Below, one piece after another: positions 1 through 64,000 of a stretch of 64,000 bases of DNA (positions are counted from its first letter, which is position 1; each line of letters starts with the position of its first letter). The notes under the pieces are model-generated. The model had not been told where the DNA came from. It ran no database searches and was given only the letters and a program-made list of their open reading frames with translations. This DNA is from a virus. The translations under genes were made by a program, and so were the position numbers. The stretch covers positions 1-64,000 of the IMG/VR virus record IMGVR_UViG_3300045141_000107; one strand, written 5' to 3'.

Positions 1-23
1 TGGTGCTGGTAGAGTCTTTCCAT
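1..23 (-). CDS. 5' end of a minus-strand gene (partial)
   Basis: An ATG at 23..21 begins a reading frame MERLYQH that runs off the left edge. It is preceded by a good ribosome binding site (AGGAGAAGAGGGC) and, about 45 bases further upstream, by the promoter at 69..98. Only seven codons are visible, so no function can be given. Confidence 0.6.
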
Positions 24-68
24 GCCCTCTTCTCCTGGGTTGCTACTTGCCTAGCCACACCCTGCCTA

Positions 69-98
69 AGTTTAGCAGGTAGGACCGTCCGGCTGCAA
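69..98 (-). promoter_or_regulatory. Promoter with GGAC-N-GTCC spacer palindrome
   Basis: Read on the minus strand, -35 TTGCAG is followed by an 18-base spacer and -10 TAAACT, then TTAGGCAGG. The spacer contains GGACGGTCC (82..90), a perfect inverted repeat around one base. The same layout recurs at 5175, 7014 and 28381. It would drive the gene starting at 23. Confidence 0.7.
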
Positions 99-365
99 CC
101 CCCCAGGAGTCTCTTGAAATGGGCTCCTCTCACGCCTGCGGAAGCAAGCAACGCTACAGAATATCTTCTCGCCGAAGTCAGGCGTTTCGCCCTTTTTCGC
201 CATCGCGTATCTGTGCATCATGGGCCTGCGTAGGTGGCACCAGTTGCATTCCGTCTTGGACGTAAAGTTCTTGTACCCCTGGCTGAAGAGTAGTGTGCCG
301 TTCTCGTCGTACGTCCCCACCAGCCGTATAGGAGTAGGTTTGCCAGGCTGACTTGCAGATGTCAC
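72..365 (-). CDS. Small protein with C-terminal Cys cluster
   Basis: Not a family I recognise. Residues CNWC and, 23 residues later, CSVAC form a probable zinc site, followed by a basic stretch. The GTG start at 365 has a GGAGAG site 7 bases upstream; a GTG at 389 is also possible. The first two thirds overlap, in the +1 frame, the tail of the upstream zinc-ribbon ORF (178..444), whose downstream residues look unlike protein. The two may be one gene split by a frameshift, or a read-through overlap. The same arrangement recurs at 12.6, 14.6 and 17.3 kb. Confidence 0.5.
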   Translation of the reverse strand: MTSASQPGKPTPIRLVGTYDENGTLLFSQGYKNFTSKTECNWCHLRRPMMHRYAMAKKGETPDFGEKIFCSVACFRRRERSPFQETPGGLQPDGPTC

Positions 366-444
366 AGATAATCTCTCCACCTGGCACACTCATGCCGCAA
401 TCAACACAGAGCCCCTTGGGGAACTCATCATACATCTGGCTCAT
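178..444 (-). CDS. Zinc-ribbon protein
   Basis: Begins MSQMYDEF, with GAGGAGG just upstream and its start overlapping the stop of the preceding gene. LCVDCG and, 11 residues on, CDIC make a compact four-cysteine zinc ribbon in the first 40 residues. Beyond that the sequence is low in hydrophobic pattern and overlaps a second ORF (72..365) in the +1 frame. The N-terminal ribbon is convincing; the C-terminal half may be an out-of-frame continuation. Confidence 0.55.
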   Translation of the reverse strand: MSQMYDEFPKGLCVDCGMSVPGGEIICDICKSAWQTYSYTAGGDVRRERHTTLQPGVQELYVQDGMQLVPPTQAHDAQIRDGEKGRNA

Positions 445-649
445 TAGCCTCCTCACGCAGTCGTTCCAGCAATGCATCAGTCATCTCTGGCACAAACTCA
501 ATGTCAATTACCGCGTGGTATTGGTCATCCCAACTATGCTTGGCCCGGATGCCGACAAAAGCCACCCTGAGCTCTCGCTCAATCTCAATAAGCTGAGCAG
601 CTACAATGTCAGCAAACGCATCTCGCCAATCATCGGAAGGTGCAATCAC
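428..649 (-). CDS. Hypothetical 73-aa protein
   Basis: Starts with GTG at 649, overlapping the previous stop (TAGTG), and ends 17 bases inside the next gene. The sequence is soluble and rich in E/R, with an amphipathic helix DIVAAQLIEIERELR near residue 15 and a second helix at the C terminus (DALLERLREEANEP). No family recognised. Translational coupling with both neighbours suggests it belongs to one early operon. Confidence 0.65.
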   Translation of the reverse strand: MIAPSDDWRDAFADIVAAQLIEIERELRVAFVGIRAKHSWDDQYHAVIDIEFVPEMTDALLERLREEANEPDV

Positions 650-1035
650 TACCCGTCCCGCCTTGCGGCTTCTTCTTCAAACTGGCTGATAATAGCATCC
701 ACCACACCAATCGCAGTGCTTACACCCATGAGATGTTCGTCTTCGTCCGGGTTCTCATCATCACTGGCTTTGAACAGCCCCTCCGGTACCTCGTCTTCCC
801 AGTAGTCAAGGGCCTCAGATGGGGTAGCATCTTCCCAGACAGACCACGTCGCTGTGCCATCCATCGTTGCCAGCAGCATGCGGAACGCAGACCGCTCGAT
901 AAATCGCCATTGCGCTTGGTTCCACTGGTAGTTGTGCTGGACCTTACCAGTGTCTTTGTGCTCGCTATCCCATTGGCCCGCCTTACTTAGGTCGAAGCCA
1001 ATCAGCAATCGGGGGCCAGTTACCAAGTCTGTCAT
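649..1035 (-). CDS. Hypothetical acidic 128-aa protein
   Basis: Start taken at ATG 1035, which overlaps the upstream stop (ATGA). The protein has a central Trp-rich part (QWNQAQWRF, TWSVWED) and an acidic stretch DDENPDEDEH, then a hydrophobic helix STAIGVVDAIISQFEEE. No domain recognised. Coupled to the gene on each side. Confidence 0.65.
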   Translation of the reverse strand: MTDLVTGPRLLIGFDLSKAGQWDSEHKDTGKVQHNYQWNQAQWRFIERSAFRMLLATMDGTATWSVWEDATPSEALDYWEDEVPEGLFKASDDENPDEDEHLMGVSTAIGVVDAIISQFEEEAARRDG

Positions 1036-1238
1036 TTCACTGCCGCTCCTGGGGTAAAGTCGTTGTCCGCCCAACGCACAAACATCTCAGCAAATGAGAT
1101 GTAATCTTTCTTACTGCTGTCACTAAGCGGACTTGCTTCCACGTGCTCGACATACTCGTCAAGCAACTCATACAGCCTGTTGATGCTGCGCAACCTGGGC
1201 ATCACCTTGCACTCCTGTTGGTTAGGCACACTTGCCAT
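1032..1238 (-). CDS. Core-binding-domain-like small protein
   Basis: 68 residues with the pattern LLDEYVEHVEASPLSDSSKKDY followed by FVRWADNDFTPG. This pattern resembles the N-terminal SAM-like core-binding domain of tyrosine recombinases, here standing alone without a catalytic domain. Such stand-alone versions are found in phage early regions; their role is unclear. A TATACT box lies five bases before the ATG, so the message is probably leaderless. The +1-frame context gives no sign of a lost catalytic part downstream. Confidence 0.6.
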   Translation of the reverse strand: MASVPNQQECKVMPRLRSINRLYELLDEYVEHVEASPLSDSSKKDYISFAEMFVRWADNDFTPGAAVK

Positions 1239-1274
1239 GCCACAGTATAGCAAGGTGATACTCCCACGTGCCTC

Positions 1275-1799
1275 TTAGTTAGCCATCCAGAGACCGGTGC
1301 CGCCAGTAGTCATCTCGTTGTCCCCGATGAATCCCTCTAGGCACGCGAAGCAGATGTACACAAAAGTACCATAGGTCTCTACCCTGATAGGTGTGCTACC
1401 ACACTCATCGTTATCCGGGATATTGACAGCCTGGGCATCGTCTATTGGGTGTAGGAACTCAATCGACCTGTACTTGTAGTTTGTCCGTCCACCACAGCCA
1501 GCACACTTGTGCGGGTAGTACGGGTCCTCCTCCAGGGTGTCGTTGTAGTAGGGGCCTTCCCACCACAACCCGTACTTGTCTTTGTTGGCCTTCAAGACCT
1601 CTTCGATCTGGTCTGAAGTAAGTACCTCGCTGGCGACTGGTACCAACCAGTCACACTCTGGTTGCGCTGGCGGATGATGCCAGGATACCAATGCCTCGGA
1701 CTGTAAGCCCTTCTCAGCCTCTTGGGCCTGGGCAAAATCCCCGTTCACCCACACCAAAAACGAACACCATTTCTTAACCTCTGTACCTGTTTGGGCCAT
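1275..1799 (-). CDS. Zinc-binding hypothetical protein
   Basis: 174 residues from ATG 1799. It has KCAGCGG near residue 105 and a second pair (CFAC) near residue 155, spaced like a split zinc ribbon, around a region rich in aromatic residues (WWEGPYY, EDPYYPHK). TATACT lies five bases before the ATG (TATACTTAGGCATG), which fits a leaderless start. Function unknown. Confidence 0.6.
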   Translation of the reverse strand: MAQTGTEVKKWCSFLVWVNGDFAQAQEAEKGLQSEALVSWHHPPAQPECDWLVPVASEVLTSDQIEEVLKANKDKYGLWWEGPYYNDTLEEDPYYPHKCAGCGGRTNYKYRSIEFLHPIDDAQAVNIPDNDECGSTPIRVETYGTFVYICFACLEGFIGDNEMTTGGTGLWMAN

Positions 1800-1824
1800 G
1801 CCTAAGTATACCACGCCAGAGGTT

Positions 1825-2139
1825 CTAGTAGCCATCACCAGGAGATGCCCAGAAGATGTCGCTGAGCATGCCCTCAAACACATCGGACAGGAAATCGTCA
1901 AAGTACTCGAAGCCAGTTGCTTTGACTACAGCCTCTCGTTCACTATCTTCACCCATAGCTATGATTTCCTTCTCGTCATGGGACAGTTGCTGTGCCTGAG
2001 TTTCGAAGATTATCAGGCTAGCTGTCATCCACAGCGGTACATCGAAGTCTTCCCGCATGCGCATGTCGTTGTCGAACGAGATGTGCTCAATGCACTCGAA
2101 CACATTGGGGTATTTAGTCTGGAAGTCCGTGCGAAGCAT
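1825..2139 (-). CDS. Hypothetical 104-aa protein
   Basis: The ATG at 2139 has a strong AGGAG site (CAGGAGTGAAG); the start overlaps the previous gene by 26 bases. The protein is acidic and rich in F, D and E, with a final GYFDDFLSDVFEGML-type amphipathic run. No family recognised. Confidence 0.65.
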   Translation of the reverse strand: MLRTDFQTKYPNVFECIEHISFDNDMRMREDFDVPLWMTASLIIFETQAQQLSHDEKEIIAMGEDSEREAVVKATGFEYFDDFLSDVFEGMLSDIFWASPGDGY

Positions 2140-2353
2140 CTTCACTCCTGATAAAGTGTATTTCCTGTACCCACCCCGGTGGGAACTCATCAATGTGATT
2201 GATGTCATCTTTGAGACACTGAATAAAGTGTGTCAAGCAGAGCGCCCACAGTTGGTACTGCTCTGGCCCCGTAGGGTATGTGACACGAACTTGGGCAGGA
2301 AACTTACACTGGTTCTTTCTAGCACTGTTCAAGCCGAAGATTTGGCAGTTCAT
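2114..2353 (-). CDS. Hypothetical 79-aa protein
   Basis: Begins MNCQIFGLNS and overlaps the SLOG gene upstream by an ATGA-type junction at 2350-2353. It contains three scattered cysteines but no clear zinc motif. Function unknown; placed in the same operon by overlaps on both sides. Confidence 0.6.
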   Translation of the reverse strand: MNCQIFGLNSARKNQCKFPAQVRVTYPTGPEQYQLWALCLTHFIQCLKDDINHIDEFPPGWVQEIHFIRSEDASHGLPD

Positions 2354-2745
2354 GGCATAATTATCCGCTCTCCAAAGCTGTTGACTAGTATAGCAGGAAT
2401 ATGGGCACGGCGTGCCTGCTTCAGCATATCTGCGGTGCCCTTGCTGTTGACGATGTCATCATGGAATGCCGCGACCAGATTTGGGTGTTCTTCCAGCATC
2501 TCGCGGTTACGGATTGGACCCGCTGCCCTATGGTATTGGTCCCAGTCAGCAGGGTGTGGGTGCACTTCAAAGCCCAACCTCTTCGCATGGGCATCTGCAA
2601 TGCTGTCCACACCACGTGCGGCCCCATGCACCACGATGGGGTGCTGGTTGCGGAAGGACCACAACACAGACCACACCGAGAGCTTTTGGGCTTCATCATC
2701 CATCGACCAGTTACGGTCTCCGGTGACCAGAAGCACAAAGGTCAT
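2350..2745 (-). CDS. SLOG/DUF2493 family protein (YspA-like)
   Basis: Rossmann-like protein of the DUF2493 branch of the SLOG superfamily. It starts with FVLLVTGDRNW, has the glycine-rich motif VVHGAARGVDSIADAHAK, then a conserved WDQYHRAAGPIRNREML and a final Ile/Val strand. The full-length domain fills the 131 residues from ATG 2745. SLOG proteins bind nucleotides or nucleotide-derived ligands; for DUF2493 the ligand is not established. Such genes are frequent in phage accessory regions. Confidence 0.85.
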   Translation of the reverse strand: MTFVLLVTGDRNWSMDDEAQKLSVWSVLWSFRNQHPIVVHGAARGVDSIADAHAKRLGFEVHPHPADWDQYHRAAGPIRNREMLEEHPNLVAAFHDDIVNSKGTADMLKQARRAHIPAILVNSFGERIIMP

Positions 2746-2987
2746 ACGTAGGTAATTACCCACTCCTGTTGCTGATGCACGGGGTCTAGCCGTGATGCCT
2801 CTAGTTCCAGCATAATGTGCGGCAAACAGAGAGGTACTGAATCGCCGCCATCATAGGATGCCATGTAGTACGCTGGCATCCCACACACCTGCCCGCCGAA
2901 AGTGGCGTCCTCGCAGGTGTACTTATTCGGCGGGTTTTGCGGGATGGGGGTTCCTTCGGACTCGGGCAAGGGTGCTCTTCCTCTCAT
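2742..2987 (-). CDS. Cys/His-rich hypothetical protein
   Basis: About 80 residues. TCEDATFGGQVCG and SVPLCLPH look like a zinc site (Cys, Cys, Cys, His). It overlaps the ATG of the SLOG gene. The start is uncertain: ATG 2987 gives a 65-base overlap with the preceding gene, and a later alternative start is possible. Confidence 0.5.
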   Translation of the reverse strand: MRGRAPLPESEGTPIPQNPPNKYTCEDATFGGQVCGMPAYYMASYDGGDSVPLCLPHIMLELEASRLDPVHQQQEWVITYV

Positions 2988-3285
2988 TTTTGAACGCCGC
3001 GTCATGTTCCACACGCGCAGCATAGATAGCATTCTCATAGTTATCCTGGGCAGCAGTTACTTCGTCGTCCACTGCCTTGATGTAGCCGCGCATATATTCC
3101 AGCACCCTGATACTGCGCTGCACCAACACATCGTTTCTTGGCAGTGTTTCAATGTCGCGCTTGATTGCGCTAACCATCTGCAACAGAGCGCGCTTGCGCA
3201 TCAATGCTTTGCTGTAGCGCGAGTTAGCCTCGTCCTTGTCGGGCGGCTGCGCTACCACTTCTTGTGCTTGGGTTGGTTGTGCCAT
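2923..3285 (-). CDS. Coiled-coil hypothetical protein
   Basis: 120 residues beginning MAQPTQAQEVV. The middle (residues about 25-95) is a long charged helix with KALMRKRALLQMVSAIKRD and YMRGYIKAVDDEVT, probably a coiled coil; the C terminus is basic and Pro-rich. TATAAT lies six bases before the ATG (3292..3297), so transcription likely starts at the start codon. Function unknown. Confidence 0.65.
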   Translation of the reverse strand: MAQPTQAQEVVAQPPDKDEANSRYSKALMRKRALLQMVSAIKRDIETLPRNDVLVQRSIRVLEYMRGYIKAVDDEVTAAQDNYENAIYAARVEHDAAFKNERKSTLARVRRNPHPAKPAE

Positions 3286-3336
3286 GTGTGCATTATAGCC
3301 TTGGGATTGTCTGGGTAACCATCTGGGCAAAAGAAA

Positions 3337-3362
3337 AGGCAGGTAGCCTGCACTACCTGCCT
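3337..3362 (-). terminator. Rho-independent-type terminator
   Basis: A perfect 10-bp stem (AGGCAGGTAG pairing with CTACCTGCCT) around a six-base loop, followed on the minus strand by TTTTCTTTT. It lies 26 bases after the stop of the 3388..3597 gene and before the leaderless start at 3285, so it separates two transcription units. Confidence 0.85.
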
Positions 3363-3387
3363 CTCTTTCCCTCCCCCTGGTCAAGAT

Positions 3388-3597
3388 TTACTGTGCGATA
3401 GCCCCAAAAACGATTGCTGGAATCGTCTTGTCAAGTCTGGTAGAGTGAACAACCATTTCGCTGCCGTTGTTACCTCCCCACTCCACCTTTACACTGAGGT
3501 CGCCATTGGGTAGCGGTGTGATGAGGATGTTCCCACGTTGGGAGTATTGGACCAGGGTTGGTTCCTGGTCCTCCACGCCTTTGTAGTGACGAGGCAT
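3388..3597 (-). CDS. Hypothetical beta-rich 69-aa protein
   Basis: Starts immediately after the acidic-tail gene (stop 3598, start 3597). Alternating hydrophobic pattern (NILITPLPNGDLSVKVEW) suggests a small beta fold. No family recognised. Last gene before the terminator at 3337..3362. Confidence 0.6.
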   Translation of the reverse strand: MPRHYKGVEDQEPTLVQYSQRGNILITPLPNGDLSVKVEWGGNNGSEMVVHSTRLDKTIPAIVFGAIAQ

Positions 3598-3924
3598 TTA
3601 CTCCTCGTCCTCCTCTTCTTCGGCTTCCTCATCCTCAGCCTCTTCGTCTTCGTCTTCGGCCTCCTCGTCTTCTTCCTCTTCCTCTTCGGGCTCCGGCTCG
3701 GGGGCCTTGTAGGCTGAGATGAGTTGGCACGGGCGACGGTAACCCGTCAGCTTGGTGCTGAGCTGAAGCAGCACTTGCAGGTCGGCAATGACCTCGCTCG
3801 TACCGTGCTTCGCCAGGAAGGCCTCGGTACGGCGCTTCATAAGCGCCTCAGCCTCTGGTGTCTTCCACTCCGGTAGTGGACGCTTGGCTTTGGCCGTCTT
3901 CACAGCCGTCTTCGCTACTGCCAC
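3598..3924 (-). CDS. Protein with long acidic C-terminal tail
   Basis: 108 residues: a basic N terminus (AVKTAKAKRPLPEW), a helical middle (residues 25-65) and a final 35 residues that are almost only E and D with a few A. One of five proteins in this window with acidic/alanine-lysine tracts. Acidic tails of this type mimic nucleic acid or mediate contacts with basic partners, but no function can be assigned. Confidence 0.65.
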   Translation of the reverse strand: MAVAKTAVKTAKAKRPLPEWKTPEAEALMKRRTEAFLAKHGTSEVIADLQVLLQLSTKLTGYRRPCQLISAYKAPEPEPEEEEEEDEEAEDEDEEAEDEEAEEEEDEE

Positions 3925-3991
3925 GTAAATCTCCTCTGCGCAATGCGTGCGCCCGCCTTGTCAGTATCTTGTGCCCGCCTGGTGCACATAG

Positions 3992-4117
3992 CTACATAAT
4001 ACAGCCCCAGAGTTCCCTGTGCAATGCCAGTTTAGAGGCGACCGCCTCTAGCACTTCTTTCAACGCTTGTTGGAAATGCACTTCATGCACTGAAGGTTTG
4101 GATTCCTGAGCTTGCAT
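3992..4117 (-). CDS. Possible 41-aa protein
   Basis: An ATG at 4117 with a GGGAGAG site 3 bases upstream opens MQAQESKPSVHEVHF and a helix QQALKEVLEAVASKLALH. It overlaps the small zinc-ribbon ORF 4060..4203 in another frame. An 18-base inverted repeat (4032..4049) lies inside. Tentative. Confidence 0.35.
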   Translation of the reverse strand: MQAQESKPSVHEVHFQQALKEVLEAVASKLALHRELWGCIM

Positions 4118-4203
4118 AACTCTCCCTGGAGTACCCTATGAGCCACGATCTGGACTCCGCAGGTAGAGCAGTAATGGAAACACACTCCATTAGATACAAT
4201 CAT
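4060..4203 (-). CDS. Small zinc-ribbon protein (47 aa)
   Basis: Starts with ATG 4203 overlapping the stop of the KTSC-like gene (TGATG). CSTCG and, 24 residues on, CMKC give a four-cysteine zinc ribbon, with an extra Cys at about residue 30. Typical of the many small zinc-ribbon proteins in this phage. No function known. Confidence 0.5.
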   Translation of the reverse strand: MIVSNGVCFHYCSTCGVQIVAHRVLQGELCKLRNPNLQCMKCISNKR

Positions 4204-4511
4204 CAGACAATATCCTCTACCGGAAATTGCTTCAGGTTACTGATGAATGTGCCGGGACTAGGATGCTTAGCAAGCTCACAACACAGCTTGGGATTGAAGC
4301 TGTCACCTAGCTTGTAAGCATACCCCTTGCGTCCTTGGCGGAAGATCACCACCAGTGCTTTCATCCTGGTGTTGCGGCCTACGAACATGATGTGCGAAGG
4401 CTCACGGATCACGTGCCCATGGACAGTGAGGTTGCGGAGGGGGGCGTTATTTGCCTTCCCGCCCCCCTCCTCCTCGACAGCAAGCCGCGGAGGCACCTTG
4501 CTGTGAGTCAT
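4203..4511 (-). CDS. KTSC-domain-like protein
   Basis: 102 residues. The C-terminal part (KALVVIFRQGRKGYAYKLG, then a helix, then SPGTFISNLKQF) matches the layout of KTSC domains: a strand pair ending in a Y-x-Y-like signature, a helix, and G-x-F-x-x-x-I. KTSC is a small domain of unknown role frequent in phages and plasmids. The N terminus is loosely structured. The gene starts directly after the hairpin at 4519..4553. Confidence 0.55.
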   Translation of the reverse strand: MTHSKVPPRLAVEEEGGGKANNAPLRNLTVHGHVIREPSHIMFVGRNTRMKALVVIFRQGRKGYAYKLGDSFNPKLCCELAKHPSPGTFISNLKQFPVEDIV

Positions 4512-4518
4512 TAAGAGA

Positions 4519-4553
4519 GGCCCGCTCCCAAGAGGGCAAAGAGGGAGCGGGCC
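4519..4553 (-). terminator. GC-rich hairpin before gene start
   Basis: An 11-bp perfect stem (GGCCCGCTCCC pairing with GGGAGCGGGCC) and a 13-base loop lie between the stop of 4582..4872 and the ATG at 4511. On the minus strand it is followed only by TCTCTTAATG, a weak U run, so it could be a terminator, an attenuator or a structure that controls translation of the next gene. Confidence 0.55.
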
Positions 4554-4581
4554 ATCTCAACCACAGTGGGTGGTCGGCAAG

Positions 4582-4872
4582 TCACCCTGCTGCTTTTGTA
4601 ACTATAGCACGGCGGTGTTTCTGTGTGTGCCTGCATTCCCCGACCAGTATCCTCCGCTCCTTCATGAATTTAGACCATATTATCACTATAATACGCGCGC
4701 ATGTAGGCTTATTCCTGCACAGCGCTTCCGTTATCGCTCGCTCGTTAGTGAGACCAAACAGCTCTGGTGTTCCCCAGACAGTGATAACATATGGGCGTGC
4801 TGAAACACGCACCATCACTCGCCAACCGTGACGCTTGCCGTCGTCTGCACGGTATAGCACATCTACAATCAT
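4582..4872 (-). CDS. Hypothetical 96-aa protein
   Basis: MIVDVLYRADDGKRHGW, then beta-rich VMVRVSARPYVITVWG, then a helix and a basic C terminus. No family recognised. It sits between the gene 4881..5165 and the hairpin at 4519..4553. Confidence 0.55.
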   Translation of the reverse strand: MIVDVLYRADDGKRHGWRVMVRVSARPYVITVWGTPELFGLTNERAITEALCRNKPTCARIIVIIWSKFMKERRILVGECRHTQKHRRAIVTKAAG

Positions 4873-4880
4873 ATTGCCCT

Positions 4881-5165
4881 CTAACGCAGTGCGTCTACTT
4901 CACTCCAGTGTGAGTCCATCACGTATATACCCATCAGCTTGGCTGCACGTGATATCTCACCCCTACCCACATCACTGCGGTCTGTGGTAGTTACGTTGCC
5001 GACTATTATACGCAGGTGATAACGTTGCTTCTCAATAGGTCGAACGAAAAAGTGTCTGTCGGTGCCACCCCCTCTTGGTTGTTCATGCCACAATATAGCA
5101 TCCACGGGCTGACGTGCTTGCCCGTGTGTCAGCATCATCTTGCTGCGGCCAACGTATGTAAACAT
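4881..5165 (-). CDS. Hypothetical 94-aa protein
   Basis: Contains HFFVRPIEKQRYHLRIIVGNVTTTDRSD, an alternating beta-like segment. The start could be ATG 5165, only 9 bases after the -10 box of the promoter at 5175..5204, or one of two in-frame ATGs at 5138 and 5135. No family recognised. Confidence 0.6.
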   Translation of the reverse strand: MFTYVGRSKMMLTHGQARQPVDAILWHEQPRGGGTDRHFFVRPIEKQRYHLRIIVGNVTTTDRSDVGRGEISRAAKLMGIYVMDSHWSEVDALR

Positions 5166-5174
5166 ACCTGCCTA

Positions 5175-5204
5175 AGTGTAGCTGCTGGAGACGTCCCTGT
5201 GCAA
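5175..5204 (-). promoter_or_regulatory. Promoter with spacer motif GGGACGTC
   Basis: Minus strand: -35 TTGCAC, 18-base spacer AGGGACGTCTCCAGCAGC, -10 TACACT, then TTAGGCAGG. Spacer and downstream bases match the promoter at 7014..7043 closely (GGGAC, CCAGCAGC). Drives the gene at 5165. Confidence 0.7.
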
Positions 5205-5243
5205 GCGGTAAGGGAGCGGAGTGCTATCTCCGCCCCCACCCTA

Positions 5244-6254
5244 CTAGTCGGCGTCCGCAGCCACGGCGCGGATGATGCGGTAGGTACCCGCTTCCGCGTT
5301 ATGCCCCATCGCCAGCTTGAGCTCAGCCGCGTGGTTGTGAATCCACCCGATGTTCATGCTGGTGAAGTTGCGGTCCTTCTCGGACAAGGTGGTACCGTTG
5401 TCCTTGGCCCAATCACGCTGCAAGCGCTTGGCCCGCAGAATCACGTTCTCGGGCTTGCCAGGGCCGTCCGCCTGGTTGACCTGCGACTTGGTCACCTCTT
5501 TCAGCGCCTGGTACACAAAGTACCGTTTCGTGGCGTAGGTCGCGGGGTTACCCCAACCTGAGGTGTCAACCGCAGGAGCCTTGGGCTTCTTGGTTGCAGT
5601 CGCCGTCTTGGCCTTGGTAGGTCGAGCCTCTGGCTCTTCCTCTTCCGGGTACTCGTCGTCCTCGTCAGCAGCCGCACGCTTGGCGACGGGCTTGGTCTTG
5701 GTCGCGGCCTTGGCGACGGGCTTGCGCACCACCACCTCTTCCTCTTCCTCCTCATCCTCATCGTCTTCGTCGTCCTCATCCTCGTCGTCCTCTTCGACAA
5801 CGGGGCGGCGAGCCTTGACGGGCGCTGCTTTCTTGGCAGGCGCAGCCGCTTTCTTCGCGGCGGGCTTGGCGACGACTACCTCTTCCTCTTCCTCGTCGTC
5901 CTCTTCGTCGTCCTCATCGTCTTCGTCGTCGTCATCCTCTTCGGCTACGACGCGCTTGGCCGTCTTCGCGGGGGCCTTTGCAACGACCTTAGCGGGGCGC
6001 TTGGGGGCAGGCTCTTCGTCCTCCTCCTCGTCCTCCTCATCTTCGTCGCCTTCGTCCTCCCCATCGGTGTCTTCCTCGACCTCGTCGTCCTCCTCGTCTT
6101 CGACCTCGGTCGCACCACTGGACTGCTCCATTGCCTTGGCGCAATCTGCGTGGAACGGGTCGTCGTCGATAATCACTGGCTTGCCATTGGTAATCGGCTT
6201 GTCACACAGCGTGCAGACCACCTGTGTCTTGCTCTTGCTCTTTGCTTCGGCCAT
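5244..6254 (-). CDS. Acidic/Ala-Lys-rich protein with N-terminal zinc motif
   Basis: 336 residues in three parts. Residues about 13-40 hold CTLCDKP and FHADC, a half-LIM-like zinc site. Residues about 50-225 alternate E/D blocks with AKKAAAPAKKAAP-type basic blocks like histone-H1 tails. The last 105 residues form a compact domain (YATKRYFVYQALKEVTKSQV, RLQRDWAKDNG). The layout suggests a DNA- or protein-binding scaffold, but the C-terminal domain is unknown to me. A plus-strand poly-Ser ORF over the same DNA is its shadow. Good AGGAG site upstream of ATG 6254. Confidence 0.75.
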   Translation of the reverse strand: MAEAKSKSKTQVVCTLCDKPITNGKPVIIDDDPFHADCAKAMEQSSGATEVEDEEDDEVEEDTDGEDEGDEDEEDEEEDEEPAPKRPAKVVAKAPAKTAKRVVAEEDDDDEDDEDDEEDDEEEEEVVVAKPAAKKAAAPAKKAAPVKARRPVVEEDDEDEDDEDDEDEEEEEEVVVRKPVAKAATKTKPVAKRAAADEDDEYPEEEEPEARPTKAKTATATKKPKAPAVDTSGWGNPATYATKRYFVYQALKEVTKSQVNQADGPGKPENVILRAKRLQRDWAKDNGTTLSEKDRNFTSMNIGWIHNHAAELKLAMGHNAEAGTYRIIRAVAADAD

Positions 6255-6284
6255 TAGCCCGCTAATTCTCCTTCGAAAGGCTGG

Positions 6285-6659
6285 TCATTTACCCAATTTC
6301 TTCAGTGCCTTACGGTCACGCACCATACCAGCGATGACGGTGTGTACCTTGCACTCTGGCGAACACCTCTCTAGCTTCTCAGCTACCACGTGTGTAGCAA
6401 TCACCCGCTTAGCTCCTGCCACGTCAGCCGCAAGCTCTTGTGCATTGCGTTTGTGTGTAGGTAAGTTGGCGGCGGCCACAGCACAGTTTAGCAATCCCCT
6501 GTTCCCTTTGGCAAGGGGGGTTGGAACTGAACTGCGGAACTGAGCAGCTTTGCGACGTGTCTCTTTGGCTTCATCTACATCTACAGGTACGAACTTGATG
6601 ATGTAGAAGATAAACGCTATCAGCGCAAGCCCGATAACTGTTTCTTCGCCATGTCCCAC
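6285..6659 (-). CDS. Membrane-anchored hypothetical protein
   Basis: A single N-terminal membrane segment (IGLALIAFIFYIIKFV, residues 9-24) followed by a basic 95-residue cytoplasmic-type domain. The C-terminal ERCSPECKVH pair of cysteines could bind metal. Start overlaps the stop of the upstream gene at 6659. Confidence 0.6.
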   Translation of the reverse strand: MGHGEETVIGLALIAFIFYIIKFVPVDVDEAKETRRKAAQFRSSVPTPLAKGNRGLLNCAVAAANLPTHKRNAQELAADVAGAKRVIATHVVAEKLERCSPECKVHTVIAGMVRDRKALKKLGK

Positions 6660-6961
6660 TAGTATACGGGGTCCAGTGCTGCCTCCAGGTCCTCGATAAT
6701 CTCTACTACCTCTTCAGCCGTCTCCGCCCCTTCAAAAGTGCAACTGTTCACCTCGGCCAAGATGCTCATCATACCAGCATTACGGGGCCAGAAATATGGC
6801 TTATCCGCATGCGCTGCAATCACCTCTGCGCTTGGATTCATCAGCGTCTCCACTGTTTTATACAAACGCAGCCTGCTCTCAGCAAAGTCTAGCACAAGGA
6901 ACGTGTCGCCACCCTCCCTGCCAATAAACAGGCGCTCTTCAGGCTTGCTACCTATCTGCAT
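6659..6961 (-). CDS. Hypothetical 100-aa protein
   Basis: Starts MQIGSKPEERLFIGREGG with an AAAGGAG site. Beta strands then a helical, acidic C terminus (AETAEEVVEIIEDLEAAL). No family recognised. First gene after the promoter at 7014..7043, with a leader of about 45 bases. Confidence 0.65.
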   Translation of the reverse strand: MQIGSKPEERLFIGREGGDTFLVLDFAESRLRLYKTVETLMNPSAEVIAAHADKPYFWPRNAGMMSILAEVNSCTFEGAETAEEVVEIIEDLEAALDPVY

Positions 6962-7013
6962 AGGTCTCCTTTATTTAGTTGTACAAGTGCGGCACCACAA
7001 AGTGCCTAACCAA

Positions 7014-7043
7014 AGTATGGCTGCTGGACTGTCCCAGCGGCAA
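7014..7043 (-). promoter_or_regulatory. Promoter with spacer motif GGGACAGTCC
   Basis: Minus strand: -35 TTGCCG, 18-base spacer containing GGGACAGTCC and CCAGCAGC, -10 CATACT followed by TTGGTTA. Preceded by AGGG. The whole block from AGGGTTGC to CATACTTTGGTT is shared with the promoter at 28381..28410. Drives 6659..6961. Confidence 0.75.
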
Positions 7044-7048
7044 CCCTG

Positions 7049-7402
7049 TTAGAAACTCAATGGCATGTCAAAGACAAAGTTCGTTGGGAACGGCTCGAAC
7101 CCACCCTGCTCATTATACACCAGGATGACGAAGGGGTACCCTAGTCTTTGCCGTAGAGCCTGAACAGCTACCACGTTGAAGTAAGCGTGTCCAGTTACCA
7201 GGAAGAATATCCTACTTCCTGGCCAGATTCTATCTACACTGGCGCGTATCTCGGCGGTCACATCCAGGATGTAGTCCCGCGTTAGTGGCCGCCGAGACAG
7301 AGTAGAGAGCGGGTAGAGAACTACCTGGTCCTGGAGCCAACTCTCCAGGACCGCCTTGTCATGATGATGCGGTGTCGCTGAGACTACTGTTAGCACCCGC
7401 AA
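7049..7402 (-). CDS. Alpha/beta protein with weak SAVED-like pattern
   Basis: 117 residues. N-terminal strand MRVLTVVSA, a central helix, then SRIFFLVTGHAYFNVVAVQALRQR and FVILVYNEQGGFEPF. The order (strand with hydrophobic-x-x-x-small motif, helix with A-x-x-L, strand ending in VY, then Gly-x-x-P) resembles the second half of SAVED domains, the cyclic-nucleotide sensors of CBASS. It is far shorter than a full SAVED domain, so this is only a resemblance. The start overlaps the small gene 7359..7505. Confidence 0.6.
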   Translation of the reverse strand: MRVLTVVSATPHHHDKAVLESWLQDQVVLYPLSTLSRRPLTRDYILDVTAEIRASVDRIWPGSRIFFLVTGHAYFNVVAVQALRQRLGYPFVILVYNEQGGFEPFPTNFVFDMPLSF

Positions 7403-7505
7403 CCTTCTGTTGTTGTGCTTTGTCCAGTTTCTTGCGTGTCTTCTCTGCCTTGACCATCTGCTTGGAGTACTTGGTGTTCAGCTCTTTGATCTTGTCCTTA
7501 GCCAC
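7359..7505 (-). CDS. Small lysine-rich protein (48 aa)
   Basis: GTG start at 7505, overlapping the stop of 7498..7953. The sequence MAKDKIKELNTKYSKQMVKA continues as a charged helix with K/Q repeats and a Ser-rich tail. It overlaps the first 44 bases of the next gene. Likely a small coiled coil; role unknown. Confidence 0.55.
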   Translation of the reverse strand: MAKDKIKELNTKYSKQMVKAEKTRKKLDKAQQQKVAGANSSLSDTASS

Positions 7506-7953
7506 GTTTCACTTTCCTTCGAACGGGGACCTCTTCGTCCTCCTCGTCTTCCTCTTCGTCCGGTTCTGCTACCTCTTCATCCTCCTCGTCTGGCTCTTCC
7601 ACATCACGCCTGGTAGCAAACAGCATGAGAATTTCGCCAAGCTCGTCATCGTAGTCCGTAACAGCAGTCAGGTCATAACCGCGTACCCGTAGTGGCTTGC
7701 GCACACCTTCGCGGATTTTGACCTTCTCCGTCTTGCTGGCAACGGGAATGACCACGGCCTTCTCGGCTTGCTCTAGCCGAATAAGCCTGCGCACCAGCTT
7801 CTCGTACTCTGGGTTACGCGACCCAGGTGCACGTCCTTTAGGGACATCGTCCCTGCTAATTGTTCTGGCAACGACGATTTTACCGTTGCTCGGCAGGGCC
7901 TCTTCCGGCTCATCGTCCACAGGGACCCGCCTCTTCTTACGCACCATCACCAT
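7498..7953 (-). CDS. Hypothetical protein with acidic tail
   Basis: ATG 7953 with AAGGAG upstream. A basic N terminus (MVMVRKKRRVPV), a folded middle (residues 30-110, with GSRNPEYEKLVRRLIRLEQAEK) and a tail of about 35 residues of E/D ending in a basic VRRKVKRG. Same acid-plus-basic style as the proteins at 3598, 5244, 28453 and 35502. Function unknown. Confidence 0.65.
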   Translation of the reverse strand: MVMVRKKRRVPVDDEPEEALPSNGKIVVARTISRDDVPKGRAPGSRNPEYEKLVRRLIRLEQAEKAVVIPVASKTEKVKIREGVRKPLRVRGYDLTAVTDYDDELGEILMLFATRRDVEEPDEEDEEVAEPDEEEDEEDEEVPVRRKVKRG

Positions 7954-7994
7954 GTGCTGTCTCCTTGCTGGCACCCTTTGCTGCCATACAAGGC

Positions 7995-8024
7995 AGTATA
8001 CAACGGCAGGCTTCCAGTTGGCAA
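7995..8024 (-). promoter_or_regulatory. Sigma-70-like promoter
   Basis: Minus strand: -35 TTGCCA, 18-base spacer, -10 TATACT. No GGAC-N-GTCC in the spacer, unlike the promoters at 69, 7014 and 28381. Located in the gap before 7498..7953. Confidence 0.65.
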
Positions 8025-8044
8025 ATAGGCAGCTTGCAGTGGAA

Positions 8045-8152
8045 CTAGTCTCTTCCAGTTATCCTTACCAGAGCTACCAATGCGAATATGAGGATCGCCC
8101 CTGAAATAACACCCATGAGGAAACTTATAACGTCCACGGTATACGTAGGCAC
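8045..8152 (-). CDS. Small single-pass membrane protein (35 aa)
   Basis: GTG start at 8152 overlapping the stop of the upstream gene (TAGTG, the same junction type as at 649 and 25979). The sequence FLMGVISGAILIFALVALV is one membrane segment with a short basic tail RITGRD. Too short to classify. Confidence 0.5.
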   Translation of the reverse strand: MPTYTVDVISFLMGVISGAILIFALVALVRITGRD

Positions 8153-8478
8153 TAGTATTCCCTGGGAATCATACCTGGGATATCTGCGGGGTCAATGGGT
8201 GCTTGATCCCAATTGCCGCTGGTCTCCAAGCCAGGTTCACCATTGTACATATTCAATGGCTTGAGGCCGTGCTCTTCCAGCCGCCGCGCTAGCTCTATGG
8301 TTTCAGCGCCATCAGCCCGCACAAGCTCAGTTGACAATATCGTCAGCTCGGTATTCAACTCAGAATACTCGATCTCGTTGATGTAGCCAAAGATACGCAA
8401 TGCTTCTACTATGGCACGCATATCCTTGCTAGACTGTTCGATTGTCTTCAAGAACGAGCTTGCTGTGTTCCTAGCCAT
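8152..8478 (-). CDS. Helical hypothetical protein
   Basis: 108 residues, mostly helical (SSFLKTIEQSSKDMRAIVEALRIFG), with a Pro-rich C terminus. Its start overlaps the end of the ThyA-like gene by 31 bases. No family recognised. Confidence 0.6.
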   Translation of the reverse strand: MARNTASSFLKTIEQSSKDMRAIVEALRIFGYINEIEYSELNTELTILSTELVRADGAETIELARRLEEHGLKPLNMYNGEPGLETSGNWDQAPIDPADIPGMIPREY

Positions 8479-9584
8479 TTCCTAACCTCCTCGTGGGGTA
8501 TACCCATACTGCTAAGCTCCAGGTGTGCTGCATCCAGGATGTCTGCATACACTGCACGCAGTTTGTTCCAGCGGTACTGGCAATACATACGTAACATAAG
8601 CGCCCTGAACTCTGTGTTGTCTGGGAGTATGTCAAATGCCATGTCGTCAAAGCTGCGCTTGAATGCCCTGTAACTGAGCAATGTACGAATCACGTCGGTC
8701 CAGTACAGACCCACGGTGTTGTACATATCTTTGACGTCTATCTCGCCACCACCCCGCACTATACTTTCGTATCTGCGCAGGTTATCTGCAATCTCGTCAC
8801 TGGCCTGCATTGACGATGGCTGCACGTAATTGTAGATGTCGAACGCAGACACCCGCCTTGCCTCAGCATATTTATCTGCGTAGACGTGAAAGCTATCCTG
8901 CACTATGAACATGGTACCCACTGGGATATTCAGCGAAGCCGCAACCCACTCCTGTACATGCGACCACTGAACCATGTTGTACGGGATGCCCCAGATGGCA
9001 TCATTGCTACGAATAACCTGCATCCAATCCAGCTTGCCTTCTCTAATCATGGCATGCGCGTAGACGTTGCAAGCTCTGTCCACAGTGTTTACGGTGAAGT
9101 TGTCATGCAGGGGGTGGCTCATGACCATACTGGCTTGTCTGCTGTCAGGGTCACGCTTGAGTGTTTCAATTACATGCTCAAGCTGGTCAACCTTGGCACC
9201 AATCAGATCGAAGTGCCGCAGTCTTTCACCATACGCCGCATTGAAACGCATCACTCCCAACTGCCAATGCGGTGTACCACGCGACCCATCACCCTGGATG
9301 TCGATGATACCACTATTGTAGAACGACAATGCTTGTGCATCGTTCTGGCCTGTGATAATCTGCAATGCCTCAGCCAGTGCAAACGGAAGATTGAGCACTC
9401 TACCAAAGCAGCTTGTCAGCCTCTTGCGTGGGTGATGTATGAGAACGGTGGTGGGGTGCAACTCCATCGTGCGCTTACCCCTGGGAGAAGTCTCGGTACC
9501 TTTTGATAGCAGAACCTCAATCACTCCAGCGTAATAGTCATTTACGCCGTCTGCTACAAAATTCCAACCTTTGCTTTCTTTCAT
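8448..9584 (-). CDS. Thymidylate synthase family protein (ThyA-like)
   Basis: 378 residues. It carries a phosphate-loop-like SPRGKRTM (33-40), AYGERLRH (117), DPDSRQ (145-150), the nucleophile Cys172 in DRACN, IRSND (191-195) and GIPYN (199-203). Asn203 fits a dUMP-type pyrimidine pocket rather than the Asp of dCMP hydroxymethylases. The DRACN context replaces the usual PCH of classical ThyA and fits the divergent branch that includes pyrimidine hydroxymethylases. It could make dTMP or 5-hydroxymethyl-dUMP; the second would suit the hypermodification operon at 21.7-26.9 kb. This choice is inference. Confidence 0.85.
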   Translation of the reverse strand: MKESKGWNFVADGVNDYYAGVIEVLLSKGTETSPRGKRTMELHPTTVLIHHPRKRLTSCFGRVLNLPFALAEALQIITGQNDAQALSFYNSGIIDIQGDGSRGTPHWQLGVMRFNAAYGERLRHFDLIGAKVDQLEHVIETLKRDPDSRQASMVMSHPLHDNFTVNTVDRACNVYAHAMIREGKLDWMQVIRSNDAIWGIPYNMVQWSHVQEWVAASLNIPVGTMFIVQDSFHVYADKYAEARRVSAFDIYNYVQPSSMQASDEIADNLRRYESIVRGGGEIDVKDMYNTVGLYWTDVIRTLLSYRAFKRSFDDMAFDILPDNTEFRALMLRMYCQYRWNKLRAVYADILDAAHLELSSMGIPHEEVRKWLGTQQARS

Positions 9585-9602
9585 GCTTGTGTTGCCTTAC
9601 AC

Positions 9603-10025
9603 CTACATTGTACTGGCTGGACCATCGCGCCGCCATACCGGGAAATACACATTAGATCTGTATACGTGCCCGTATCTGTTAGCTATAGACATCTTGCCCT
9701 TGTTGAGTCTACCCTGCCTTACTAAGGACTCGAGCATCTGCCACAGACTGTTCTTGTTTTGGAACTGAGTGATAAGCACCAGCTCTTTAGCAGTAAATGG
9801 CCCTAAGACCAGAGCAGCATATTCACAGCACTGTTGATACAAATCATCCAGTGTTTTATCACGTCCAGATTTGCGCTCGTCGAACGGTACTTTGCGCTCG
9901 CAATCATTTACAGTCCGGGCTATGTCATAACTCAGGGCTATGCGATAGCTAGGGCAATAGAATCCACCACCCTGGCGTTCTCGTAGCAGCTTGCAATCGA
10001 AGCAACTGCTAATCTGCCAGGACAC
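9603..10025 (-). CDS. Cys-rich protein with winged-helix-like C terminus
   Basis: Residues 8-45 contain FDCK, FYCP and DCER, a probable metal site. The second half (FTAKELVLITQFQNKNSLWQ, then SLVRQGRLNKG) has the pattern of a winged helix with a beta wing. This would suit a small DNA-binding regulator. The GTG start overlaps the end of 10009..10395. Confidence 0.6.
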   Translation of the reverse strand: MSWQISSCFDCKLLRERQGGGFYCPSYRIALSYDIARTVNDCERKVPFDERKSGRDKTLDDLYQQCCEYAALVLGPFTAKELVLITQFQNKNSLWQMLESLVRQGRLNKGKMSIANRYGHVYRSNVYFPVWRRDGPASTM

Positions 10026-10395
10026 CCGCCCATCTCCGCAGCTTCTGGTAATCTTCCTCGTACATGAAGATTCGCCAGTACAGGTATTTCCCCCTGCGGC
10101 CTACGGTTCTGCGGTGGTAGACAGCGCATATGCCTACGCTGTCTGGGACTTGCACAACGTCTTTTATACCGCGGAGTATACTACGTACGCTCCCGTAGCC
10201 ACCAAGCGAGTCGGTCCGCTTCACTTGGAATGCGTAAAGCTTGCGTCCCAACCAGATGTTGTCCAGTATCGACCTGCTCTGGCTGCTGCGTATCGCCACC
10301 AGCTTGTACGGGAGTTCCTCCCCTATCTTTCTTATTTCGTTTTCCTTTGTTTGACCCCAAGCCTTTCTTGAACCTTTTCTTGTCCACACCATCAC
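10009..10395 (-). CDS. Possible PD-(D/E)XK nuclease-like protein
   Basis: 128 residues. YKLVAIRSSQSRSILDNIW followed by KLYAFQVKRTD has the order expected of a small Holliday-junction-resolvase-like nuclease core (Asp, then strand with x-V-K), with Gln in place of the usual Glu. The rest is basic. The match is by pattern only. Starts next to the stop of the Zn-finger gene 10392..10937. Confidence 0.5.
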   Translation of the reverse strand: MMVWTRKGSRKAWGQTKENEIRKIGEELPYKLVAIRSSQSRSILDNIWLGRKLYAFQVKRTDSLGGYGSVRSILRGIKDVVQVPDSVGICAVYHRRTVGRRGKYLYWRIFMYEEDYQKLRRWAGVLAD

Positions 10396-10937
10396 TTAGC
10401 CAATCCGGGTGATACAAAGCAGGATTGGCAAGTCCATGGAAAGAACTTTGAAGAAGGCCTTCTTTCCATAATCCGTGGTACTCGAAGAAGAGACGCCCTT
10501 CCATCACAGAGGGGGCACTCAACACTAGGTAAACGGTTGTGTGCCCAGAATGTTCCCCTAAGACGTTGGGCAACCCCTTCAGGGCATCCAGCGCTCGACG
10601 GGATTCCAAGTTTAGGAGAACGTAGAGTGGTGCCACAATGCACGCAGGTCCACACATCTTCTCTAGCGGTTTGGGCCATGAGGCCCCACTGATGGTAACG
10701 TTGCTTGCGTTGGATCCAGGGTCGCTTGCGGGTGTAGTCATTGTAGGTTAGTGCTACTCCATCTGGTGGGAACTTGATTACACACCCAAGGCAACGCTTC
10801 GGGGTTACCCGTATACCCTGATAGTGTGTGAGTAGTATGAAACAGGGTCTGTTGCAGACTTTACAGGTGCGGCTCATGCCGTCTGTGGGCAACGTGTACG
10901 TGCCATGTTTCAGGATACGGTCCTCCAATTCAAACAT
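10392..10937 (-). CDS. Multi-zinc-finger protein
   Basis: 181 residues with several Cys pairs: CKVCNRPC and CLGC near the N terminus, CVHCG near residue 95, CPLCDG near 140 and CQSC near 168. These give two or three zinc ribbons and a basic surface, likely for nucleic acid. A same-strand ORF at 10181..10741 in another frame is a shadow. Start overlaps the stop of the methyltransferase-like gene. Confidence 0.65.
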   Translation of the reverse strand: MFELEDRILKHGTYTLPTDGMSRTCKVCNRPCFILLTHYQGIRVTPKRCLGCVIKFPPDGVALTYNDYTRKRPWIQRKQRYHQWGLMAQTAREDVWTCVHCGTTLRSPKLGIPSSAGCPEGVAQRLRGTFWAHNRLPSVECPLCDGRASLLRVPRIMERRPSSKFFPWTCQSCFVSPGLAK

Positions 10938-11499
10938 CTAGCACACCCCACTGTTCAGCCATCGCGGCTGCAATGCCAGGGAAGGTGATGCTGCGTATCT
11001 TACCACGGTCTATACTAGATACATTGTCCAGACGGCGTGTATGAAACCGATGCGGCACATACTTGGTAGGTCTCAACAGGGGTAGGTTCTTGAGCCACAG
11101 GTGTGTCTTCTTGCGCTCTGTGTGCCCGTACTGCCAGGGATGAATCATCTGGTCTGGCTGTCTTATGCGTGTGCTTATAAGACCCACAGGATTCTCGATA
11201 CAGATACGGCGTATAGGTGCATTCATAAGCACGCGCACAAACTCTAGTGCCTCGCGCGTAAGCGCCTTGCGTCCAGGAGCGCGGTACCACACTGCACCCG
11301 AAATAGCCAGGTACGTGCAGGGTGGGTGTGCGATCATAATGTCCCAGCCGTCGTGGAGTATGTTTCGTACGTCTCCACGGTAATGGTAGCCAGGGTTACT
11401 TTCGCTACGCTGTAAATCACAAGACACAGCAAAATGCCCGCGAGCAGAGAATGCATCGCGGACATGACCTGAGAACTCGCATGCCACCAGCACGCGCAC
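10930..11499 (-). CDS. C5-cytosine methyltransferase-like protein
   Basis: GTG 11499 gives MRVLVACEFSGHVRDAF, matching the SAM-binding motif I of C5-methyltransferases. AHPPCTYL holds the Pro-Cys of motif IV and IENP matches the Glu-Asn of motif VI. At 190 residues it lacks a normal target-recognition domain, as do similar short phage homologues. It could methylate cytosine or modify pyrimidines otherwise; the catalytic Cys and Glu are both present. The earlier in-frame start is unlikely because it would lie within the preceding gene. Confidence 0.7.
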   Translation of the reverse strand: MRVLVACEFSGHVRDAFSARGHFAVSCDLQRSESNPGYHYRGDVRNILHDGWDIMIAHPPCTYLAISGAVWYRAPGRKALTREALEFVRVLMNAPIRRICIENPVGLISTRIRQPDQMIHPWQYGHTERKKTHLWLKNLPLLRPTKYVPHRFHTRRLDNVSSIDRGKIRSITFPGIAAAMAEQWGVLDV

Positions 11500-11504
11500 A
11501 CTGA

Positions 11505-11714
11505 TTACGTGCCTTTGCAGCGATTCATCACATCGTTCTGGTACTGAGCAAGCGCCATAATCGCCGCGTTTACACGCGAACAAATCATCAACGCTTCCAG
11601 CGTAGCACCCTTGTCTTCAACCACGCCCAGAACCTCGAGGTTGAAGGCTTTGTTCAGGTGTTCGTCAACTTGTCTCTCTGTAGCTAGTGCCAGCTCGGCT
11701 AAAGTGCTTACCAC
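11505..11714 (-). CDS. Small helical protein
   Basis: 69 residues, GTG start, mostly helical (LAELALATERQVDEHLNKAF, LEALMICSRVNAAIMALAQ). TATAGT ends six bases before the GTG, so the mRNA is probably leaderless. Function unknown. Confidence 0.6.
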   Translation of the reverse strand: MVSTLAELALATERQVDEHLNKAFNLEVLGVVEDKGATLEALMICSRVNAAIMALAQYQNDVMNRCKGT

Positions 11715-11720
11715 CCACCC

Positions 11721-11750
11721 ACTATAACTGTCGCAGCTAATCTAGCGCAA
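11721..11750 (-). promoter_or_regulatory. Promoter for a leaderless gene
   Basis: Minus strand: -35 TTGCGC, 18-base spacer with GACAGT at its end, -10 TATAGT, and a GTG start codon six bases after the -10 box, where transcription is expected to begin. Confidence 0.7.
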
Positions 11751-11766
11751 TCCCCACGTTGAGCAG

Positions 11767-12045
11767 TTACTGAGCAGTTTGTGAGCCAGTCTGGGGCTTG
11801 TACTGCGCAGCGAGCTTGTCAGCTTCATCCAGGTGCTTGCGAATCACTTCATGTCGGTTACCCCTGGCAGCAAGAATGTGCTTGCTGTCTACAGACAAAC
11901 CAAGGCGCGTGCCATCTGGGTGTTTGATATAGATGCGCATCAAGCCCGTCTTCTTGCGCACCACAACCCTGACCATAGTGGGGCCATCACTCGTGTCAAA
12001 AACGGTCTTGTGTACAGGGGTCGTCCAACCATTGTCTGAAGCCAT
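11767..12045 (-). CDS. Hypothetical 92-aa protein
   Basis: MASDNGWTTPVHKTVF, then beta-rich TMVRVVVRKKTGLMRIYIKHPDG and a helical C terminus. ATG 12045 lies seven bases after a TATAGT box (12053..12058). No family recognised. Confidence 0.6.
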   Translation of the reverse strand: MASDNGWTTPVHKTVFDTSDGPTMVRVVVRKKTGLMRIYIKHPDGTRLGLSVDSKHILAARGNRHEVIRKHLDEADKLAAQYKPQTGSQTAQ

Positions 12046-12052
12046 AGCAGCT

Positions 12053-12082
12053 ACTATACACCTCCACCCCGTCCTGAAACAA
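12053..12082 (-). promoter_or_regulatory. Promoter inside the 3' end of the upstream gene
   Basis: Minus strand: -35 TTGTTT, 18-base spacer with AGGACGGGG, -10 TATAGT, seven bases before ATG 12045. It overlaps the last codons of 12054..12614. Confidence 0.55.
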
Positions 12083-12614
12083 TCCGCATCTCTGCCATAC
12101 GCCACATACTCTCTCGATCCAGCGCGTTTACGTACATCTGGAAATCTTTCGTTAAGGCATCCAACGCTTCTTCGAGTACGATAAGGTTATCCAGTTCGCG
12201 TTCCATACCAGATATACGCTTACTGGCCTGAACCTTACCGTGTATAGCGTCAACGTAGATCTTGCTGCTACGCTCTGGGGCAAATATGCGGAATAGCCTT
12301 TTCTTAGCTCGGTCCAGTCTGCGCTCTGCGGCTTTCTTCTCACCCCTGGTTATGCCGAGCAAAGCGTTGACACGAGCAAACTGCGCTGCCCAATACGACT
12401 GTAGCGCTCTCAGTTCACGTGGCTGCACCATTGTGATGTCAGTAGGGAAAGCATCGTCTTTGGTAATGTCCGGCATCTGGGCTGGAAATGGTATACTGAG
12501 TCGTGCCAGTGTTTCGAGCAGTTCCGCCCTTGGAACTACCATTTCCAGGCTTTGGATCATACGTGGCGTCAGTGGTGCTACTGCCGCTATATTCGTATGG
12601 TCCTTAGCGGGCAT
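12054..12614 (-). CDS. Long helical hypothetical protein
   Basis: 186 residues. Residues about 75-185 are almost entirely charged helix (RGEKKAAERRLDRAKKRLFRIF, then GMERELDNLIVLEEALDALTKD), likely a coiled coil. No recognised family. The start overlaps the end of 12604..12945. Confidence 0.6.
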   Translation of the reverse strand: MPAKDHTNIAAVAPLTPRMIQSLEMVVPRAELLETLARLSIPFPAQMPDITKDDAFPTDITMVQPRELRALQSYWAAQFARVNALLGITRGEKKAAERRLDRAKKRLFRIFAPERSSKIYVDAIHGKVQASKRISGMERELDNLIVLEEALDALTKDFQMYVNALDRESMWRMAEMRIVSGRGGGV

Positions 12615-12945
12615 CTATCCACTCCTTACCGCAACCAGGATGTGGGCACCTAGCGAGAAGCCCGTCCGGCAAGTCGTTTCCCCGATACGTTTCCACGACC
12701 GTTCCGTCCAGCGGACAAACCAACGCTACGATAAACCCCCTTCGGTTTCCTATCAGTTGCGCTAGATTGAGTTTGTCCATGTCGTTCTGTGTCAGGGCTA
12801 TCCTCTTGCTCAGGTGGCCTTTGACTTCGCTTCCCATTGCGCTTGGCCGCCAGTTGAAGTTGACAAAACCTGCAACCGGATAGACCTTCGAGCGATTTTG
12901 CGTTCTGGTGCTTTTTGTAGATCCCTTTGAGGTGCCAGCAGGCAT
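12604..12945 (-). CDS. Zinc-binding hypothetical protein
   Basis: 113 residues. The C terminus holds VCPLDG and CPHPGCG, a four-ligand zinc ribbon. The basic N terminus (GTSKGSTKSTRTQNRSK) overlaps, in the +1 frame, the upstream ORF 12650..13180. ATG 12837 is an alternative start. This frame looks protein-like throughout, so it is preferred where the two overlap. Confidence 0.55.
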   Translation of the reverse strand: MPAGTSKGSTKSTRTQNRSKVYPVAGFVNFNWRPSAMGSEVKGHLSKRIALTQNDMDKLNLAQLIGNRRGFIVALVCPLDGTVVETYRGNDLPDGLLARCPHPGCGKEWIDAR

Positions 12946-13180
12946 GGCAGAGTATTAGAACCTTCTTTCCAACAGAATGGTACTGTGGTGCGTCTTTGTC
13001 GGAGCCGCTTACTGAGTAATACTTACGTTCTCCGCACAGAGCGCAAGTATATCTGCTTATCTGTACCTCAAACGGGTCGAATGTAGGGTGGGACTTACCT
13101 GGGTTCTTTGCTTCCCACTTCAAGCGCGCTTTGTGGAGAAGCAACCAGTGCCTCTTTTGCCACGTCTCCAGCTTTACCAT
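12650..13180 (-). CDS. Zinc-finger protein, C-terminal part doubtful
   Basis: From ATG 13180, MVKLETWQKRHWLLLHKARLK is followed by YTCALCGER and, about 30 residues on, LCHACW, then GCRFC: a zinc finger resembling an HNH-type or Zn-ribbon core. After about residue 95 the sequence turns Gln/Arg/Ser-rich and runs under the next gene in another frame for almost 300 bases, so the C-terminal half may not be selected as protein. See the overlap pattern in the findings. Confidence 0.5.
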   Translation of the reverse strand: MVKLETWQKRHWLLLHKARLKWEAKNPGKSHPTFDPFEVQISRYTCALCGERKYYSVSGSDKDAPQYHSVGKKVLILCHACWHLKGIYKKHQNAKSLEGLSGCRFCQLQLAAKRNGKRSQRPPEQEDSPDTERHGQTQSSATDRKPKGVYRSVGLSAGRNGRGNVSGKRLAGRASR

Positions 13181-13192
13181 GTGTATGCCTAC

Positions 13193-13221
13193 AGTATACA
13201 GGCTGGGACGTTCTGGCAGCA
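13193..13221 (-). promoter_or_regulatory. Putative promoter (weak -35)
   Basis: Minus strand: -35 TGCTGC, 17-base spacer with GAACGTCCC, -10 TATACT then GTAGGC, 12 bases before ATG 13180. The GTCCC in the spacer resembles the palindromic promoters. Confidence 0.4.
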
Positions 13222-13222
13222 C

Positions 13223-13582
13223 TCAGGGTTTTGTAAGATCCTCGATAGTGGACTTTACCTCTGCAAGCTCTTCGTCACTGGATGTTTCCAGGTGTTGATG
13301 AATTAGCTCGTTGCGCCCCTCAGGCAAGGCCCGGATGATCTCGTCCAGTTTCAGATGGATAGCAGCACTATCACGGTTCTGGGTATTCTGGATAATGAAC
13401 ACTAGCAAGAACGTGAGTACCGTAGTCCCGGTATTGATAACCAACTGCCACGTATCAGAGAAACCAAATATCGGTCCCGATATGGCCCACACCACACATG
13501 CAGCAAGCGAGATCACAAATGCCAGTGGGTGTCCGGTCCAGTTACCAACCAGGGTTGAAAACCGCGTAAAAGCAGCTTTCAT
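13223..13582 (-). CDS. Low-affinity iron permease family membrane protein
   Basis: 119 residues from ATG 13582 (ATGA overlap with the upstream stop). It matches the small PF04120 type: FTRFSTLVGNWTGHPLAFVISLAACVVWAI, then the signature GFSDTWQLVINTG and a second membrane segment ending IIQNTQNRDSAAIHLKLDEIIRAL. Two membrane helices with a cytoplasmic helical tail. The family name comes from a yeast iron transporter, and the role of short bacterial members is not established. Rare in phages; probably host-derived. Confidence 0.85.
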   Translation of the reverse strand: MKAAFTRFSTLVGNWTGHPLAFVISLAACVVWAISGPIFGFSDTWQLVINTGTTVLTFLLVFIIQNTQNRDSAAIHLKLDEIIRALPEGRNELIHQHLETSSDEELAEVKSTIEDLTKP

Positions 13583-14394
13583 TGGCCTGCCTGCGTAAGA
13601 CGTAGACAGTTTAGATTCTGCCTGCAATTGGCAAACATTCTATCGCCAGGTTGAACATGACCCTTATCATCCATGGTACAACCATGTGCAGGAAGTGTGC
13701 CATCCTTACGGTGCTGACGCAAGATTTTGTACTGAGCACGTAGCTGGTTGATTAGTGCCATATCCCGATGCACAGGCAGCTCAAAGTACTCTTGCGTGTT
13801 CTTATTCTCAAACCACAAGATGGCCTTGTTGATGTGGAGCGCCTGCATGTAGTTGTGTATCTGCCAGTTGTACCCTTGCAGATGATCAGGCAGTTTCTTG
13901 CTACGTGCTATCTCCTTGAAGATGGCATCATTGGCACCCTTCACATCGACGACGTAAACTTCCCCATCTATCTCAATTACGTCGTCAGGTGTTCCGGCCA
14001 CAAACCACGGCAGATACTCCACCATTTCCTCTTGCGCGTGTACCTTTAGGTACCCGTGCCGCTGCATGCGTAGAAATATCGTGTGCCATCTAAGGTGTCG
14101 CCAATGCCCATCGTCGAACAGGTTGTTGGTATGGGGGTTGTCATCCAGACGTCCTTCCATACCATTGATAGCAAGCATCTGTTCACGTAAGCAGCGCTTG
14201 GAACCAGATGGGCTGAAGTAAGTCTTCTGCCGTGGTAGGTTACGAGCCATGATGAGTTTGGCAGCAAACAGTGCCTCAGACTTGGTGAAGTTACCAAGGT
14301 CTTGCGTGATCAGGAACTGGTCTACTAGGGACGTCAGTACCTTGTCCGGATCACGCCTGTTTTTGAGGTACTGTTTGATGTCAAAGCCAGGCAT
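13579..14394 (-). CDS. RecB/Cas4-like PD-(D/E)XK exonuclease
   Basis: 271 residues from ATG 14394 (TAATG junction). It has SGSKRCLREQML, an N-terminal helix typical of these nucleases, then GTPDDVIEIDGEVYVVDVKGAN, the D...D-x-K catalytic core, and a later QIHNYMQAL with the conserved Gln-x-x-x-Tyr. A late CRQNLNCLRLTQ may add Fe-S or zinc ligands. It probably processes DNA ends in recombination with the RecA-like protein. Confidence 0.75.
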   Translation of the reverse strand: MPGFDIKQYLKNRRDPDKVLTSLVDQFLITQDLGNFTKSEALFAAKLIMARNLPRQKTYFSPSGSKRCLREQMLAINGMEGRLDDNPHTNNLFDDGHWRHLRWHTIFLRMQRHGYLKVHAQEEMVEYLPWFVAGTPDDVIEIDGEVYVVDVKGANDAIFKEIARSKKLPDHLQGYNWQIHNYMQALHINKAILWFENKNTQEYFELPVHRDMALINQLRAQYKILRQHRKDGTLPAHGCTMDDKGHVQPGDRMFANCRQNLNCLRLTQAGQ

Positions 14395-14633
14395 TATCGG
14401 TTCTTCTTTGCCAGGACTTCCGCTTTGAATTTGATGAGGTCTGTCATGCAATCCATGCAGATGCGGTCGTTGTTGAACGGCAACGGTTTGGTGTCGTTAT
14501 CCTCTATAAGGATAAATCTCCACATATGTGGTAGACCGTAGAATGCTACTACGGTAGTTCCGCAAGCATCACAAACTGTTTCATGCTCTCGCGTAGGGAC
14601 GACATTGGAAACAGGAGTCTCGGTCACATCCAT
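14394..14633 (-). CDS. Small zinc-ribbon protein
   Basis: 79 residues. VCDACGT at 20 and ICMDCM at about 58 form a split four-cysteine zinc ribbon around a beta segment. The start overlaps the stop of 14633..15052 (TAATG). No function known. Confidence 0.6.
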   Translation of the reverse strand: MDVTETPVSNVVPTREHETVCDACGTTVVAFYGLPHMWRFILIEDNDTKPLPFNNDRICMDCMTDLIKFKAEVLAKKNR

Positions 14634-14916
14634 TAGTCTTTACTGGGAACCCTTTCTTCTTCAGGAACATTCGGTCGCATCTGCTCAACAAATGCGGACT
14701 TGGGACCAACACTATGCGGTCCTCTGTCTTGGTTACCTTGGTCTTGAACCACACCTTCCGTTTGGTAATGAACATCAATCGATGATACGTGCCGAACATC
14801 TCTTGAATCCACTGGCTCCGTACCCCTACCGGCATGTTCCTGGGCAATAGATATACCCACTTGAGGGTTGTTATATCTTGGGGGTCGCCCTGGATCTGGA
14901 ACGCTCTCGCTTCCAT
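14581..14916 (-). CDS. Hypothetical protein overlapping a zinc-ribbon ORF
   Basis: ATG 14916 follows CAGGAGTGCT, an ideal ribosome binding site. The frame reads like a folded protein (TLKWVYLLPRNMPVGVRSQW, MFITKRKVWFKTKVTK) and has high third-position GC. It lies in the +1 frame inside 14633..15052 and ends 52 bases into the next gene. Either it is a true overlapping gene or the upstream ORF has lost its stop. Confidence 0.5.
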   Translation of the reverse strand: MEARAFQIQGDPQDITTLKWVYLLPRNMPVGVRSQWIQEMFGTYHRLMFITKRKVWFKTKVTKTEDRIVLVPSPHLLSRCDRMFLKKKGFPVKTNGCDRDSCFQCRPYARA

Positions 14917-15052
14917 AGCACTCCTGACATATTATGGTCTCGCGTAGTCTACAGCCAGTCGGTCCAGCAGCCATGACGCACGTAGCAATCGGATAGACTA
15001 TCACCCCGCACTCTACACACTTCATATTAGCGTGCCTATGCCAGCCTGCCAT
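14633..15052 (-). CDS. Zinc-ribbon protein with overlapped C-terminus
   Basis: The N-terminal MKCVECG and, 28 residues later, ICQECYG form a zinc ribbon. After about residue 52 the sequence is Pro/Gly/Gln-rich and lies over another convincing frame (14581..14916). The frame closes with a TAATG junction to the next gene, which speaks for it being translated to its end. Confidence 0.5.
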   Translation of the reverse strand: MAGWHRHANMKCVECGVIVYPIATCVMAAGPTGCRLRETIICQECYGSESVPDPGRPPRYNNPQVGISIAQEHAGRGTEPVDSRDVRHVSSIDVHYQTEGVVQDQGNQDRGPHSVGPKSAFVEQMRPNVPEEERVPSKD

Positions 15053-15054
15053 GC

Positions 15055-15348
15055 CTACACTTTAGCATGCAGGAGCTTCTTTATGTGCTCTGCAAGAGTT
15101 TCTGAATAGTAGGCCAGCTTGTTGAACTGTTCTTCCATCTCAACCATAGCTTGCCATAGTTCGTCGCGCGTAGGATGCTGGAAATCTTGCATACGGGACT
15201 GTTCTAGATCATCCTGTAGTAGTTTGACAAATTCCTTCAGTGCAACGAAGTGTCCGATTGGGGTGGTATGATCAGTACCAGGAAGGATGGCTATTTCACA
15301 AACATGACAGATGGGAGGAGTAGATTGACCAGGCGACTGACCTTGCAT
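15055..15348 (-). CDS. Helical protein with CxxC motif
   Basis: ATG 15348, 12 bases after the stop of the resolvase-like gene, is the start that avoids a long overlap. ICHVCE sits near residue 16, and the rest is a long amphipathic helix region (KEFVKLLQDDLEQSR, MVEMEEQFNKLAYYSE), probably a coiled coil. Function unknown. Confidence 0.6.
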   Translation of the reverse strand: MQGQSPGQSTPPICHVCEIAILPGTDHTTPIGHFVALKEFVKLLQDDLEQSRMQDFQHPTRDELWQAMVEMEEQFNKLAYYSETLAEHIKKLLHAKV

Positions 15349-15359
15349 ATCATGAATAC

Positions 15360-15701
15360 CTATGTTCGTGTCAGATTTTGGCGAGTCACTATGTCGGCTG
15401 GTAACACCACCAGATTGATTGGCTTCCCATGCGTCTGGAGGAAAGTAATCTGGAGGCAAGGGGCTAGGCCCTCTTTTGCCGCCGCCGCCTGGAGTGCCTT
15501 CCAATCTGCTACGCGAATGGAGAAGGATAAACGCTCTGTTTGCTTGTTGTCTGTTAATAGCTCTTCATCCTTAACGTCCATCTTAGCGTGCCAAAATCTA
15601 CCAGACGAGGGCTGAGCACGCCCACCGCGTGCTTTAGCCCAATTCTCCTCGTGCTTCTTGTTGTCCTTAGTGGGCTTGTCTGCCCACTTAGGCCGACTCA
15701 T
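15360..15701 (-). CDS. Holliday-junction-resolvase-like nuclease
   Basis: 113 residues with the layout of small phage PD-(D/E)XK resolvase-like proteins: GGRAQPSSGRFWHAKMDVKDEEL, then LTDNKQTERLSFSIRVADWKAL, a helix, and a final strand LVVLPADIV. Candidate catalytic residues are Asp in MDVKDE and Asp-x-Lys in TDNKQ. This fits branch resolution or end processing next to RecA. Assigned by pattern. Confidence 0.6.
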   Translation of the reverse strand: MSRPKWADKPTKDNKKHEENWAKARGGRAQPSSGRFWHAKMDVKDEELLTDNKQTERLSFSIRVADWKALQAAAAKEGLAPCLQITFLQTHGKPINLVVLPADIVTRQNLTRT

Positions 15702-15954
15702 CTTCCTGCGGCGGGTGCATATGCATCATCTCGTGGTTGAACTTCGTTGTCCACCACATACCATGCCAATCCCTCGTCAGGATAAATGCCTTGCTGTAGT
15801 GAAATCCCGATTCCTGCAATTTCTGAAAGTAGGTATAGAACATTTTGGCAAGGTCGTCTAGTCCCTGGCCTACCTGGTCACTTTCGTGTGTTCCAACCAG
15901 ATTGCGCAAGAACTCTTCTGCCTCATCGCCTACACTACGTTCTTCTTTCGCCAT
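15688..15954 (-). CDS. Hypothetical acidic 88-aa protein
   Basis: Helical N terminus (EAEEFLRNLVGTHESDQVG, YTYFQKLQESGF) and a His/Met-rich end (EMMHMHPPQ). Overlaps the resolvase-like gene by 14 bases. No family recognised. Confidence 0.6.
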   Translation of the reverse strand: MAKEERSVGDEAEEFLRNLVGTHESDQVGQGLDDLAKMFYTYFQKLQESGFHYSKAFILTRDWHGMWWTTKFNHEMMHMHPPQEDESA

Positions 15955-15962
15955 TCTTTCTC

Positions 15963-16571
15963 CTATACGGGTGGTGGTTGTATTGCGTCACCCTGACTAA
16001 CAGGGTATATTTCTTCCGCATCAGTAATTATAACACCACCCACGTTTGCTGACAAACTCACGTAGTTGACCAGATGTGTGACTGTGAACAGATAATCACA
16101 CAGATACTCTTGCAGGTCATGCACAATATCTTCAGTGATACTAGGCTGCATCTGTATCATCATCGACATATAGCCAGGATTGGGAGTAGGTGCTGCGTCT
16201 GGTGGCGTCAGCGGTGTTGCAGACGCAGCGATCTGCGTGCCACTATTGGGTATGGTGCCACCCTGAGCTAATGGTGTGACAGGCAGTGCAAAGTATCCAG
16301 CTTTGTCTGTCGCCACATCTGTCATGGTAAACGTTGCCCAACGTGTATTGTCTTGGAACTGTTCCAGACGTACAACGTCACCAACCTTCAGTTGTGACAG
16401 GTCATTGGCTCTGTTTATGTTGTTGTTATCAGTAGTGGTGACATTGATTACAGTAGCAGAGTCCCAACCACCAGTGTCGGTTCTTGCTTGTTTAGCAGGC
16501 GGAGGCACAGAAGTCTGGGTATTCCATACCCAATCGCCTTTGGGGGCATGTCCCCCTACTTCAGTCGCCAC
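15963..16571 (-). CDS. Hypothetical 202-aa protein
   Basis: N-terminal disordered Pro/Thr region, then a small beta domain (LSQLKVGDVVRLEQF, WATFTMTDVATDKAGYFALPV) resembling a short barrel, a Pro-rich linker and a hydrophobic C-terminal part (VNYVSLSANVGGVIITDA). Overlaps the end of recA by 11 bases. It looks structural or recombination-linked; no family recognised. Confidence 0.6.
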   Translation of the reverse strand: MATEVGGHAPKGDWVWNTQTSVPPPAKQARTDTGGWDSATVINVTTTDNNNINRANDLSQLKVGDVVRLEQFQDNTRWATFTMTDVATDKAGYFALPVTPLAQGGTIPNSGTQIAASATPLTPPDAAPTPNPGYMSMMIQMQPSITEDIVHDLQEYLCDYLFTVTHLVNYVSLSANVGGVIITDAEEIYPVSQGDAIQPPPV

Positions 16572-17598
16572 TATGCGCCAGCACTTTCACCGCTGCTTCC
16601 AAGCGGGTTGCTATCTTGACGTCTCGTTCCAGCAGGTTGAGGAATGCAGTACGCATCATGGGTTGTGTCCATTTGGTAGTGTACCTGAGGCCAATCTGTT
16701 CTACCGCACCAACTTCCAAGCCTAGTTGGAGCAGCTCGCTGTATCTATCCACCGCACGTAAAGCGAATAGATAGCGGAAGGTACCGTCCCTTTCCGCGTT
16801 CGCACCAGTCTTGTCCTTTTCGACGCGTACTCGGACCACCCGCCCAACAGTACCATCCTTCTCAACGACTTTGCCGTTTTCAACCTTGCGGGTTTTTCCT
16901 TTGATAGCTTCACCCTTTCGGAAGTCGACTCGTTGAGAAGCGAAGAATCCGAATGCACGTCCTCCCACTGGTTTCTCGGGGTTGCCATAGTGGACACCTA
17001 CGTTCTCCCTGACCTGGTTTATCAAGACGACCGCTGTGCCACCAGAATTTACAGCGTTCCACTTACGTGCCATCTTGCTGGTTAGCTTACCCATTTTGCC
17101 CATTTGGGAAGCTTCTGCGGACTCCTCTAGCTCATCTTTGGGTACCAGTGCGGCTATACTGTCCACCCCTAGTAGGTCGAAGCTCCCTGAGCGTATTAGT
17201 GCTTCGCCCACATCGATGATCTCTTCGCCCACTTCCAGCTCGCCTACCATGTACAGGCTTTCTAGGTCTACACCAAGGCGAGCTGCGTGCACAGGATCGA
17301 AACTATGCTCCGCATCCATCAAGGCGCAGTTGCGTCCCGCCGCTTGTGCTAGCGCTATCGTCCTGTACAAGGCATGACTCTTCAGGGCTGCATACTGGCC
17401 GTAGAATTCCGTGATTCTCCCTAGCGCGATTCCACCACCCAAAAGGAAATCTAACGTTAGTATCCCGGTCGAGATCCTCCGAATCTGGAACTTCGGGTCC
17501 GATGCGCGGAAGAGCACCTGCTTCCCGAATCTCTTCTGCAATATCGTCTGCACTTCCGCTAGTTGTGGTGGCGCAGTGGTGGCAGACTTCGACCTCAT
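16561..17598 (-). CDS. recA: RecA/UvsX-like recombinase
   Basis: 345 residues from ATG 17598 (AAGG six bases upstream). RecA core: TGILTLDFLLGGGIALGRITEF, Walker A GQYAALKS (67-74) with Leu where bacterial RecA has Gly, then LMDAEHSFDP, VDSIAALVP (Walker B) and the L2-like region RENVGVHYGNPEKPVGGRAF. The residue before the Lys is also bulky in T4 UvsX (Phe), so the variant is known in phages. It pairs homologous DNA in phage recombination. The upstream zinc-ribbon ORF overlaps its first 300 bases in another frame. Confidence 0.9.
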   Translation of the reverse strand: MRSKSATTAPPQLAEVQTILQKRFGKQVLFRASDPKFQIRRISTGILTLDFLLGGGIALGRITEFYGQYAALKSHALYRTIALAQAAGRNCALMDAEHSFDPVHAARLGVDLESLYMVGELEVGEEIIDVGEALIRSGSFDLLGVDSIAALVPKDELEESAEASQMGKMGKLTSKMARKWNAVNSGGTAVVLINQVRENVGVHYGNPEKPVGGRAFGFFASQRVDFRKGEAIKGKTRKVENGKVVEKDGTVGRVVRVRVEKDKTGANAERDGTFRYLFALRAVDRYSELLQLGLEVGAVEQIGLRYTTKWTQPMMRTAFLNLLERDVKIATRLEAAVKVLAHSGD

Positions 17599-17692
17599 AC
17601 ACAACCTTTCGAAGCTGCTGCTCGGTACGAGGCTCCAGACAAGTGAAGCATCGATGCAGCGGCTCGACTTTTTTCTTTAAGAAGTTGATCAT
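17303..17692 (-). CDS. Zinc-ribbon ORF overlapping recA start
   Basis: ATG 17692 has GGAG six bases upstream. MINFLKKKVEPLHRCFTCLEP and VCHHCA form a zinc ribbon in the first 45 residues, which end where recA begins. The frame then stays open for almost 300 bases over recA in a different frame, with a composition that looks like out-of-frame sequence. Only the ribbon part is likely to be selected. A shift into the +1 frame after the ribbon would fuse it to RecA. Confidence 0.5.
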   Translation of the reverse strand: MINFLKKKVEPLHRCFTCLEPRTEQQLRKVVYEVEVCHHCATTTSGSADDIAEEIREAGALPRIGPEVPDSEDLDRDTNVRFPFGWWNRARENHGILRPVCSPEESCLVQDDSASTSGGTQLRLDGCGA

Positions 17693-17704
17693 CAGTATCT
17701 CCAT

Positions 17705-20700
17705 TTACACTGGAATCGGGTATTTGGCATCTTCAAAGATGACGCTGTTCCTGCCGACCTGCCGCTTGCCATACATTAGAACAACTCTTCCTTTGAACAA
17801 GTGCGGACCATGTTGCTCCCAATACTTCGGAAATACAACAACGTCCCAGGTACCTACCCCTTCGTATTTGACCTGGACAAATGCCATAGGGTAACCATTC
17901 TTCGTGGTTATCTGTCTTACTCGGTCGATTTGCCCGCCTAGCCAGCACCATTTATCCTGAGATGAAGTAAGCGCTTTGAGATTTAGTGGCCGGCGGATCT
18001 TACGGTCGAGCATCTTGCGGTAGTTATCTATTGGATGACTGGTTACATATGTCCCTAGCAGTTCCAACTCCGTTTGCCCTCGGTCTGCGTCGCCAGGTGT
18101 ACCAATGCTCTCAAATGCACCAACCCGACGTAGTAGTTCGATGACTCTTACATTGCATCTCCTCTTTGTCACTGTCGCTCTCAAATGGTCTTCCGAAGTG
18201 AACGGCCTGTTCTCCACCAGTTCAGTGCAGGCTGCCGCACCTACCCCTTTTATAGCAGTCAGACCGTAACGGATGCCACGTTTACCTTCCACGACAAAAC
18301 CTGAACCTGACTTGTTTACGTCCGGCGGAAGGAAGCGCAATCCAAAGAACATCTTCGCTTCATCAATGTAGACCGGGTAGTCTTCCTTATTGGCGTAGCT
18401 CAGCAGGGTGCAAAAGAAGATCGCTGGATAGTATGTCTTCAACCACGCTGTCTGGTACGCAATCATGGCGTATGCCGTGCTGTGCGCACGGTTGAACCCG
18501 TAGCCCCTGTAGGCGTAGATCATCTCCCATATCTGGGTTGCTACTTCCAGGGTGCACCCGTTGTGAGTTGCTCCGATCGACTTGCCTTTGGACTTGCCAC
18601 TGAGTTTGTCGAAGAGTTCGCCCCCATCGAAGAAAAGTGGTTTGAGCTCGTTCCATATGTCACCTTTCTTGTACTTGATAGCTTCCTTGAGTTCGTCCAC
18701 TAAGTGGTGGTCGAACCCTCCGATCTGTAGACCAATCTCCATGACCTGCTCTTGATAGAGGACAACCCCCTTAGGGAGTATTCGTCGTAGCCTCCTGTCT
18801 GGGAGCTTCCTACGTAGTTCAGCAGTTGCACCGTCACGGCCTTCTCTATAGGGCTCGACGAACTGGTTAGCACCACCGCGCCCGAGGGCCATGACAGCAA
18901 TGAGGTCCTCAAAGCTTTGTATCTGTAAATCTCGTACGACTTGCCGTGAAGTTCCGCCCTCAACCTGGAAAATTCCTGAGCATGCTCCCTTGTTAAGAGT
19001 ATCCCAAACAGCCTGATCCTCATACTCATACATGCCCTCAAAAGGATCCTCGCCTATGAGTTCGATGCAATCTTGTATGACATCCAGCGTGGTGAGACTC
19101 AGGATATCAAACTTCACTACACCCAACCGCTTGAGACCATCCATATCATACTGAGTTACTACAGCTTGTTGACCTCTGCCTTGCCCACGACCTACCATCA
19201 TCGTGGGCACCAGTTTTTGTAGGTCAAACTCTTTATCTGCAATAACTATGCCAGCGGCGTGCTTACCCTCGCCTGTAATGAGGTCTTGAATGTTCGTAGC
19301 CCACTCGTAGAAGTTTGGGTAGCTAACCATAGCACCCTTTAGTACAGGGTGCAGATGCTCGTCTTGAAGTAGCTCCTTGAGGTCCCCGCTTGCCTTCAGG
19401 TTGACGATAAGTGCTGCATCTGGCAAAGACTTACTTGCCGCAAATTGTTCATTGCGCGGGAAGCCTAGTGCGCCGAGGATTCTCTGCACTGTGCTTCTCG
19501 GGCCACCACGTGCAAACGTTCCTACCTGTTGTGCCTGATATGGTGCCTTGTTGTATCTGTCTAGCAGGTACTTGACTACTTCGAGCCGCCTGCTGTTAGG
19601 AAAGTCCACATCGAAATCAGGAAGGGATGGACGAGCCGGGTTAAGAGCACGCTCAAACATAAGGCCGAAGCGAACAGGGTCCACGTCGACAATGCCCATA
19701 AGAAAGGCGGCGAGTACCCCTGCCATAGAGCCTCTGCCAGGACCAACACGAATACCCCTAGACCTAGCCCAATCAATATAGTCGCGTACGATAAGAAACT
19801 CTTCTTCGAACTTACTGTCGAAGATGACTTTAAGCTCGTACTCAAGCCGATCCCGGTATACCTCCACGGGCGCTGCCAACCCGCCACGTCTCTCCAGCAC
19901 TCGCAACCTTTTACTGCAGAGCGAACGCATATACTCAGCAGAAGGCACTTCTGGGTTTGCTCTTGGTGCAACCGGGATATGCCAGCTACGCTGTTCAAGC
20001 TCGGGAATACTGAGCTGTATATCATCAGTATATTCGCGTAAAGTGCGCTGGCTAGCTTGCCATACTTCAGGCTGATCCGCCCAGAGTGCTCGCATCTCTC
20101 CAGTCGTTTTGAGGTGGTAACCTGAACCGTCGAACTTGAAGCGAGACGAATCCCGCCAAAGAGAAATCGTCTGGCAGGCGAGCCATAGGTCGTGAACCGA
20201 GTGATGTGATGGTTCAACATAATGGCTGTCATTGGTGATAACGATAGGGAATCCGTACTTTTCGTGCCATCCGATGAGCTTGTCGTTGACTTTTTCCTGG
20301 GCGTCGTTGGCTCTTCTGTCATCCTGGCTCTTGAGGTTGTAGTCGTGCCGTTGCAGTTCCAGATAGAAGTACGGAAACAGCTCCCTAAAGTATTGTGCCA
20401 GCTCTAAAGCGGACTTGTTTTTGTTAGCGAGGATAAGCTGTGGGATTGGCCCATTGAGACAAGTTGAGCTGGCAATAAGATGGCGTCTGTCTTTCCTCGG
20501 TATCGCTTCCAGCGTACTGTAATCAACACGAGGCTTGTAATAAAAGTGGCTGGGATCGTTCGCGGTACTGCTAAGCTCGCAGAGTATCTCATACCCACGT
20601 CTGTCTCTAGCCAGGAGTACCAGATGGTGCCGCCGTGGACCCTCCTTTTTCCCAGTCTCCGAGTCAATGGTGCGGGTGCGGTCAGAGCAGTCATTGCAAA

Positions 20701-20908
20701 GATAGAATTCTTGTCCAACAATAGGCCGAACATCATTCTTTCGGCATGCCTGGTAAAACTCAGGAACTCCAGACATGCGGCCATGATCTGTAATTGCGAG
20801 TGCAGTTTGTCCATCTGCGTGTGCTTTCTGGACCAGATCGGGTATGCGTGCCAAGCCGTCTAGCACGCTATACTCTGTATGGGTATGAAGATGTACGAAC
20901 TTAGCCAT
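17705..20908 (-). CDS. dnaE: DNA polymerase III alpha subunit (DnaE-type)
   Basis: 1067 residues, slightly shorter than bacterial DnaE. It begins with a PHP domain (VHLHTHTEYSVLDGL, ITDHG, IVGQEFYL). The polymerase core has GPGRGSMAGVLAAFLMGI and the catalytic PDFDVDFPNSRR near residue 430, then GILSLTTLDVIQD, EYEDQAVW and the thumb/finger region with YRGYGFNRAHSTAYAMIAYQTAW. A C-terminal helix-hairpin-helix (GLTAIKGVGAAACTELV) and an OB-like end (WLGGQIDRVRQI) follow. It replicates the phage genome. Several same-strand ORFs inside it are shadows. Confidence 0.95.
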   Translation of the reverse strand: MAKFVHLHTHTEYSVLDGLARIPDLVQKAHADGQTALAITDHGRMSGVPEFYQACRKNDVRPIVGQEFYLCNDCSDRTRTIDSETGKKEGPRRHHLVLLARDRRGYEILCELSSTANDPSHFYYKPRVDYSTLEAIPRKDRRHLIASSTCLNGPIPQLILANKNKSALELAQYFRELFPYFYLELQRHDYNLKSQDDRRANDAQEKVNDKLIGWHEKYGFPIVITNDSHYVEPSHHSVHDLWLACQTISLWRDSSRFKFDGSGYHLKTTGEMRALWADQPEVWQASQRTLREYTDDIQLSIPELEQRSWHIPVAPRANPEVPSAEYMRSLCSKRLRVLERRGGLAAPVEVYRDRLEYELKVIFDSKFEEEFLIVRDYIDWARSRGIRVGPGRGSMAGVLAAFLMGIVDVDPVRFGLMFERALNPARPSLPDFDVDFPNSRRLEVVKYLLDRYNKAPYQAQQVGTFARGGPRSTVQRILGALGFPRNEQFAASKSLPDAALIVNLKASGDLKELLQDEHLHPVLKGAMVSYPNFYEWATNIQDLITGEGKHAAGIVIADKEFDLQKLVPTMMVGRGQGRGQQAVVTQYDMDGLKRLGVVKFDILSLTTLDVIQDCIELIGEDPFEGMYEYEDQAVWDTLNKGACSGIFQVEGGTSRQVVRDLQIQSFEDLIAVMALGRGGANQFVEPYREGRDGATAELRRKLPDRRLRRILPKGVVLYQEQVMEIGLQIGGFDHHLVDELKEAIKYKKGDIWNELKPLFFDGGELFDKLSGKSKGKSIGATHNGCTLEVATQIWEMIYAYRGYGFNRAHSTAYAMIAYQTAWLKTYYPAIFFCTLLSYANKEDYPVYIDEAKMFFGLRFLPPDVNKSGSGFVVEGKRGIRYGLTAIKGVGAAACTELVENRPFTSEDHLRATVTKRRCNVRVIELLRRVGAFESIGTPGDADRGQTELELLGTYVTSHPIDNYRKMLDRKIRRPLNLKALTSSQDKWCWLGGQIDRVRQITTKNGYPMAFVQVKYEGVGTWDVVVFPKYWEQHGPHLFKGRVVLMYGKRQVGRNSVIFEDAKYPIPV

Positions 20909-20911
20909 GTG

Positions 20912-21235
20912 TCATTTGGGCCAAGGATGTCTAGCCGCCTCTTCTTGAGATGCCGTATGGAGAGGAACAATTGTAGCTCTGTGCTGGTTGCCACCAACGC
21001 TATATTTTACCCTTTGACCAGCCCTTGATGCACACAGGTACACATGCTTTATCTCGATTTCTTCATCCAGGTAGTTCCATTCTCCACAATCCATACATAC
21101 TTGTGACAGACGGAACAGGTTCTGGTGGCTTACTGACTCAGCGCCTATGACCAGCCAATTCTGGCAATGCTTACACCAGATTCTTCCCAGTGGGGCGTCT
21201 ATTCTTGGTTGCAGCACTGTGCTTGGGTCGAACAT
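20912..21235 (-). CDS. Zinc-ribbon protein
   Basis: About 107 residues. WCKHCQNW at about 25 and VCMDCGEW about 30 residues later form a zinc ribbon; then a beta region and a basic tail. Starts at 21235 or 21265 are both possible, with 65-95 bases of overlap with the previous gene. It ends four bases before dnaE, so it is co-transcribed with it. Confidence 0.55.
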   Translation of the reverse strand: MFDPSTVLQPRIDAPLGRIWCKHCQNWLVIGAESVSHQNLFRLSQVCMDCGEWNYLDEEIEIKHVYLCASRAGQRVKYSVGGNQHRATIVPLHTASQEEAARHPWPK

Positions 21236-21380
21236 TGGTCTTGGCAAATTCTCTGGCAGGTTCATTGTCTTCAACTAGTAAGAGGCCCGTGGCTTTATCC
21301 ACGTGCCCCTTGATACCTCTTTCTTTGAGTTGTTGGTCAACGAATTCAAAAGGGAGAATCAGTCCATTTGGTGTAGGCAT
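21171..21380 (-). CDS. Hypothetical 69-aa protein
   Basis: MPTPNGLILPFEFVDQQLKE, then GHVDKATGLLLVEDNEPAREF and a basic end rich in K/R. Starts directly after the stop of the 3D-domain gene. Unknown function. Confidence 0.55.
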   Translation of the reverse strand: MPTPNGLILPFEFVDQQLKERGIKGHVDKATGLLLVEDNEPAREFAKTNVRPKHSAATKNRRPTGKNLV

Positions 21381-21737
21381 TCACCACCCCCAACGTACCA
21401 CCGACACCCATGCATAGGTACCATACGCAGCTTCAACGTTCTGGATACCCCATGAGTAAGACGGTGCCCACACATCGACCTGGTACCTGCCGAGATTGCC
21501 AGTGTCTTCGCACGTGACAACCCAACCATCGTTGAATTTCAACTGAGTACCAGCCGGAAAGTAGCTTCCGCACGCTGCCGCTCCAAGATGGGTTTGCTTG
21601 CCCCATCGCATCGTGCCGCGAAGATTGTAGAACGTCAGTCGGACGTTCTCCTGCCATAGCCCTTCATCGTCGTCTGCGTGCGCTACCGGAGCGACGGACA
21701 ACATAGCTACTATCAGGAGTGCGCGTAAAACTGCCAT
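21381..21737 (-). CDS. Secreted 3D-domain (double-psi barrel) protein
   Basis: 118 residues. An N-terminal signal peptide (MAVLRALLIVAMLSVAPVAHA) is followed by a small barrel domain: VRLTFYNLRGTM, AACGSYFPAGTQLKFN, VTCEDTGNLGRYQVDVW. This follows the pattern of 3D domains (short MltA/RlpA-like barrels with conserved Asp residues). Such proteins act on or bind peptidoglycan outside the membrane. One Cys pair may form a disulfide. TATACT at 21746..21751 lies eight bases before the ATG. Confidence 0.75.
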   Translation of the reverse strand: MAVLRALLIVAMLSVAPVAHADDDEGLWQENVRLTFYNLRGTMRWGKQTHLGAAACGSYFPAGTQLKFNDGWVVTCEDTGNLGRYQVDVWAPSYSWGIQNVEAAYGTYAWVSVVRWGW

Positions 21738-21745
21738 ACACCGGC

Positions 21746-21751
21746 AGTATA
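21746..21751 (-). promoter_or_regulatory. -10 box close to start codon
   Basis: TATACT eight bases upstream of ATG 21737, in the gap after the hypermodification operon. No clear TTGC -35 was found at 17-18 bases; CTGCTT is the nearest. It probably gives a nearly leaderless transcript for the 3D-domain gene. Confidence 0.45.
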
Positions 21752-21760
21752 GCATTCTAC

Positions 21761-22678
21761 TTATGTGGAAGCAGGCACGTACTTTCGCGTAGCTGTACGA
21801 CTAGGTGTACCATCCGGATTAGTATGGTATCTCGCACGTGCATACTTTTGAAACTCACACAAGGAATGCTCTATAGACCGAAGTGTCAGGGGGTAGCCTG
21901 GGTAGACGGACTGCCACTGTTCATCTCGGCCAATTGACTGTATAAAGTCTCCCTGTCTGGCTCGTAGATATGAAATATAATCTTCCCATTTACGGCCAGG
22001 GTCACGCTTACCCCAGATCCACTGGATTCCACGCTTGCATCCAGGGCCTGCATTGACCCAATCGTCTTCTGAAAATGCAATAAGCCTAGAATAGTTGACG
22101 TCAATAGCGAGCTCATAAGCAAGGAATCTTCCGAACCCCTGGGTATCATTGAAGATCTGCCATACCCTTTTCAGCGAGTTCGCAGACTTTAGTGCATCCA
22201 GTAGTGCTGGCGTTTGCCGTTGCAGGTTACCTATAAGCCAGCAGATGTTCCTTATTTTGTCTGGAAACCCGCCAAACTTTACACCTGTTACTGTAAAGGC
22301 ATCTGTGAATACACGACTACCGTGGTTCTCATAGGCGTTCAGGTACCGACTAGCACGTTCCCAATCCCAAGCCCCGTACTTTGTCATCTTGCAGCGCAAC
22401 ATGAGGAACCTGAAGGTGTCAATGTCGTTGAACAACCTGTATACCATGATGGCAAACAGCAGGTCTTTGTCGTCCTGTAACTTGAGCAGGTTACGGATCA
22501 GGAATATGGTGCCCTTGTCCAGTTCCCTGTACACGTTGGTGAAGAAGTACGACCTTAAGATGTAGTCTTGTGTCCAGGGGGCTGATTCTCCAAGTACCAT
22601 ACGCTTATGATAAATGGACTGGCGCTCCACCACAAAGTTCCAGAACGCATCCATCTTGTCTTGTCTATACTTATTCAT
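21761..22678 (-). CDS. Alpha-glutamyl/putrescinyl thymine pyrophosphorylase-like protein
   Basis: 305 residues from ATG 22678. It matches the helical thymine-modification family described in hypermodified-DNA phages (HMUDK_hel/aGPT-PPlase): ESAPWTQDYIL, FFTNVYRELDKGT, a helix-hairpin-like core with GVKFGGFPDKI, GFGRFLAYELAIDV, DDWVNAGPGCKRGIQW and, near the end, LTLRSIEHSLCEFQKYAR. Family members are thought to displace pyrophosphate from 5-(pyrophosphoryloxymethyl)-dU in DNA and attach an amino acid, polyamine or other nucleophile. It is the last gene of the coupled operon 21.8-26.9 kb. Recognised by pattern; the acceptor is unknown. Confidence 0.8.
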   Translation of the reverse strand: MNKYRQDKMDAFWNFVVERQSIYHKRMVLGESAPWTQDYILRSYFFTNVYRELDKGTIFLIRNLLKLQDDKDLLFAIMVYRLFNDIDTFRFLMLRCKMTKYGAWDWERASRYLNAYENHGSRVFTDAFTVTGVKFGGFPDKIRNICWLIGNLQRQTPALLDALKSANSLKRVWQIFNDTQGFGRFLAYELAIDVNYSRLIAFSEDDWVNAGPGCKRGIQWIWGKRDPGRKWEDYISYLRARQGDFIQSIGRDEQWQSVYPGYPLTLRSIEHSLCEFQKYARARYHTNPDGTPSRTATRKYVPAST

Positions 22679-22769
22679 CTCGCAATGATCTAAGGAACTT
22701 TGTGTATCCCCAAGCAACCACGACAGCCGATGTCAGCCAACCAATCGCTATCCACAACCACGTAGGCAT
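22671..22769 (-). CDS. Small membrane protein (32 aa)
   Basis: ATG 22769 overlaps the radical SAM stop (TAATG) and its own stop overlaps the next gene start. MPTWLWIAIGWLTSAVVVAW is a single membrane segment with a basic tail (KFLRSLRDE). Its tight coupling within the hypermodification operon argues that it is translated. Role unknown. Confidence 0.5.
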   Translation of the reverse strand: MPTWLWIAIGWLTSAVVVAWGYTKFLRSLRDE

Positions 22770-23767
22770 TATATGAAGGCCAGGTGAGAATTATCGTTAG
22801 ATAATTCTTCGTTCATGACGTCATGATATACATGGAATCTGCAATCGTAGAAGTCGCACTCGGGAATGATAACTCTTTGCATGGCGTCCCTGTGTGATTG
22901 CGAATACCATATATCCTTGAAGCTACCTCGTACACTTGTAAGCGTCCCGAAGGAGATATCCTCAACTCTGTCCTGATAGTAACAGCACACCCACACCGTG
23001 CCAAGTGCGTCGACAACAGTGTGTAAGGGGCTAAGCCAGCAACTTCCTCGCTGGTGAGTCTTAGTGATTCCACCGAAAACTCTTCCCGGCCATTTAGCTC
23101 CAAGCTTGTGAATGGTATCTTGAATAGCATCTCTGCTGTCTTCAGGTAAGAGTTCAGGATCATCACTGCAATGGCGCTTCGCCTTGATACTAACAAAGTC
23201 CGCCCCGGCATCTAATATCTCCTCAGTGAGCCATTCGACCGCTGGAACGCTACTGCTGCCAAGAAGGATTTTCCCGCCGATGCGGCAAGAAGAGCGAAGA
23301 TTATTGCGGCTCTCACAGATTCTGCGAAGTCCGTCCACCTGGTTGCTAGTATAAATACTGACACGAAGGTAACGAGTTCCAGGGTAAACCAGAGCAGCAG
23401 TACACGCATCCGGCCTCGTTCCGTTGGTAATCATACCAAACTGTAAACGGCGACTAGCAACGCAAGACATAAGATCAGCAAACTTAGGATGAAGAGTAGG
23501 CTCTCCCCCACCGGAGAACTCAATTGACTCTCCACCCAGATCTGCAAAATCGTTGACAAGACCATTAAAGATATCAAGACCAATGTTGGCGGGGTGAGCA
23601 TTCTCAGCATTAGAGATACAGCCGAAGCAGCGCATATTGCAACTGTATGTAGGGTAAACAATTGCCATCGTGGGGGCAACCATCTCACCACGGTTTAGCC
23701 TGACTGCATCCTTACGGAAGCTGAGTATCTTTGTGCGCAGATCTACTGGCGCATATTGTGGTATCAC
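22769..23767 (-). CDS. Radical SAM enzyme with C-terminal Cys cluster
   Basis: 332 residues. CNMRCFGC (Cys43, Cys47, Cys50) is the CX3CX2C motif for the [4Fe-4S] cluster; ESIEFSGGGEPTLH is the GGE SAM-binding motif. A C-terminal part with GSCWLSPLHTVVDALGTVWVCC, PECDFYDC suggests a SPASM/twitch-like auxiliary cluster. Such enzymes do C-C bond formation, isomerisation or epimerisation. Coupled by ATGA and TAATG junctions to its neighbours, it most likely remodels a thymine side chain or its donor. Radical SAM enzymes are known in some thymine hypermodification pathways. Confidence 0.85.
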   Translation of the reverse strand: MIPQYAPVDLRTKILSFRKDAVRLNRGEMVAPTMAIVYPTYSCNMRCFGCISNAENAHPANIGLDIFNGLVNDFADLGGESIEFSGGGEPTLHPKFADLMSCVASRRLQFGMITNGTRPDACTAALVYPGTRYLRVSIYTSNQVDGLRRICESRNNLRSSCRIGGKILLGSSSVPAVEWLTEEILDAGADFVSIKAKRHCSDDPELLPEDSRDAIQDTIHKLGAKWPGRVFGGITKTHQRGSCWLSPLHTVVDALGTVWVCCYYQDRVEDISFGTLTSVRGSFKDIWYSQSHRDAMQRVIIPECDFYDCRFHVYHDVMNEELSNDNSHLAFI

Positions 23768-23994
23768 TTGTTGTCTTCTCTCCTATTGACGGCCCTACCA
23801 AACCAGTATCCGATAACTGTGCTTATGACAGCAACGGCAGCAGAGTCTATAGCTACGTCGTAGTGGTTAGTAATTACCAGGAACGAACCCAATAATACTA
23901 ACACAGTGAGGACCCATTCTGCACCAAGCGTCCATAAGCCAGGCGAACCACTGGCTTCTAGACCTCCAAGTTTGGCATGCCAATCTTCGGCCAC
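23764..23994 (-). CDS. Small membrane protein
   Basis: 76 residues with two hydrophobic segments (EWVLTVLVLLGSFLVI and AAVAVISTVIGYWFG) and a charged tail NRREDNK. It resembles a small holin or membrane anchor in size and topology, but it sits between the glycosyltransferase and radical SAM genes. It could anchor the modification enzymes; no family recognised. Confidence 0.6.
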   Translation of the reverse strand: MAEDWHAKLGGLEASGSPGLWTLGAEWVLTVLVLLGSFLVITNHYDVAIDSAAVAVISTVIGYWFGRAVNRREDNK

Positions 23995-24000
23995 AAGTTA

Positions 24001-25458
24001 TCACCCAAATGCTTCAAGCCACGCCCTTGCCACGCCGCTAATAAACTTGACCCATCGCCCGTCTGTTACTGGTACTGCTAGCTGTTCGGATACTCCCAAG
24101 GCACTGAGGGTGAGTTCTGGTCCAAGAACCTCTGCGAGATCCTCTTGTTCCTCTCGATCATCCTCTGCTGTCGCCACCATAGCTGTCCCTGGGGCGTTCG
24201 TAGAAACATAAACTTCCTGACGGTCAACCATACGAACTTCAGGAACGGGGTCATCACAAACATCGTCCCAGAAAGTAGGGTTATAAATGCCAGGAGCGTG
24301 CCCGTATTCTTGTCTGTTTTCAAGATGGTCGAGTATTGTTTGCGCGTGGATCCTGGCATCACTGTACTCCCTAACAAATTCCATAGCTCTGTACGCTATG
24401 CGGCGTTGAAGCCGTGGATCAGCCATCAGTTCATTGAGTCTTTCAGCGATTCCTGCTGAAGATGGCGGTAGCCCCCAGGTGACATCAACAGAGGATAACG
24501 GACTCCACCTGTGTTCTTGAACACGTGTGGATACGGCTGATACACAACCGTACAACATCGCTTCAAGCATGACGCAGGATGTTTGACCGTCGAACCTTTG
24601 GCCGCCAATCGACCCACTAAGATCCACACTAATATTGTGGCTGCGGTAAATTCCAGGTAGAGCATCAGGAAGTTGCGCTCCCCAATACTGGTGGTCAGGC
24701 CTACCACGACCGCGGCGCTTACCAATATGGTCAAGACCAATAGCGTCTTTCCAGCCAGCCCCCACCTTGTTCCTGACATTGTGGTACTCGATTCCGGCAT
24801 TGTACAGATCAACCGGATAGTCTATACTAGGGAGCGCCTTTATGAACGGATAGATGCCTTTCCACTTCTTCCATTGCGGCATCCAACATATCGTACCAGT
24901 CTTGTCGGACACGTTCAGACCAACCCTCCGGACGTCTAGGGGGGTAGGCAGAAACACAAAGTGTCCTGGTAGGCGAGCCAGAGAGTCGTATTTGGATTGA
25001 TAACACGTGAACATGTGAAGACTCACCATATCTGATACCTGACGATACCAGGGGTAGTAAGTATCCCACAGGTTGTCGTGAATCATCACCATTATTGGAA
25101 GCCCCAGATCTGCCGCTTCCTCGTACAGCATCATCCATGACATGTCCCCCGTATTGCTCTTGATATCATGAGGGCATGGCAGCATGAACATTACCACGTC
25201 GTAGTTGCGCAATAATCTGCGATACTGCCGTCTCGCTTCGTCTCCACGGTAAGGCAACTGCTGCGCTGGCAAGCGGTAGTACCTGTGGTTGACCATCGTA
25301 GCACTCGTCTGGCTCAGGTTGCGTACCTTGCCTGCCCTGCTAGCCCAAAAGTAGTCGAACGTGCACCCGATAGCTTCCAGACCGTACTGCAAACCTTCAA
25401 CTATCCGGTTTATGCCGCCACGCTCGATTATCTCAAAGTCGATTACTATAAATCTCAT
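24001..25458 (-). CDS. GT4-like glycosyltransferase
   Basis: 485 residues of GT-B fold. N-terminal FEIIERGGINRIVEGLQYGL (Gly-rich acceptor loop), the middle LPIMVMIHDNLWD, and a donor half with TPLDVRR, SVDLSGSIGGQRFDG and SCVMLEAMLYGCVSAVS, which holds the conserved Glu of the E-x7-E-type motif. Residues about 375-485 are an extra acidic region. In phages, such enzymes glycosylate hydroxymethylated bases or surface structures. The operon context favours a modified base or its precursor; the sugar donor is unknown. Confidence 0.8.
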   Translation of the reverse strand: MRFIVIDFEIIERGGINRIVEGLQYGLEAIGCTFDYFWASRAGKVRNLSQTSATMVNHRYYRLPAQQLPYRGDEARRQYRRLLRNYDVVMFMLPCPHDIKSNTGDMSWMMLYEEAADLGLPIMVMIHDNLWDTYYPWYRQVSDMVSLHMFTCYQSKYDSLARLPGHFVFLPTPLDVRRVGLNVSDKTGTICWMPQWKKWKGIYPFIKALPSIDYPVDLYNAGIEYHNVRNKVGAGWKDAIGLDHIGKRRGRGRPDHQYWGAQLPDALPGIYRSHNISVDLSGSIGGQRFDGQTSCVMLEAMLYGCVSAVSTRVQEHRWSPLSSVDVTWGLPPSSAGIAERLNELMADPRLQRRIAYRAMEFVREYSDARIHAQTILDHLENRQEYGHAPGIYNPTFWDDVCDDPVPEVRMVDRQEVYVSTNAPGTAMVATAEDDREEQEDLAEVLGPELTLSALGVSEQLAVPVTDGRWVKFISGVARAWLEAFG

Positions 25459-25979
25459 ACAGGTAGTTTATCACCTACCAGGGGCTGCTGAGCAAATTCA
25501 TCCTCCTGAACCTGATACAGTAGGTAGTCGGCAGCCATTTCCAGACTGTCCAACACCACCAGGCTCATTGCCCTCCAGGCTGCATAGTCTCCAAGACCAT
25601 GTGTGAGATCCACAGTGACAACAGGTTTACCCCAAGCATAAGCGACACCGATTTCGTGAGCGCTGTCAATGGAGGGGTGGTCCGGATATATACAAGATAG
25701 GACGAAGTCACTATCGTGGATAAGGCGTAGGTTACGAGGAATATAGAACTCAGCTCTGGTGGTACTACCCCCATTAGTGAGAGTATCCGGGGGACGAGGA
25801 TGAAGCCACACCACACTACAAACGAGCTTATCAATGTCTGCACGAGGTCGCGTATAGTCGGGCGGTACCATCGACCATTTTTTCGCGACCTTTTCACGGA
25901 CCGCATCCCTGTACAGGTTCTCCAGGGTGTACCGCCACCCTACCCGCATGGTACCTGAAGTATACGGCGCGATTCTCAC
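25455..25979 (-). CDS. Nucleoside 2-deoxyribosyltransferase-like protein
   Basis: 174 residues, GTG start overlapping the upstream stop (TAGTG). Fold pattern of the NDT/DUF4406 family: MRIAPYTSG, then NLRLIHDSDFVLSCIYPD and SIDSAHEIGVAYAWGKPVVTV, where Asp, Ser and Glu stand in the places of the active-site residues (S-x-D-x-x-x-x-E). These enzymes cleave or exchange the base of deoxynucleosides, or hydrolyse modified nucleotides. Here it may supply or clear modified deoxynucleotides. Confidence 0.65.
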   Translation of the reverse strand: MRIAPYTSGTMRVGWRYTLENLYRDAVREKVAKKWSMVPPDYTRPRADIDKLVCSVVWLHPRPPDTLTNGGSTTRAEFYIPRNLRLIHDSDFVLSCIYPDHPSIDSAHEIGVAYAWGKPVVTVDLTHGLGDYAAWRAMSLVVLDSLEMAADYLLYQVQEDEFAQQPLVGDKLPV

Positions 25980-26422
25980 TACTGCTGCCTGTCATCATCG
26001 TCATCAACGAAATTGAGACCAAACCACGCCATGCACATGAAGTCGCGCACAAGGATGTCAAAGAAGGTGCCGTGCAGCTTGTTCTTGTCCCACTTCAGTA
26101 CGGCCCCATCTTCGCTAGCAGAGTCAAGCCTGTACAGCTTGTCCTTCAGGTCTACCAGTGCCGTGACTGGCCCGTCTTTCTGCCAGGCATCTTTGTACTG
26201 CTCGTTCTTCTGCACTACCAGAGCGTCATATTCCTTCAACGCCAGCAGTAGCACAGGGTTCAGACAGTAGGTGTTATCTCCTACAGTTAGAACACCACCG
26301 TCAATACTAACAGCATCTGTATCACCGGTGCTGTCACCAAAGACAAATCTGGCAAATTGCCTGATAAGCCATCCAGGCTTGATGTTCACCTGTTGCATAT
26401 CTGCTGGCGTTACTGTTTTCAT
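25979..26422 (-). CDS. DUF1599-like protein (nucleotide-modification associated)
   Basis: 147 residues. KEYDALVVQKNEQYKDAW, VDLKDKLYRLDS and FFDILVRDFMCMAWFG match the helical DUF1599 pattern (K-N-x-x-Y, D-K-x-x-R, D-x-x-x-D), a family named for its link to phage DNA base modification. The acidic tail FVDDDDD is extra. ATGA junction with the upstream gene. The match is by pattern. Confidence 0.6.
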   Translation of the reverse strand: MKTVTPADMQQVNIKPGWLIRQFARFVFGDSTGDTDAVSIDGGVLTVGDNTYCLNPVLLLALKEYDALVVQKNEQYKDAWQKDGPVTALVDLKDKLYRLDSASEDGAVLKWDKNKLHGTFFDILVRDFMCMAWFGLNFVDDDDDRQQ

Positions 26423-26937
26423 TACGGCATCATTGCCCTTAGACCGAATGCACGGCGCTTGCCTCTGTAGCGCGTGTTGCTTAGTGCACCAATGGGAGGT
26501 GTGAGGCCACCAATGACGTTGGGGATGTGACTGTCGTTCTGAAGCTCTACATGGTTGCCAGCAGGCATAGTCACCACGGCTTTGTTACTGACAGGCTTGC
26601 GGTAAGGCTTGACGTAGCTGTTGGACTTGACTACAGACCCGTGCCGCAGGTTTACAGACATGGGTTCCGTGTGTATACCCTGGTCGAACAGGACCAGAGA
26701 GACCTGTGCAGCACGTGGTGTCAGGTACACATACCGCAGCTTCTTTTCTGGGTCGGTGAAGCGGATAGTCTGCACATCCACAGACACAGACTTGGCTGTA
26801 GGAAACGCTGCCCGCACTGCATCAGCCCACATGCAGTGTGATGAACTACGTGCCTCAGCGTTCTGGATAATCTCCTCCGTAACCGTGATCGTCAGCTTAG
26901 GTGCATGTGGTCGTCTAACTGTAGTTTGCTCTGCCAC
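26422..26937 (-). CDS. Hypothetical first gene of the modification operon
   Basis: 171 residues from GTG 26937 (AAAGGGA six bases upstream). PKLTITVTEEIIQNAEARSSSHCMWADAVRAAFPTA, then a beta-rich middle and a basic C terminus with KRRAFGLRAM. The N-terminal segment has the look of a small DNA-binding or phage structural helix. No family recognised. An in-frame ATG at 26958 lies too close to the terminator. Confidence 0.6.
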   Translation of the reverse strand: MAEQTTVRRPHAPKLTITVTEEIIQNAEARSSSHCMWADAVRAAFPTAKSVSVDVQTIRFTDPEKKLRYVYLTPRAAQVSLVLFDQGIHTEPMSVNLRHGSVVKSNSYVKPYRKPVSNKAVVTMPAGNHVELQNDSHIPNVIGGLTPPIGALSNTRYRGKRRAFGLRAMMP

Positions 26938-26966
26938 GATTTGTCCCTTTCTCCACATAAACAAAC

Positions 26967-27000
26967 GGGGCGAAGGTGTGACACACAGCACCAACGCCCC
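26967..27000 (-). terminator. Terminator after the DUF932 gene
   Basis: Minus strand: GGGGCG...CGCCCC outer stem, with inner GGTG...CACC and a loop, followed by GTTTGTTTAT. It lies 28 bases after the stop of 27028..28137 and before the modification operon, so the operon probably has its own or read-through transcription. Confidence 0.75.
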
Positions 27001-27027
27001 GCTGTTTCCGCTCTAGGCGGTCCTCTG

Positions 27028-28137
27028 CTACGCTTCTGCTAGCGCTGCCGCCCTACGCCGTTCCCGCTTGGGCATAACGCGGTGACAGGTTTCACAGATG
27101 CTGTGATGCTGAACAATATTGCCGCCCACCCGCATAAGGCGACGTACAAGGCTTGGATCCTCCAAGACCCTGCTGTAGTTTGACGCCACGTAGGTCACGT
27201 GGTTAGCCAACTGATACAGGTTTTCTACAGGATGGTTAACCAGCCTGTTGCGGATCATGTCGCGGACAGCAGGTGGGATGCCGAAATCTGCCAGCATTGC
27301 TGCAAGCTCTTCGTCAGTGTGGCTACCCACTGCGACGTCTTTCAACGCCTTGAAGCGGTCCACCTCTGTGCCCACCCGATCGAGGATAGTGGGTACGTTG
27401 GTGGTAATCCACTCTTTGTCGTCCGACTCTTCACGGCTCCTGCCGTAGTGCGCTACGTTCTGGGTGCTGGTCATGCCGTTGGTGCACACCAGACGCTCCC
27501 AGTAACCAGAGAGATCCAACCCTAGACCAGTGCCACCAGGGGCACTGTACCCGTATGGGCTGACGTAGAGCTGGATGCCACTGGTAACTACGTCGTTAAC
27601 CTTGGCTCCTTGTGCCCCACCTTCAAGACGCTGGTAGTCCTTGCCGCCCATGCTGTACTCGTTGTTACCAACAAGCGAGATATACTGGCGGTCAGGGGTT
27701 CCCCAGACCTTGTACCCCTTGACGTTTCTGCGACCACCCATTGCACGCTCTACGGTGCGCATGTAGTCAACGGGGTCACGCACTTCGACCTTACCATCGA
27801 TGATGGCTTGGATCTCACCGTCACGTGTTAGTGCTTTGAGGGAGCCTTGCCGTTCCCTGAAGCTGTGATCGAGCAGAGCCACAACGTGCTCCTGGGCTGG
27901 TGTGCCCATGTACTTGAGCATGCTATTACTCTGCAAGCCGCTAACCCGGAAGATGGTATCCCAGGCACCCTGGCCCAGAGGCATGGTATCGTCCTTGTTG
28001 CCGAAGCGGTACTGGACTTTACCACTGGTGCCCACTTGCAACCCGTAGCTGTCGTCTGGGGCGAACTGGCGTTCCTGCAACCCGCTAAAGGGTAGGAGCG
28101 TCTGCAGTGCCGTGTCACGATCAACCATTTGCGTCAT
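27028..28137 (-). CDS. DUF932 family protein
   Basis: 369 residues resembling the phage/plasmid DUF932 (TIGR03299-like) family: SGLQERQFAPDDSYGLQ, RQGSLKALTRDGEIQAIIDGK, a central beta-rich part with DRQYISLVGNNEYSM, GLDLSGYWERLVCTNGM (the conserved R-x-V-C-x-N-G motif) and a helical C terminus. A late ICETCHRVMPK pair may bind zinc. Biochemical role unknown; such proteins are widespread in phages and plasmids. Confidence 0.75.
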   Translation of the reverse strand: MTQMVDRDTALQTLLPFSGLQERQFAPDDSYGLQVGTSGKVQYRFGNKDDTMPLGQGAWDTIFRVSGLQSNSMLKYMGTPAQEHVVALLDHSFRERQGSLKALTRDGEIQAIIDGKVEVRDPVDYMRTVERAMGGRRNVKGYKVWGTPDRQYISLVGNNEYSMGGKDYQRLEGGAQGAKVNDVVTSGIQLYVSPYGYSAPGGTGLGLDLSGYWERLVCTNGMTSTQNVAHYGRSREESDDKEWITTNVPTILDRVGTEVDRFKALKDVAVGSHTDEELAAMLADFGIPPAVRDMIRNRLVNHPVENLYQLANHVTYVASNYSRVLEDPSLVRRLMRVGGNIVQHHSICETCHRVMPKRERRRAAALAEA

Positions 28138-28141
28138 TGTG

Positions 28142-28345
28142 TTATGCCACTACTTTCTTTTTCTTGACTTCGGGGCGCAGTTTGGTAATCTTTACCACCT
28201 TCGTCCCGCACTTGGTATGGTTGCCTTCGATCATGCCGCGATTGTTGGGTGTTGTGCGGTACCTCCCACGTAGGTTCTTCACTTTTACGCGGCACTTCAT
28301 GCAATACCCGTCGTACAGTTCTTGTCCTTCTTCAAGGGCTGCCAT
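28142..28345 (-). CDS. Small zinc-ribbon protein (DUF5679-like)
   Basis: 67 residues, ATG 28345 with GGGAG. ELYDGYCMKCRVKVKNLRG and HTKCGTKV give three cysteines and a His in the layout of DUF5679, a tiny phage zinc-ribbon family. The C terminus is very basic (KKKKVVA), which suits nucleic-acid binding. Confidence 0.65.
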   Translation of the reverse strand: MAALEEGQELYDGYCMKCRVKVKNLRGRYRTTPNNRGMIEGNHTKCGTKVVKITKLRPEVKKKKVVA

Positions 28346-28380
28346 GTTTTTCTCCCTGGGCTGCATGGGCCGACAACCAA

Positions 28381-28410
28381 AGTATGCCACATTGGACGGT
28401 CGGCCTGCAA
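28381..28410 (-). promoter_or_regulatory. Promoter with spacer palindrome
   Basis: Minus strand: -35 TTGCAG, 18-base spacer GCCGACCGTCCAATGTGG, -10 CATACT then TTGGTTG. GACCGTCC is the palindrome core. The flanks also pair (GGCCGAC with GTCGGCC), so the transcript start region could fold. Closely matches 7014..7043. Drives 28142..28345. Confidence 0.75.
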
Positions 28411-28452
28411 CCCTACTTGGACTATCTAGTCTGCTCTATCTGATCGAAATAT

Positions 28453-29463
28453 CTAACGTCGGCGGCCGAGGGGTCGCTTCGTTGTTGCTGCTGCCCGCGC
28501 AGGTGTTTTTGTAGTCTTCCGTCGTGGTGCTTCTTCTTCCTCGTCTTCATCTTCTTCGTCTTCTTCGTCGGCATCATCTTCGTCTTCGTCCTCATCCTCC
28601 TCTTCTTCTACTGGTGCCGCTTTTCGTCCTCGGGCTGTGGCCGTTTTTCGGCTTCGCGCTGGAGGCTCTTCTTCATCTTCCTCTTCATCTTCTTCATCCG
28701 ATTCTTCTTCGTCTTCATCCTCGTCCTCGTCTACCGGGGCACGACGACGTGACGTCTTGGCTGCGGTTTTACGACGAGGGGCCTCCTCCTCGTCTTCATC
28801 CTCATCTTCATCCTCCACATCTTCCACATCGTCTTCGTCCTCATCATCATCAATGGACGAAGCTCGTGCTTTCAGCCCACGGCTACCGCCGTAGTAGGCT
28901 TGTGCCTGCTGATCGAGGTACTGAACAATATCGATCAGCTTGATATTGCGCTGGTCGAAGCGTTCCTTCTCCTCCGCTTCGATGTGGTATTTGGTGTCGG
29001 TGCCTTCACCTGTACGAGTAATGCTATAGTCGCGGTCCATGATGGTTCCGCGGCGCTCGTACTTGATGATCAGGTTCTCGACCATCGCTCCCGTGAGCTT
29101 CAGCAAACGAACCTGCTTGCTGTCACGGTCCCAGACGTTCACGTACCAACGCTTTCCGGCACGCACATCACCGTCCAGACGGCAGTTGTCGATGCAGGGG
29201 ACATACGCCCCGTTACCGCCTCCGCCCCCAGGAACGTAGTGCTCATAGTACTCCACCCATGGAGTCTTACCGAACGGTTCATGCAGGAAACGTACTGTAC
29301 GCGCTTCTCCCTCCTTGAAGGTCAAGCGCACGCTAGGCATCTGCTTAGCGGAGTCCTGCAAACTCTTGGAGTCTGTGTGCGTCGCTGTACGCACTTTGAT
29401 GGTCCTGGGCGCTTCCTCGTCACGCCCATTACGTGAGAACGCGGTCTTCTTGGCTACTGCCAT
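28453..29463 (-). CDS. gp32-like single-strand DNA-binding protein with acidic/basic tail
   Basis: 336 residues. Residues about 40-190 resemble the gp32-like OB fold: SVRLTFKEGEARTVRFLHEPF, WYVNVWDRDSKQVRLLKLTG, then YSITRTGEGTDTKYHIEA. CIDNCRLDG in the middle may bind zinc. The last 135 residues alternate D/E blocks with RRKTAAK-type basic blocks, unlike the short acidic tail of T4 gp32. Position just before primase and helicase supports the role of coating single strands at the fork. AGGAG site before ATG 29463. Confidence 0.7.
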   Translation of the reverse strand: MAVAKKTAFSRNGRDEEAPRTIKVRTATHTDSKSLQDSAKQMPSVRLTFKEGEARTVRFLHEPFGKTPWVEYYEHYVPGGGGGNGAYVPCIDNCRLDGDVRAGKRWYVNVWDRDSKQVRLLKLTGAMVENLIIKYERRGTIMDRDYSITRTGEGTDTKYHIEAEEKERFDQRNIKLIDIVQYLDQQAQAYYGGSRGLKARASSIDDDEDEDDVEDVEDEDEDEDEEEAPRRKTAAKTSRRRAPVDEDEDEDEEESDEEDEEEDEEEPPARSRKTATARGRKAAPVEEEEDEDEDEDDADEEDEEDEDEEEEAPRRKTTKTPARAAATTKRPLGRRR

Positions 29464-29499
29464 ACTTTCTCCTAGACCCAAATTTTGGGTGCCACCTAA

Positions 29500-29528
29500 A
29501 CTGTACTTGTCCCAGCTTTGTGGAGCAA
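29500..29528 (-). promoter_or_regulatory. Promoter upstream of SSB
   Basis: Minus strand: -35 TTGCTC preceded by AGGG, 17-base spacer with CTGGGACA, -10 TACAGT. The sequence CTGGGACA is shared with the promoter at 7014..7043. A near-palindrome ACCCAAATTTTGGGT (29477..29491) lies in the leader. Confidence 0.65.
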
Positions 29529-29530
29529 CC

Positions 29531-30523
29531 CTACCCTCTGAACGGGTCGTAATCAGGCTCTACCATAGCCGACCAATGAACTCGCCTGGCAAGCATCCTA
29601 CGCATCGTCTGCTCGCTTAGCTCATTGGGATCTTTCCTGTTTGCCCGCCATTGTACCACAAACACCCGTGGCACAAGCTCGGCTAGGTCTTGGCACATCT
29701 TGAACTGAGCAATGTGTCCAGGAGCATCGTTGTCGCAAAACACCGTCACTTCATCGAAACGGTCCACTATAAGCGCTAGTTGCTCTCGGGTAAGTCCGGT
29801 TCCAAGTGCTGCGACAAAATTCTCAATTCCGTATTCGTATGCCCGGAGTGCATCTTTAGCACCTTCGACCACAACAACATTATCATATCGGGCAGCAACA
29901 TACGGCAATCCATACAGGACATGGCGGCGATCAAAGTCTTTAGAGTATAGATATCTTGGGCGTTGTGTTTGGTTGACAGCTCGTCTGATGATGCCAACCC
30001 ACTTGCCCTCTGCTCTAATCGGGATAACCGCTCGTTTAGATACACCATCATATCCAAGGCAAAAGCGCTTGACAGTCTCTCGACTGAACCTCCCGAACGG
30101 AATTCCATTATACCACCACCATGATTTGCCTTTCCGGTACCTTGTGATATCTAGGTCTACAAAGCTGTGTCGTGGCGGGTTCAGGATGGCATCCAATTGT
30201 GCCAGGTTGCGCTTACGCATACTTACCACATCGAGCAAGCTGCCGTACTCGCTGATAACGTCTATGGCGTCCTTGTAGGTGGTGCCCTGCGTAAGCATAA
30301 CCAGCCGTGGCAGGTTGCCTCTCTCCCCACACACCCAACAATGCCATAGTCCCGTGCGCGTGTTAATCTCCAGGTTAGGCGCTCCAGTTTCCCCATGGAA
30401 TACGCACAGGGTTACAAATTCTTGTTGTATTACCTCGCCTTCTATGCGCAGTCTTTCCAATACCTGAGGCACGTTTACCTCGAGGTCGTCAAGCTGCGGC
30501 TGTGATCTCTCCGTATATTGCAT
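29531..30523 (-). CDS. DnaG-type primase
   Basis: 330 residues. N-terminal CHC2-like zinc finger: C40-x2-H43 and C62-x2-C65 (LCVFHGETGAPN, WHCWVCGERGN). The middle has KRFCLGYDGVSKRAVIPI, typical of DnaG. The Toprim core shows VVVVEGAKDALRAYEYG with the catalytic Glu, GTGLTREQ and VTVFCDNDAPG with the Asp pair. It lacks the helicase-binding C-terminal domain, so it is half the bacterial length. It makes RNA primers with the DnaB-like helicase encoded just upstream. Confidence 0.9.
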   Translation of the reverse strand: MQYTERSQPQLDDLEVNVPQVLERLRIEGEVIQQEFVTLCVFHGETGAPNLEINTRTGLWHCWVCGERGNLPRLVMLTQGTTYKDAIDVISEYGSLLDVVSMRKRNLAQLDAILNPPRHSFVDLDITRYRKGKSWWWYNGIPFGRFSRETVKRFCLGYDGVSKRAVIPIRAEGKWVGIIRRAVNQTQRPRYLYSKDFDRRHVLYGLPYVAARYDNVVVVEGAKDALRAYEYGIENFVAALGTGLTREQLALIVDRFDEVTVFCDNDAPGHIAQFKMCQDLAELVPRVFVVQWRANRKDPNELSEQTMRRMLARRVHWSAMVEPDYDPFRG

Positions 30524-30704
30524 TACACTCAGGGCACCAACTGGTGGTGATAGTTACCGTTTGTATAGCTTCTCTGTTCTCTATCTGCTGTAGGTACATA
30601 AGATCTCCATGCTCTATAGCAGTCCATACAGCATTCTGGTCAACAAGATTGATGTCTTGAAGAAACACGCTATTGGGGTGGGTGCACTTACCGCTCGACG
30701 CCAT
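30489..30704 (-). CDS. Small protein with CxxC motifs
   Basis: 71 residues. GKCTHPN near the start and WCPECNAIYGE at the end suggest a zinc-bound Cys/His set. It lies between the RHH-type gene and primase, overlapping both. Unknown function. Confidence 0.55.
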   Translation of the reverse strand: MASSGKCTHPNSVFLQDINLVDQNAVWTAIEHGDLMYLQQIENREAIQTVTITTSWCPECNAIYGEITAAA

Positions 30705-30879
30705 TGATCATCACCTTTACGGAATCGTAGCCGTGTTTTTCCAGGTAATCAGCAAGGGCTTCGTCAAGGAGTCTGTATACGGGCATACCCTGACGTAGTG
30801 CCATTACGCGCAAGCGGCGCACCAACACTTCGTCAACACCCCTGACTGCCCACCTGTACGGGGGAGTCTCGTCAGTCAT
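30688..30879 (-). CDS. Ribbon-helix-helix-like protein
   Basis: 63 residues. WAVRGVDEVLVRRLRVMALRQGMPVYRLLDEALADYLEKHG has the strand-helix-turn-helix spacing of a ribbon-helix-helix DNA binder (similar to small CopG-type proteins). It overlaps the helicase gene end and could regulate this replication operon. Confidence 0.6.
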   Translation of the reverse strand: MTDETPPYRWAVRGVDEVLVRRLRVMALRQGMPVYRLLDEALADYLEKHGYDSVKVMINGVER

Positions 30880-32170
30880 CCGACTCCTCGTCGCTGGTTA
30901 CACGTGCACGACGGCGTGCTGTGCTAATCTCACTAATGAAACCATTGTCGATGTCTAGCTCGAACTTGATGGTGTCACCAGTGCGCCCACGCCTGTTCTT
31001 CTTCACAACCATCTTGAGGTCGCCAGCGCGGTAACGCAACGAAAGCACCTGGTCGCTGTCTGCACCCAACGCATCCGTCAGCGAGATATGGTCCAGCTCT
31101 GGCGCGTCCTGCGCATCGACACCCTTGCGGTTGGCCTGTGCGTTCAACACAAACGGGATGTCAAACTTCATGGCAATGTTGTGTTTCGCCATGCGGCTGG
31201 TCTGCACTGCCTGGATCCAGTTCTCGCCACCACGGGTTACGTCGTTACCCACACCCAGACCAAAGTAGTCGAAGAACGCAATGTTAGGCTCGTGCTGCTC
31301 GCACTTGGCAACCATCGTTGCCATGCTAAAGCCACCTTGCGCATTGGGTGTGATGAATCCAGACTTGAGGTGTTTCTTGGCACGAATCAGGAAACGCCTG
31401 TACTTGGGTAGGTCTACCGTACCCATCATCATGCCCATGTTGCTGAAGCGGTCCTTGAACTCATTCTGCATGGTGGACGCCAGCATGTTGTTCAGCAACG
31501 TCTGCACACGCATACCGATCTGTGCGGGGGACATCTCCAGGCTGGCGTATAGGACTTTGGCACCCTCAACCGCAGCCCGCGTGGCAAAATACAAAGACAT
31601 CCACGTCTTGAACTCACCCTGGCGTGCTACGATGGTGATGAGGTCTGGCCCCTGCATGCCGCCTGTGATTTTGTCCAGGGTTGGTATCCCAAACGGGTAC
31701 CCAATGGACTCACCAGCAGCCACTTGATCGTGTGCATGTTTCACGTGGTTGTACGTGTGCTGCCAGTTGTTGAAGATATCCACATCCTCGCCCTTGGCGT
31801 ATGTCTGAAGGATTAGGCGGATATCGCTTTCTAGCTCTGTAGCCAGTTGCGTTGGCTCGACACGTCCAAGCCTGCGCATTGCACGCTCGAACATCTTGCC
31901 CATGTCGTACTCTGCCTTGTTGCGCTGCACCTGTGCAACGAGCAACTGCATTTCCTCTGGGTCTGTTACGACTACCCGGAAGTTGGGAAATCGTGCCTTG
32001 AACGTCTCCTTGCCCGCGGACCTGTGCTCCTGCAACCAGATCCACTCGGCCTTGCGGCGCATAAACAGGCCATCGGTTGCGCCTAACCTAGACGCGGCAC
32101 CTACGCCTTTACCCGGACCACGCGGGTGCCGCACAATCGCACTAATAAGGATGTCTTCGCTTGTCGCCAC
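30872..32170 (-). CDS. DnaB-like replicative helicase
   Basis: 432 residues. A short N-terminal domain is followed by the RecA-fold helicase core: YPFGIPTLDKITGG, Walker A ARQGEFKT (Lys188) with Phe in place of the usual Gly, VLYASLEMSP, IAFFDYFGLGVG (Walker B), VLNAQANRKG and a C-terminal DQVLSLRYRAGDLKMVVKKNRRGRTG, typical of DnaB motif 4. GTG start with GGAGAG upstream. It unwinds DNA ahead of the polymerase. Confidence 0.9.
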   Translation of the reverse strand: MATSEDILISAIVRHPRGPGKGVGAASRLGATDGLFMRRKAEWIWLQEHRSAGKETFKARFPNFRVVVTDPEEMQLLVAQVQRNKAEYDMGKMFERAMRRLGRVEPTQLATELESDIRLILQTYAKGEDVDIFNNWQHTYNHVKHAHDQVAAGESIGYPFGIPTLDKITGGMQGPDLITIVARQGEFKTWMSLYFATRAAVEGAKVLYASLEMSPAQIGMRVQTLLNNMLASTMQNEFKDRFSNMGMMMGTVDLPKYRRFLIRAKKHLKSGFITPNAQGGFSMATMVAKCEQHEPNIAFFDYFGLGVGNDVTRGGENWIQAVQTSRMAKHNIAMKFDIPFVLNAQANRKGVDAQDAPELDHISLTDALGADSDQVLSLRYRAGDLKMVVKKNRRGRTGDTIKFELDIDNGFISEISTARRRARVTSDEESDD

Positions 32171-32205
32171 TCTTTACTCTCCAGCAGCTTTTTGCTGCAC
32201 CCCAC

Positions 32206-32234
32206 AGTATACCATCTGCGTACCTGAGATGCAA
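32206..32234 (-). promoter_or_regulatory. Promoter for helicase-primase genes
   Basis: Minus strand: -35 TTGCAT, 17-base spacer, -10 TATACT followed by GTGGGG. It lies wholly in the 65-base gap between the winged-helix gene and the helicase. A small hairpin (GCAGC-AAAAA-GCTGC) follows before the ribosome binding site. Confidence 0.75.
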
Positions 32235-32235
32235 G

Positions 32236-33135
32236 CTAGTCGTAGATACCAAAAGCTCGTCTGGTGAGCCTGTTGTTGTATTCAACTGAGGCAGCAATAC
32301 TCTCAGCCTTTACTTTCTCCCAGATCCAGGGGAAGACACACTCATCATCATACTCCCCCAATTCGTCTTCGGTGTATCTCTGAGCTATTACCTCGCGAAA
32401 GTAATAGTCATTGGTGAAACTACGTAGTCCATTGGGTTTACGCTTAGCACCCAGAAAAGCAGTCTGGATGAACACCTTCAGTTTCCAAGGTTCTCCCAGC
32501 CTGTGCAACAAGATACGTGCAGCCCCGACTTCCATAGGCCAGTTTAGCTGCGGTATTTCCCCAAACCTTACCCTGAAGACATAGGAGAAGTAGCAGACGA
32601 AATCAGGCCCAGTCCACTGGTCCACGTTGTTGCAGTGTGTTCTAAATCTCTTGAAAGGAGAACTATGCGTCTTCACCGTTTTCAAGAGACTGGGTACGTT
32701 ATCGAATACCGTACCATTACGTATATGCGCATCCCGCTGCGCATTTTCCTTTTCCTTGCCTATAATATACCTAAAGGGTACTACTTCTTTTTGGAAAACC
32801 GTTTTGGAGGCATCCATAGACCCTTTTTGGTTGCCGCTAGGAACGTGGCGAACGACCTTCTTAGGGGTACTGCCAGTAGAAACAGACTGGTTGCCCCTAG
32901 ATCTAGTTTGGTTGCCCCTAATTGACGCGACTTGATATTTCGTTGGTCTGTGGCCGGTACCCACTTGAAGGACTTCCAGACTGCCGTCGTCTATAAGAGC
33001 CTTCAGTATCTTCTTGGTATACTGGCGCGACCAGCCGAATATCAAACCTATCTCAGTGCTGCCAACCCTGACGATACCTTGTACGTTACAATGGTCTTCG
33101 CACCATACCAACACGAGGCGTTGGTTCTTAGTCAC
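32236..33135 (-). CDS. Winged-helix replication protein (possible initiator or loader)
   Basis: 299 residues. Residues 20-70 form a winged helix: TEIGLIFGWSRQYTKKILKALIDDGSLEVLQ. A low-complexity linker with SRGNQSVSTGS, RHVPSGNQKGS follows. The C-terminal half is helical with aromatic residues (WTGPDFVCYFSYVFRVRFG). Similar proteins upstream of phage helicases act as origin binders or helicase loaders; this is inferred from position. GTG start at 33135. Confidence 0.6.
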   Translation of the reverse strand: MTKNQRLVLVWCEDHCNVQGIVRVGSTEIGLIFGWSRQYTKKILKALIDDGSLEVLQVGTGHRPTKYQVASIRGNQTRSRGNQSVSTGSTPKKVVRHVPSGNQKGSMDASKTVFQKEVVPFRYIIGKEKENAQRDAHIRNGTVFDNVPSLLKTVKTHSSPFKRFRTHCNNVDQWTGPDFVCYFSYVFRVRFGEIPQLNWPMEVGAARILLHRLGEPWKLKVFIQTAFLGAKRKPNGLRSFTNDYYFREVIAQRYTEDELGEYDDECVFPWIWEKVKAESIAASVEYNNRLTRRAFGIYD

Positions 33136-33169
33136 AGAAGACTGTCCGGTTTACCCTCTTTTTTGCCAT
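33128..33169 (-). CDS. Possible 13-aa leader peptide
   Basis: ATG 33169, seven bases after a TACAAT box, opens MAKKRVNRTVFCD and stops at 33128, overlapping the GTG of the next gene. This could be a leaderless upstream ORF whose translation feeds the downstream gene. Very short; tentative. Confidence 0.3.
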   Translation of the reverse strand: MAKKRVNRTVFCD

Positions 33170-33176
33170 GCCACAA

Positions 33177-33207
33177 ATTGTAGCAGCTACGACGTTCCTA
33201 GGGGCAT
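33177..33207 (-). promoter_or_regulatory. Putative minus-strand promoter in divergent gap
   Basis: -10 TACAAT with a TGC just before it, spacer of 19 bases with GGAACGTCG, and a weak -35 ATGCCC. It sits back to back with the plus-strand promoter at 33243..33271 in the 115-base divergent gap. Confidence 0.4.
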
Positions 33208-33242
33208 CTCCAAAAAGTAGATTTGAACTCAGAACTTATAGA

Positions 33243-33271
33243 TTGCTTGTAGACTAAAGATTTGGTATAGT
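33243..33271 (+). promoter_or_regulatory. Plus-strand promoter
   Basis: -35 TTGCTT, 17-base spacer, -10 TATAGT, then AAAGGCACAGCA before ATG 33284. The -35 type matches the minus-strand promoters, so the same polymerase reads both sides. Confidence 0.75.
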
Positions 33272-33283
33272 AAAGGCACAGCA

Positions 33284-34789
33284 ATGGCAAGAGCATCTAG
33301 GCAAAAGATTACTGCCACGGTCGGAGGTAAACTGGTCTTACCAAGACAGCAAGTACCACGCGATCTATTTGAGGCACTCCTTACGCACCTTACTTGGGAT
33401 AATCCTGAGTACACGGACCGTGTGTTCAGACAATTGAGTACGCGGATATACGACAAGAAAACGCGCACGTGGCGAGAGATACCAAAACACATCTACGGTA
33501 TCGCAATAAATGACGAGAACCAGACATACGAACTGGCAAGAGAGTTCGTACCAGAGTTCGAGAGACTGTGTGGGGAACGCGAGATAGAGATAGAATGGGA
33601 CGATAGACGGGTTATACATGAAGCCCATCCTTTGCCCCACAGCATAGAATTATGGGCACCACAGATACCCGCTGTCGAGGACCTAATGCATGATGATTAC
33701 GGACATCAAGGTGTGCTTGAGGCACCATGCGGGTCTGGGAAAACAGTTATGTTGCTGTATCTCGTGGCAGAACTGGGACAGCCAACTATCATACTCGCTC
33801 ATACAGATGATCTTCTCAAACAATGGCAAGATTACTGCCGCCGTCTTCTGGATTACGACCCAGGACTTATCCAAGGAGACACCTGCGACATAAAGCAAAT
33901 CACGCTGGCTAGCGTAATGACGCTTGCACGTAGGCATCTGGACGACGAGTTCCTGAGCCAGTGGGGTATGATTATACTGGACGAGGCGCACCATTGTCCG
34001 GCAGCTTGCTTTCAAGAAGTAATGACACAGTTTCCCGCATACTACCGCTTTGGAGCTACTGCTACACCCAGACGGGAAGACAACTTGCAGGGACTCCTCT
34101 ACGCCATCTGTGGGCCAGTTATTGCTAAGGTACAACGTAGGGCACTAAAGCAAGCCGGACTTATTGTAGACCCCGTCGTGATGGTACAGGAAACTGGTTT
34201 CACCTACCCGTACACAAACATGCATCAGTGGCACCCAATGGTGCGTTCTTTGATACATGATAGGCGACGTAATGCCCAGATCATCGAAAACATCATCCGA
34301 GACTTCGACAGCGGAGACCACGTCCAGCTTGTCCTATCTCAGCAAATCGACCACCTCGATCTCCTGGCAAAATCTTTACAAGAACGTCGACCTGACATTA
34401 CCCAAGAGCTCCTTATCGCCGGAGGAACTAAGAAAGATAAGTACGGACATATCACACGTACTATCGGTCGTACGAAGAAGGAAAGGGCGGCAGCTATCAA
34501 GTCTGCTAGAAAAGGCGATCTGCGCGTACTTTTTGGAACTCAACTGGCAGACGAGGGACTCGATATCCCACGCCTCGACAGGCTTCACCTTGTCTTTCCC
34601 ACAAGGGCACAAGGCAAGATTGCGCAGCAAGTTGGACGCATTCAACGTGTCCATCCCCGAAAGAGAGATGTTATCGTCCGTGATTACGTGGACGAACCGC
34701 GCGTCCTCAAAAACCAGTGGTTCGAGAGGCGAAAAGCTTACGTAGAAATGGAGTTAGAGATAGTCCGTGCGAATCAAAGGACGAGCTGA
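33284..34789 (+). CDS. SF2 DEAH-box helicase
   Basis: 501 residues. Walker A APCGSGKTVML near residue 147, motif Ia IILAHTDDLLKQW, DEAH box IILDEAHHCP, motif III FGATATP, motif V FGTQLADEGLDIPRLD and motif VI QQVGRIQRVHP. This is the Rad25/UvsW-type group of SF2 helicases common in phages. It probably remodels forks or recombination intermediates. First gene of the plus-strand block, with its own promoter. Confidence 0.9.
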   Translation: MARASRQKITATVGGKLVLPRQQVPRDLFEALLTHLTWDNPEYTDRVFRQLSTRIYDKKTRTWREIPKHIYGIAINDENQTYELAREFVPEFERLCGEREIEIEWDDRRVIHEAHPLPHSIELWAPQIPAVEDLMHDDYGHQGVLEAPCGSGKTVMLLYLVAELGQPTIILAHTDDLLKQWQDYCRRLLDYDPGLIQGDTCDIKQITLASVMTLARRHLDDEFLSQWGMIILDEAHHCPAACFQEVMTQFPAYYRFGATATPRREDNLQGLLYAICGPVIAKVQRRALKQAGLIVDPVVMVQETGFTYPYTNMHQWHPMVRSLIHDRRRNAQIIENIIRDFDSGDHVQLVLSQQIDHLDLLAKSLQERRPDITQELLIAGGTKKDKYGHITRTIGRTKKERAAAIKSARKGDLRVLFGTQLADEGLDIPRLDRLHLVFPTRAQGKIAQQVGRIQRVHPRKRDVIVRDYVDEPRVLKNQWFERRKAYVEMELEIVRANQRTS

Positions 34790-35198
34790 ATTACTTACCT
34801 GGCTACGGCGTAGGGCAACGCTTGATGAGAAGCGTAAGACGCTTACCCGTAGCATAGACAACATCAACGGTTGGGTACTGGCATACTATGAGCGCCACAA
34901 CCTTACCGATGTTGTAGACCCAGAAACCAAGACCAAGTGGCAGAAGCGCCAGGGTACCACACAGATCTGGAACAATGAAGAACTGAAAAAGCTGCTCAAG
35001 CGCCGCCAGGTGCCAGAGGAGCTAGTATTCAGCATTGTCCCAACGGAAGTGCGCAATGATGAGGCTATCTTCCAGCTTATGCGTGATGGCATCCTCAGTA
35101 TTGCAGACATCGAAACAGTCAGCATGTTGCAGAGCCACAAACCCTACATTATTGGATTGAACAAGAATGCCAAGAAACACAGCGATACAGAAGATTAG
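34767..35198 (+). CDS. Hypothetical 143-aa protein
   Basis: Starts 23 bases before the end of the SF2 helicase gene. N-terminal helix pair (LLTWLRRRATLDEKRKTL, INGWVLAYYERHNL), then EELKKLLKRRQVPEELVFS and LMRDGILSIADIETVSM. No family recognised; likely works with the helicase. Confidence 0.65.
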   Translation: MRIKGRAELLTWLRRRATLDEKRKTLTRSIDNINGWVLAYYERHNLTDVVDPETKTKWQKRQGTTQIWNNEELKKLLKRRQVPEELVFSIVPTEVRNDEAIFQLMRDGILSIADIETVSMLQSHKPYIIGLNKNAKKHSDTED

Positions 35199-35397
35199 TC
35201 CACCCCTGGACGAAGGCGATAAGGTGGGCGTAAGTTTTGGTGTTACCCTCAATATGGGTGAATACCAGAGTCTGCGCGTAGAGGCGTGGGCAGAAACAAC
35301 TATACGGGAGGGCGAGACCTCCGCCTCTGCATACAGACGTATATTCGATCTAGTAGAAAAGCAAGCCAACACCAAAGCCGCTGAGTACAAGCGCTAA
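35167..35397 (+). CDS. Hypothetical 76-aa protein
   Basis: Overlaps the previous gene by 32 bases. VGVSFGVTLNMGEYQSLRVEAWAE is a beta segment, then a helix SAYRRIFDLVEKQ. This compact beta-beta-helix pattern is seen in small phage proteins of unknown role. Confidence 0.6.
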   Translation: MPRNTAIQKISPPLDEGDKVGVSFGVTLNMGEYQSLRVEAWAETTIREGETSASAYRRIFDLVEKQANTKAAEYKR

Positions 35398-35403
35398 ATG
35401 GGC

Positions 35404-35432
35404 TTGCAAACCCAGAACCTCTGTGTTATAGT
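35404..35432 (+). promoter_or_regulatory. Plus-strand promoter
   Basis: -35 TTGCAA, 17-base spacer, -10 TATAGT, starting seven bases after the stop of 35167..35397. Transcript would start about 62 bases before ATG 35502. Confidence 0.75.
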
Positions 35433-35501
35433 GACGTTGTGCAGCAGCCAATCAGGGAAATTGGACTCCCAAATCTTATTTGGCTACTAAGGAGAATCGA
35501 G

Positions 35502-35951
35502 ATGGCAAAGGCAAGTACCCCCGCAAAGGCGAGTCGCAGGGTTGCAGTGGAAGAGGATGAGGAAGACGAGGAGGAAGTGGTAGTAGTCTCCAGCAAGAAG
35601 AAGGCTGCTGCTCCCGCCAAGTCAACCACCAATGGCCGCGCGAACGGCGCTACCAAGACCAAGGCGACCGTCACCAAGAAGACCGTCAAGGAAGTCGACG
35701 ACGAAGCTTCCTACACGCCTAACCCCAACAGCATGCGTGACTTCATCATGCGTGCCATGAAGCGTGGCGGCAGCTCTGCGCAGATCAAAAAGCGTGCCGC
35801 CAGTTACGCTGAGAAGAAGGGCGTGGACACACTCTCAGACCCCAAGGCGTACAAGAACTTCGACGTGGCTTTCTTCGCCAAGTTTCTCAACACCAAGGGC
35901 TTCCCTGTGGAGATCGACGAGGAAGCAGACAGCTACACACTCAAGGCGTAA
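35502..35951 (+). CDS. Acidic/basic-rich protein with small C-terminal domain
   Basis: 149 residues, ATG 35502 after AAGGAG. The N-terminal 75 residues mix an E/D block with AKSTTNGRANGATKTK-type basic sequence. The C-terminal domain (SMRDFIMRAMKRGGSSAQIKKRAASYAEKKG) is helical and basic. Resembles in style the C-terminal part of 5244..6254 and could bind DNA. Function unknown. Confidence 0.65.
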   Translation: MAKASTPAKASRRVAVEEDEEDEEEVVVVSSKKKAAAPAKSTTNGRANGATKTKATVTKKTVKEVDDEASYTPNPNSMRDFIMRAMKRGGSSAQIKKRAASYAEKKGVDTLSDPKAYKNFDVAFFAKFLNTKGFPVEIDEEADSYTLKA

Positions 35952-36003
35952 CCCGCCCTTTGTGTGCTACAATACAAAAATCTTACAGGGAAGGAGGGTA
36001 CCC

Positions 36004-36105
36004 ATGTTCGAAGATCCAAATCCGCATCCGGAACCACATCCGGAGCCGCACCCGGAACCCGAGCCAGAGCCGGCACCACAGCCAGCTCCGCCGCCGACCA
36101 GGTAA
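36004..36105 (+). CDS. Small Pro-Glu-His repeat protein (33 aa)
   Basis: ATG 36004 with one of the strongest ribosome binding sites in the window (GGGAAGGAGGG). After MFED the sequence is a P-x-P-E/H-P repeat (PHPEPHPEPHPEPEPEPAPQ), extended and acidic. A TACAAT box at 35971..35976 precedes it and a terminator follows, so it seems to be a unit of its own. Role unknown. Confidence 0.55.
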   Translation: MFEDPNPHPEPHPEPHPEPEPEPAPQPAPPPTR

Positions 36106-36125
36106 TCCGGAGCAGAGTGCATTAG

Positions 36126-36158
36126 AATCCCCCTGTGTTGGGCTTCCGCAGGGGGATT
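36126..36158 (+). terminator. Terminator after the Pro-rich small gene
   Basis: A 10-bp stem (AATCCCCCTG pairing with CAGGGGGATT) and a 13-base loop, followed by TCT. The 3' arm ends just before the next gene's possible early start at 36162 and could hide its GGGGGA ribosome site, so it may also act on translation. Confidence 0.7.
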
Positions 36159-36176
36159 TCTATGTCTGGAGAATAC

Positions 36177-36428
36177 ATGCCAAATAGACTCACACTAGCA
36201 CAACAATGGACGTCATTCGAATTGATGACTGGTGTTGTCAAGACCAGTGGTATCCAACGCCATGAAATGCGCCGTGCGTTCTATGCAGGCGCAGCAGCAC
36301 TGATGGATGCAATGATGATCGGCCTTAGTGCAGATGCCGAACCAACTGAAGCAGACATGCAGTACATGGACTCTATCGCCGACGAACTACGACAGTTTGC
36401 TGAGAATGTATCAATAGGGCGGGCATAG
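36177..36428 (+). CDS. Hypothetical 83-aa helical protein
   Basis: ATG 36177 with GGAG five bases upstream (ATG 36162 is possible). RLTLAQQWTSFELMTGVVKTSGIQRHEMRRAFYAGAAALMDAM is typical of small phage proteins of unknown function; an acidic helical tail follows. Last plus-strand gene before the convergent terminator. Confidence 0.65.
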   Translation: MPNRLTLAQQWTSFELMTGVVKTSGIQRHEMRRAFYAGAAALMDAMMIGLSADAEPTEADMQYMDSIADELRQFAENVSIGRA

Positions 36429-36429
36429 A

Positions 36430-36489
36430 AAGACCCCCTACTTTCTCCTGCTAGCGGCGGGCAAGCGCCGCAGGAGTTTCAGGGGTCTT
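36430..36489. terminator. Large bidirectional terminator between convergent genes
   Basis: Nested inverted repeats: AAGACCCC pairs with GGGGTCTT, CTCCTGC with GCAGGAG, and GGCG with CGCC in the centre. It sits between the converging stops at 36428 (plus) and 36527 (minus), with A-rich and T-rich sides, so it can end transcription from both directions. Confidence 0.85.
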
Positions 36490-36526
36490 CCACTCACCCG
36501 CCGTGGCATACGGGTGATCCGGCGAA

Positions 36527-36823
36527 CTAGAAGCTTGCTTCTTCCTCTTCGTCGTCCTTTACGTTGGGCGCAGGAAACATCTTCTCAAGACGTGCCTGCT
36601 CGGCTGGTTCAAGCAGGTGAACGGAGAAGCTGCGCCAGTATTCGTTCTCTCTTCTTAGCATCTTCTCGTTGTGGTCCATTATCTCTTTGAGATCTAATAT
36701 CTGTTTGTCCTTGGATTCTATCAGCGCTTTGGACAGATACGATATCGCTCCAGTCAACACGCCCATAATGCCGCCAATAGCTGCAAGTGTTGTGAGATTT
36801 AGAACGAATTGTTCGTCCGCCAC
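36527..36823 (-). CDS. Membrane-anchored protein, lysis-region
   Basis: 98 residues. One or two N-terminal membrane segments (LNLTTLAAIGGIMGVLTGAISYL), then a charged helix with KDKQILDLKEIMDHNEKMLRRENEYWRSF and an acidic end DDEEEE. The topology suits a holin-like or spanin-like accessory protein. Last gene of the late minus-strand block, next to the terminator. Confidence 0.6.
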   Translation of the reverse strand: MADEQFVLNLTTLAAIGGIMGVLTGAISYLSKALIESKDKQILDLKEIMDHNEKMLRRENEYWRSFSVHLLEPAEQARLEKMFPAPNVKDDEEEEASF

Positions 36824-36828
36824 AGTTT

Positions 36829-37932
36829 CTACGGCCGATTGGGGAATGGGGGTGTTGGTAGGGGTGGGCGAGGTGTTATCGTTGGTCTGGGCGTAAAGGT
36901 TGGCCGAGGCGTAAAAGTAGGACGCGGAGTGAACAGCCGATCTATTAACGAAGGTGTATTTGTTGGCCTCGGGGTCGGGGGTGGCACACTTGTTGGTGGC
37001 ACAGAGGTAGGAGGTAAAGGGACAGATGTACTGGTCGGCACCTCCGGTACTCGTGTTGGTTGTGCCGGTACCGACGTCGCAGTAGGTATTACAACTGGTG
37101 GCGCACTGGTAGGGGTTGGCTGGCTTGGGATTGGTGTAGACGGTGCTACAGGAGCATCTGTGGGGCGCCCAACAACGGGTGTGTTTGTAGCAGCTCCAGG
37201 AACTGACGGTGACGTCGGCTGAACAGGTACAGGAGTGTTAGTTGCCTGCCCTGGAGCGACAGGTACAGATGTATTCGTCGGCGGGCTACCTGGGGACTGT
37301 ATAGGGCCAGATGCGATAACCGTCTGCGGCGTGGGAGCACTATCGTCTTCTGGCTCTGGTGTAAATACAGGGGTAACCACGTCAACAACCCTATCCGGTT
37401 CCCTGGCTGACTCCGCGGCAATGGGTTCTCCATTTTGGTCTGGTACTTCCTGTTCTGGCTCCGGAGTAGCTGTTGGTATGATAACTATGGTAGCCTGAGG
37501 CTTTACTGCGGGCTTGGGTGCCACAGGAATAGCTATCGTCGCCACCAGGAACGGTGTAGACGTAGGACCTGCTTGTTCTATTGGTGTTGGATTGGTTTCT
37601 ACTGACACCACGTTGTTGTCCTCGTCTACATCTACCGCCAGCACAACTGGAGTTGCTTCCTGTGTCGGCACACCCTCAGCCTGCACACCTTGTGCAGAAA
37701 CTACAACATCCCCCTGAGCATTGTGGCTAAGTGTCACTTGCAGCGCTACTGGAGCTATCGGGGTCTCCGTTGGCCCGATTGTCGCCGTAGGAATAGGCGT
37801 GGGTGAAGGCGGTATTGCATTGACTACATGGACAGCCGATATATTCACTATCAGCAGCATGAGTCCAACGCCAGCCCAACCAGCAACAAACATCCATGCC
37901 CAAGGACCAAGATAGCCCCAGAACGACCTCAT
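36829..37932 (-). CDS. Membrane-anchored Pro/Thr-repeat protein
   Basis: 367 residues from ATG 37932 (ATGA junction). MRSFWGYLGPWAWMFVAGWAGVGLMLLIVNI is a single membrane segment. The rest is rich in P, T, S and V, ending with TPRPTFTPRP-type repeats in tandem. Such T-P-x-P-T linkers are abundant in Chloroflexota surface proteins. The protein would extend from the membrane into the cell wall or outside. A wall-spanning role in lysis or host-surface change is possible. Confidence 0.65.
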   Translation of the reverse strand: MRSFWGYLGPWAWMFVAGWAGVGLMLLIVNISAVHVVNAIPPSPTPIPTATIGPTETPIAPVALQVTLSHNAQGDVVVSAQGVQAEGVPTQEATPVVLAVDVDEDNNVVSVETNPTPIEQAGPTSTPFLVATIAIPVAPKPAVKPQATIVIIPTATPEPEQEVPDQNGEPIAAESAREPDRVVDVVTPVFTPEPEDDSAPTPQTVIASGPIQSPGSPPTNTSVPVAPGQATNTPVPVQPTSPSVPGAATNTPVVGRPTDAPVAPSTPIPSQPTPTSAPPVVIPTATSVPAQPTRVPEVPTSTSVPLPPTSVPPTSVPPPTPRPTNTPSLIDRLFTPRPTFTPRPTFTPRPTITPRPPLPTPPFPNRP

Positions 37933-38099
37933 CTCAATAGAATTGCTACGTTGGTGGCTCCAAGCAATATCGCCGTCTGAGCATCCATCTTGTTGGTCAG
38001 CCACAGAACCAAACAAGCAACGATGACCAGGATCGCAATCAGCGCACCAATCCACCCACCGTATACCACGGGATAAGTACGCGTCGTCTGTACTGCCAT
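37929..38099 (-). CDS. Small membrane protein (56 aa), holin candidate
   Basis: ATG 38099 overlaps the upstream stop (TAATG) and its TGA overlaps the next ATG. VVYGGWIGALIAILVIVACLVLWL is one strong membrane segment and TAILLGATNVAILL a possible second. Together with 38099..38314 it forms a pair of small membrane proteins beside the endolysin, as expected for holin and antiholin. Confidence 0.6.
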   Translation of the reverse strand: MAVQTTRTYPVVYGGWIGALIAILVIVACLVLWLTNKMDAQTAILLGATNVAILLR

Positions 38100-38314
38100 T
38101 ATGTGCCTCCCTCGTTGGGTGCAGCCGGAACTAGATACGCTACGCCGAAACTGATGACCGTGATCAGTGCACCCGCTACAACCACAGGCATCGTAATACC
38201 GAACATACTGAGTACCCAGATGATGATGGTAGTCACAGCCGCACCAACACCACCCGCTGTTACTTTCCGTACTGGTGCAGCAGATGGAGCATCAACTGAT
38301 TTGGCTTCACTCAT
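38099..38314 (-). CDS. Holin candidate
   Basis: 71 residues from ATG 38314. A polar N terminus, then two membrane segments (VGAAVTTIIIWVLSMFGI and VVVAGALITVISFGVAYLV) and a short tail. Size, topology and position directly after the endolysin gene (overlapping it) are those of a class II holin. Confidence 0.7.
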   Translation of the reverse strand: MSEAKSVDAPSAAPVRKVTAGGVGAAVTTIIIWVLSMFGITMPVVVAGALITVISFGVAYLVPAAPNEGGT

Positions 38315-39051
38315 ACACAAGCCTCCAGACCCAGATCGTTAGCCAGTGCTTGGAACCGCCCAGAGTTCCACCATCTGTTCCCACAGCACTGCGTCCGTGA
38401 GCTAGGGCTGATGATGCGGTGACCCATCAAGTACCTGATGTCTGGGAACATCTTCAGGGCAACCTGGCACACTTCCAGCGTACCCTGGTACTGAGCATCG
38501 GTTACTGTCGTGCTGCCAGAGCCATTGTCTTCTGTCTCAACGGTTACCGTCTGGTAGTTAGGGTTCTGGCTGTTGCCCACAATGCCCACCCACTTGTTAC
38601 CAGACTCTAGGATACCGTTTGCCCAGGAACCATCTCGCAAGTTTACGTATTGATGCTTCTGCCCTCCTAAGCCAATACCAAAGTGAGAAGAGACTTGTGC
38701 AGCAGAATTCTGAAACCAATTGTCACATGAAGACAGGGTGCCAGCCATCGTATGAATCACAATAGCTACTACCCGCATGCCAGCCCTACCGTTGTAATGA
38801 TTGGGGCTGGCGATGTACTGGATATTCGCTTCTGGCGGTATGGGTGGTGGTATGTCGCGCGTGTACAGTGGACTTCTGGAATTGAGCCTTCCCGTCCAAG
38901 TTGGATTCAGCGCCAGTAGCCAACCTTCAACGGAATCTGCCCCGGACTCCGACGCCAACCACCTACCATCTTCCATCGCAGCCAAGGCGCGTGTGATAGC
39001 AGACTGTTGCTGGCTCAGAGTAGCCATTCGCCATTCCAGGTTGTCGTCCAT
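38311..39051 (-). CDS. Endolysin, N-acetylmuramoyl-L-alanine amidase
   Basis: 246 residues from ATG 39051. Residues 1-63 are a small N-terminal module (see 39051..39230). Residues about 85-245 are an Amidase_2/PGRP domain: VAIVIHTMAG with zinc ligand His100, SSHFGIG, WANG, and MGHRIIS with His211, plus Cys222/223 in place of the third ligand. It cuts the amide bond between muramic acid and L-Ala for lysis. Holin candidates follow directly. Confidence 0.85.
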   Translation of the reverse strand: MDDNLEWRMATLSQQQSAITRALAAMEDGRWLASESGADSVEGWLLALNPTWTGRLNSRSPLYTRDIPPPIPPEANIQYIASPNHYNGRAGMRVVAIVIHTMAGTLSSCDNWFQNSAAQVSSHFGIGLGGQKHQYVNLRDGSWANGILESGNKWVGIVGNSQNPNYQTVTVETEDNGSGSTTVTDAQYQGTLEVCQVALKMFPDIRYLMGHRIISPSSRTQCCGNRWWNSGRFQALANDLGLEACV

Positions 39052-39230
39052 CAGTACAGTGGCTTCTTGGGGCTTGTTTGGATATTGGGATCTAGCGCCT
39101 TGACCCAACCATCCACGGTATCGGCCCCACCAGCCCAACGAGCTTCAAGTGCAGCCCTGATTGCGTTGGTCTGATAAGCCTGCTGCTGCTCAAGCTGGTG
39201 TATCTTAGCCGCCATTTCCTCAGGGTTCAT
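39051..39230 (-). CDS. Stand-alone copy of the endolysin N-terminal module
   Basis: 59 residues, ATG 39230 and TGATG junction with the endolysin. LEQQQAYQTNAIRAALEARW is followed by GGADTVDGWVKALDPN and ends KKPLY. The endolysin N terminus has the same plan: SQQQSAITRALAAM, SGADSVEGWLLALNP, SPLY. So the module was duplicated. Its role may be wall or partner binding. Too short for a full gene product to be classed. Confidence 0.6.
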   Translation of the reverse strand: MNPEEMAAKIHQLEQQQAYQTNAIRAALEARWAGGADTVDGWVKALDPNIQTSPKKPLY

Positions 39231-39489
39231 GGTTTACTCCGTTCATGCTTTGTTCTTCCTTGGGTGTGATGAGTAGTTCGTTCTGTTCTTCCTTGAATTC
39301 AACACTGTAACTCTCTGGCAATTTCTCACCAGCCTGATCTGCTATCAAGAGAATCACATCACGCACGTTCTGCTCGGCAAGCTTGGCTGCATTTATGGCA
39401 GCTTGCACTACCGAATTTGCCTCATCAGAGTGTCCTATCAAGTAGGACAACCTCCTTGCAGTATGGTTGTTGAGTTGCAGTGTTATCAT
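39220..39489 (-). CDS. Hypothetical 89-aa protein
   Basis: MITLQLNNHTARRLSYLIGHSDEANS followed by a helix and a beta strand (ELLITPKEEQ). It resembles small phage proteins near tail fibres and lysis genes; no family recognised. Stop overlaps the next small gene. Confidence 0.6.
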   Translation of the reverse strand: MITLQLNNHTARRLSYLIGHSDEANSVVQAAINAAKLAEQNVRDVILLIADQAGEKLPESYSVEFKEEQNELLITPKEEQSMNGVNHEP

Positions 39490-39496
39490 GGCGCTC

Positions 39497-40570
39497 CTAG
39501 TGTGGATATGTAGTGGTCGGGCAGTAGACTAGCCACAGATTGCCGTTCATGCCTGCTCCAAAGTTGCAGTTCATCTGCACAGCAACAACCGTCCCTGCAT
39601 TGACAAGAACTGCACCACCAGCTCCATCATAACCAGTATGCCAGCCGTAGTTTGTGGCTCCAGGAGCAGGGTTGTTGAAGTTCTGTTGCGTCCCAATACT
39701 ACCACCAAACCTGAACCTGATGAAGCCACCGTATGGAGCAGGAGCACCACCACCGAAGTAGCAGTGTATCATTCCTGCCCAATAACCTGTTCTGTTTACG
39801 GTAATAGCTGCGATGTCTACCCACTGCCCACCAGTACCTGAGCTACCTACACTAAGACCAGTACTCAGGACAGATAACGCAGGAGGCAAGACTCTGTTGT
39901 AGGCAGCTTCCCAGCTCTCACCGTTGCTCCATACACGACTTGGACCCCAGGCACTATTGGCTCTAGCTTGCCAAGTGTCTCTCTGGTTGACCATGTCGTT
40001 GTAGTAGCCGACGTAGGCGTTGTAGTTCTGCTCCCAGGTAGAACCATTGTTCCACTGTCGGCTTGGTCCCCAGTAGTAGTCTGCCTGTCCCTTCCAATAG
40101 GCAGCAGTCTGGCTCCAGAAGACAGCATTTGCTGGTTGCCCAGGATAGCTGTAAGCATAACCCTGAGGATCTCTGGCATTTCGCCACTCATTACCCCATT
40201 GAGCATTCCACTGCTCAGCGGTGGTGGAGTAGAACTGTCCGTTGTTCCAGCCTGGCGGATGCTGCGCCCCTAGTCCAGAGCTACCCTGGCCTCCACCAGT
40301 ATCACGAGCATTGTTGTACTCTGTGACGTACATTGGAATCCACTGTCCGGCAGTGGTACTCCAAAGCTGTCCATTTACCCACCCTGTAGGATGTGATCCA
40401 GTAGAGGTGTCCCTAGCGTTGGCGTACTCTGTGTTATATCCGGTCTGCCACTGTGTAGACGTAGTAGACCAGCGCTGTCCGGGTGTATACCCAGAAGGAG
40501 GATGGACTCCTGTGCTATTGTCGTTAGCCTGCCCAACCCAATAGCCTACTTGAGAAGCAGCGTATGTCAT
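39497..40570 (-). CDS. Tail protein with Trp-rich repeats
   Basis: 357 residues from ATG 40570 (ATGA). Residues about 8-210 contain at least five repeats of about 35-40 residues with the pattern G-W-x-N-G-Q-x-W-S-T-T-x-x-Q-W-x-x-x-Y-x-x-E-Y-x-N-A-R-D. The C-terminal 140 residues are a Gly-rich beta domain (WVDIAAITVNRTGYWAGMIHC), jelly-roll-like. Location at the end of the tail module suggests a receptor-binding or fibre protein; repeats with exposed Trp could bind sugars. No known family. Confidence 0.65.
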   Translation of the reverse strand: MTYAASQVGYWVGQANDNSTGVHPPSGYTPGQRWSTTSTQWQTGYNTEYANARDTSTGSHPTGWVNGQLWSTTAGQWIPMYVTEYNNARDTGGGQGSSGLGAQHPPGWNNGQFYSTTAEQWNAQWGNEWRNARDPQGYAYSYPGQPANAVFWSQTAAYWKGQADYYWGPSRQWNNGSTWEQNYNAYVGYYNDMVNQRDTWQARANSAWGPSRVWSNGESWEAAYNRVLPPALSVLSTGLSVGSSGTGGQWVDIAAITVNRTGYWAGMIHCYFGGGAPAPYGGFIRFRFGGSIGTQQNFNNPAPGATNYGWHTGYDGAGGAVLVNAGTVVAVQMNCNFGAGMNGNLWLVYCPTTTYPH

Positions 40571-41421
40571 GCTGCCCTCCACTGGATGCCATTGCTCTTG
40601 AAGCTGTATGCATCGCCAGCGACTACTATACCGTTCTGGACAGCGCCAGTAACCAGATTAGTAGACCCTCCAAACACCGTGCTGCCACCAGTAGCAGTTA
40701 CCGTGATTGTACCAGCCTCAGCAGCAACTGTGATGGGTCTTTCTGTTAGTGTTGGGTCTGGAAGCACTAAGCTCTGTGCAGATGCCAGATAGCCGAAGAA
40801 GAACAGCTTGCCTGCCAACATCGCAGCGGTAACGGGTGTGACATTGGACCTGAGAGTTGTGTTCTTGTACATGCTCTCAGGATCACTACCCGTGCTAGGG
40901 TGTAAGTAGGCAAGGCAGGTACCGCCAGCGGGGTTCTCCAGAGCAATCCCAAACGCTGCGGAGGTACCAAGTGCAGTACCAGTAGCTATAACACTGTTAT
41001 CCTGCGTTACGAGGTACTGGAGGCGGCTGATACCAGTAGCCTTCGTCCGCACAAAACCTTCCATCGCAACGCGTCCGACAGCACCAGCGGCGATGTCTTC
41101 TACAACAACGCCAACCATCTCACCTCTGGCGCCTGCGACTGGCATGATGAAACCTCGGTCCACAGCAGGATCGAGCATCACCACGTCGCCACTTTGTCTG
41201 GCAGCACCAGTATTGTTCACGAAGTCCTGGCTTAGCCCACCTGTGAGGGTGATAGTGGAGAAACTCCATCTGCCAGTGATTACTTCGTTGAAATCAAAGA
41301 AAGTGCTCCTATCACTCAGGCTCGAGTTGAATCTGGTGGTATCCCTAACACCAGCGTTTGGTGTAGGGTCATCATCAGTTACCTCTGGAAGTAGAAATCC
41401 GTGTCGAACGGTTGTTTGCAT
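40567..41421 (-). CDS. Structural tail protein
   Basis: 284 residues. Beta-rich with GDVVMLDP, GEMVGVVVEDIAAGAVGRVAMEGFV, typical of small barrel domains in phage structural proteins, and a Gly/Thr-rich C terminus that may shape a fibre tip. No precise family. Confidence 0.6.
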   Translation of the reverse strand: MQTTVRHGFLLPEVTDDDPTPNAGVRDTTRFNSSLSDRSTFFDFNEVITGRWSFSTITLTGGLSQDFVNNTGAARQSGDVVMLDPAVDRGFIMPVAGARGEMVGVVVEDIAAGAVGRVAMEGFVRTKATGISRLQYLVTQDNSVIATGTALGTSAAFGIALENPAGGTCLAYLHPSTGSDPESMYKNTTLRSNVTPVTAAMLAGKLFFFGYLASAQSLVLPDPTLTERPITVAAEAGTITVTATGGSTVFGGSTNLVTGAVQNGIVVAGDAYSFKSNGIQWRAA

Positions 41422-41430
41422 TTGCTCACC

Positions 41431-42084
41431 TTACTCAAATCGGAGATCTGCCCAGGTTACGTTGCCAAGATCTGCCCACGTTCTGTCCGTCATGTTGCTG
41501 GTGTCACCATGCCAAGTCACTTCACTATACTCAATGAAGTAACCCAGGTGTGATGGCTTTATGCGCTTGATCATGAGGTTTATATTCGACTGTACGTTGG
41601 GCGGAAATCCCTTGGGTTTGATGATGCGAATACTGAAACTATAACGCCTAAGATCGGTTGGCGGCAAGTCGAAGTATTCTACTACTGCAATCTCATCTGC
41701 ATACTGTGCGATCTGCGAGTGTATATATGCAGGCGTAGGTGTTGCGGTACCCTGCATTCTAGTGATAATATTCGCCCTGCGCTCTGGTAGCGTTGATGAA
41801 GCATCAATGGGTGAGCTGAACATCTGTTCCCAGTACGCCATCGCTGCTTCGTTGGCAGTGCGCACAAACCACGCGGAATGCATCGGTTCCAGGTTCGTAG
41901 TCAGTTGCTGCCCGATGGCTCCATATATCTCTGCATCGGTCATGAAACGCACGAACCTGCCTATCGGGTCGAATTCAAACCCGAGAGCCATCAGGAACTG
42001 CTGCATGAAGTCGTCTTCTTCCCAGTAAGTGGGCAAGTTCTCCATCAAGAGCTCGCCCCAACCGTAGAAATCTTTGTCTCTCAT
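41431..42084 (-). CDS. Baseplate/tail-tip protein (DUF2313-like)
   Basis: 217 residues. ENLPTYWEEDDFMQQFLMALGFE, then helical MHSAWFVRTANEAAMAYWEQMF and ERRANIITRMQG, similar to Mu gp48/YmfQ-type proteins which follow baseplate J in contractile phages. ATGA junction with gpJ. Confidence 0.7.
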   Translation of the reverse strand: MRDKDFYGWGELLMENLPTYWEEDDFMQQFLMALGFEFDPIGRFVRFMTDAEIYGAIGQQLTTNLEPMHSAWFVRTANEAAMAYWEQMFSSPIDASSTLPERRANIITRMQGTATPTPAYIHSQIAQYADEIAVVEYFDLPPTDLRRYSFSIRIIKPKGFPPNVQSNINLMIKRIKPSHLGYFIEYSEVTWHGDTSNMTDRTWADLGNVTWADLRFE

Positions 42085-43727
42085 ACAGCCGTTACCGTCC
42101 CTGCAACTGGTTTCTCAGTACCCGTAACGGTTACGTTGTTGGTACTGAAGGAAGATGCTCCAGCACGCCTGATACCGTAACCCGTAGAGTACATATCAAA
42201 CGTCTCGATGCCATCTGTCCCTGCAATAGCTGCCTGCTGCACGCGGTAGAACATGACGTGCCCATCTTCGCCGCCAACAGGCTGAGCATTGAGGAAGGTA
42301 GTAATAGCATCCCTCGCCTGCTCTTGCACTGCCACCAGGCTGAAGTTCTCTTGCACAGTCAGAGTAAACCTGGCTTCGATCAGTGCAGCCACAGCAGCTT
42401 CTACAGTGACGTGTGCCCCGATTGGTCTACGGGTCTGGATGTAATCGTACACTTTGCCTACTGTAGCAGCGTCTGGAATAGAGTTATCGGAGTTGACGAT
42501 AACTACCTTGACAGTGCCGTATCCTGCCCATTCCTCAATGACGCTAACCGTACCCAGGCTAGTTCCCGGAGTTTCGCGTGCCCAGATCTGGTAGTCTGTA
42601 TCGTTACCACCAGCGGACCTCTGCCGAACCGTCAACAGGAACCTGCTCAGGAACAGTCTGTCCGACTCCCTGTCTACACCATCAACAGCAGGCACAGGGT
42701 TTGTCACCCTGCTAACGAACGAGACAGGTACTGCCAGTCTGTTGATAGCACCCGCCAGAACGTTGCCGTTTCTGCCTGCTATTGCCGCTTGAACCCTGAC
42801 ACCAGTGAAGATCTTGTAGGTCGATGTCAGATCAGGAATACCACCTGGATCCCAATCCATGACATTGATAGTGGTAGCAGTGTTGTTGATCACTTTGCGC
42901 CACTGGTTGAGACCCTTGCCCAGAGTGATCAGGACATAGTAATCCTTCCACTGGTCCACAGCCCACGCCGCAGTGTTGTCTGTCAGACTAGTTGTAGTAG
43001 AGCTAGTCACCAGCCCTGCAACCGGATTCTTGAACGTTATAGGGGCCGTCTCCAAACTATTGAAGACCAGTGGTCTGTCTGTAGTGTTCGGTGTTGCTGT
43101 AGTGCTGAAGGAAATAGTGCTAGGGATCACGGTACCTACGGCAGCCGTGACTTCCATCACCGTCTGTGCGAAACTGGCTGTATTCCTCAGTACACCATGT
43201 TCTTCAGCACGCAGGTCTAGCAGCGCACCACCCATGAACTGCGCAAAACCCTGTGGAAACAGATCGTCCAGACGCTTGTAGATCTTCTCAAACTCTGGTG
43301 CCTGTGCAGCAGTCATATCCCAGGGTACTTGTCCCTGGCGCTTGTCGTATGGTAACCCATTGGGTGCTATTCCAATGCGGTCCATAATGCGCTGCTGGAT
43401 GACGTCTGTTGTATTGTTGGTCTGAAACGGTAAGGCAGGAAGGTTGACGCTAATCCTGAAAGCATTGTCCAACTGTGCTATGTCTTCGCCGCCATTATCA
43501 ACCACCATGGAATAGAATCCAATGGGAATGGTATTGGCGGGTACAACCGAGCGAATCATACTGCTAGTTACCAGTTGGAAATTCGCCAACGGGTATTCTA
43601 CTGGCGGATCCTCTGGGCTTAGCAGTCTAGCTACCGAAGTAGTTAGAAATCCAGTCCCAGTGATCTCTACCGTTGTATCAACACCAACCTGGGTCAACGT
43701 TGGAGATACTGAGATAATTGTTGTCAC
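42081..43727 (-). CDS. Baseplate J-like protein with N-terminal IPT/TIG domain
   Basis: 548 residues. Residues 1-90 are an immunoglobulin-like IPT/TIG domain (SVSPTLTQVGVDTTVEITGTGF). The rest is a baseplate_J protein: LRAEEHGVLRNTASFA, GRNGNVLAGAINRL, then VDRESDRLFLSRFLLTVRQRSAGGNDTDYQIWA, VKVVIVNSDNSIPD and VTVEAAVAALIEARFTLTVQ. It forms the wedge of the baseplate. The added Ig-like domain may decorate the baseplate. Confidence 0.9.
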   Translation of the reverse strand: MTTIISVSPTLTQVGVDTTVEITGTGFLTTSVARLLSPEDPPVEYPLANFQLVTSSMIRSVVPANTIPIGFYSMVVDNGGEDIAQLDNAFRISVNLPALPFQTNNTTDVIQQRIMDRIGIAPNGLPYDKRQGQVPWDMTAAQAPEFEKIYKRLDDLFPQGFAQFMGGALLDLRAEEHGVLRNTASFAQTVMEVTAAVGTVIPSTISFSTTATPNTTDRPLVFNSLETAPITFKNPVAGLVTSSTTTSLTDNTAAWAVDQWKDYYVLITLGKGLNQWRKVINNTATTINVMDWDPGGIPDLTSTYKIFTGVRVQAAIAGRNGNVLAGAINRLAVPVSFVSRVTNPVPAVDGVDRESDRLFLSRFLLTVRQRSAGGNDTDYQIWARETPGTSLGTVSVIEEWAGYGTVKVVIVNSDNSIPDAATVGKVYDYIQTRRPIGAHVTVEAAVAALIEARFTLTVQENFSLVAVQEQARDAITTFLNAQPVGGEDGHVMFYRVQQAAIAGTDGIETFDMYSTGYGIRRAGASSFSTNNVTVTGTEKPVAGTVTAV

Positions 43728-44191
43728 CGAATCGTCCTTGCGAAACTAAACTCTTTCTCGTGCCCCGAAATGGTTACCACGCGGAACGACAGATAGAGCT
43801 GGTCCCCCTGTACCTGTGTAACGAAGTTGTCAATGAAGCGTATCAGGTCGATATTGCCAAGACACTCACGTACATAACGCTCGGCAACAGACTGTATAGC
43901 TAGCTCACTCAAACCGCGCCCAATGATGACCCAAAAGTCCGAGCCGAACCCTTTATCGTAAGCATTATACATCAGCCGCTCTGTGATCATCGACTTGACG
44001 ATAAGCTGCTCAAGGGTCATAGCGGGGTTGGCAAACACAAACTGGTTGGACTCATTGAACACAATCAGAGAGCCATCTGCTGTGTCAAAGTTCAACAATG
44101 GTGCTGTGCCCCAAGTTGGTTCGGTAGAAGGGTCCTGGACGTCGGCAATGAACGCTGGATCCTCAAACCTGGGTACGGTTTGTATAGGCAT
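43724..44191 (-). CDS. Baseplate wedge protein (gp25/DUF2634-like)
   Basis: 155 residues. RLMYNAYDKGFGSDFWVIIGRGLSELAIQSVAERYVRECL and a terminal beta pair (LYLSFRVVTISGHEKEFSF) match XkdS/gp25-like wedge proteins, which normally sit next to baseplate J as here. Confidence 0.75.
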   Translation of the reverse strand: MPIQTVPRFEDPAFIADVQDPSTEPTWGTAPLLNFDTADGSLIVFNESNQFVFANPAMTLEQLIVKSMITERLMYNAYDKGFGSDFWVIIGRGLSELAIQSVAERYVRECLGNIDLIRFIDNFVTQVQGDQLYLSFRVVTISGHEKEFSFARTIR

Positions 44192-44532
44192 TAGTGAGCC
44201 TTTACTACCTCATCGGTTGAGACTTTCCCATTCTTGCTCGTGTCTGAAGCATTCAGTACGGCATCGATGAAGTCTAGTAGATTTCGGTCCACCAAGCCCC
44301 ACTGCATTGCTTCAACCTTTGCCTTGAGATGGGCATAGTCTGCATCCTCCAACTCGAGAACATCAGTACTCGCATCTAACTTATCGAAGATGCGGATACC
44401 TTTGCGCATCTCTTCGATGTTGACTCCCTTGTCTTTCTCCAATGGCTGGCGGATAACAGTACGGATCACTTCATCGTATGAAAGTGGCTGACCATCAGGC
44501 ACTTCGATTGTGCGAAGAGGGATGTATTTCAT
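44191..44532 (-). CDS. Hypothetical baseplate-region protein
   Basis: 113 residues. KYIPLRTIEVPDGQPLSYDEVIRTVIRQPLEKDKG, then helical IEEMRKGIRIFDKLD, EDADYAHLKAKVEAMQWGL. The size and placement fit a small structural or tail-associated protein; no family recognised. Confidence 0.6.
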   Translation of the reverse strand: MKYIPLRTIEVPDGQPLSYDEVIRTVIRQPLEKDKGVNIEEMRKGIRIFDKLDASTDVLELEDADYAHLKAKVEAMQWGLVDRNLLDFIDAVLNASDTSKNGKVSTDEVVKAH

Positions 44533-44834
44533 GCCAAACCCACTATGCGCATAACAAACGTGAGATCGATGGCATCCAGTGCCGAATCCAAACTGCTAAC
44601 TGCGGCCTTCAACGCATCCTCCTGATCACCAGTGAAATTGTACGGCGAAACCTTCAAATCGGTAGCAGCACAGAACCGTGCATCTTGATCTATTGCGACT
44701 TTCGCCGCAAGGAAATCACTGAGGTGTTTGCCAATAACCGCGTTGACCTCGTCTGGGCTACGTGGGTTTCCACCTACTGTTGTTGGTGATTGCCCAGGAG
44801 GAGTGGGAAACGTTGGGTAAGTTGGGAAAGTCAT
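44529..44834 (-). CDS. Fibre-associated small protein, paralogue 1
   Basis: 101 residues. Shares with 48775..49050 the core TTVGGNPRSPDEVNAVIGKHL, then DFLAAKVAIDQD, AATDLKVSPY and a final DLTFVMRIVG. Both copies lie directly after an S74 fibre gene and start with an overlapping ATGA. They probably bind or help fold the fibre. Confidence 0.65.
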   Translation of the reverse strand: MTFPTYPTFPTPPGQSPTTVGGNPRSPDEVNAVIGKHLSDFLAAKVAIDQDARFCAATDLKVSPYNFTGDQEDALKAAVSSLDSALDAIDLTFVMRIVGLA

Positions 44835-47641
44835 ACGTTTAGTTTCTCCTCTAGTTCTTCAACACGTGCATTGAGTGTTCGTACAGCGTCCCACAAGATA
44901 GGTACCAGTGCACCATAATTGATACCCACCGGCTCATTTGTGTCCGGATCCAGACCAACGACTTCAGGAACAACCTCGACCATTTCCTCAGCAATAAAGC
45001 CAACCGATGGTCGGGCAAATATTTGTTTCTGACGTCTGTCGTTGATAGTATAACGCACAGGTCGCACGCGCTCATCAGCAATCAACGACATTCCATCACG
45101 GAGCGTCTTGATGTTTGACTTGTTCTTTAGTGTTGATGGATTGTGGAAACCAGCCAGATCTACATAACCCATGCTCGTACCATCCCAAGCACGATGCCAT
45201 TGACACCAGGCGTCATAGACGTAAATCTTCATCTGGTTGGTGCTGGTCGGACGGAAGATGCGGACGTTGTCGTCAATGAACCTTAGGCCGCTCGTTGTGT
45301 TGCGGATGATGCCGACGTCGCAACTCATTTCGTTCGGAGACCACATGCGCGGCTGGACGTTGACCCAGGTGCCGTCCCAGTACAGACCAACGGCTGAGTT
45401 ATTTGCCATCCAGTAGTAGCTACCAGAGGTACCAATACCAGACGTGCCGTAGGCACGCATCCATGTCCCGTCGTAATTCCAGTACACCCCGCCGTTGTTG
45501 CTGAACCCGTAGCTTCCGCTGTTCAGCATGATACCGTGTGAGGCGTGAATCCACGTGCCGTCCCAGCCGCCCAGGTAGATTGCCCCGTTACCGTTGAAGT
45601 AGAAACCACCCCACGACATCACGTTCATATTCACAGCCTGGAAGTAGCTGCCACCATCCCAGTTGATATAGTAGCTACCGTTGTTCTTGAAATAGATTGG
45701 TCCCGTGCCCACGTCCATGCCGTTGAGGACCGCGTAGGGAGCGCTGATCTGCCCCGAACTGAGCGTGCCCGCGATACTCACCGTGCTGCCGAAGGTGGCC
45801 GCGCCGTCCTCTTGGAACGGACCAGCGATGTATACGTACCCGTCGTCACGGGTGTAGAAGATGTTCCGTGTCGCTGCCGCATTGACGTGCTGATAACCAA
45901 TAGTGGCGCTCGTCTCCCCGAAGCCGACCATGCGAACGCCGTAGCCAGACATCGGTGCGGTGCGGATACCGATGCTGCCACCCAGGTCGATGGTCATCTT
46001 GGTGGTCTGCGCCAATGCGCCAGTACCCGCCGCCGACGTCTGGAAGAGGATGCCGCCAGTGCTGGCGATGACGACTGTCGAACCTGCCGTGGTGTCCCAG
46101 CGCTGCCAGGTGGTACCGTCCCAGTAAGCGTTGCCGCCGACGTGCGTGCCCTGCTTCGAGGACAGGAACAGGTAGCCGTCGCTGCTCTCGATGCTCAGGT
46201 GCGCCGCGTTGTTGACGGGGTTGCGGATGACCTCGTTTGCGCTGCCCAGGAACATGCTCGCGCCCGCCGTGCCTGACTGGCTGACACCCCACAGCCACCG
46301 GATTCCAGTGACGGGGTTCGCATGGGCGGGCGCGATGGCCACCGCAGCGCCACCTGCGCTCAGGTTGAGGTAAGCGGTCGGGTTCGCCACGGTGTAGGCC
46401 TGGAAGTTCGTGCCGTCGAAGTAGGCGTTCATCGAGGCCCAGACGCCCGCGCCGTACGAGCCGACCGCCGTGGGGATGAAGTTGATCGAACCAGCCGACG
46501 GGCTGAGGAGGTTTCGCGACAGATACAGGTCTCGGATGCGCTGCGAGCTCGTACCGATATCCTTGGTATTGTCGGTAGACGGCAGGAAGTTGCTACCGCT
46601 CATCGAAAAGTACGGCGTACTGGCCGACCCGAAGATCATCGAGCCAAAGTTACTGCCCACGAGATACGCACCTGAGGTCGCGGACACACCAAGCGACACC
46701 TGCTGAGTACCTGAGTTAGTCACTACTGACGTACCCACATACACTGTACGAGGCCTGTTTGCTCCAGATGCGCCGATATCTACAGTATTATCAGGTTGAA
46801 ACCGCAGACCACCCGTCATAGTTTTAGTACCATCTTGACGGACGTACATGGTATCTGCCATTCCGTCTGTCAGATAAGTACCACCAGGAGCACCAGAAAT
46901 AATGGCATAACGCGCATCACCCTCCGCCATTGTCAGATACTGAGGGTGTGGGTCAATGTTGGCTACATGGGTTGCATCACCAGTAGTTGCCGCACCCAAC
47001 ACATCATATCGCGCATCTGCCAAAATCTGTGTTAGAAGTGGACTCTCTGCACCACTGGTATCCTTCAAATACAGCTTATGGTCGCTCTTACCATACAGCC
47101 GCAAGAAACCAGTGTTGGGAGTCACTGGTGATGCGATCTCTGCAAACTGCCCAAAGGTACCAATGTTGACGTTCTGGTCTATTGTCAGTTGTGCACCAGA
47201 AAGACGTAACCTGCCAGGCATCTCTTTGTATAGAGTTTCCCCATCACCTTCAGGCGTCCATCTATATGTGTTGGCAACTATGCCATCAGCAGTGATCTTT
47301 CCAGATGCTGCAATGTTCTGGACAGAAAGACCAGCATTGATTGACAATGCACCACTGAGTATTCCACCAGTAAGCCGCAAGTACCGTGCATCACTCTGGG
47401 CCTGAGACATACCGCTAATGACTATCTCGTTACCAGCAGAATCCAACTGGTAAAACTTTCCATCCGATTTTGGATATAGTCTCAGGCTACCCGCTGGTGG
47501 ATTAGTTGGTGTAGCGATCTGCTGCTGCTCAAAGTAGGTAGGCGCAAGGAGTGCACCAGGCAACGTCAGAGGCGTAGCAAGCTCTGTACCATCCCAAGGG
47601 AAATCCTTAAGCATACCATTGGCGACTTGTTGCTTCGTCAT
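44831..47641 (-). CDS. Tail fibre with S74 intramolecular chaperone (copy 1)
   Basis: 936 residues. Beta-helical repeats such as DARYLRLTGG, TVDIGASGANRPRTVY and GLYWDGTWV through most of the length. A C-terminal Peptidase S74 domain starts near Ser836 (STLKNKSNI) and includes the conserved VGFIAEEMVEVVP and WDAVRTLNARVEELEE coiled coil. S74 domains help trimer folding and then cut themselves off at the Ser. A stretch of about 1.1 kb (about 45550-46690) is clearly GC-richer than the rest, a sign of mosaic origin. Confidence 0.85.
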   Translation of the reverse strand: MTKQQVANGMLKDFPWDGTELATPLTLPGALLAPTYFEQQQIATPTNPPAGSLRLYPKSDGKFYQLDSAGNEIVISGMSQAQSDARYLRLTGGILSGALSINAGLSVQNIAASGKITADGIVANTYRWTPEGDGETLYKEMPGRLRLSGAQLTIDQNVNIGTFGQFAEIASPVTPNTGFLRLYGKSDHKLYLKDTSGAESPLLTQILADARYDVLGAATTGDATHVANIDPHPQYLTMAEGDARYAIISGAPGGTYLTDGMADTMYVRQDGTKTMTGGLRFQPDNTVDIGASGANRPRTVYVGTSVVTNSGTQQVSLGVSATSGAYLVGSNFGSMIFGSASTPYFSMSGSNFLPSTDNTKDIGTSSQRIRDLYLSRNLLSPSAGSINFIPTAVGSYGAGVWASMNAYFDGTNFQAYTVANPTAYLNLSAGGAAVAIAPAHANPVTGIRWLWGVSQSGTAGASMFLGSANEVIRNPVNNAAHLSIESSDGYLFLSSKQGTHVGGNAYWDGTTWQRWDTTAGSTVVIASTGGILFQTSAAGTGALAQTTKMTIDLGGSIGIRTAPMSGYGVRMVGFGETSATIGYQHVNAAATRNIFYTRDDGYVYIAGPFQEDGAATFGSTVSIAGTLSSGQISAPYAVLNGMDVGTGPIYFKNNGSYYINWDGGSYFQAVNMNVMSWGGFYFNGNGAIYLGGWDGTWIHASHGIMLNSGSYGFSNNGGVYWNYDGTWMRAYGTSGIGTSGSYYWMANNSAVGLYWDGTWVNVQPRMWSPNEMSCDVGIIRNTTSGLRFIDDNVRIFRPTSTNQMKIYVYDAWCQWHRAWDGTSMGYVDLAGFHNPSTLKNKSNIKTLRDGMSLIADERVRPVRYTINDRRQKQIFARPSVGFIAEEMVEVVPEVVGLDPDTNEPVGINYGALVPILWDAVRTLNARVEELEEKLNV

Positions 47642-48750
47642 GGCATATTCACTGGATTGAATTGGACAGTTGAGTCTCTATATGCTACGTAGTCCACGTT
47701 TTCCTCGCCTTCCTCCACCACTAGTTCAAATTCCGCTTGGTCCCATAATACCATAGGATAGTTGCCTGCCCTAGTAAAAGTAGATCCGTTCCAGAGAACT
47801 AGTGCTGTGTTGGTTGGTATAACAGACGCCGTAGCCCTTCCATTTGCATTACCAACTATAGCTCTCGTTCTTAGGATCGTTACACCACTAGTTACAGCTA
47901 CACCATCGGATAAGCCAAGCAGCGGTCTCTTTCTAAGTAATGCCGTAACAGAAACTACAGCAATTCCATCAGAAGAAGCCACAAGACTACGGTAGCGCCG
48001 TATGACAGCACTAGCACTAGCGCTACCAACTGCTCTAGACGGTATCAGCGTTATCTCACGGCTTATTACACCCGTTGTTACCGCTACACCAGCGCTAGCA
48101 GCAACAAGAGGTCTCTTACGCCCTATAAGACCACTAACGCTAGCAACACCAGAAGCAATGCCTATTAGTGATGCTTTGGTATTAGAAATTATTCCTGATG
48201 CTGTCGAACTACCAGAGGAAGATGCTTCAAGTGATCGTTCTGCAGTTATAATCCCTGATACTGTCGACCCACCAGAAGAAACTACTAAAAGTGATCTTCC
48301 GGCAGATATATCCCCCGATGCTGTCGCTTCACCAGAGGAAGAAACTACAAGTAATCGCTTAGCAGAAATCTCCCCAAGTGTTGTCGCACTACCAGACGAA
48401 GATACTGCAAACAGTCGGTTAGCGGAAATTGTGCCAACTGCTGTGGATTTACCAGAGGACGATACTACAAGTGACCGTCTTGCAGATATCGTCCCAACAT
48501 CTGTGGCTACACCTACAGATAAGACAGTTAGTGCACGTTTCCCTGTAAGCTGCCCTACATCAGTAGCAGTACCAGCAGATGTTCCTGTAAGAGCTCGCCT
48601 ACTTGTGACTGTAGCTGTTGTCGCACCAATACCATTAGCAACACCAGTTAGATCACGCGGACCACCGAGAACAGGAAACGGAGATCCTGGGGTAATTACC
48701 CCAGGCGTGCTGAACGGTGTACCGAGTATCCCTGTAGATGGTAAGGGCAC
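47638..48750 (-). CDS. Protein of tandem 20-residue repeats
   Basis: 370 residues. Residues about 30-310 are some 14 imperfect repeats of about 20 residues, pattern I-S-x-x-R-S-L-x-V-S-S-S-G-x-S-T-x-x-G, with a small beta domain at the C terminus (ALVLWNGSTFTRAGNYPMVLWD). The DNA repeats every 60 bases. Regular spacing suggests a long beta-solenoid or fibre shaft. GTG start. It lies between the two fibre modules; no known family. Confidence 0.65.
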   Translation of the reverse strand: MPLPSTGILGTPFSTPGVITPGSPFPVLGGPRDLTGVANGIGATTATVTSRRALTGTSAGTATDVGQLTGKRALTVLSVGVATDVGTISARRSLVVSSSGKSTAVGTISANRLFAVSSSGSATTLGEISAKRLLVVSSSGEATASGDISAGRSLLVVSSGGSTVSGIITAERSLEASSSGSSTASGIISNTKASLIGIASGVASVSGLIGRKRPLVAASAGVAVTTGVISREITLIPSRAVGSASASAVIRRYRSLVASSDGIAVVSVTALLRKRPLLGLSDGVAVTSGVTILRTRAIVGNANGRATASVIPTNTALVLWNGSTFTRAGNYPMVLWDQAEFELVVEEGEENVDYVAYRDSTVQFNPVNMP

Positions 48751-48774
48751 GCCACTATCTCAAGTTGACAGTTT

Positions 48775-49050
48775 CTAGAACATTCCCACAATGCGAGAAA
48801 TGAATGTCAAGTCAACTGTCTGGAGTGAAGTGTTGAGCTGCGCAATCGCCGTTTTGATCTCTGTCTCCTGATCTGCTGTAAACCCGTATGGTGCAGCCTT
48901 CAGGTCCGTCGCAGCCATAAAGTTCTGGTCTTGCTCGATAGTTGCTTTCGCAGCCAGGAACCCCTTGAGGTGTGTACCAACCAGACCATTTACCTCATCA
49001 GCATTCCGAGGATTGGTACCTATCGTGGTGGGAGCCGGAGGTATCGTCAT
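48775..49050 (-). CDS. Fibre-associated small protein, paralogue 2
   Basis: 91 residues, paralogue of 44529..44834: TTIGTNPRNADEVNGLVGTHL, FLAAKATIEQDQ, AATDLKAAPYGF and a final VDLTFISRIVG. Follows fibre copy 2 with an ATGA overlap. Confidence 0.65.
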   Translation of the reverse strand: MTIPPAPTTIGTNPRNADEVNGLVGTHLKGFLAAKATIEQDQNFMAATDLKAAPYGFTADQETEIKTAIAQLNTSLQTVDLTFISRIVGMF

Positions 49051-52000
49051 GCTTTCTTCTCCAATTCTTTTACTTGTGTTTCCAATTCCAAGATGCGAGT
49101 ATCTGCTGTCGTGACATATTCCTTGAACGCCTGGAGTAGAATCGCCGTAACTTGTTGATAGTCCATGCTACGCGGTAACCCATCTGCGTCATGATCGACT
49201 ACATCTGGTGCGATGCGCTCCCACGGCTCAGCAATCAACCCGTACTTTGGCACATCTTTCTCCACTTGCTGTGGTGGATTGTAGAGGAAATGCGTTCCCT
49301 CCACTTCTGGATCCATCACCATAGCTAGCGCATCGGTAATCTTGGTAATGTTCTTCTTGTAACGTCGGGATGAGTTGGTGGTGATCCCATTGCACAAAAT
49401 GCCTGTGAATCCGAAGACGTTGAAATTAGGGTAACTCTGTTGAACACCAACAGTGAAATTGGGGTGCATGTACAGATGTGACGCACCGCCACCTAGAACA
49501 AGATCACCATTACCAGAGTTCGCGATAACTGCCTGTTGTCCACCTACAGCAGTGGCTGTAAGAACCGCACCACTGATAGAAATGGGACCACAAGTAATTT
49601 GAGTGGCAGTCCCTCCAGCATTCTGAACAACCAGTCCATTTGCTGAACGAAGATAGAAGTATCCGGACGATGTTACCAGATAAGAGTTGGCATCAGGCAA
49701 ATAGATGTAATTGCCAGTAACCGTAAGCGAGCCATCTATGAGTAGATTGTTTATATAGAAACGGTACTGACTGCCATCATAACCGACGTAATGGTTACTG
49801 TCGCCCAGAAATACGTAGCCTGTGACAGGGTTGCCACCGCGGCTTACATTGAGATCACCTGCAATCGGCCAACCACCCCCAAATGATGGACCAGTAGAGA
49901 AGCTAGCCGCATGGACGCTGGCACCGAAGTTTCCATTACCAACAGAGTCCACGGTCAGCATATTTGTCCACCCAGAAATTGGATTAGCTCCGGACGGAAC
50001 AGCATAGATGGCAAATGTAGTGTTGGTTACACCGCCAAAGTTGATGTGCATCGCTCCGTTTGCGGTGGTGAACCGTTGCCAGTTGGTGCCATCATAGTAG
50101 GCGTTACTTCCGATCAGTACCGAGTTCTTTCCTTGAAGTTGAGCATATCCGTCTGCGCTCTCGATACTAATCGAAGCCGAGGAGTTGACAGAGTTGCGAA
50201 TGGTTTGGTTAAGACTGCCGATGTATACCTGCTGCCCAAAGAAACTATTACCCAGATTGTAAAGGCTATAGTTGGCACTGCTCGCACCAGAAGTGGCCTG
50301 AAGGTAGATTCCGTATGCGTTCGTCTTTCCAGTGCCACCCTGGTTCACAACGTTGATACCGCGCACATTGGTTATCGTTGTGCCAGTACCAGGGATAGGC
50401 CCGTCGACGTAGAACCCAGTCACAAGAGGAGCGGTATAGCTGCCGTTGGCCGTGCCGACTTGCACTGCTACGCCGATGATCTGTGCCGTTCCCGTGGCAT
50501 CACCGTTGACCCTGAAGTACATGCCATTCTGGGTCGCTGAACCAGTCAGGTTTCCGCCAACATTGAGCATGGTGGCCGAGTTGGGACCCACACCCATGCC
50601 GTTGTCGAGGGACATGGTGCCGTTGAAGATCGAGACGACACCACTGATGGCAACGTAGCGGGTGTTGTCCACCCACGGGTCGTTATTGATCCCCACCCGC
50701 CCAGTCAAGCGCGTAGTACCTTCGTTGCGCAGACCGATATTGGTGGTCGTAGCACCGGATTGCGCCGCTATATAGACACCATAAGCGTTAGTCACGCCCG
50801 ACTTGCCTTGGTTAGCAGCGTAGTACCCGAACATACTGGTGACCGTTACACCCGAACCAAGTGTCGGGGAATCGGCGTAGAAACTAGCTCCTGATGCTAC
50901 GGTGCGCGTGCTGGCAGCAAATGTCGGAAGCGTATAGAAGACGAAGTTATTGCCAGTTCCAGTGGTACTGAACGTCAGTGGGGCATACAGCGCGAACTGA
51001 TTCGCTCCTGACATGGTGGGCTGGAAGATCAGACCGGAGTATGTGACCGGAGCCACACCAATACCTAGCGTGCCGCTGATCTGGCTAGTGCCACCGATGA
51101 TCTCGTTGCGACCCAGGTAGAAATCACGAGGCCTGTTCGCGCCGGACGCCCCGATGTCATAGACGTTGTCGGTCAGCGTCATGAAGTGGCCCGCAGTAGA
51201 GATCTGCCACTGCGAAGCAAACGCTGTTCCAAAGGACAGGGACCCAGATGCCGACTGGAACAGCGGGGTGTAGATCCCAGTCGCTGTCTGGAAGAAGCCA
51301 GCAGCGTAGATGTTTCTAGGGCGCAGGGTTGTAGAGGTTGCGCCTATATCATATGTATTGTCCGGAGAGAACGTCAGGTTCTGGGCCAATGGTAGGGTAA
51401 TCCCACCGCCGGAGATCGTGGTCCAGGTCAGAGCGTAATCAGAATTACTCGACTTCGAGAGGACCTGGCCTGTGGTGCCGCCGGTAGGGATAGAGCCCGG
51501 ACCAATGAAACTTGTCGCAGCGTAGATCGTCCGGGGCCGGTTCGCTCCGCTGGCACCAATATCGTAAGTGTTATCAGCGCCCGCGAGCAGGGCAGTGTTG
51601 GAGATCTGCCAGCGCGTCACGTTATTGGTACGAAAGTTCAGGACATTATTCGTCGTTGGGCCGACGGTCAAAGCAACGCCCTGAGAGTCAATGGAAGGCG
51701 TAACCACACTAGACGCTGCGTAGATACTGCGCGGGCGGTTAGCCGCCACTGCTCCAATATCATACGTGTTGTCTGGGCTAAACGTCAGGTTTTGACTTAG
51801 TGGAAACGTTGTACCCGCAGCATTCTTCAGACTATTCTGTGTGATAACTGCTGAGATACTAGCACCAGTAGACCAAGCACGTGCAGTCTGATCACCATTG
51901 TATGGCTCTACCGCACGTGTAACGGTCAAAGTATCTGTGCCTTGCCCACCCGTGACATATACCAGTTCGTAAGGGCCATTGGAGGGATCTTGACAAATTA

Positions 52001-52130
52001 CGGCACGGTATTCACCACCTGTAGGCCACTTGGTCGCATCAGAAGTGACAATGCGCAACGTTGTAGCGCCAGATGTGAGATCAGCAGCAAGGCTACTACG
52101 AAGACCATTGCCAGGTAGAATCTCTGCCAT
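49047..52130 (-). CDS. Tail fibre with S74 intramolecular chaperone (copy 2)
   Basis: 1027 residues. A beta N-terminal domain (LTSGATTLRIVTSDATKWP) is followed by many repeats of the type NTYDIGASGANRPR-x-x-Y and Gly/Thr-rich solenoid. The C-terminal S74 domain starts near residue 920 with SSRRYKKNITKI and includes YGLIAEPWERIAPDVV and a coiled coil (ILELETQVKELEKKA). It shares the DIGASGANRPR repeat with copy 1, so the shaft of both is related. Probably a receptor-binding fibre. Confidence 0.85.
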   Translation of the reverse strand: MAEILPGNGLRSSLAADLTSGATTLRIVTSDATKWPTGGEYRAVICQDPSNGPYELVYVTGGQGTDTLTVTRAVEPYNGDQTARAWSTGASISAVITQNSLKNAAGTTFPLSQNLTFSPDNTYDIGAVAANRPRSIYAASSVVTPSIDSQGVALTVGPTTNNVLNFRTNNVTRWQISNTALLAGADNTYDIGASGANRPRTIYAATSFIGPGSIPTGGTTGQVLSKSSNSDYALTWTTISGGGITLPLAQNLTFSPDNTYDIGATSTTLRPRNIYAAGFFQTATGIYTPLFQSASGSLSFGTAFASQWQISTAGHFMTLTDNVYDIGASGANRPRDFYLGRNEIIGGTSQISGTLGIGVAPVTYSGLIFQPTMSGANQFALYAPLTFSTTGTGNNFVFYTLPTFAASTRTVASGASFYADSPTLGSGVTVTSMFGYYAANQGKSGVTNAYGVYIAAQSGATTTNIGLRNEGTTRLTGRVGINNDPWVDNTRYVAISGVVSIFNGTMSLDNGMGVGPNSATMLNVGGNLTGSATQNGMYFRVNGDATGTAQIIGVAVQVGTANGSYTAPLVTGFYVDGPIPGTGTTITNVRGINVVNQGGTGKTNAYGIYLQATSGASSANYSLYNLGNSFFGQQVYIGSLNQTIRNSVNSSASISIESADGYAQLQGKNSVLIGSNAYYDGTNWQRFTTANGAMHINFGGVTNTTFAIYAVPSGANPISGWTNMLTVDSVGNGNFGASVHAASFSTGPSFGGGWPIAGDLNVSRGGNPVTGYVFLGDSNHYVGYDGSQYRFYINNLLIDGSLTVTGNYIYLPDANSYLVTSSGYFYLRSANGLVVQNAGGTATQITCGPISISGAVLTATAVGGQQAVIANSGNGDLVLGGGASHLYMHPNFTVGVQQSYPNFNVFGFTGILCNGITTNSSRRYKKNITKITDALAMVMDPEVEGTHFLYNPPQQVEKDVPKYGLIAEPWERIAPDVVDHDADGLPRSMDYQQVTAILLQAFKEYVTTADTRILELETQVKELEKKA

Positions 52131-52537
52131 CAGTCTTCAGTTATTGTCAAAGCCCCAGGAGCAAACCGAGGGATGTCACCGACACTCATTGCCGTGCTAG
52201 GGCAATCACCCCAATACAGTTGGTTACCACCGCTGGCGGCGTCGCAGATAGCCCAGCCGACGACCGTGTAGGGTGCGGCTGTAACAGCAGCGAATGCTAC
52301 TTCCGCAGCATTTGTCACGGTATTGGATCCTGGTGTATGTGTCCATCCAGCAGCAGCAACCGCTTGTCGAACATAAGAAGAACCAACTACCTCAGTACCA
52401 GCCGTAGTATCACTAGGCACTGCCGTGTAGAGGGCGACGTATACCGTTGACAATGCAGTCAAGGCAGGTGTCGCACCACCTTTGAACAGATGGTCGATTA
52501 ACCTGGATTCAAATGCATCTGTTTTTGAACCAGCCAT
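52130..52537 (-). CDS. Small tail fibre/structural protein
   Basis: 135 residues. FESRLIDHLFKGGATPALTALSTVYVALYTAVPSD, then GSSYVRQAVAAAGW and beta strands: the pattern of small phage tail proteins with the x-Y-V-A-L-x-T-x-x-P motif. Probably decorates or connects fibres. Stop overlaps fibre copy 2 start. Confidence 0.65.
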   Translation of the reverse strand: MAGSKTDAFESRLIDHLFKGGATPALTALSTVYVALYTAVPSDTTAGTEVVGSSYVRQAVAAAGWTHTPGSNTVTNAAEVAFAAVTAAPYTVVGWAICDAASGGNQLYWGDCPSTAMSVGDIPRFAPGALTITED

Positions 52538-52546
52538 TAGTTCTCC

Positions 52547-53818
52547 TTACGATGGTGGTGGTGGACCGCCCGGATCTAGTTTTGCCATGATGACCTTGAG
52601 ATAATCACGCAGTTCTGCATCTACCGCTGGACCTTGTGCTGTTGCTGCCTGTGGTGGCGGTACTCCACCTGGATCTAGTATCGACATCAAGTTCTGTACG
52701 TAAATACGCAATTGTGTGTCGGCACCAACCATCGTAGCGGCACCATATGAGATTATAACACGTTCGGTACCATTGAATGGCTCACTGAAAGTTACTGTGT
52801 TGCCACCGTCCGTCAGCATATAGTTGCCATCGACAATTGACTGAACCACGCCGCCTCTGGCCACAAACAGCAAGACGATAGCTGGCATACTAAGATGAAC
52901 AACAGTATCACCAGCAAGTGGAACAAATTCCTCGTGAGCACCAGTCGATGTTGCCCCTGGCGTACCCATTACGCCTTGTGGTCCTGGATCCCCCTTAGGT
53001 CCAGGATTCCCCTGTGGTCCAGTGGGTCCAGTAGCACCAGGCTGTCCCTGTGGCCCGGTCTTCCCATCGAACCCTTGTGGACCCATCAAGCCCTGTGGAC
53101 CTCTAGGTCCTTCTGGGCCTTCGTTACCCCTGGGGCCTAGATCGCCTTTGGGTCCAGTAGCGCCAGCAGGACCAGCTAGGCCAGTTGGTCCAGGATTACC
53201 TTGCGGGCCAGCAGGTCCCGCAGGTCCAGGCACGGTGCTGTCTTTTCCGGGAGGGCCAGAAGTACCGGGAGGGCCTGCGGGACCAGCGGGTCCGGGAGGT
53301 CCGACTATAACGTCGTCGGCTATTTCCGAATTGTTAACATAAACATTATCACCGTTGACGTTAGTAGTACCGCCACTAACATTAGTGATACCACCAACCA
53401 GATTAATCGTGACTTTTCCAGTTACAGGATCCTCTATAACTTCCAGACCAGCAAACTCACCACCAGCTCTGTCGTTGTTCAGGCCAAACCGAGCACGATA
53501 TATCTGGTCTGCACTGGTACGGGTCTTGAACAGGATAACCCAACGCCTCTTGGACAGAGGGGCCATAACAACCGTGTCGCCAGTTGTTATGAACAGATCC
53601 TCTGGTATAAGCAAGTCACCCTTGGAATGGTCAAAGATCATCGGGCCACCCATGGAAGACTCACCATCCATGGATATCGTGATCTCTGGCAAAGCAGTGA
53701 GGACAACACCAGTTCTGAGGACAAGCCCTGTGCCCGTAAGGGCATTCATCTTGTCCTCTTGATCTGCAATGTTACGCAGAAGGTTTAGAAACTTCTGCGG
53801 CCCATCTATCGTGGTCAT
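52547..53818 (-). CDS. Collagen-like tail protein
   Basis: 423 residues. The N-terminal 170 residues are a folded domain ([35 protein letters not shown]) similar to phage baseplate components. Residues 173-289 are about 39 G-x-y triplets ([20 protein letters not shown]). C-terminally a small beta domain is followed by two copies of a D-P-G-G-x-P-P-P tail motif. The triple helix would make it a trimeric rigid spike or fibre in the tail. Confidence 0.75.
52952..53302 (-). repeat. Collagen-type Gly-x-y repeat
   Basis: An unbroken run of Gly-x-y triplets (about 39) in the tail protein 52547..53818, rich in P, A, Q, K and D. The GC-rich DNA also gives a plus-strand Gly/Pro shadow ORF. Confidence 0.85.
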
Positions 53819-56046
53819 TAGTTGGGAATCCTATTGAGCACGGTCTGTTTCCACGCAGGCCACTGCGGACCAGGACACTCTGTTGAATAAGCATCCTTGT
53901 GGCCTTCTACAGTAAGCTTCCTACCAATCTTCTTCTGGCAGTAGCCGATAGCATTAGCCATACCTGTCATCTGCTCGTCATTAGGTGCTACGTCACCAGC
54001 ATAACAGATACCGACATAGGTCTGGTTCCTACCGCTAGCCGCACTGTGCCAACACGCTACATTGAGGTCCCATGCCATAGACGTCTTACCATCTTGCTCG
54101 ACAAAGAACGTGTATGCCAGACCTGGGAACGGAGTGTTGTTACCAGTTTGTCCCCTGGCTGCTTCAGAAGTCTGATACTGAGCCACTTGGTAGGCTGTCT
54201 GGCTAGCAGGACCAGCAGTGTAGTGGAGCGTCACACCAGTAATGGCACTAATATCTCGCTGGGAGTAATTGGCTTCGTGGTTCGTGGGTAGCTGGCCTAT
54301 GACGTTGACCGGCTGCCAATCTGGGGAAGTCTTCTGTGCACCAGAACCTACGATAGCACGCACATACTCCACTTTGGCATTGTACTCACCCTGTGGTGTA
54401 CCACCACCTGCTCCATTCCAGTTGGGATAGACGTGCCACTGGCGGAATCCTGCTTCACCACCACCAGCACCCTTCCAGATACCATAAGCTGCTCTGGCAT
54501 TTGTAGCTGGAGCTGCCAGGACGTCTGGCCCACCATACGTCGGCCAATGTACCTCGTTGATCTGCCACAACCCTGTATCATGCCCATTGACGGGATAGGT
54601 CATGTCGCAGTTGCCGCATTCGTACAAGCTAATGGCGACCATCTTGATTGCATCGTCATTAGTCTGTACAGGCGAGAAACCAGCCGCCACAGCCAGTTGG
54701 TATCTGTCAAGGACGCTAACCGAGCCAGACATCTTGGTCCACTCACGGCCAGACGGTACAGCAGTCTGCCCGCCACTACCAGCCACGGCTGGACCAAGCA
54801 GATCGCTACCAGCAGAGCTAGCCTTCGTCTGTGCTCTAGCTGCGTAGGCTTCAGGCAGTGCATCTTCAATGTTCACCGTAAGAGACATTGAAGCTTCTTG
54901 GTCTGATACTGTGTGGGTACCCGACTTTACGTAGTATTTACCAACCAGACCAGTAATCTCATCACGGATATGTACAGGGTCGCCAGCCCGCACCGTGTTG
55001 ATATTGAAGGTGGTGATAGTACCTGTGTTCTCAAACTTCACCAACTTCTTATACAGCTTCATGCCCTGCTGTTCTGCATTAGCTCTGTCGTTACCCAGAT
55101 CGAGTGCTACCTCGCCAGGTGCTTGCAGATCTACAGACTCTGAGAACATACCGTACTTGTTGACTTCTTTATCGTTTCCAGCCTCAATAACATCCTGGGC
55201 AGGCCACTGGAAGATCAGACTTGGTCCACCACCACTACCACCCTCCAGCAGATCATTAGCAGTGCTGCCTCCAGAACTACCCTTGTAGACCCTGATGACG
55301 TTTGAGTAGTTCTCCATGCTAAAGTTGTTCTGTGAGGAGAAGATATTTCCAGGGTTGTTGTTCCAAGAGTCTGGCCCAGGCTCGAACATACCACGATTGA
55401 AGTTCCAGATGCCACTTGGTGGAGTACGCGCCACAAGCTCTACCTTGCCAGCATTCTCCTGCAACAGGAACCGTGCATCAGCATTGATGTCTCTGGTATA
55501 GGACAACGCAGAGACCCACATGTCCCAGATGGTACGGTTCATGAACGGCTCACGCTCTAGCTGCACACCAGTGTCCATGATAGTGCCCAACGGTATACCG
55601 TAGTATGCAGCCGTGCGCGTGATGAACTGGCTAGCCGTCTCGCTCTCAAGCATAATAGAGTCTTTATTACGCATGATGTACCACATGACGTTGTAGCCAG
55701 TAGCTTGGAGAGTGCCACCCTCTTCACTACTCAAAGTGGTCTTGGAGATAAATGCCCTCTTGAGCAGGTCCCAAGTCATCTCAAGGTTACTACCTACCGG
55801 ACGTACACCGTACCCATAGATCTTAATCCTGTCACCAGGCTTGACAAGATTAGCAATGTTCTGCGTGTGGGCAAAAGTGACGGTATAATGCTCAGCAGGT
55901 TGGTCAAGATCGTAATCCCACTGAATGGAGGTTACGATCTCAGTAAAGTCCTGGCTAGTGCCAAGGTCAGCACTAACCACCACGACCTTGTATTCACTTA
56001 TCTTGAGGTCGTTGATGTTTGGGGTTTGCGTACTAAGTAGTGGCAT
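53818..56046 (-). CDS. Tail hub protein fused to two cell-wall enzymes
   Basis: 742 residues. Residues 1-400 are a hub/late-control (XkdQ/gpD-like) protein: [42 protein letters not shown], then [23 protein letters not shown]. Residues about 450-560 look like a lysozyme/transglycosylase domain with Glu476 (SLYECGNC), then [12 protein letters not shown]. Residues about 595-742 form an Amidase_2 domain with His608 (LHYTAG), His667, His716 (GHKD) and Cys724. It would cut the peptidoglycan during injection. Two different wall-cutting domains in one hub is uncommon. Confidence 0.8.
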
Positions 56047-57635
56047 TAGAATTTGGGCGGCATGCCCTTCCTTGGTGTCTCAGAAGGTGTATTCTTCGGC
56101 ATACCAATTGTGTTGTCGGTACCAGCAGAGCCAGTAGTTGTCGGACCAAGTTGTGCACCAGCCCCAACAGGACCAGTAGACAATCCAGCCCCTACAGCTC
56201 CAGTTCCAGCAGCAGCGGCTCCAGCTACTGCTGTCGCAGCACCTTCCACAGCAGTAACGGCTTGATCGATAACAGTCGGCTTGGCTGCGGATACTGGCTG
56301 TTCGCTGTAGTACCTCACACCGCTACCAACCTTGAGGGGACTAGTGTAGGGATCATAATGGTTGTCCAAAACCCACTGGTTTAGAGCCAATAGGGTAGAC
56401 ATGTCATTTGGTCCCTTACTGTTCACCCTACCCATTACCTGAGAAAGTGTTTCGCCAGGATGCCTATATTCGTCAGGCAAATTGGGGTCGTTGGGATCTA
56501 TGTAGCCGATGTTTGGATCAACATGCTGGAGGTTTAGAGGCTCTTCCACAACCAGCGTAGTCTCAATGTGGATAAGAGAATCTCTACCGCCAGTGTGGTC
56601 AGTTGGTGGGGTAGTGGGAGTATCCGGTACCACTGGTACTTCAGCAGGGTTAGGATCAGTGTTGTCTGGAATCTCAACAGCAACACCAGAATCCGTGGTA
56701 GCACCAGGCTTGCGCGGATCCTTAGGCCACCTGTCCTTCTCAGAGTCTGGGTTAGGCGACGTGGTGACAATCGGCGCACGGTACCTTTTCATGGAGATCG
56801 TGTAGTAAATGTCGAAGATCTCACCAGCTTTGTGTCTGTAGTTGAAGTTGGTGATTACTACCTGATCATTCCATATGCCGCCACCTACCACCAGCATACA
56901 GTTCATCTTGAATCGCATTGTCCAGATTAGTCTGGACGTTAGCGACCTGGGATCCTCAAGCTCAGTTGGTGTGATGAACATGTAGTCTGAATCGTAGTGG
57001 CTCGGGAAGAAGCTGTCCCAGCTGATAGTCTCCATTGACTGCCCGCCAGGCATGATGATCTCACCCAGACCAACTACTCTCGGTGTCCAGTATTCATGGG
57101 TGAAATCAGCGCCAAACTCCTCTGGCATTACGGGAAACTTGATGTCTCCACCGTATGCCCCTAAGAGTGTGATATCAATGAAATTACGCTGCGCACCCTC
57201 CCCCATTGTGGGGGAACCATCGATCTCAACGCACGGAGTCCAGTCGTGCTTGGGATTGATCTCAATAAGATTAGGTGCACTTCTTGCTGGGACAAAGATG
57301 TTGGTGCCGCTAGCTGTCCCACCACCAGGCACTCCATTGTTCAGCCAGGGTGCATAGCCTGGAGGTGGCGGATCTTTGGTACTAAGGCCCCAGACATCTG
57401 TATCAACTCCAAGACCTGAAGTACGCATTGTACCATCAGGCCATTTGGGGCCAAACTTTGGACCTACTGTCTCAAAGGTGTCGAACTCTACGTCGCCCTG
57501 CCAGTAAGTCTTCTTCCGCATCTCCAGGCCAACAGACCCTGGATATGTAGGATCTGTGGCATTGGGGTCAAAGTAGACTTGCTCGCCTACCTGTACGGCA
57601 TCAAAGCCTTCACCTGTTTCAGGGTTCATTGTCAT
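56046..57635 (-). CDS. LysM-type tail protein (XkdP-like) with large N-terminal region
   Basis: 529 residues. The C-terminal part has a LysM-like segment (HPGETLSQVMGRVNSKGPN, LLALNQWVLDNHYD, LKVGSGVRY), as in the XkdP/gp-X proteins that stand between tape measure and hub. The first 300 residues (EINPKHDWTPCVEIDG, GGDIKFPVMPEEF) resemble XkdP domains. The end is Ala/Gly-rich and unstructured. It binds peptidoglycan or the baseplate and has a conserved place in the tail operon. Confidence 0.75.
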   Translation of the reverse strand: MTMNPETGEGFDAVQVGEQVYFDPNATDPTYPGSVGLEMRKKTYWQGDVEFDTFETVGPKFGPKWPDGTMRTSGLGVDTDVWGLSTKDPPPPGYAPWLNNGVPGGGTASGTNIFVPARSAPNLIEINPKHDWTPCVEIDGSPTMGEGAQRNFIDITLLGAYGGDIKFPVMPEEFGADFTHEYWTPRVVGLGEIIMPGGQSMETISWDSFFPSHYDSDYMFITPTELEDPRSLTSRLIWTMRFKMNCMLVVGGGIWNDQVVITNFNYRHKAGEIFDIYYTISMKRYRAPIVTTSPNPDSEKDRWPKDPRKPGATTDSGVAVEIPDNTDPNPAEVPVVPDTPTTPPTDHTGGRDSLIHIETTLVVEEPLNLQHVDPNIGYIDPNDPNLPDEYRHPGETLSQVMGRVNSKGPNDMSTLLALNQWVLDNHYDPYTSPLKVGSGVRYYSEQPVSAAKPTVIDQAVTAVEGAATAVAGAAAAGTGAVGAGLSTGPVGAGAQLGPTTTGSAGTDNTIGMPKNTPSETPRKGMPPKF

Positions 57636-60600
57636 GGGGTAACCGATCCTGTTTGACCGACAACGGAACCACCAGTAGACAGTTTGGTCAACATATCTGC
57701 CATCTGGCCCAACAACGACCTGATATCAGTATTCCCGTCCATACGCTCTACGTTCATTAGGTTTTGAATGGTGATTGTTGTGCCGCCACCAGCCGCAGCT
57801 CCTGGACCTGTGCCTGTTCCTGCCTGCCCCTGCATGGCTGCAATGTCTGCTTCTGTAACAGGTGATCCTCCAGGACCACTTCCTGTGCCGCCACCAGGAG
57901 CGCCAGTGCCGTAGACGGCTCCCATAACAGGACCCAATGCAGACATCTCTTGTGGGGTCATCCACTCCTTGCCACCCCACTTCGAGACAACCGTACCAGA
58001 GACACCTACATTGAATCTGTTAGTAGACGGATCCCAACCACCAATCTGGAAGAAGTGACCTGGGAACTTGCCACGAGGTCCGATATTGACGACACCTGGG
58101 ATACCAGCCTGAGCATTGTTCGCCAGTTTACCCCAGTCTACATCTTTACCCTGGTAGACTTCGTTCCCGACACCCAACTTTGTCAGGGCAGTACCGATAG
58201 TCTGTACTCCCTTGGTACCACCTACACCAGCCGCAGCAGGATCACCACCTTGGATCTGGGTTACCAGAGCATATGCTTCCTTCAGTGTTGGGTTACGTCC
58301 GTATGCTCTGGCGAAGAACGCTGCCGCAGCAGGACCACAAGCAGCTTGAGCCTGCTGCGGTGTCAACTGCTGTGTGTCTAGTTGGTTTACAAAACTAGAT
58401 CCTAAACCTGTTCCGCCTGTAGCTGCCGCAGGTGACTGTGCACTCCCTGCTGCTCTTACAGGAGGGCCACCTGAAACAGTAGCACTAACGCTGCCATGAG
58501 AAAGTATGTCTCGGATCTGCGTAAGTAGTGAAGTAGCCAGGCTATCGTCTACGCCTTGTGCAAACATCTGAGAAATGGCAGTACGTTCTGGAGCACCAGC
58601 GTCTGCAACCGTCATTGGTTCGCCAGCTTTACCTGTGCCAGGATGGGTTAGATCGAATGCAGACGTACCAATCCATCTACCAGCCGCATTACCGCCCATA
58701 CCCATAGCAGCAGCTAAGATAAAGCTCCCTAGACCACCAGTAGTGGCAGCACCGATACCAGCACCAAGGATACCTCCACCAATACTACCTACTGTTCCAC
58801 CTACTGCTCCCCATTTCTCTCTTTCTGATTCGTCAGACATCAACTCAGGAATCGTCATAGCTGCCTGCAAACCAGCACCGACGAGACCAGACTTGCCGCC
58901 AACCACCTTCATCAAACCACCTAGACCACTAGGAGAAGGTATTGGGGGTCTAACACTGGCAGCACCAGACCGCATACTTGCCCAGACCTGGAAAGCTTCC
59001 ATAACATCCTTAGGGCTGCGCAAACCACCAAAAGGAGATGGAATACCAGACTTACCAAAGATATTCTTACTACCAAATCTCTTGAACAATGCCGCTGCTG
59101 CGACACTAGTAACAGCAGTACCCACAGCAGGCAACGCTAGAGATCCCAAGTCTACACCAAGACCACTATCGTTATTGAACCCACCACCTGAGGTACTTTG
59201 AGTCACTGCTGTAGTCAGAGCTGGGACTCCCAATGCAAGAGCACGACTAGCATTGTCTGGAATTTTACCCTTGGTGACATAACGGATAGCGATTGCTTCA
59301 ACGACATCCCTGGTAATGACGCTAGTCAGCATTGCTTTCAACATATCTGGAAACGTTTGCTGGATACCAGATATGAAAGCCGCTGAAAATGCTGCGCCAG
59401 CCTCTACCAGTACGTTGTCTTTGCCACCACGGAAGAAACTTGTGACAGCATCACCAACGAAGACACCAATATCTCTACCAACAGATTGGATTTCTGCTCT
59501 ACCTGGCCCCCTGTAGTAAGCAGTAAAGGAATCCATCAGGCTGTTGGCAATAATGCGTATCTTGCCGAAGAAACTGGCGTTCTGGAAGATATTGTCGCTC
59601 AACAGGTTGTTGAACATCTCCACAATTGGATTGACACCAGCAACCAGAGGCTTCTCAATAGATTTGAACAAGGAAGTTTGCATGGCTGTCCAAGCTTGTT
59701 CCAGCTTGCCCTGTACAGCCTTGAAACTCTTGTCCATCTCTGCTACGCCCTGACCAGTAGCCCCCTGGAGTCCACCGTAGTACGCAGTCGAGGCTCTTTG
59801 CAGCAGTTCTGGAGTGATTAGCTGGAAGCCTCGGACAGCCCTCAGGTCACCAAAATACTGCTGTAGTAATTGCTGCTGACCAGTGCCACGTAGAGCCTCT
59901 TCTGGCTGTGCATTACCTAGTTTTCGCTGATTTGCTACGTACTGGTCAACCATCTTGCCATGCAGATCAAAGACGTTACGTAGCTGAGTCAGTGCCCCCA
60001 TCGGGCCGTTCTTCATGATGGCAGTAGGGTCGAGGCTCAACTCCTCACCTAGACCCTGTGTCTTCCTAATACGCTCCCAGGAAGATACCAACCTCTGTTG
60101 TTCAGCCGACATTGAGCCTACGTCTTTGAAGATGTTGGCAAATGATGTAGCCGCTTGTTCAGCAGGCATAACCTGAGTCATTGCAGCAAAGGCTGCGAAG
60201 GACTCGTTCATCACCTTCATCTTGCCGTCTGCTGTATCGTACTGCTGGATCAGTGGACCCATAGCAGCAGTAACACGAGGCAAGACCTGCTCTAGTTGGT
60301 TGAAGCGGATTGTACCTACGTCTGTAATTGCAAACAGTGAGTCGGACACTTCTGCCACATGCTCGATCTCTAGACCATATGTAGCCATAGTCTGGATCAG
60401 AGTGGTCGTAGCCTCAGAAGCATCTGTGCCAGTAGCGTAAGCTAGCCGCGCAGAGCCTTCTACCAATTTGACGGCAACACTAGCATCGTACGCAGCTTGG
60501 CCCATGTCGTTCAGGGCCTGTGTATTGACTTTGATAGCAGATACGCTAGATGCCGCAGTCGTAAACAGCTCACGCATAGACTGCGTCGAGACATTGTATT

Positions 60601-61093
60601 GGATAGACAACTTCTGGACTGCTACGTTGGTAGCTTCGAATTGCTGCTCGTTCTGTCTCAGAAGTGTGTTCGCGACACGCATCTGGTCCTGCCACTCGGC
60701 ACCTACCTTGACAAACTCCGACAATGATTCAATTGCTCTCTGTGGTAACTGCACAAGAGGCAGCAATACAGAGAACAAGACCATGGACTTTGTTAGGGAC
60801 AGAATGTTATCTGTCAGGCCACGAGTGGACTTACTATGCGTATCCAGCGCTTCCCTACCCTTGACAACGCTGTTAACCATAGAGTTGAACGCTGTACCAG
60901 TATTGCGCAGCGCAGAAGCCATACCCGTCATGGCTCTGGACGACGTAGTAGTCGCACTAGCCATGCGGTTGATGTTGTTTATGGCATTGATGGTGGCACG
61001 TTCTACCGCCAGGTACCCCTGAGCCAAGCGGTCAAGGTTTCGCTGTCCATTGATAACAACGTCAATAGCAGCTACAACCCTACGAACTGCCAC
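57632..61093 (-). CDS. Tape measure protein with C39-like peptidase domain
   Basis: 1153 residues. The N terminus (residues 1-400) is helical with VINGQRNLDRLAQGYLAVERAT, typical of TP901/phage-tail tape measure, then membrane-like and Gly/Ala-rich parts (GSIGGGILGAGIGAATTGG). Residues about 903-1050 look like a C39/papain-like peptidase: ACGPAAAAFFARAYG with Cys919, GIPGVVNIGPRGKFPGHFFQIGGW with His1013 and Asp1021. Peptidase domains in tape measures can help cross the cell wall or act inside the host on entry. GTG start. Confidence 0.8.
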   Translation of the reverse strand: MAVRRVVAAIDVVINGQRNLDRLAQGYLAVERATINAINNINRMASATTTSSRAMTGMASALRNTGTAFNSMVNSVVKGREALDTHSKSTRGLTDNILSLTKSMVLFSVLLPLVQLPQRAIESLSEFVKVGAEWQDQMRVANTLLRQNEQQFEATNVAVQKLSIQYNVSTQSMRELFTTAASSVSAIKVNTQALNDMGQAAYDASVAVKLVEGSARLAYATGTDASEATTTLIQTMATYGLEIEHVAEVSDSLFAITDVGTIRFNQLEQVLPRVTAAMGPLIQQYDTADGKMKVMNESFAAFAAMTQVMPAEQAATSFANIFKDVGSMSAEQQRLVSSWERIRKTQGLGEELSLDPTAIMKNGPMGALTQLRNVFDLHGKMVDQYVANQRKLGNAQPEEALRGTGQQQLLQQYFGDLRAVRGFQLITPELLQRASTAYYGGLQGATGQGVAEMDKSFKAVQGKLEQAWTAMQTSLFKSIEKPLVAGVNPIVEMFNNLLSDNIFQNASFFGKIRIIANSLMDSFTAYYRGPGRAEIQSVGRDIGVFVGDAVTSFFRGGKDNVLVEAGAAFSAAFISGIQQTFPDMLKAMLTSVITRDVVEAIAIRYVTKGKIPDNASRALALGVPALTTAVTQSTSGGGFNNDSGLGVDLGSLALPAVGTAVTSVAAAALFKRFGSKNIFGKSGIPSPFGGLRSPKDVMEAFQVWASMRSGAASVRPPIPSPSGLGGLMKVVGGKSGLVGAGLQAAMTIPELMSDESEREKWGAVGGTVGSIGGGILGAGIGAATTGGLGSFILAAAMGMGGNAAGRWIGTSAFDLTHPGTGKAGEPMTVADAGAPERTAISQMFAQGVDDSLATSLLTQIRDILSHGSVSATVSGGPPVRAAGSAQSPAAATGGTGLGSSFVNQLDTQQLTPQQAQAACGPAAAAFFARAYGRNPTLKEAYALVTQIQGGDPAAAGVGGTKGVQTIGTALTKLGVGNEVYQGKDVDWGKLANNAQAGIPGVVNIGPRGKFPGHFFQIGGWDPSTNRFNVGVSGTVVSKWGGKEWMTPQEMSALGPVMGAVYGTGAPGGGTGSGPGGSPVTEADIAAMQGQAGTGTGPGAAAGGGTTITIQNLMNVERMDGNTDIRSLLGQMADMLTKLSTGGSVVGQTGSVTP

Positions 61094-61331
61094 CAGTCAA
61101 TCCTTTCGCTGCACGAATCCTAGACAACATCGTTTTTATGTTCTTCGGAGAACCTGCTTCACCGCCACCCTTGAACTTAGCGCCAGTGATCATGGCAGCA
61201 TAGATGAGCGCACGCTCACCACGCGGCAGGTCGTAGATCTCATGTGGGAATCTACCCGTTTCAATGAAGATCCTAGACAGCAGGTTGGTCTCCGGGTGCG
61301 TCTCAATCAGCGCTTTTGGCGACCTCCACAA
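61080..61331 (-). CDS. Tail assembly chaperone, second frame (GT extension)
   Basis: 83 residues without a good start codon (first candidate is TTG). IETHPETNLLSRIFIETGRFPHEIYDLPRGERALIYAA is the typical 'second protein' between a tail chaperone and the tape measure. It is best explained as the C-terminal part of a frameshifted fusion with 61303..61842. Its frame is +1 relative to that gene. Confidence 0.7.
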   Translation of the reverse strand: MWRSPKALIETHPETNLLSRIFIETGRFPHEIYDLPRGERALIYAAMITGAKFKGGGEAGSPKNIKTMLSRIRAAKGLTGGSS

Positions 61332-61842
61332 GGTCTTCGTGGAAACCGCTCAGTTCCAACACTGCGTTAGACACATGCAACAGAAGCCCAGGCTGGTTCT
61401 TGTAGATCTCCAGAATCAGGCGGTCTTCCTGCGTTGTACGCATGTTGTATTTCCGCATGATCTTGGAGTCTCTGTGATTTGGTGACTTTACACCGTATGC
61501 CACCACCAATGCCTGGAACTTTTGACCGTCCATTTGCTTCTGGAGGGTTCCAGAACCAGTGTTTTTTACAACACGGCTAGCCCGTTCGATAAGCTGGCTG
61601 TGTTCCGGGCCGGTCAGGTTCGTGATTTGCCATGGAGACTTGAAGCCGTACTGACTCATGTCCAGTTCGTCAGTAAACTTCTTGTCCGAATCATAAGCAA
61701 GTAACTCCTCCAGAGGATCTACCGCTTCGCCCTGGTATTGCTTCTCGGCTTCCTCTGGAGTAAGCTCAATCTGCTCGTTCGGCCTTGGGGCCACCCTACG
61801 CATAGGGGTACGGACGTCTTGTGCTTGTACTGTATCGGTCAT
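61303..61842 (-). CDS. Tail assembly chaperone (G-like)
   Basis: 179 residues. Basic/acidic N terminus, then QYGFKSPWQITNLTGPEHSQLIERASRV and LVVAYGVKSPNHRDSKIMRKYNMRTTQEDRLILEIYKNQPG. This fits the small tail chaperone (XkdN-like) found between tube and tape measure. Its last 30 bases overlap the second frame. Confidence 0.7.
   Translation of the reverse strand: MTDTVQAQDVRTPMRRVAPRPNEQIELTPEEAEKQYQGEAVDPLEELLAYDSDKKFTDELDMSQYGFKSPWQITNLTGPEHSQLIERASRVVKNTGSGTLQKQMDGQKFQALVVAYGVKSPNHRDSKIMRKYNMRTTQEDRLILEIYKNQPGLLLHVSNAVLELSGFHEDLVEVAKSAD
61312..61320 (-). other. Candidate frameshift site in tail chaperone
   Basis: Minus-strand GCCAAAAGC read as GCC-AAA-AGC in frame 0. A tRNA on AAA can slip one base forward onto AAA again, giving GCG-CTG in the second frame, six codons before the frame-0 stop. 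Nearly all tailed phages have such a junction; most use -1 whereas this geometry requires +1 (or -2). Confidence 0.45.
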
Positions 61843-61861
61843 GCCCGCTATTACTCCTTGG

Positions 61862-62335
61862 TTAGTTGCAGTCCTTACCTTCGGATTCCCACTCTTGCAG
61901 GTCTCCGTCGATGCAGGACAGCATGTTGTGGTTGATGAACGTGAACGGAATAGCTTCTTCTACCAGCTCATCAACCTGGAACCCGATCGGGATTTCCCAG
62001 AACTTCACGCCGAGCAGCTCAACTACCTCAGCACCAAACGCCTCTGGGTCATCCAGTTCGTAGCGAATGAGTGCTGGGATCTGGCGGCTACGGCTGTGAC
62101 GCTGGTATGCACCAATCGTCCTCAGGAAGTAGCTGGTGACTTTGAAGCCTGTGATGGTACCGTCACCAGCGGTACCTGTCGCCTTGTAACCAGTCTGACG
62201 TGCACCAGCAAGGCGCACCTCACGACGGTTGATTGTGATACGACCCTCTACGCGCTGTACCTGGGTTTGCCACACACCATCTAGGAACAGTTCACCGTAG
62301 GAGCCGTTGATTGTACGATCTGGATTAAGAGCCAT
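61862..62335 (-). CDS. Tail tube protein (XkdM-like)
   Basis: 157 residues from ATG 62335. NGSYGELFLDGVWQTQVQRVEGRITINRREVRLAGARQTGYKATG matches the start of XkdM/phage tail tube proteins, followed by a beta-rich core with GFKVTSYF. It directly follows the sheath, as expected for the tube. Confidence 0.8.
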   Translation of the reverse strand: MALNPDRTINGSYGELFLDGVWQTQVQRVEGRITINRREVRLAGARQTGYKATGTAGDGTITGFKVTSYFLRTIGAYQRHSRSRQIPALIRYELDDPEAFGAEVVELLGVKFWEIPIGFQVDELVEEAIPFTFINHNMLSCIDGDLQEWESEGKDCN

Positions 62336-62336
62336 G

Positions 62337-63824
62337 CTAGGACCCAACCTTCACAGTGACAAGGATAACGTCGATTGTGTCAACCACCGTCATCGAAATG
62401 TCAAGGTATAGGCGCTCCCCTTCTGACACACGGGTTTGCGAGAGCGCAACCGTGTAGTTGTTGCGGATGGCACGTTGCCCTGCCATCACACGCAGAAAGT
62501 CGCGCACCACACCAACTATGGCATTCTGACCATCCGTGTCGTTGGGGACTTTCCCGATGTAGTTGGTTCTAGCAGCCAGCTCGATAGCCGCTGCAATGGC
62601 GTCACACGTGTTGACGATCGAAACCTTCTTGAAGCCCTGAGGCAATGGGTTACCATCAGCCGCGTAACCAGGCACGACCATACAAGTCACACCCTTTACG
62701 ATGTGGTAGTTCAACCCTGCCTTACCAATGACCGTGACGCCGTTGTTGATAAGAAGGTCGATCGTGGTACCTTTGGACTTGGTCTCGAGTGAAATTACCT
62801 CCTGTACAGGATAGTACGTCATTCCCTGGCCCAACGGCAGCGACGACCGGATGCCTGCTACCTGTGCCGCAAACGCAGCACCTCGCACGGTGATAGCATT
62901 GCCCTGGGAGTCGGTCTGCATAACGCCAGGATAGACGTACTGGACGCCTTCGTTGTTGATACCCGAAGCAGTGGCCTCAGCAGTGGTCGAGGACTCACCA
63001 AGGTCGCTTCCAAGTACCATAGCCGACCGATATCCTTCAAGTCGGATGTCCTTGAACCAGGTGAGCAACGTCGCTTCGATGCCAGACAAATTGGCGTTCT
63101 TGATATCTACCGTGAAGACATCCCAATCGTCTGCTTCGAGACCAATGGTGGACAACAGGTCAACGTAGTCCTGCATAACTGGTGCAGAACCATTGCTGCC
63201 GCTTGTCAGATTCAGTGACACTGTAGCCGGGATGCTGTTACCTTCTGCGATCAGTGTGGCAACGACCCAGTAGTTGGCCGAATCCTGGTTTACAATCGCC
63301 ACCAAGTCCTTCATGTGTCCTACAGCGCCACGACTCGTACTGCTAGTCCATACCGCTTGCAGCGTCGTGCCGACCGTTAGTAGGATGTCTGTCTTGGTGA
63401 CATCGCCAGGGTTAGGGCGAGTCTGGATCGTGAAGGTATTGCCGAGAACACCTTCGTTCTTTGCCTCGAACTTGATGGCCTGCACGGGAGTACCCGCTGT
63501 ATCCACCAGATTGGCATTGGCCTTCGTGGACCCCTGCCCCATGATGCGATACATACGGAGCTCTCTTGCCCCACCGATGAAAGCCTGGCGTCCGGCATAG
63601 TAAGCATTGTTTGTGCCAGATTCGTCGGCTGTGAAGTAATTGATCAGCTCGGCAAAGCTGTCAATCACCTGTACCTGATTTGCTGGCCCCCACTGCGCCC
63701 TGACGATCATAGCAACTCTTCCCCGGACACCTACGGTAATCGCCGCAAGTGCATCCGAGATGAAGTTGATGTATAGACCAGGACGAGTTGGAGGTGCTGC
63801 TGGTGTCCACGGACCGCCTGGCAT
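62337..63824 (-). CDS. Tail sheath protein
   Basis: 495 residues. GLYINFISDALAAITVGVRGRVAMIVRAQWGPANQV is the phage sheath N-terminal domain. The middle has EAKNEGVLGNTFTIQTRPN (Y-x-G-x-x-G-N motif type), then VDLLSTIGLEADDWDVFTV, RGAAFAAQVAGIRS and a C-terminal beta domain (GERLYLDISMTVVDTIDVILVTV). It is the contractile sheath that drives tail contraction, so the phage is a myovirus type. TAATG junction to the gene upstream. Confidence 0.9.
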   Translation of the reverse strand: MPGGPWTPAAPPTRPGLYINFISDALAAITVGVRGRVAMIVRAQWGPANQVQVIDSFAELINYFTADESGTNNAYYAGRQAFIGGARELRMYRIMGQGSTKANANLVDTAGTPVQAIKFEAKNEGVLGNTFTIQTRPNPGDVTKTDILLTVGTTLQAVWTSSTSRGAVGHMKDLVAIVNQDSANYWVVATLIAEGNSIPATVSLNLTSGSNGSAPVMQDYVDLLSTIGLEADDWDVFTVDIKNANLSGIEATLLTWFKDIRLEGYRSAMVLGSDLGESSTTAEATASGINNEGVQYVYPGVMQTDSQGNAITVRGAAFAAQVAGIRSSLPLGQGMTYYPVQEVISLETKSKGTTIDLLINNGVTVIGKAGLNYHIVKGVTCMVVPGYAADGNPLPQGFKKVSIVNTCDAIAAAIELAARTNYIGKVPNDTDGQNAIVGVVRDFLRVMAGQRAIRNNYTVALSQTRVSEGERLYLDISMTVVDTIDVILVTVKVGS

Positions 63825-64000
63825 TATTGTGTGGTCTCCGGGGTGAATGTAGTATCGGGTACCATCATCATTTCATTGATGGCGCTCTGTACCGCAGTGG
63901 GAAGATACGTCTGGGACTGATCCAACTTGCCAGAAGTAAACACCGCTGCAACAACCCAGGAAGGTTGCTGATACAGTGCCTGGGCATAGAGGACGTGATC
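63824..64000 (-). CDS. C-terminal end of a minus-strand gene (partial)
   Basis: The frame is open from the right edge and ends with TAA at 63824..63826 (TAATG with the sheath). The last residues include YAQALYQQPSWVVAAVFTSG and NEMMMVPDTTFTPETTQ. In this position it would be a head-tail or neck protein, but no family is recognised. Confidence 0.6.
   Translation of the reverse strand, partial: DHVLYAQALYQQPSWVVAAVFTSGKLDQSQTYLPTAVQSAINEMMMVPDTTFTPETTQ

Follow-up and report, generated by a model that had tools for sequence, protein, structure and literature searches.

A zinc-ribbon open reading frame (ORF) that runs, out of frame, into the start of a phage recA-like gene raises the question of whether the two are joined into one protein or are read as separate, overlapping genes. 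The window, the whole stretch of 64,000 nucleotides that we analyzed, comes from a 90,205-base virus record (IMG/VR IMGVR_UViG_3300045141_000107), and on its minus strand a DNA polymerase III alpha-like gene is followed by the zinc-ribbon ORF and then by the recA-like gene. Comparison with related phages suggests that ribbon and recA are, more probably than not, two overlapping genes, each with a predicted product of its own, and not parts of a ribbon–RecA fusion.

The polymerase gene lies directly upstream (17705..20908, minus strand, as are all features of this locus; Pfam DNA_pol3_alpha, PHP, DNA_pol3_finger and HHH_6) and ends in a TAA (17707–17705). A GGAG ribosome-binding site recognizable from the sequence (17699..17702), where relatives carry purine-rich stretches, stands 6 nt ahead of the ribbon ATG (17692). 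From there the ORF runs for 129 aa to a TAG (17303..17692; stop at 17305–17303), and it is open to this same stop in all 11 sequences compared. An alternative in-frame ATG upstream of this start (17704) is found in three of the 11 only, namely the window and the relatives L001 and L002. The encoded ribbon has the form CxxC-x18-CxxC (C15, C18, C37 and C40; 17573..17650), with all four cysteines invariant across the 11 sequences, so that the preliminary description of a ribbon ORF with its own GGAG is borne out on the minus strand. That description also placed the ORF up against the exact start of recA. The recA ATG (17598), conserved in 11/11, instead falls in ribbon codons 32–33, before the second CxxC, and it is preceded at a spacing of 6 nt by an AAGG ribosome-binding site within the ribbon ORF (17605..17608) whose four columns are invariant in the 11 sequences. 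The recA-like gene (16561..17598, 345 aa) thus shares 296 nt with the ribbon ORF (17303..17598) and is read in the +1 frame relative to it, which upholds the earlier statement that the ribbon frame stays open over some 300 bases of recA.

The recA product contains a RecA core domain (Pfam RecA PF00154, 191 bits against a cut-off of 27) and matches RecA chains of known structure, 7jy6 and 2rec among them (E about 2e-52), and the UvsX-like / RecA family phrog_97 (E 2.2e-50). Its score against the bacterial RecA equivalog TIGR02012, 206.8 bits, is below the cut-off of 325.3; judged by these profiles, it is RecA-like and not the bacterial equivalog. The Walker A motif (codons 67–74, 17377–17400, minus strand) reads GQYAALKS in 11/11 sequences, with a leucine in place of the glycine of the aligned E. 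coli-type RecA, and this patch is frozen at silent sites as well.

A RecA scan of IMG/VR returned 10 loci whose RecA is 88–99% identical to that of the window. Scans of IMG/VR with the RecA alignment, the ribbon product, the RecA core and DnaE recovered these same 10 close relatives (9/10 with DnaE) and no intermediates, and a scan of genome contigs found no close relatives. The comparison set of window and 10 loci therefore holds 11 recA genes, of which 8 are distinct and 6 well diverged (77.5–85.4% recA DNA identity among the six lineages). The ribbon cysteines, the +1 offset and the position of the TAG 296 nt into recA are identical throughout the set, and no sequence has a ribbon-frame stop ahead of the shared TAG. 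The clean stop after the ribbon for which relatives were to be searched is accordingly present in 0/10. It had been proposed that a small leader gene lost its stop: the ORF does start by itself and meets no stop ahead of recA, but the loss is not recent, being common to the window and its 10 relatives, and the identical arrangement in 11/11 sequences means that this group has long been without the stop. On the same ground we rejected the loss of a stop in one phage, as well as an assembly or sequencing error or an individual indel. Both starts and the ribbon TAG are conserved in 11/11, and the two reading frames each have the conserved start and stop of their own that mark an overlapping pair.

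How far the second frame is more than a tolerated shadow cannot be read from its length. When recA codons are replaced by random synonymous ones, the ribbon frame stays open with P 0.013–0.024 per lineage (six lineages, which are not independent), so that its open length taken alone is mildly improbable and weak evidence; shadow ORFs of at least 80 aa are also common in the window. These two observations suit a chance reading, in which recA conservation merely holds the frame open and nothing beyond the ribbon has a function. We regard that reading as very improbable, since excess silent-site conservation and conservative ribbon-frame changes are confined, within recA, to the overlap.

Sites were counted by their effect in both frames after the scheme described for OLGenie (PMC7531306), with our own simplified script and not the OLGenie program; the resulting statistics rest on the six diverged lineages, and the tests are not independent of one another. 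The last 20 ribbon codons ahead of the overlap have a pN/pS of 0.12, and immediately after the second CxxC variation moves from the ribbon wobble position to that of recA. The ribbon-frame dNN/dNS is 0.36 in the overlap (bootstrap 0.14–0.75) versus 1.30 after it (1.0–1.8) and stays at 0.32–0.45 in the overlap with any single lineage dropped; the third frame gives 1.22 in the overlap and 0.60 after. All 31-codon windows along recA that combine an SN rate below 0.40 with dNN/dNS below 0.5 start inside the overlap, and those starting at recA codon 97 or later have dNN/dNS of at least 0.91. Among recA codons with an invariant, degenerate residue, 40/82 are themselves invariant in the overlap compared with 31/177 after it (Fisher p 4e-7, 8 distinct sequences). 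Possible ribbon-frame stop sites are used in none of 11–13 cases per lineage in the overlap, against 8–19 of 55–62 after. Where recA varies silently, the ribbon-frame consequences are mild: across the 39 such columns of the whole overlap conservatism reaches p 0.0025, and the 21 columns of its two outer blocks, delimited below, have a mean BLOSUM score of +0.32 compared with −1.02 for 114 columns after the overlap, stops left out (p 2e-4). The same test in the third frame gives no signal (p 0.64).

This constraint is not uniform. Block 1 (recA codons 1–43, of which 2–43 were tested; 17470..17598) is constrained in both frames, with a dNN/dNS of 0.29 (0.06–0.74) and an SN rate of 0.20 versus 0.63 after the overlap. 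Block 2 (the 23 codons 44–66; 17401..17469) is linker-like and unconstrained in the ribbon frame (dNN/dNS 6.9, SN rate 0.71), and in block 3 (codons 67–97, the Walker A region; 17308..17400) constraint is back and continues up to the TAG. The dNN/dNS of block 3 is 0.19 with an interval that reaches 1.06 (0–1.06), its SN rate is 0.30 and its ribbon-frame changes are conservative (p=0.014), which weakly suggests ribbon-frame conservation there. The out-of-frame part had been called non-protein-like; the ribbon-frame conservation of block 1 and, less strongly, of block 3 qualifies that description. Purifying selection thus appears, from these substitution patterns, to act on both frames of the overlap except in block 2 and in one pair of genomes. 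In that pair, the window and G001, changes are few and the overlap is not frame-specific: its dNN/dNS is 0.59 for the ribbon frame compared with 0.54 for the third. Silent identity of the recA overlap in the pair is 69/91 (0.76) against 0.566 for all 53 genes, and the overlap is not singled out, since five of these genes contain a 98-codon window that exceeds its value and a sixth equals it.

Silent-site conservation of this kind could also come from an element, RNA or DNA, within the 5′ portion of recA, serving translation control, binding or recombination, with the ribbon tail a tolerated by-product that happens to meet no nearby stop. The lack of frame specificity between the window and G001 fits such an element, as does the folding of block 1, which beats synonymous shuffles in 6/6 lineages (z −2.2 to −4.2; the sequences are nearly identical and not independent) and pairs the recA start with codons 43–44, where constraint ends, in the predicted helix. 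With shuffles that use the codon usage of the genome, the three lineages retested give z −1.9 to −2.9. The genomic background is high, however: 18.6% of 156 windows reach z −2 and 7% reach −3. Inspected by eye, the outer helix has one base pair that is lost in 2/6 lineages and covaries in one. Block 3 is constrained and shows no unusual RNA folding, and substitutions across the six lineages follow a bias set by the amino acid of the ribbon frame, with no such bias for the third frame. We consider an element of this sort rather unlikely as the explanation, while giving it real weight.

A programmed +1 frameshift within the overlap, yielding a ribbon–RecA fusion beside free RecA in the domain order of RadA/Sms, was the other proposal for this locus. 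The downstream frame is +1 in 11/11 sequences, block 1 ends sharply, as it might at a region where ribosomes shift, and two precedents, a distant phage RecA with an in-frame N-terminal ribbon and the joining of a C4 zinc finger to a RecA-like ATPase in RadA (as described in PMC11612176), lend the idea some plausibility. The offset itself carries little weight, given that long codirectional overlaps favour +1 even without selection (PMC3887535; the present case is, by our reading, phase 1 of that study). Nor does recA behave as a second ORF that lacks a start, with its conserved ATG at 17598 and AAGG, and by eye we noticed no conserved run at the junction that would allow easy re-pairing. Ribbon-frame constraint also returns in block 3 as far as the TAG, and a frameshift neither requires nor predicts that constraint or a conserved TAG. 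The controlled fusion therefore found no positive support here, and we judge it improbable. An in-frame ribbon in related phages, the comparison suggested at the outset, is seen only at a distance: the +1 offset is kept in 10/10 close relatives, and the fused form occurs in the distant locus L058.

Two overlapping genes remain our preferred reading, supported directly by the conserved starts, the conserved shared stop and frame-specific conservation over most of the overlap. Polymerase, ribbon and recA would lie on one message. Ribbon translation would begin at its own GGAG and ATG and complete the zinc ribbon within 40 codons, after which ribosomes would continue for 89 codons, out of frame over recA codons 1–98, to the conserved TAG, giving a product of 129–132 aa. 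RecA would be initiated separately at the internal AAGG and ATG, and both proteins would be produced in the cell. Because ribosomes on the ribbon frame would traverse the recA start, the overlap may couple the amounts of the two proteins.

In the ribbon product, the ribbon would be followed by an acidic segment that is conserved, then by a linker that varies, and lastly by a conserved stretch with cysteine that leads to the TAG, a four-part layout that follows from the constraint on blocks 1 and 3 and the freedom of block 2 in the ribbon frame. The 129-aa product matches nothing in Pfam, PHROGs or the sequences of the PDB, and NCBIfam gives a single sub-threshold hit (E 0.039; 13 bits, cut-off 425). 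A tblastn search of 50,697 phage records gave only two matches (E 3 and 7), which lie beneath a tail protein and an HNH endonuclease. Structure prediction from the 11 sequences was unusable (pLDDT 33, below 50 at every residue). Judged solely by its place between polymerase and recA, the protein may bind zinc and act as a small partner to RecA or to the replication machinery.

The window contains 10 minus-strand ORFs with two suitably spaced CxxC/CxxH motifs, and half of them (5/10) overlap a following ORF of at least 60 aa by at least 200 nt, all five in the +1 frame. At 178–477 the overlap is 212 nt and the next ORF (72–389), also cysteine-containing, opens with GTG and lacks an ATG close to its start; this locus was compared in one relative only. 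The ORF at 12650–13222 overlaps the next (12604–12945) by 296 nt, with both frames conserved around its third CxxC, the nearest AAGG 15 nt ahead of the downstream ATG, and a tail stop that is not conserved. In L001 (about 7205–7890) the ORF that follows it is replaced by one that we take, from its motif, to be GIY-YIG nuclease-like. A CVEC..CQEC ORF (14633–15052) overlaps the next gene (14581–14916) by 284 nt; the ATG of that gene comes right after the last CxxC and is preceded by AGGAG, and the tail stop varies among relatives. Since their stop positions vary, the tails at 12.6 and 14.6 kb look mostly passive. The remaining case, a five-CxxC protein (10392–10937), lies under a long +1 ORF (10181–10741) over 350 nt and shows low silent change over its second half; the gene that follows it is probably 10009–10395, with an overlap of 4 nt.

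One could imagine a shared device at recA and at the 12.6-, 14.6- and 0.2-kb loci, by which CxxC ORFs lead +1 into the next gene and a controlled shift equips some of the RecA, and some of other proteins, with a zinc ribbon, an idea that we hold to be very improbable. We discounted the +1 offset of the other CxxC loci as a sign of frameshifting, as long overlaps favour that offset anyway (PMC3887535). The window also has a second-frame ORF of 162 aa on the plus strand (34257–34745), inside a helicase gene (33284–34789, plus strand). Silent change in the helicase is halved over it (SN 0.32 vs 0.66) and its frame has a dNN/dNS of 0.61 (0.42–0.91) against 0.92, both from four lineages; with this frame-specific constraint it is a probable second overprinted gene in this phage.

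A 296-nt overlap across the N-terminus and Walker A motif of a recombinase, seemingly selected in both frames, would be a clean test case for dual coding. With a probable second case of overprinting inside the helicase gene, it stands in a phage record of about 90 kb, a genome not short of space. The overlap also marks a previously unrecognised, predicted zinc protein that may work with the phage RecA.

Among known systems, RadA/Sms resembles the locus in pairing a C4 zinc finger with a RecA-like ATPase, but there the zinc finger, RecA-like and Lon-like domains form one chain (as described in PMC11612176), whereas the ribbon of the window is encoded in a separate frame; the sms model scores 22.2 bits against a cut-off of 403. 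The distant phage RecA of L058 (3263–4834) is similar in having a CxxC..CxxC ribbon (CTAC..CEAC) encoded directly ahead of RecA. It differs in that the ribbon is in frame and followed by a long Ala/Pro/Lys linker, in a Walker A reading GPESSGKTT, and in a RecA core only 31% identical to that of the window. By eye, it is the sole in-frame fusion among 13 distant phage RecA loci, some of them nearly identical. One other of the 13, L051, carries upstream, and in a different frame, an ORF with two CxxC motifs that has its own stop near the recA start and a short overlap. In Gordonia phage UBSmoodge (L012), the hypothetical gene 105 (3601–4014) overlaps the RecA-like gene 106 (3986–5104) by 29 nt, also in +1. 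The phrog_97 family entry mentions no overlapping gene, and we found nothing on a ribbon overlapping recA in the open-licence literature on phage recA or recombinase genes with a zinc ribbon or an overlap. The closest likeness is to the long codirectional overlaps of viruses and bacteria, in which the 3′ end of the upstream gene is likewise read in a second frame inside the 5′ end of the downstream gene, and the ribbon/recA offset is the one typical of them. As given in PMC8903798, the median length of +1 overlaps is 14 nt in viral reference genomes (interquartile range 8–26), compared with 296 nt here. In a survey of 338 prokaryotic genomes, none of the codirectional overlaps of at least 60 bp that were analysed was judged real, such cases being regarded as misannotations, and the longest real one below that length was holD/rimI, at up to 56 bp (PMC2478687). 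Because the +1 and codirectional overlaps of these surveys, as reported there, are short or were judged unreal, ribbon/recA would be a long, apparently selected example of a known arrangement.
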